5,453 nucleotides of DNA from Oscillospiraceae bacterium (GTDB lineage Bacteria > Bacillota > Clostridia > Oscillospirales > Oscillospiraceae): contig JAGAMQ010000063.1 in assembly GCA_017624645.1 (NCBI GenBank), forward strand, positions 1-5,453, in the 5' to 3' direction. The stretch's first letter is position 1; the number at the start of each line of letters is the position of its first letter. Below are positions 1 to 5,453 of the stretch, piece by piece. The notes beneath the pieces were generated by a model, which did no database searches, was not told the origin of the DNA, and saw only the letters and a program-made list of their open reading frames with translations. The translations under genes and the position numbers were made by a program.

Positions 1-487
1 GGGTAAAAAGTGTGCTTAATTTTCCGTAGACACCTTGGGTCAAATAAAACTCAAAGGCCATTTGATCCACCAAAGCATAGTCCAGCAGACCGCCGCTGAC
101 CCGTGCCATAAGCTTCAAAGAGGCAGAGTAGTTGTCCTCACCGTTGGTGGGGTCCGCAAGATCGGCAAAATTGGCGTAATCCATTTCCACCAGCTGCGTG
201 CCTTCCTCACCGCCTATTTTTTCAAAATAGTCCTCGGTAAGATAGTTATACCCCTCCTGGGTAATGGTGATATTGACCATCATGCCCCGAAGCAGGACCT
301 CCTTGGTGCTGTTAAGGAAGCTGGTAACCGTCATAACCACCAGCACCACTATAAGGGCAGCAATCAACAGATACTCTTTGTAGTAGGTCCAAAGATGATC
401 CACCTTCTGCCCAAAGGACATGGGCTTCATGTCCTCCAAAAGCTCCCGAAAAGTGGGAATCACACTTCTTTCTTTTTTCTTCTTCAT
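1..487 (-). CDS. Single-pass membrane protein of unknown function, N-terminal 162 residues (partial)
   Basis: The frame opens at ATG 487 on the minus strand and runs off the left edge with no stop, giving 162 residues. An AGAGGG ribosome binding site lies 9 nt before the ATG. The N-terminus is cytoplasmic in character (MKKKKERS), followed by a polar stretch with FGQKVDHLWTYYKEY at residues 25-39, then one hydrophobic segment at about 40-58, then a soluble region rich in acidic and aromatic residues (to residue 162), presumably outside the membrane. A short F-x-x-K-x-x-x-x-W-x-YYK stretch just before a single membrane helix is something I remember from uncharacterised Clostridia membrane proteins; that is recollection, not a search. 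The gene is divergent from the AraC-type regulator, and a pair of putative operator half-sites at 520-562 points toward it, so it is a likely regulon member. No function can be assigned. Confidence 0.8.
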   Translation of the reverse strand, partial: MKKKKERSVIPTFRELLEDMKPMSFGQKVDHLWTYYKEYLLIAALIVVLVVMTVTSFLNSTKEVLLRGMMVNITITQEGYNYLTEDYFEKIGGEEGTQLVEMDYANFADLADPTNGEDNYSASLKLMARVSGGLLDYALVDQMAFEFYLTQGVYGKLSTLFT

Positions 488-508
488 AGTTTACATCCCT
501 CTATACAA

Positions 509-537
509 TTGACAAATAAGACAAAATCGTTTATAAT
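509..537 (+). promoter_or_regulatory. Consensus sigma-A promoter of the AraC-family gene
   Basis: TTGACA at 509-514 and TATAAT at 532-537 match the housekeeping consensus at all twelve positions and are separated by 17 bp. Transcription should start near 544, giving a short leader before the ATG at 579. One putative operator half-site (520-531) fills the spacer and a second (551-562) sits just after the likely start, so bound regulator should block this promoter. Confidence 0.88.
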
Positions 538-562
538 ATTGCCAGAAACAAACCAATTCGTT
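520..562 (-). promoter_or_regulatory. Putative AraC-type operator, direct-repeat pair with 31-bp period
   Basis: Read on the minus strand, AACGAATTGGTT (562-551) and AACGATTTTGTC (531-520) are direct repeats offset by 31 bp, close to three helical turns. The same motif with the same offset recurs on the plus strand at 2398-2440. The pair covers the -10 region and spacer of the AraC-gene promoter and is oriented toward the minus-strand gene that starts at 487. Autorepression plus control of the divergent gene is inferred from this position. The upstream half-site is the weakest of the four (9 of 12 matches to its partner). Confidence 0.55.
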
Positions 563-564
563 AC

Positions 565-570
565 AGGAGG
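565..570 (+). promoter_or_regulatory. Ribosome binding site that decides the AraC-family start
   Basis: AGGAGG at 565-570 lies 8 nt before the ATG at 579. A longer frame could begin at GTG 570, but that codon overlaps the ribosome binding site itself, so ATG 579 is preferred. Confidence 0.85.
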
Positions 571-578
571 TGTGCGAT

Positions 579-1412
579 ATGTCCATGCCCGGTATTTATA
601 GTTGCTATGGCGGAACTTTTCGGTACGTTTTGTTCAACGGCATGATTCCGTACCCCTATACCATGCATGAGCACTTTGAGCTATTCCGGGTCCGCAAAGG
701 CAGCCTCACTGTTTCCATCGACGATGTTCTTGTGACCCTCAAGGAGGGAGATGTATCTCTCACCGCCCCCTTTGTGTTCCATAAAAGCGACCAGTCTCCG
801 GATTCCATCGTGGAAATGATGAGCATTGCCCCCCACCTTTGCTCGGAGGTAGCACAGCTTTACAGCAAGCAGAAGCCCAAGCTACCCTATATCCGGGAAG
901 CAAACCTTCCGCCATTGGTAAAAAACCTGCTGGACGCCATCCCGGAGATCATTAAGAAGACCGCAGAGAACAGCGGCGACGAAGTCCACGAAACTTACAC
1001 CCTGGGCAGAGAGCAGTGCACCGATATACAGCCATACCTGTCTGTTCTGCTTTTGGAGCTGACCAAAAGCATTGAGCTGGTTCCCTCGGATGGCCATAAC
1101 ATCAATTCCATGCAAAAGGTGCTGAAGTACTGTACCGCCAATTTCACCCAGGACATCACCCGCCATACCGTAGCACAGAACTGTAATGTAAGCCTTGGAA
1201 TGATCTCCCAAACCTTCAACCGTTTAGGGACCACCTTCCGGGACTATATCAACACCCTGCGAATCAACCGGGCGTATCAATTGCTGGTCACCACCCGCAA
1301 GCCCATCACCGAGATCATATACGAATGTGGCTACTCCAATCAGGGAACCTTCAACCGGAATTTCCACGCCCAGTTTGGAAAGTCCCCCCGGGACATCCGC
1401 CATGGCAAATAA
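579..1412 (+). CDS. AraC-family transcriptional regulator with N-terminal cupin sensor domain
   Basis: This 277-residue protein has the usual two-part AraC layout. Residues about 25-75 form a cupin-like ligand-binding barrel: HEHFEL at 30-35, a glycine turn (RKGSLTV), then EGD and a late histidine (FHKS, 67-70). Residues about 178-277 are the DNA-binding domain, with a first helix-turn-helix near 191-212 (ITRHTVAQNCNVSLGMISQTF) and a second near 242-263. The second carries the family signature PITEII-x-ECGYSNQGTFNRNF followed by FGKSPRDIR. Length is normal for the family, and the start is set by AGGAGG 8 nt upstream. The gene has a consensus promoter overlapped by paired repeats that look like AraC-type half-sites, implying autoregulation. 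The same paired repeats occur between the two DUF624 genes, suggesting they are targets. The cupin ligand is unknown; small sugars are common for this architecture, but that is family knowledge only. Confidence 0.95.
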   Translation: MSMPGIYSCYGGTFRYVLFNGMIPYPYTMHEHFELFRVRKGSLTVSIDDVLVTLKEGDVSLTAPFVFHKSDQSPDSIVEMMSIAPHLCSEVAQLYSKQKPKLPYIREANLPPLVKNLLDAIPEIIKKTAENSGDEVHETYTLGREQCTDIQPYLSVLLLELTKSIELVPSDGHNINSMQKVLKYCTANFTQDITRHTVAQNCNVSLGMISQTFNRLGTTFRDYINTLRINRAYQLLVTTRKPITEIIYECGYSNQGTFNRNFHAQFGKSPRDIRHGK

Positions 1413-1424
1413 TATTTTACATAT

Positions 1425-1460
1425 GCTGTCTTGATCTATACTATCAAGGCAGCTTTTTTA
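1425..1460 (+). terminator. Intrinsic terminator of the AraC-family gene, possibly bidirectional
   Basis: An 11-bp stem (1425-1435 pairing with 1443-1453, one G-U) with a 7-nt loop is followed by six T residues. It begins 12 nt after the regulator's stop. It also lies just beyond the stop of the convergent minus-strand DUF624 gene; on that strand the hairpin is followed by an A/T-rich tract, so it may serve both genes. Confidence 0.88.
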
Positions 1461-1469
1461 TAAAAAAAT

Positions 1470-2150
1470 CTATTCCTCTTCTTCGTCTTTGGGAAGAGGT
1501 TGGCTGCCCTCCTCTGCCAGCAGGGTCCCGTTTTCCCGGGCCTCCTGAAGGAAATCCAGCAAACCGTCCTTCAAAAGCATGGTAGAAGCCACCGCGGCAA
1601 GGGTGAAATATACCGCAATAAAGATCATAATGATCTGCACAAAGATGATCATATCCCACAGAAGGGCAATAAGCACCGGTGCCCAGAACAGCATTGCCGC
1701 CACAAACAGCATCAGAGGGTAGCGGAAAAAATTCACCGCGTTACGCAGCCATTGAGCGATACCTGTGGGAATGTACACATTCAAAAACTGCAGGGCCATG
1801 GTAACCATGGTTGCCATGGCAAAAAACAGCCCGCAAATGCCGATGTCCAAAGGATTGCCCCCTTGAATAGCGTTGTTCAGATCCGCAAGGAATACCCAGC
1901 ACAAGGGCAAGCAGATGCACCAGCTGATCAGGCTGCGCCAAAAACGGGTAGTATAGCCGGCCTTAAAGCCCTGGAACCAGCCGTCGCCGCGAATGTTGTA
2001 ACGAACGGAGGTAAGCAGCCCGTTCCACGCAGGTCCAATGGTCACGATGGGAATACAGGCAATGAGGAACATAAGGTTCATAAGGATCGCCGTTCCGGCC
2101 ATGGTGACAACCTTGCCCAGCTTATCCATAAATGTTTCTTTTTCTTTCAC
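1470..2150 (-). CDS. DUF624 (YesL-type) integral membrane protein, paralogue 1
   Basis: A 226-residue polytopic membrane protein from a GTG start at 2150. Residues 32-40 read CIPIVTIGP, the hallmark of the DUF624/YesL family, at the end of the first membrane segment (about 20-42). It is followed by the family's pattern of a charged loop with aromatic residues (GWFQGFKAGYTTRFWRSLISW, 57-77). Further membrane segments are near 72-92, 101-122, 142-164 and 165-189. The C-terminus is a short, strongly acidic cytoplasmic tail (KDEEEE). ATG 2159 is an alternative start adding three residues, but it directly abuts the only ribosome binding site, whereas GTG 2150 lies 9 nt from it. The gene ends in TAG, so TAG acts as a normal stop here. 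The family has no established biochemical role; yesL of Bacillus subtilis lies in a pectin-utilisation cluster. The divergent gene at 2651 encodes a paralogue. Confidence 0.9.
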   Translation of the reverse strand: MKEKETFMDKLGKVVTMAGTAILMNLMFLIACIPIVTIGPAWNGLLTSVRYNIRGDGWFQGFKAGYTTRFWRSLISWCICLPLCWVFLADLNNAIQGGNPLDIGICGLFFAMATMVTMALQFLNVYIPTGIAQWLRNAVNFFRYPLMLFVAAMLFWAPVLIALLWDMIIFVQIIMIFIAVYFTLAAVASTMLLKDGLLDFLQEARENGTLLAEEGSQPLPKDEEEE

Positions 2151-2159
2151 GGAGATCAT

Positions 2160-2165
2160 CCTTTC
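2160..2165 (-). promoter_or_regulatory. Ribosome binding site favouring the GTG start of DUF624 paralogue 1
   Basis: GAAAGG on the minus strand (2165-2160) touches ATG 2159 with no spacing but is 9 nt from GTG 2150. The second spacing is workable and the first is not, so GTG is the likelier start. Confidence 0.6.
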
Positions 2166-2194
2166 GGTAGCTATGGTACAATCATATAGGATAA

Positions 2195-2221
2195 ATTTTA
2201 CAGGATTATGAAGAATATCAA
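2195..2221 (-). promoter_or_regulatory. Possible promoter for DUF624 paralogue 1
   Basis: On the minus strand TTGATA (2221-2216) and TAAAAT (2200-2195) each match the housekeeping consensus at five of six positions, but the 15-bp spacer is short. It lies 45 bp before the start codon. This is the best candidate I see upstream of this gene; confidence is low because of the spacing. Confidence 0.3.
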
Positions 2222-2397
2222 AAAAACGAACCGTGACAGCATTTTTTCAGGGACTTCCCACAGAGCTATCCGGGGTATCCTCCGGTTGTTTCATAAAACG
2301 CCCCTGCTAATATACACCTGGACCAAACCCTCGCCCCGACCGTTATAAGAGATCCTGCACTTATCCTTGATTATAATGAAAATCAGGCTTTTACACA

Positions 2398-2440
2398 AAC
2401 GATTTCGTCAGTTAAATTATATATTTATAACGATATTGTC
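2398..2440 (+). promoter_or_regulatory. Putative AraC-type operator, direct-repeat pair with 31-bp period
   Basis: AACGATTTCGTC (2398-2409) and AACGATATTGTC (2429-2440) are direct repeats differing at two of twelve positions and offset by exactly 31 bp. The 19 bp between them are almost pure A/T. The motif, its direction relative to a downstream membrane-protein gene and its period all match the pair at 520-562. I infer binding by the AraC-family protein encoded at 579-1412. The pair lies about 155 bp before the -35 of the plus-strand DUF624 gene, which is far for direct activation, so looping, a nearer unseen promoter, or control of the minus-strand gene are all open. Confidence 0.55.
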
Positions 2441-2594
2441 TACATTCAGAAAGTGTGCAAAATATACCGGCGCAATGGGACGATTAGGGGATTTCCCCAC
2501 CTTTCCCTTTCATGCTCTGTGACGAGGGGGGATCCACCGTTTACCTCACAAAAAATCTCCTGCATGACAAAAGCGCACAAAATCCAATTTATTC

Positions 2595-2623
2595 TTGCAT
2601 TTTTGGAGAGATTCCTTTAGAAT
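2595..2623 (+). promoter_or_regulatory. Sigma-A promoter of DUF624 paralogue 2
   Basis: TTGCAT (2595-2600), a 17-bp spacer and TAGAAT (2618-2623) form a good housekeeping-type promoter. Start of transcription near 2630 would leave a leader of only about 20 nt, almost all taken up by the ribosome binding site. Confidence 0.65.
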
Positions 2624-2635
2624 ATACCTTATAAC

Positions 2636-2643
2636 AAAGGAGG
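2636..2643 (+). promoter_or_regulatory. Strong ribosome binding site of DUF624 paralogue 2
   Basis: AAAGGAGG lies 7 nt before ATG 2651, an optimal match and spacing that fixes the start codon. Confidence 0.85.
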
Positions 2644-2650
2644 AACCCCC

Positions 2651-3340
2651 ATGAATCTGTTTTCCTACGAATCCAAGCCTATGCAGATCATCATGCAGCT
2701 TGGAGATCTGATCATTCTCAACCTTTTGTACCTACTGTGCTGTATCCCCATCTTCACCATTGGTGCCGCCCAGGCGGGCCTATACAGCGGTGTCAAGGTC
2801 ATGCAGGACCCGGAAGACGACACCTATGTGACCACCGCCTTTTTTAAAGGCTTCCGCAACGGCTTTGGCCGGGTCACCATTGCATGGTGTCTTTTGTTTG
2901 TGGTGGAATTGGTACTGGCAATGGCGGCATATGCCTGCGTGTACTACCAGAAGGTAATGAACGCTGATCTTCCCCTGTGGGCCTCCCTCATTGGTCTTTG
3001 GATCGTTGGAACTCTGCAGGCATTGGTCACAGTGTTCCACAGCCGGTTCAGCTGTACCGCAATGCAGCTGCTGCGCAATGCCTTTTACCTTGCCATTTTT
3101 CACCCCATCCGCAGCCTGGGGGTTACCCTATTTACGTGGCTTCCCCTGCTGTGCCTGCTTCTGTCCCCCGGCATGAGCCTTTTTATGGCACTGACCCCCA
3201 TTTGGTTCGCGATCTACTTCTCCGGCACCTTCGGCTTTAACTACAGCTTTATGAAGAAGCCATTCCAGGTTCTCATCGACGATTTCAACGAAACAAAGGA
3301 AGAAGCAGAAAAGGAGCAGGAAGAGCCTGCCCAAATCTGA
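2651..3340 (+). CDS. DUF624 (YesL-type) integral membrane protein, paralogue 2
   Basis: A 229-residue membrane protein starting at ATG 2651. The DUF624 signature is clear: GDLIILNLLYLLCCIPIFTIG (18-38), then a small-residue stretch (AAQAGLYSGVKV) and a loop ending in AFFKGFRNGFGRVTIAWC (63-80). Membrane segments are near 17-42, 74-98, 108-130, 144-172 and 174-193. The cytoplasmic tail (about 201-229) is highly charged, with alternating E, K and Q residues, as in paralogue 1. The two paralogues share the CIPI-x-TIG core, overall length and topology but are otherwise well diverged, so the duplication is not recent. It is a single-gene transcription unit with its own promoter and a terminator 10 nt after the stop. 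Family function is unknown; links with carbohydrate-uptake loci are known from other Firmicutes. Confidence 0.92.
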   Translation: MNLFSYESKPMQIIMQLGDLIILNLLYLLCCIPIFTIGAAQAGLYSGVKVMQDPEDDTYVTTAFFKGFRNGFGRVTIAWCLLFVVELVLAMAAYACVYYQKVMNADLPLWASLIGLWIVGTLQALVTVFHSRFSCTAMQLLRNAFYLAIFHPIRSLGVTLFTWLPLLCLLLSPGMSLFMALTPIWFAIYFSGTFGFNYSFMKKPFQVLIDDFNETKEEAEKEQEEPAQI

Positions 3341-3350
3341 TCTCTACTCC

Positions 3351-3383
3351 CTCCGGGCAGTCCACCGACTGTCCGGAGTTTTT
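3351..3383 (+). terminator. Intrinsic terminator of DUF624 paralogue 2
   Basis: An 11-bp G/C-rich stem (3351-3361 pairing with 3368-3378, one G-U) with a 6-nt loop is followed by five T residues. The last T residues of the tract are also the first bases of the terminal inverted repeat of the adjacent element at 3382. Confidence 0.88.
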
Positions 3384-3385
3384 GT

Positions 3386-3415
3386 ATAAAGAAGACCACC
3401 GGCCGTGCCGGTGGT
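3386..3415 (-). terminator. Terminator-like hairpin at the left end of the element
   Basis: A perfect 9-bp stem (3395-3403 with 3407-3415) is followed on the minus strand by the T-rich run CTTCTTTAT. It would stop minus-strand transcripts coming through the element before they reach the plus-strand DUF624 gene. Confidence 0.5.
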
Positions 3416-3525
3416 ATGCACAGGCCCCCTTAGGGCCTACAACCTGCCGAGCCTATAAGCTCATCAAATTATTTTTCGCTTGCGTGTTCTGCCCTACCAC
3501 CGCAGATGCGGTTATGCACGCACAA

Positions 3526-3655
3526 AAGGCCCCCTCTGACGAGGGGGCTGGATTTTGCGTAGCAAAAGACTGGGGGCGAGAAATTTTCTCTTCTTGTTTC
3601 TCTCCCTCCGTCTTCGCCTAATGGCGAATCCACCTCCCTCATCAGAGGGAGGCAG
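3526..3655. repeat. Nested inner repeat with inverted hairpin ends
   Basis: The hairpin at 3529-3548 (8-bp stem, loop TGAC) and the one at 3633-3652 (8-bp stem, loop ATCA) are near-copies in inverted orientation: reverse-complemented, the right one reads CCTCCCTCTGATGAGGGAGG against the left GCCCCCTCTGACGAGGGGGC. Between them are smaller dyads (TTTTGC/GCAAAA, GAGAAA/TTTCTC, TTCGCC/GGCGAA). This unit resembles short palindromic repeats I recall from intergenic regions of gut Oscillospiraceae and appears to be inserted within the larger element. Confidence 0.55.
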
Positions 3656-3694
3656 GCCGCTGCGGCGGGACTGGGCATAGCTAAAGCTTTTTGG

Positions 3695-3720
3695 AACCAC
3701 CAGATGTGGTGGTTTTCTTT
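3695..3720 (+). terminator. Terminator-like hairpin at the right end of the element
   Basis: An 8-bp perfect stem (3695-3702 with 3707-3714) and 4-nt loop run directly into TTCTTT on the plus strand. It mirrors the left-end hairpin, so the element terminates outward in both directions. Confidence 0.5.
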
Positions 3721-3731
3721 ATACAATAATT

Positions 3732-3766
3732 GTCCGGGGGACGGAGCTATGCTCCGTCCCCCGGAC
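3732..3766 (-). terminator. Strong hairpin terminator of the large surface-protein gene
   Basis: A perfect 16-bp stem (3732-3747 with 3751-3766) closes on a 3-nt loop and is followed on the minus strand by AATTATT. It starts 22 nt after the TAA at 3789-3791 but 151 nt after the in-frame TAG at 3918-3920, which favours the TAA as the ancestral gene end. The T tract is weak, so it may act by the hairpin mainly. Confidence 0.65.
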
Positions 3767-3788
3767 TTTAGGAAAGGGGAGAAATGTT

Positions 3789-3917
3789 TTACTGAATGGT
3801 CTTTGTGCCGTCGGGGTTTTCAACGATGGTGCCAGCAAAATCGGTGGTAACCAGTTCCTTGCCGCTGGTGTTATTCAGCACATCGATCTTGGGAGCACCG
3901 GTGAGAGTGGAAGTCTG
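3789..3917 (-). other. In-frame 42-codon extension beyond the TAG of the surface-protein gene
   Basis: Immediately after the TAG at 3918-3920 the same frame stays open for 42 codons to TAA (3789-3791). It encodes QTSTLTGAPKIDV followed by LNNTSGKELVTTDFAGTIV and ENPDGTKTIQ. Composition is rich in T, G, D and N and looks like the end of a secreted beta-rich protein; 27 of 42 third positions are G or C. A terminator follows the TAA closely. I read this as the original C-terminus, cut off by a nonsense change or reached by readthrough. No LPXTG-type anchor is present in it. Confidence 0.6.
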
Positions 3918-5453
3918 CTAACTCTGCTCCACAACCAGAGCATTGCCATCGACCTTCACAGACTTGCCGCTGTCAGCTGCTTCGATCTGCTCGTTGTCCA
4001 AGTAGCCCTGCAGCACAGCAGCGTCACCCTCAGTAGTGAAGATGCCGGAGGCGGTGATTCTCAGCTTTGCGTCGTCGCCCAGCTCGCCCAGGGTGATCTT
4101 CTTGCCTTCAGGGATCTGCAGATTTTCGATCTGCACATTGCCTTCGATGGAGGCATTGGTGACATTCATAAAGTTGGCAGTGCCCTCGATAACAGCATTG
4201 CCGCCCAAGGCTACAACACTGGCGCTGACGTTTGCATTACCAGCCTGCATGCCACCAACGATCTTGCCGCCATCCATGGTGAAGGTGCCGCCGCCGTAAA
4301 CTGCCTGCTTACTGGGGCTGGCAGAGGTGATCAGACCGCCGTGGATGTTGATGATGGATCCGCTTAAGCCGAAAACCGCAGAGGCGTCGGATGTGGTGGA
4401 ATCCATACCCTTAATCGTACCGCCGTACATGGTGAAGGTCCGGTTTGCGTTTACACGGACGCATGCGCCGCCGTAGCTCTCGGTGTTGGTCAGATCGGAG
4501 CCATCCAACACAGCGCGGCCTGCCAAGGTGAAGGGGCCGTGCTGTGCATAGACCAGCGCGCCGGTCGCAACGGTGGTGACACCCTCTTCAAGCTGAAGCT
4601 TCACAGAGCCTGCTTCACCCTGGGTGGACAGGTCGGTGATAGCCAGGGAGGGAGTAATGTTGTCGCTGGGATTGGTATCTTTGACATAGAAAGCACGGGC
4701 ACCGATGGTGGTAGCCACACGGGTAATGGTGTGACCGTTCAGGTCAATGCGCAGGTTGCCGCCGGTAGTCCTTTCACTGGAAAGAGTCACATCCTCAGTA
4801 AGAATCCAGTTACCGGAAGCAGCAAGCTTTGTCTTGTACTCGCCATCTGCATAACCCACCGCAGCGCCTGTGGCAGTGCTGTTGTTCCACAGATACCAGT
4901 TAACGATTTCCTCGGGGCAGTCGGCAGTTTCGCCTACGTGGATGGTGTGACCGTTGATGCAGTGCTCAAGACCCACAGTCAAAGCACTGTCCTTCACCAA
5001 AATGTCGCCAGGCTTGGTGGCACTGAGGATCTTACCGCTTGTCACATACGCCTGCAGCGTCTCTGCGACGCCGGTTTCCGTAAAGACTCCGGTGGCAGTG
5101 ACAGCAATCTTGGCATTCTCGCCAAGCTCGCCCAGAGTGATCTTCTTGCCTTCAGGGATCTGCAGATTTTCGATCTGCACATTGCCTTCAATGGTGGCAG
5201 TGGTGAAGTTCATCAGGTTGGCAGTGCCCTCGATAACAGCATTGCCGCCCAAGGCTACAACACTGGCTTTGACGCTTGCATTACCAGCCTGCATGCCACC
5301 AACGATCTTGCCGCCATCCATGGTGAAGGTGCCGCCGCAGTAAACTGCCTGCTCACTGGTGCCCTCGGAGGTGATCAGACCGCCGTGGATGTTGATGATG
5401 GATCCGCTTAAGCCGAAAACCGCAGAGGCGTCGGATGTGGTGGAATCCATACC
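3918..5453 (-). CDS. Large repetitive beta-helix-type surface or secreted protein, C-terminal 511 residues (partial)
   Basis: The frame enters from the right edge and runs to TAG at 3918-3920; the N-terminus, signal peptide and any cell-wall anchor would lie outside the window. The sequence is a series of short beta-strand and turn units typical of right-handed parallel beta-helices: DLNGHTITR, TFTMYGGTIKG, INIHGGLIT, TFTMDGGKIVGG, GGNAVIEGT and EGNVQIENLQIPEGKKITLGEL. One module starts CINGHTIHVGETADC and contains WYLWNN, marking a boundary between repeat units. The protein repeats with a 348-residue period, and about one and a half units are visible. Such proteins in gut Clostridia are usually long, cell-surface or secreted, and thought to bind host or glycan ligands, but nothing here shows a ligand or an enzyme active site. 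The tail beyond TAG (to 3789) is probably part of the original gene. Confidence 0.82.
   Translation of the reverse strand, partial: GMDSTTSDASAVFGLSGSIINIHGGLITSEGTSEQAVYCGGTFTMDGGKIVGGMQAGNASVKASVVALGGNAVIEGTANLMNFTTATIEGNVQIENLQIPEGKKITLGELGENAKIAVTATGVFTETGVAETLQAYVTSGKILSATKPGDILVKDSALTVGLEHCINGHTIHVGETADCPEEIVNWYLWNNSTATGAAVGYADGEYKTKLAASGNWILTEDVTLSSERTTGGNLRIDLNGHTITRVATTIGARAFYVKDTNPSDNITPSLAITDLSTQGEAGSVKLQLEEGVTTVATGALVYAQHGPFTLAGRAVLDGSDLTNTESYGGACVRVNANRTFTMYGGTIKGMDSTTSDASAVFGLSGSIINIHGGLITSASPSKQAVYGGGTFTMDGGKIVGGMQAGNANVSASVVALGGNAVIEGTANFMNVTNASIEGNVQIENLQIPEGKKITLGELGDDAKLRITASGIFTTEGDAAVLQGYLDNEQIEAADSGKSVKVDGNALVVEQS
4081..4409 (-). repeat. Long tandem repeat in the surface-protein gene, distal copy
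   Basis: This 329-bp stretch aligns without gaps to 5125-5453 at an offset of 1044 bp (348 codons); I count 18 mismatches, about 94.5% identity. The last 89 bp (4321-4409) have only two differences, both at the start of that stretch. Similarity falls off sharply toward 3918, where only protein-level resemblance remains. Confidence 0.9.
5125..5453 (-). repeat. Long tandem repeat in the surface-protein gene, proximal copy (continues off the window)
   Basis: Partner of 4081-4409. The repeat is still perfect at the window edge, so the duplicated block and probably more units extend into the neighbouring sequence. One of the differences changes glycine to cysteine (AVYCGGTF here, AVYGGGTF in the other copy). 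Confidence 0.88.

Follow-up and report, generated by a model that had tools for sequence, protein, structure and literature searches.

Does a pair of short direct repeats found on either side of an AraC-family gene form the operators of the regulator encoded between them, and which neighboring genes would such operators serve? The question is raised by a stretch of 5,453 nucleotides (the window), in which the AraC-family gene is the only regulator recognized. Its genes and the four repeat copies, or boxes, are arranged as follows:

2..487, minus strand: MP162, membrane protein, by eye with a single apparent span, cut by the contig end
520..531, minus strand: box S1B, AACGATTTTGTC, 0 mismatches to AACGAWWTBGTY
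551..562, minus strand: box S1A, AACGAATTGGTT, 0 mismatches to AACGAWWTBGTY
579..1412, plus strand: AraC-family regulator, PF12833 and PF00165 above their cut-offs
1470..2159, minus strand: DUFrev, DUF624 protein, PF04854 33.7 bits (cut-off 24.2)
2398..2409, plus strand: box S2A, AACGATTTCGTC, 0 mismatches to AACGAWWTBGTY
2429..2440, plus strand: box S2B, AACGATATTGTC, 0 mismatches to AACGAWWTBGTY
2651..3340, plus strand: DUFfwd, DUF624 protein, PF04854 48.9 bits (cut-off 24.2)

The box pairs and the regulator between them

An earlier note on this DNA had described the four boxes as two direct-repeat pairs with one period and A/T-rich centers, and this description was confirmed in full. All copies were recovered at their positions and on their strands without a mismatch, the 31-bp period was exact in both pairs (562-551 and 531-520 on the minus strand; 2398-2409 and 2429-2440 on the plus strand), and the 19-bp centers contained 14/19 and 18/19 A/T. 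Read along their own strands, the pairs were AACGAATTGGTT-19-AACGATTTTGTC (S1) and AACGATTTCGTC-19-AACGATATTGTC (S2), with eight of the 12 columns identical across the four copies (AACGA, T8, G10 and T11). The S1 and S2 boxes matched each other at 9/12 and 11/12 positions, whereas the spacers matched at 8/19 and the flanks at 7/20 and 6/20. Since the boxes agree between the sites while the spacers and flanks differ, S1 and S2 do not represent a plain duplication.

The regulator gene most likely starts at ATG 579 rather than at GTG 570, because its closest relatives (P0001-P0005) start there, with AGGAGG (565-570) as the Shine-Dalgarno sequence. The AraC helix-turn-helix domain of its product passed the cut-offs of both families (PF12833, 69.4 bits against 33.6; PF00165, 38.5 bits against 26.6), and the motif NQGTFN of the second helix-turn-helix was invariant in 27/27 aligned regulators. 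The best NCBIfam match was RhaS (NF010028), whose 65.2 bits did not reach the cut-off of 288, and the putative N-terminal cupin-like domain scored 22.3 bits with PF07883, below the cut-off of 27.2. An AlphaFold2 model computed from GTG 570 (mean pLDDT 84.7, pTM 0.70) resembled ToxT/Rns over the full length as well as the sensor domains of AraC, RhaR and BgaR, and this predicted structure suggests that the N-terminal domain may sense a small molecule. From the DUF624 context, and from genes near some of the relatives that by eye we take to encode carbohydrate-type ABC permeases, we infer a sugar as the ligand.

Promoters at the two sites

The promoters and promoter-like matches that bear on the function of the pairs are the following:

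509..537, plus strand: predicted sigma70 promoter of the AraC-type gene, TTGACA-17-TATAAT, 12/12 match
2370..2398, minus strand: weak promoter-like match toward DUFrev, TTGTGT-17-TATAAT, 9/12, its –35 meeting S2A at 2398
2390..2418, plus strand: weak promoter-like match, TTTACA-17-TAAATT, 9/12, its spacer containing S2A
2595..2623, plus strand: proximal DUFfwd promoter, TTGCAT-17-TAGAAT, kept in aligned relatives and separate from S2

At S1, the predicted promoter of the regulator gene is of a quality reached in 6 of 2000 mononucleotide shuffles. Box S1B (520-531) occupies the 3′ part of its spacer, up to and abutting the –10 hexamer, and S1A (551-562) is placed in the predicted 5′ leader, ending two bases ahead of the Shine-Dalgarno sequence. 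Because a protein at S1 would lie over the regulator's core promoter, autorepression is preferred over classical upstream activation. A promoter search for the divergent MP162 returned a single 9/12 match, the –10 of which ends at 488, beside the start codon.

The two DUF624 genes are separated by 491 bp, and the S2 pair is found mid-way in this region, in which, besides an antisense frame reaching in from DUFrev, reading frames of at most 57 aa were present; no Rfam family was detected in the window at gathering score. Some 155 bp separate the pair from the conserved DUFfwd –35, which is downstream of it, and some 175 bp from the –35-like element of a promoter-like site proximal to DUFrev (TTTTGA-17-TAAAAT). 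Seven relatives aligned with the window had a proximal DUFfwd promoter of the CTTG ... 17 ... TAAACT type, and the DUFrev side of the region aligned poorly with relatives. Matches of 9/12 occur in the window at chance level (5 found against 4.8 expected from shuffles), so that any target and direction assigned to S2 are tentative. The regulon membership proposed in the earlier note consequently held in part: S1 is at the promoter of the regulator, but S2 is off the conserved DUF624 promoter and may serve either DUF624 gene.

The reading that we prefer, with a probability of roughly 60% and judged from sequence, is that of a local AraC-family operator, likely self-repressing, which would also control a split DUF624/membrane-protein operon. 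The two pairs would be the operators of the regulator whose gene they flank, and its predicted mode of binding is through two DNA-binding domains, placed three helical turns apart on each pair. When bound at S1 (520-562), it would cover its own consensus promoter from the spacer through the –10 to the start of the transcribed region and thereby repress itself; any promoter of the divergent MP162 would need to be in this same place. At the other pair, S2 (2398-2440), the regulator may control an extra distal promoter feeding the DUF624 genes, most likely DUFrev, and a sugar-like inducer would act on the putative cupin-type N-terminal domain. With the regulator gene between DUFrev and MP162, each half would have one operator pair.

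It is also conceivable, if rather unlikely, that the pairs are activator sites, where the regulator together with its inducer would recruit RNA polymerase, self-repression being a mere side effect; S2 would then drive the reverse promoter TTGTGT-17-TATAAT toward DUFrev, and S1 an unrecognized MP162 promoter. Most of the studied AraC-family proteins are activators, a weak –35 and a perfect –10 adjoin the boxes at S2, and MP162, parted from DUFrev by the regulator gene, would need a separate promoter. However, the sole good match at S1 is the regulator's consensus promoter, whose spacer contains a box, so that a bound protein would block the polymerase, and the match at S2 is a weak one of a class found about as often in shuffles.

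Specificity of the boxes

A search of the own genome (1.34 Mb, completeness 68%) for the 31-bp pair with up to three mismatches and position 9 free returned S1 and S2 only, two extra rows being the same sites on the opposite strand. Similarly, S1 and S2 were the only pairs in 136 genomes of the genus, the own included, both with up to two mismatches and position 9 free (reversed control pattern, one match) and when exact 12-mer pairs were sought with gaps of 6-36 bp; the exact pair was absent from the viral contigs searched. The box pattern was derived from these four copies, and for this reason the genome searches measure specificity and not an unbiased P value. The scan proposed in the earlier note thus indicated that the pairs are not scattered at random, this locus being the only one in the own genome and in the 136 genus genomes, so that they have been seen in one genome only. 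What remains of the claim of an operator and regulon is a specific local element around the AraC-family gene, with no other such pair in the available part of the genome, and the pairs can be regarded, on sequence grounds, as a specific, local and non-random operator-like element.

Single boxes were less restricted: besides the four in the window, six were found elsewhere in the 1.34 Mb of the own genome, and none with the reversed control. Each box of the pairs is moreover an imperfect dyad, with 16/24 positions complementary. An unlinked dimeric repressor that binds near-palindromic 12-bp boxes, with the AraC-type gene as merely one of its targets, could account for both observations, and one of the six additional sites is a perfect palindrome, AACGAATTCGTT. 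Such a repressor is nevertheless improbable: full-box pairs occur around the AraC-type gene only, the six single sites are near the approximately four that we estimate from uniform base frequencies, the palindrome is inside a 134-aa reading frame, and the constant AACGA half points one way within each pair.

To find a wider regulon, a looser search was made for pairs of the 8-mer AACGAWWT with gaps of 6-36 bp. Three more pairs were obtained in the own genome (C87, offset 21; C136, offset 22; C182, offset 30) and none with the reversed control; of the other 135 genomes of the genus, 64 had a match, with 87 rows in all, or about 0.64 per genome. Three pairs are somewhat high against this figure but unconvincing, and no wider regulon is claimed from them. 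The pair on C136 (L134:7103-7136) reads AACGATTT...AACGATTT and is placed just ahead of an apparent large minus-strand gene, the antisense frames of which resemble, by eye, those of the repeat protein of the window; this gene is a possible but unproven additional target. At a paralogous regulator locus on C73 (32% identity), one box with two mismatches and no pair were found in 8.3 kb.

The resemblance between the sites was compared with chance by accepting any two 12-mer pairs with a common offset of 13-60 whose four copies were at least as alike as those of S1 and S2. None of 500 dinucleotide-shuffled windows contained such pairs. The real window gave 18 further rows, all of them inside an internally repeated gene (4102 and beyond), and natural 5.45-kb windows from 18 fetched loci gave matches in 4/42, where the printed rows (up to three each) were all same-strand. 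That the pairs arose by chance, or are functionless relics of a promoter duplication, would agree with their presence in a single genome and with the distance of S2 from both proximal promoters, but is very improbable in view of the shuffles, the lack of a further pair in 136 genomes and the agreement of the boxes amid differing spacers and flanks, unlike a decaying duplication.

The remainder of the window presents features of its own. A large reading frame rich in repeats (3918-5453, minus strand) runs off the contig and matched no Pfam family; a stretch of 300 nt is repeated within it (4036-4335 and 5080-5379, 89% identical), and its product looks, by eye, like a beta-helix surface protein. 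A perfect 16-bp stem with a 3-base loop (3732-3766) is terminator-like for this gene. The segment 3379-3729, located 3′ of DUFfwd, is bounded by an inverted repeat of 22 nt (91% complementary) and contains several hairpins; it possibly represents a small intergenic repeat.

The split gene pair, its relatives and known systems

The gene cluster was followed through the relatives of DUFfwd in the genus, which reach 54% identity and from which 16 surrounding regions were fetched. In eight of them (L087-L092, L094 and L099), DUFfwd was divergent from DUFrev, followed by MP162 on the DUFrev strand, and the distance between DUFrev and MP162 ranged from an overlap to less than 100 bp in seven and was about 270 bp in L094, with starts as chosen. 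Region L096 had a DUF624 gene and then an MP162-like match, and the other seven (L093, L095, L097, L098 and L100-L102) a DUF624 match alone. No AraC match was found inside the DUF624/MP162 cluster in any of the eight; in two of these, AraC-type genes with 24-27% identity were present at distances of about 5 and 12 kb. Hence, DUFrev and MP162, between which the regulator gene is found in the window, are neighbors on one strand in the AraC-less relatives. The DUF624 intergenic regions of these eight relatives (158-355 bp) had no box within two mismatches of AACGAWWTCGTT, and four of them had matches with three mismatches.

The listed relatives of MP162 were mostly of 229-249 aa, and no Pfam family was found for this protein at E 0.001. 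Both DUF624 proteins pass the PF04854 cut-off, in common with YesL/MusI-like members of that family, and scored 31.7 and 83.4 bits with MusI (NF052431), for which the cut-off is 160 bits. Cluster relatives (L087, L088, L090, L092 and L094) were often close to genes which we take, from the way they read, to encode a ribulose-phosphate epimerase, LplB/YtcP-type ABC permeases and YjbQ-type proteins. According to PMC6120924, yesU and a rhamnogalacturonan acetylesterase gene adjoin a DUF624 gene in B. subtilis.

Relatives of the regulator itself were scarce among related genomes. Among the matches listed, none exceeded about 33% identity over most of the length in 100 other genus genomes, in the 35 remaining ones, in a 400-genome family sample (E up to 1e-15) or in a 394-genome order sample (E up to 1e-30); C-terminal-only matches in genus, family and order genomes reached 42%. 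One regulator-like locus (28% identity) was found in GTDB contigs, and the protein search of viral contigs gave no match. A protein database search returned 31 matches, of which 26 (42-98% identity) were used and five (22-29%) dropped.

Co-occurrence was assessed by comparing the longest-contig sizes listed for these relatives with those of the DUFrev relatives (best 120 of 232 matches) and of all 82 MP162 relatives. Seven of the 26 regulator relatives shared a contig size with a listed relative of either protein: four sizes (19338, 25442, 4721 and 3449 bp) were common to all three, two (6178 and 5958 bp) to the regulator and MP162 only, and one (2572 bp) to the regulator and DUFrev only. Jittered sizes gave mean matches of 0.36 for DUFrev, 0.31 for MP162 and 0.04 for the triple. 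The other 19 sizes matched neither list, and 11 further sizes were common to DUFrev and MP162 relatives without a listed regulator. The 6178-bp contig, with proteins 98-99% identical to those of the window, is probably from the same species and no independent lineage, and the single coincidences at 2572 and 5958 bp could be due to chance (about 0.3-0.4 expected each). Taken together, the shared sizes suggest, indirectly, that other lineages also keep the regulator, the DUF624 protein and the membrane protein in company.

E. coli AraC represses its own promoter and also acts at a second distant site, and the proposed self-repression with a second site would be analogous to its araI1-I2/araO arrangement; its araI1-I2 direct repeats are 21 bp apart, against 31 bp here. 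PMC3870299 gives a 21-bp period for rhamnose regulators of the AraC type from Bacillales, Bacteroides and Enterococcus; for E. coli RhaR, it gives inverted half-sites of 17 bp separated by a spacer of 17 bp. The present system would share with those 21-bp operators an AraC-family regulator, a local regulon and two in-phase direct-repeat boxes, but has a period of 31 bp (about three turns) at both sites, boxes that are imperfect 12-bp dyads, and S1 over the core promoter of the regulator. The E. coli RhaR/RhaS half-sites are also about three turns apart, but are inverted, whereas here they are direct. Among the regulators covered in PMC3870299, a 31-bp direct repeat is unusual and near the three-turn span of RhaR. 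Literature searches showed no paper that deals with the regulator or with an AraC repeat of 31 bp, which is not taken as absence from print.

Somewhat short of an even chance, a broader proposal may be advanced, namely that a distinct AraC subfamily (the 26 relatives with 42-98% identity) reads a direct repeat of near-palindromic boxes with a three-turn period of 31 bp, and that it entered and split an existing DUF624-membrane-protein operon, with one operator pair on each side and both halves under a single regulator. The preferred reading would describe gene control of a common type in which the boxes are unusually spaced, and its main interest is in the 31-bp period and in the place of the regulator in a split gene pair. 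An uncharacterized AraC subfamily would thereby gain a concrete candidate operator and a small likely target set that includes DUF624 proteins of unknown function, it would become testable how a dimer of the AraC type reaches across three helical turns rather than two, and a case would be provided of a regulator gene inside a gene pair that is kept together in relatives.
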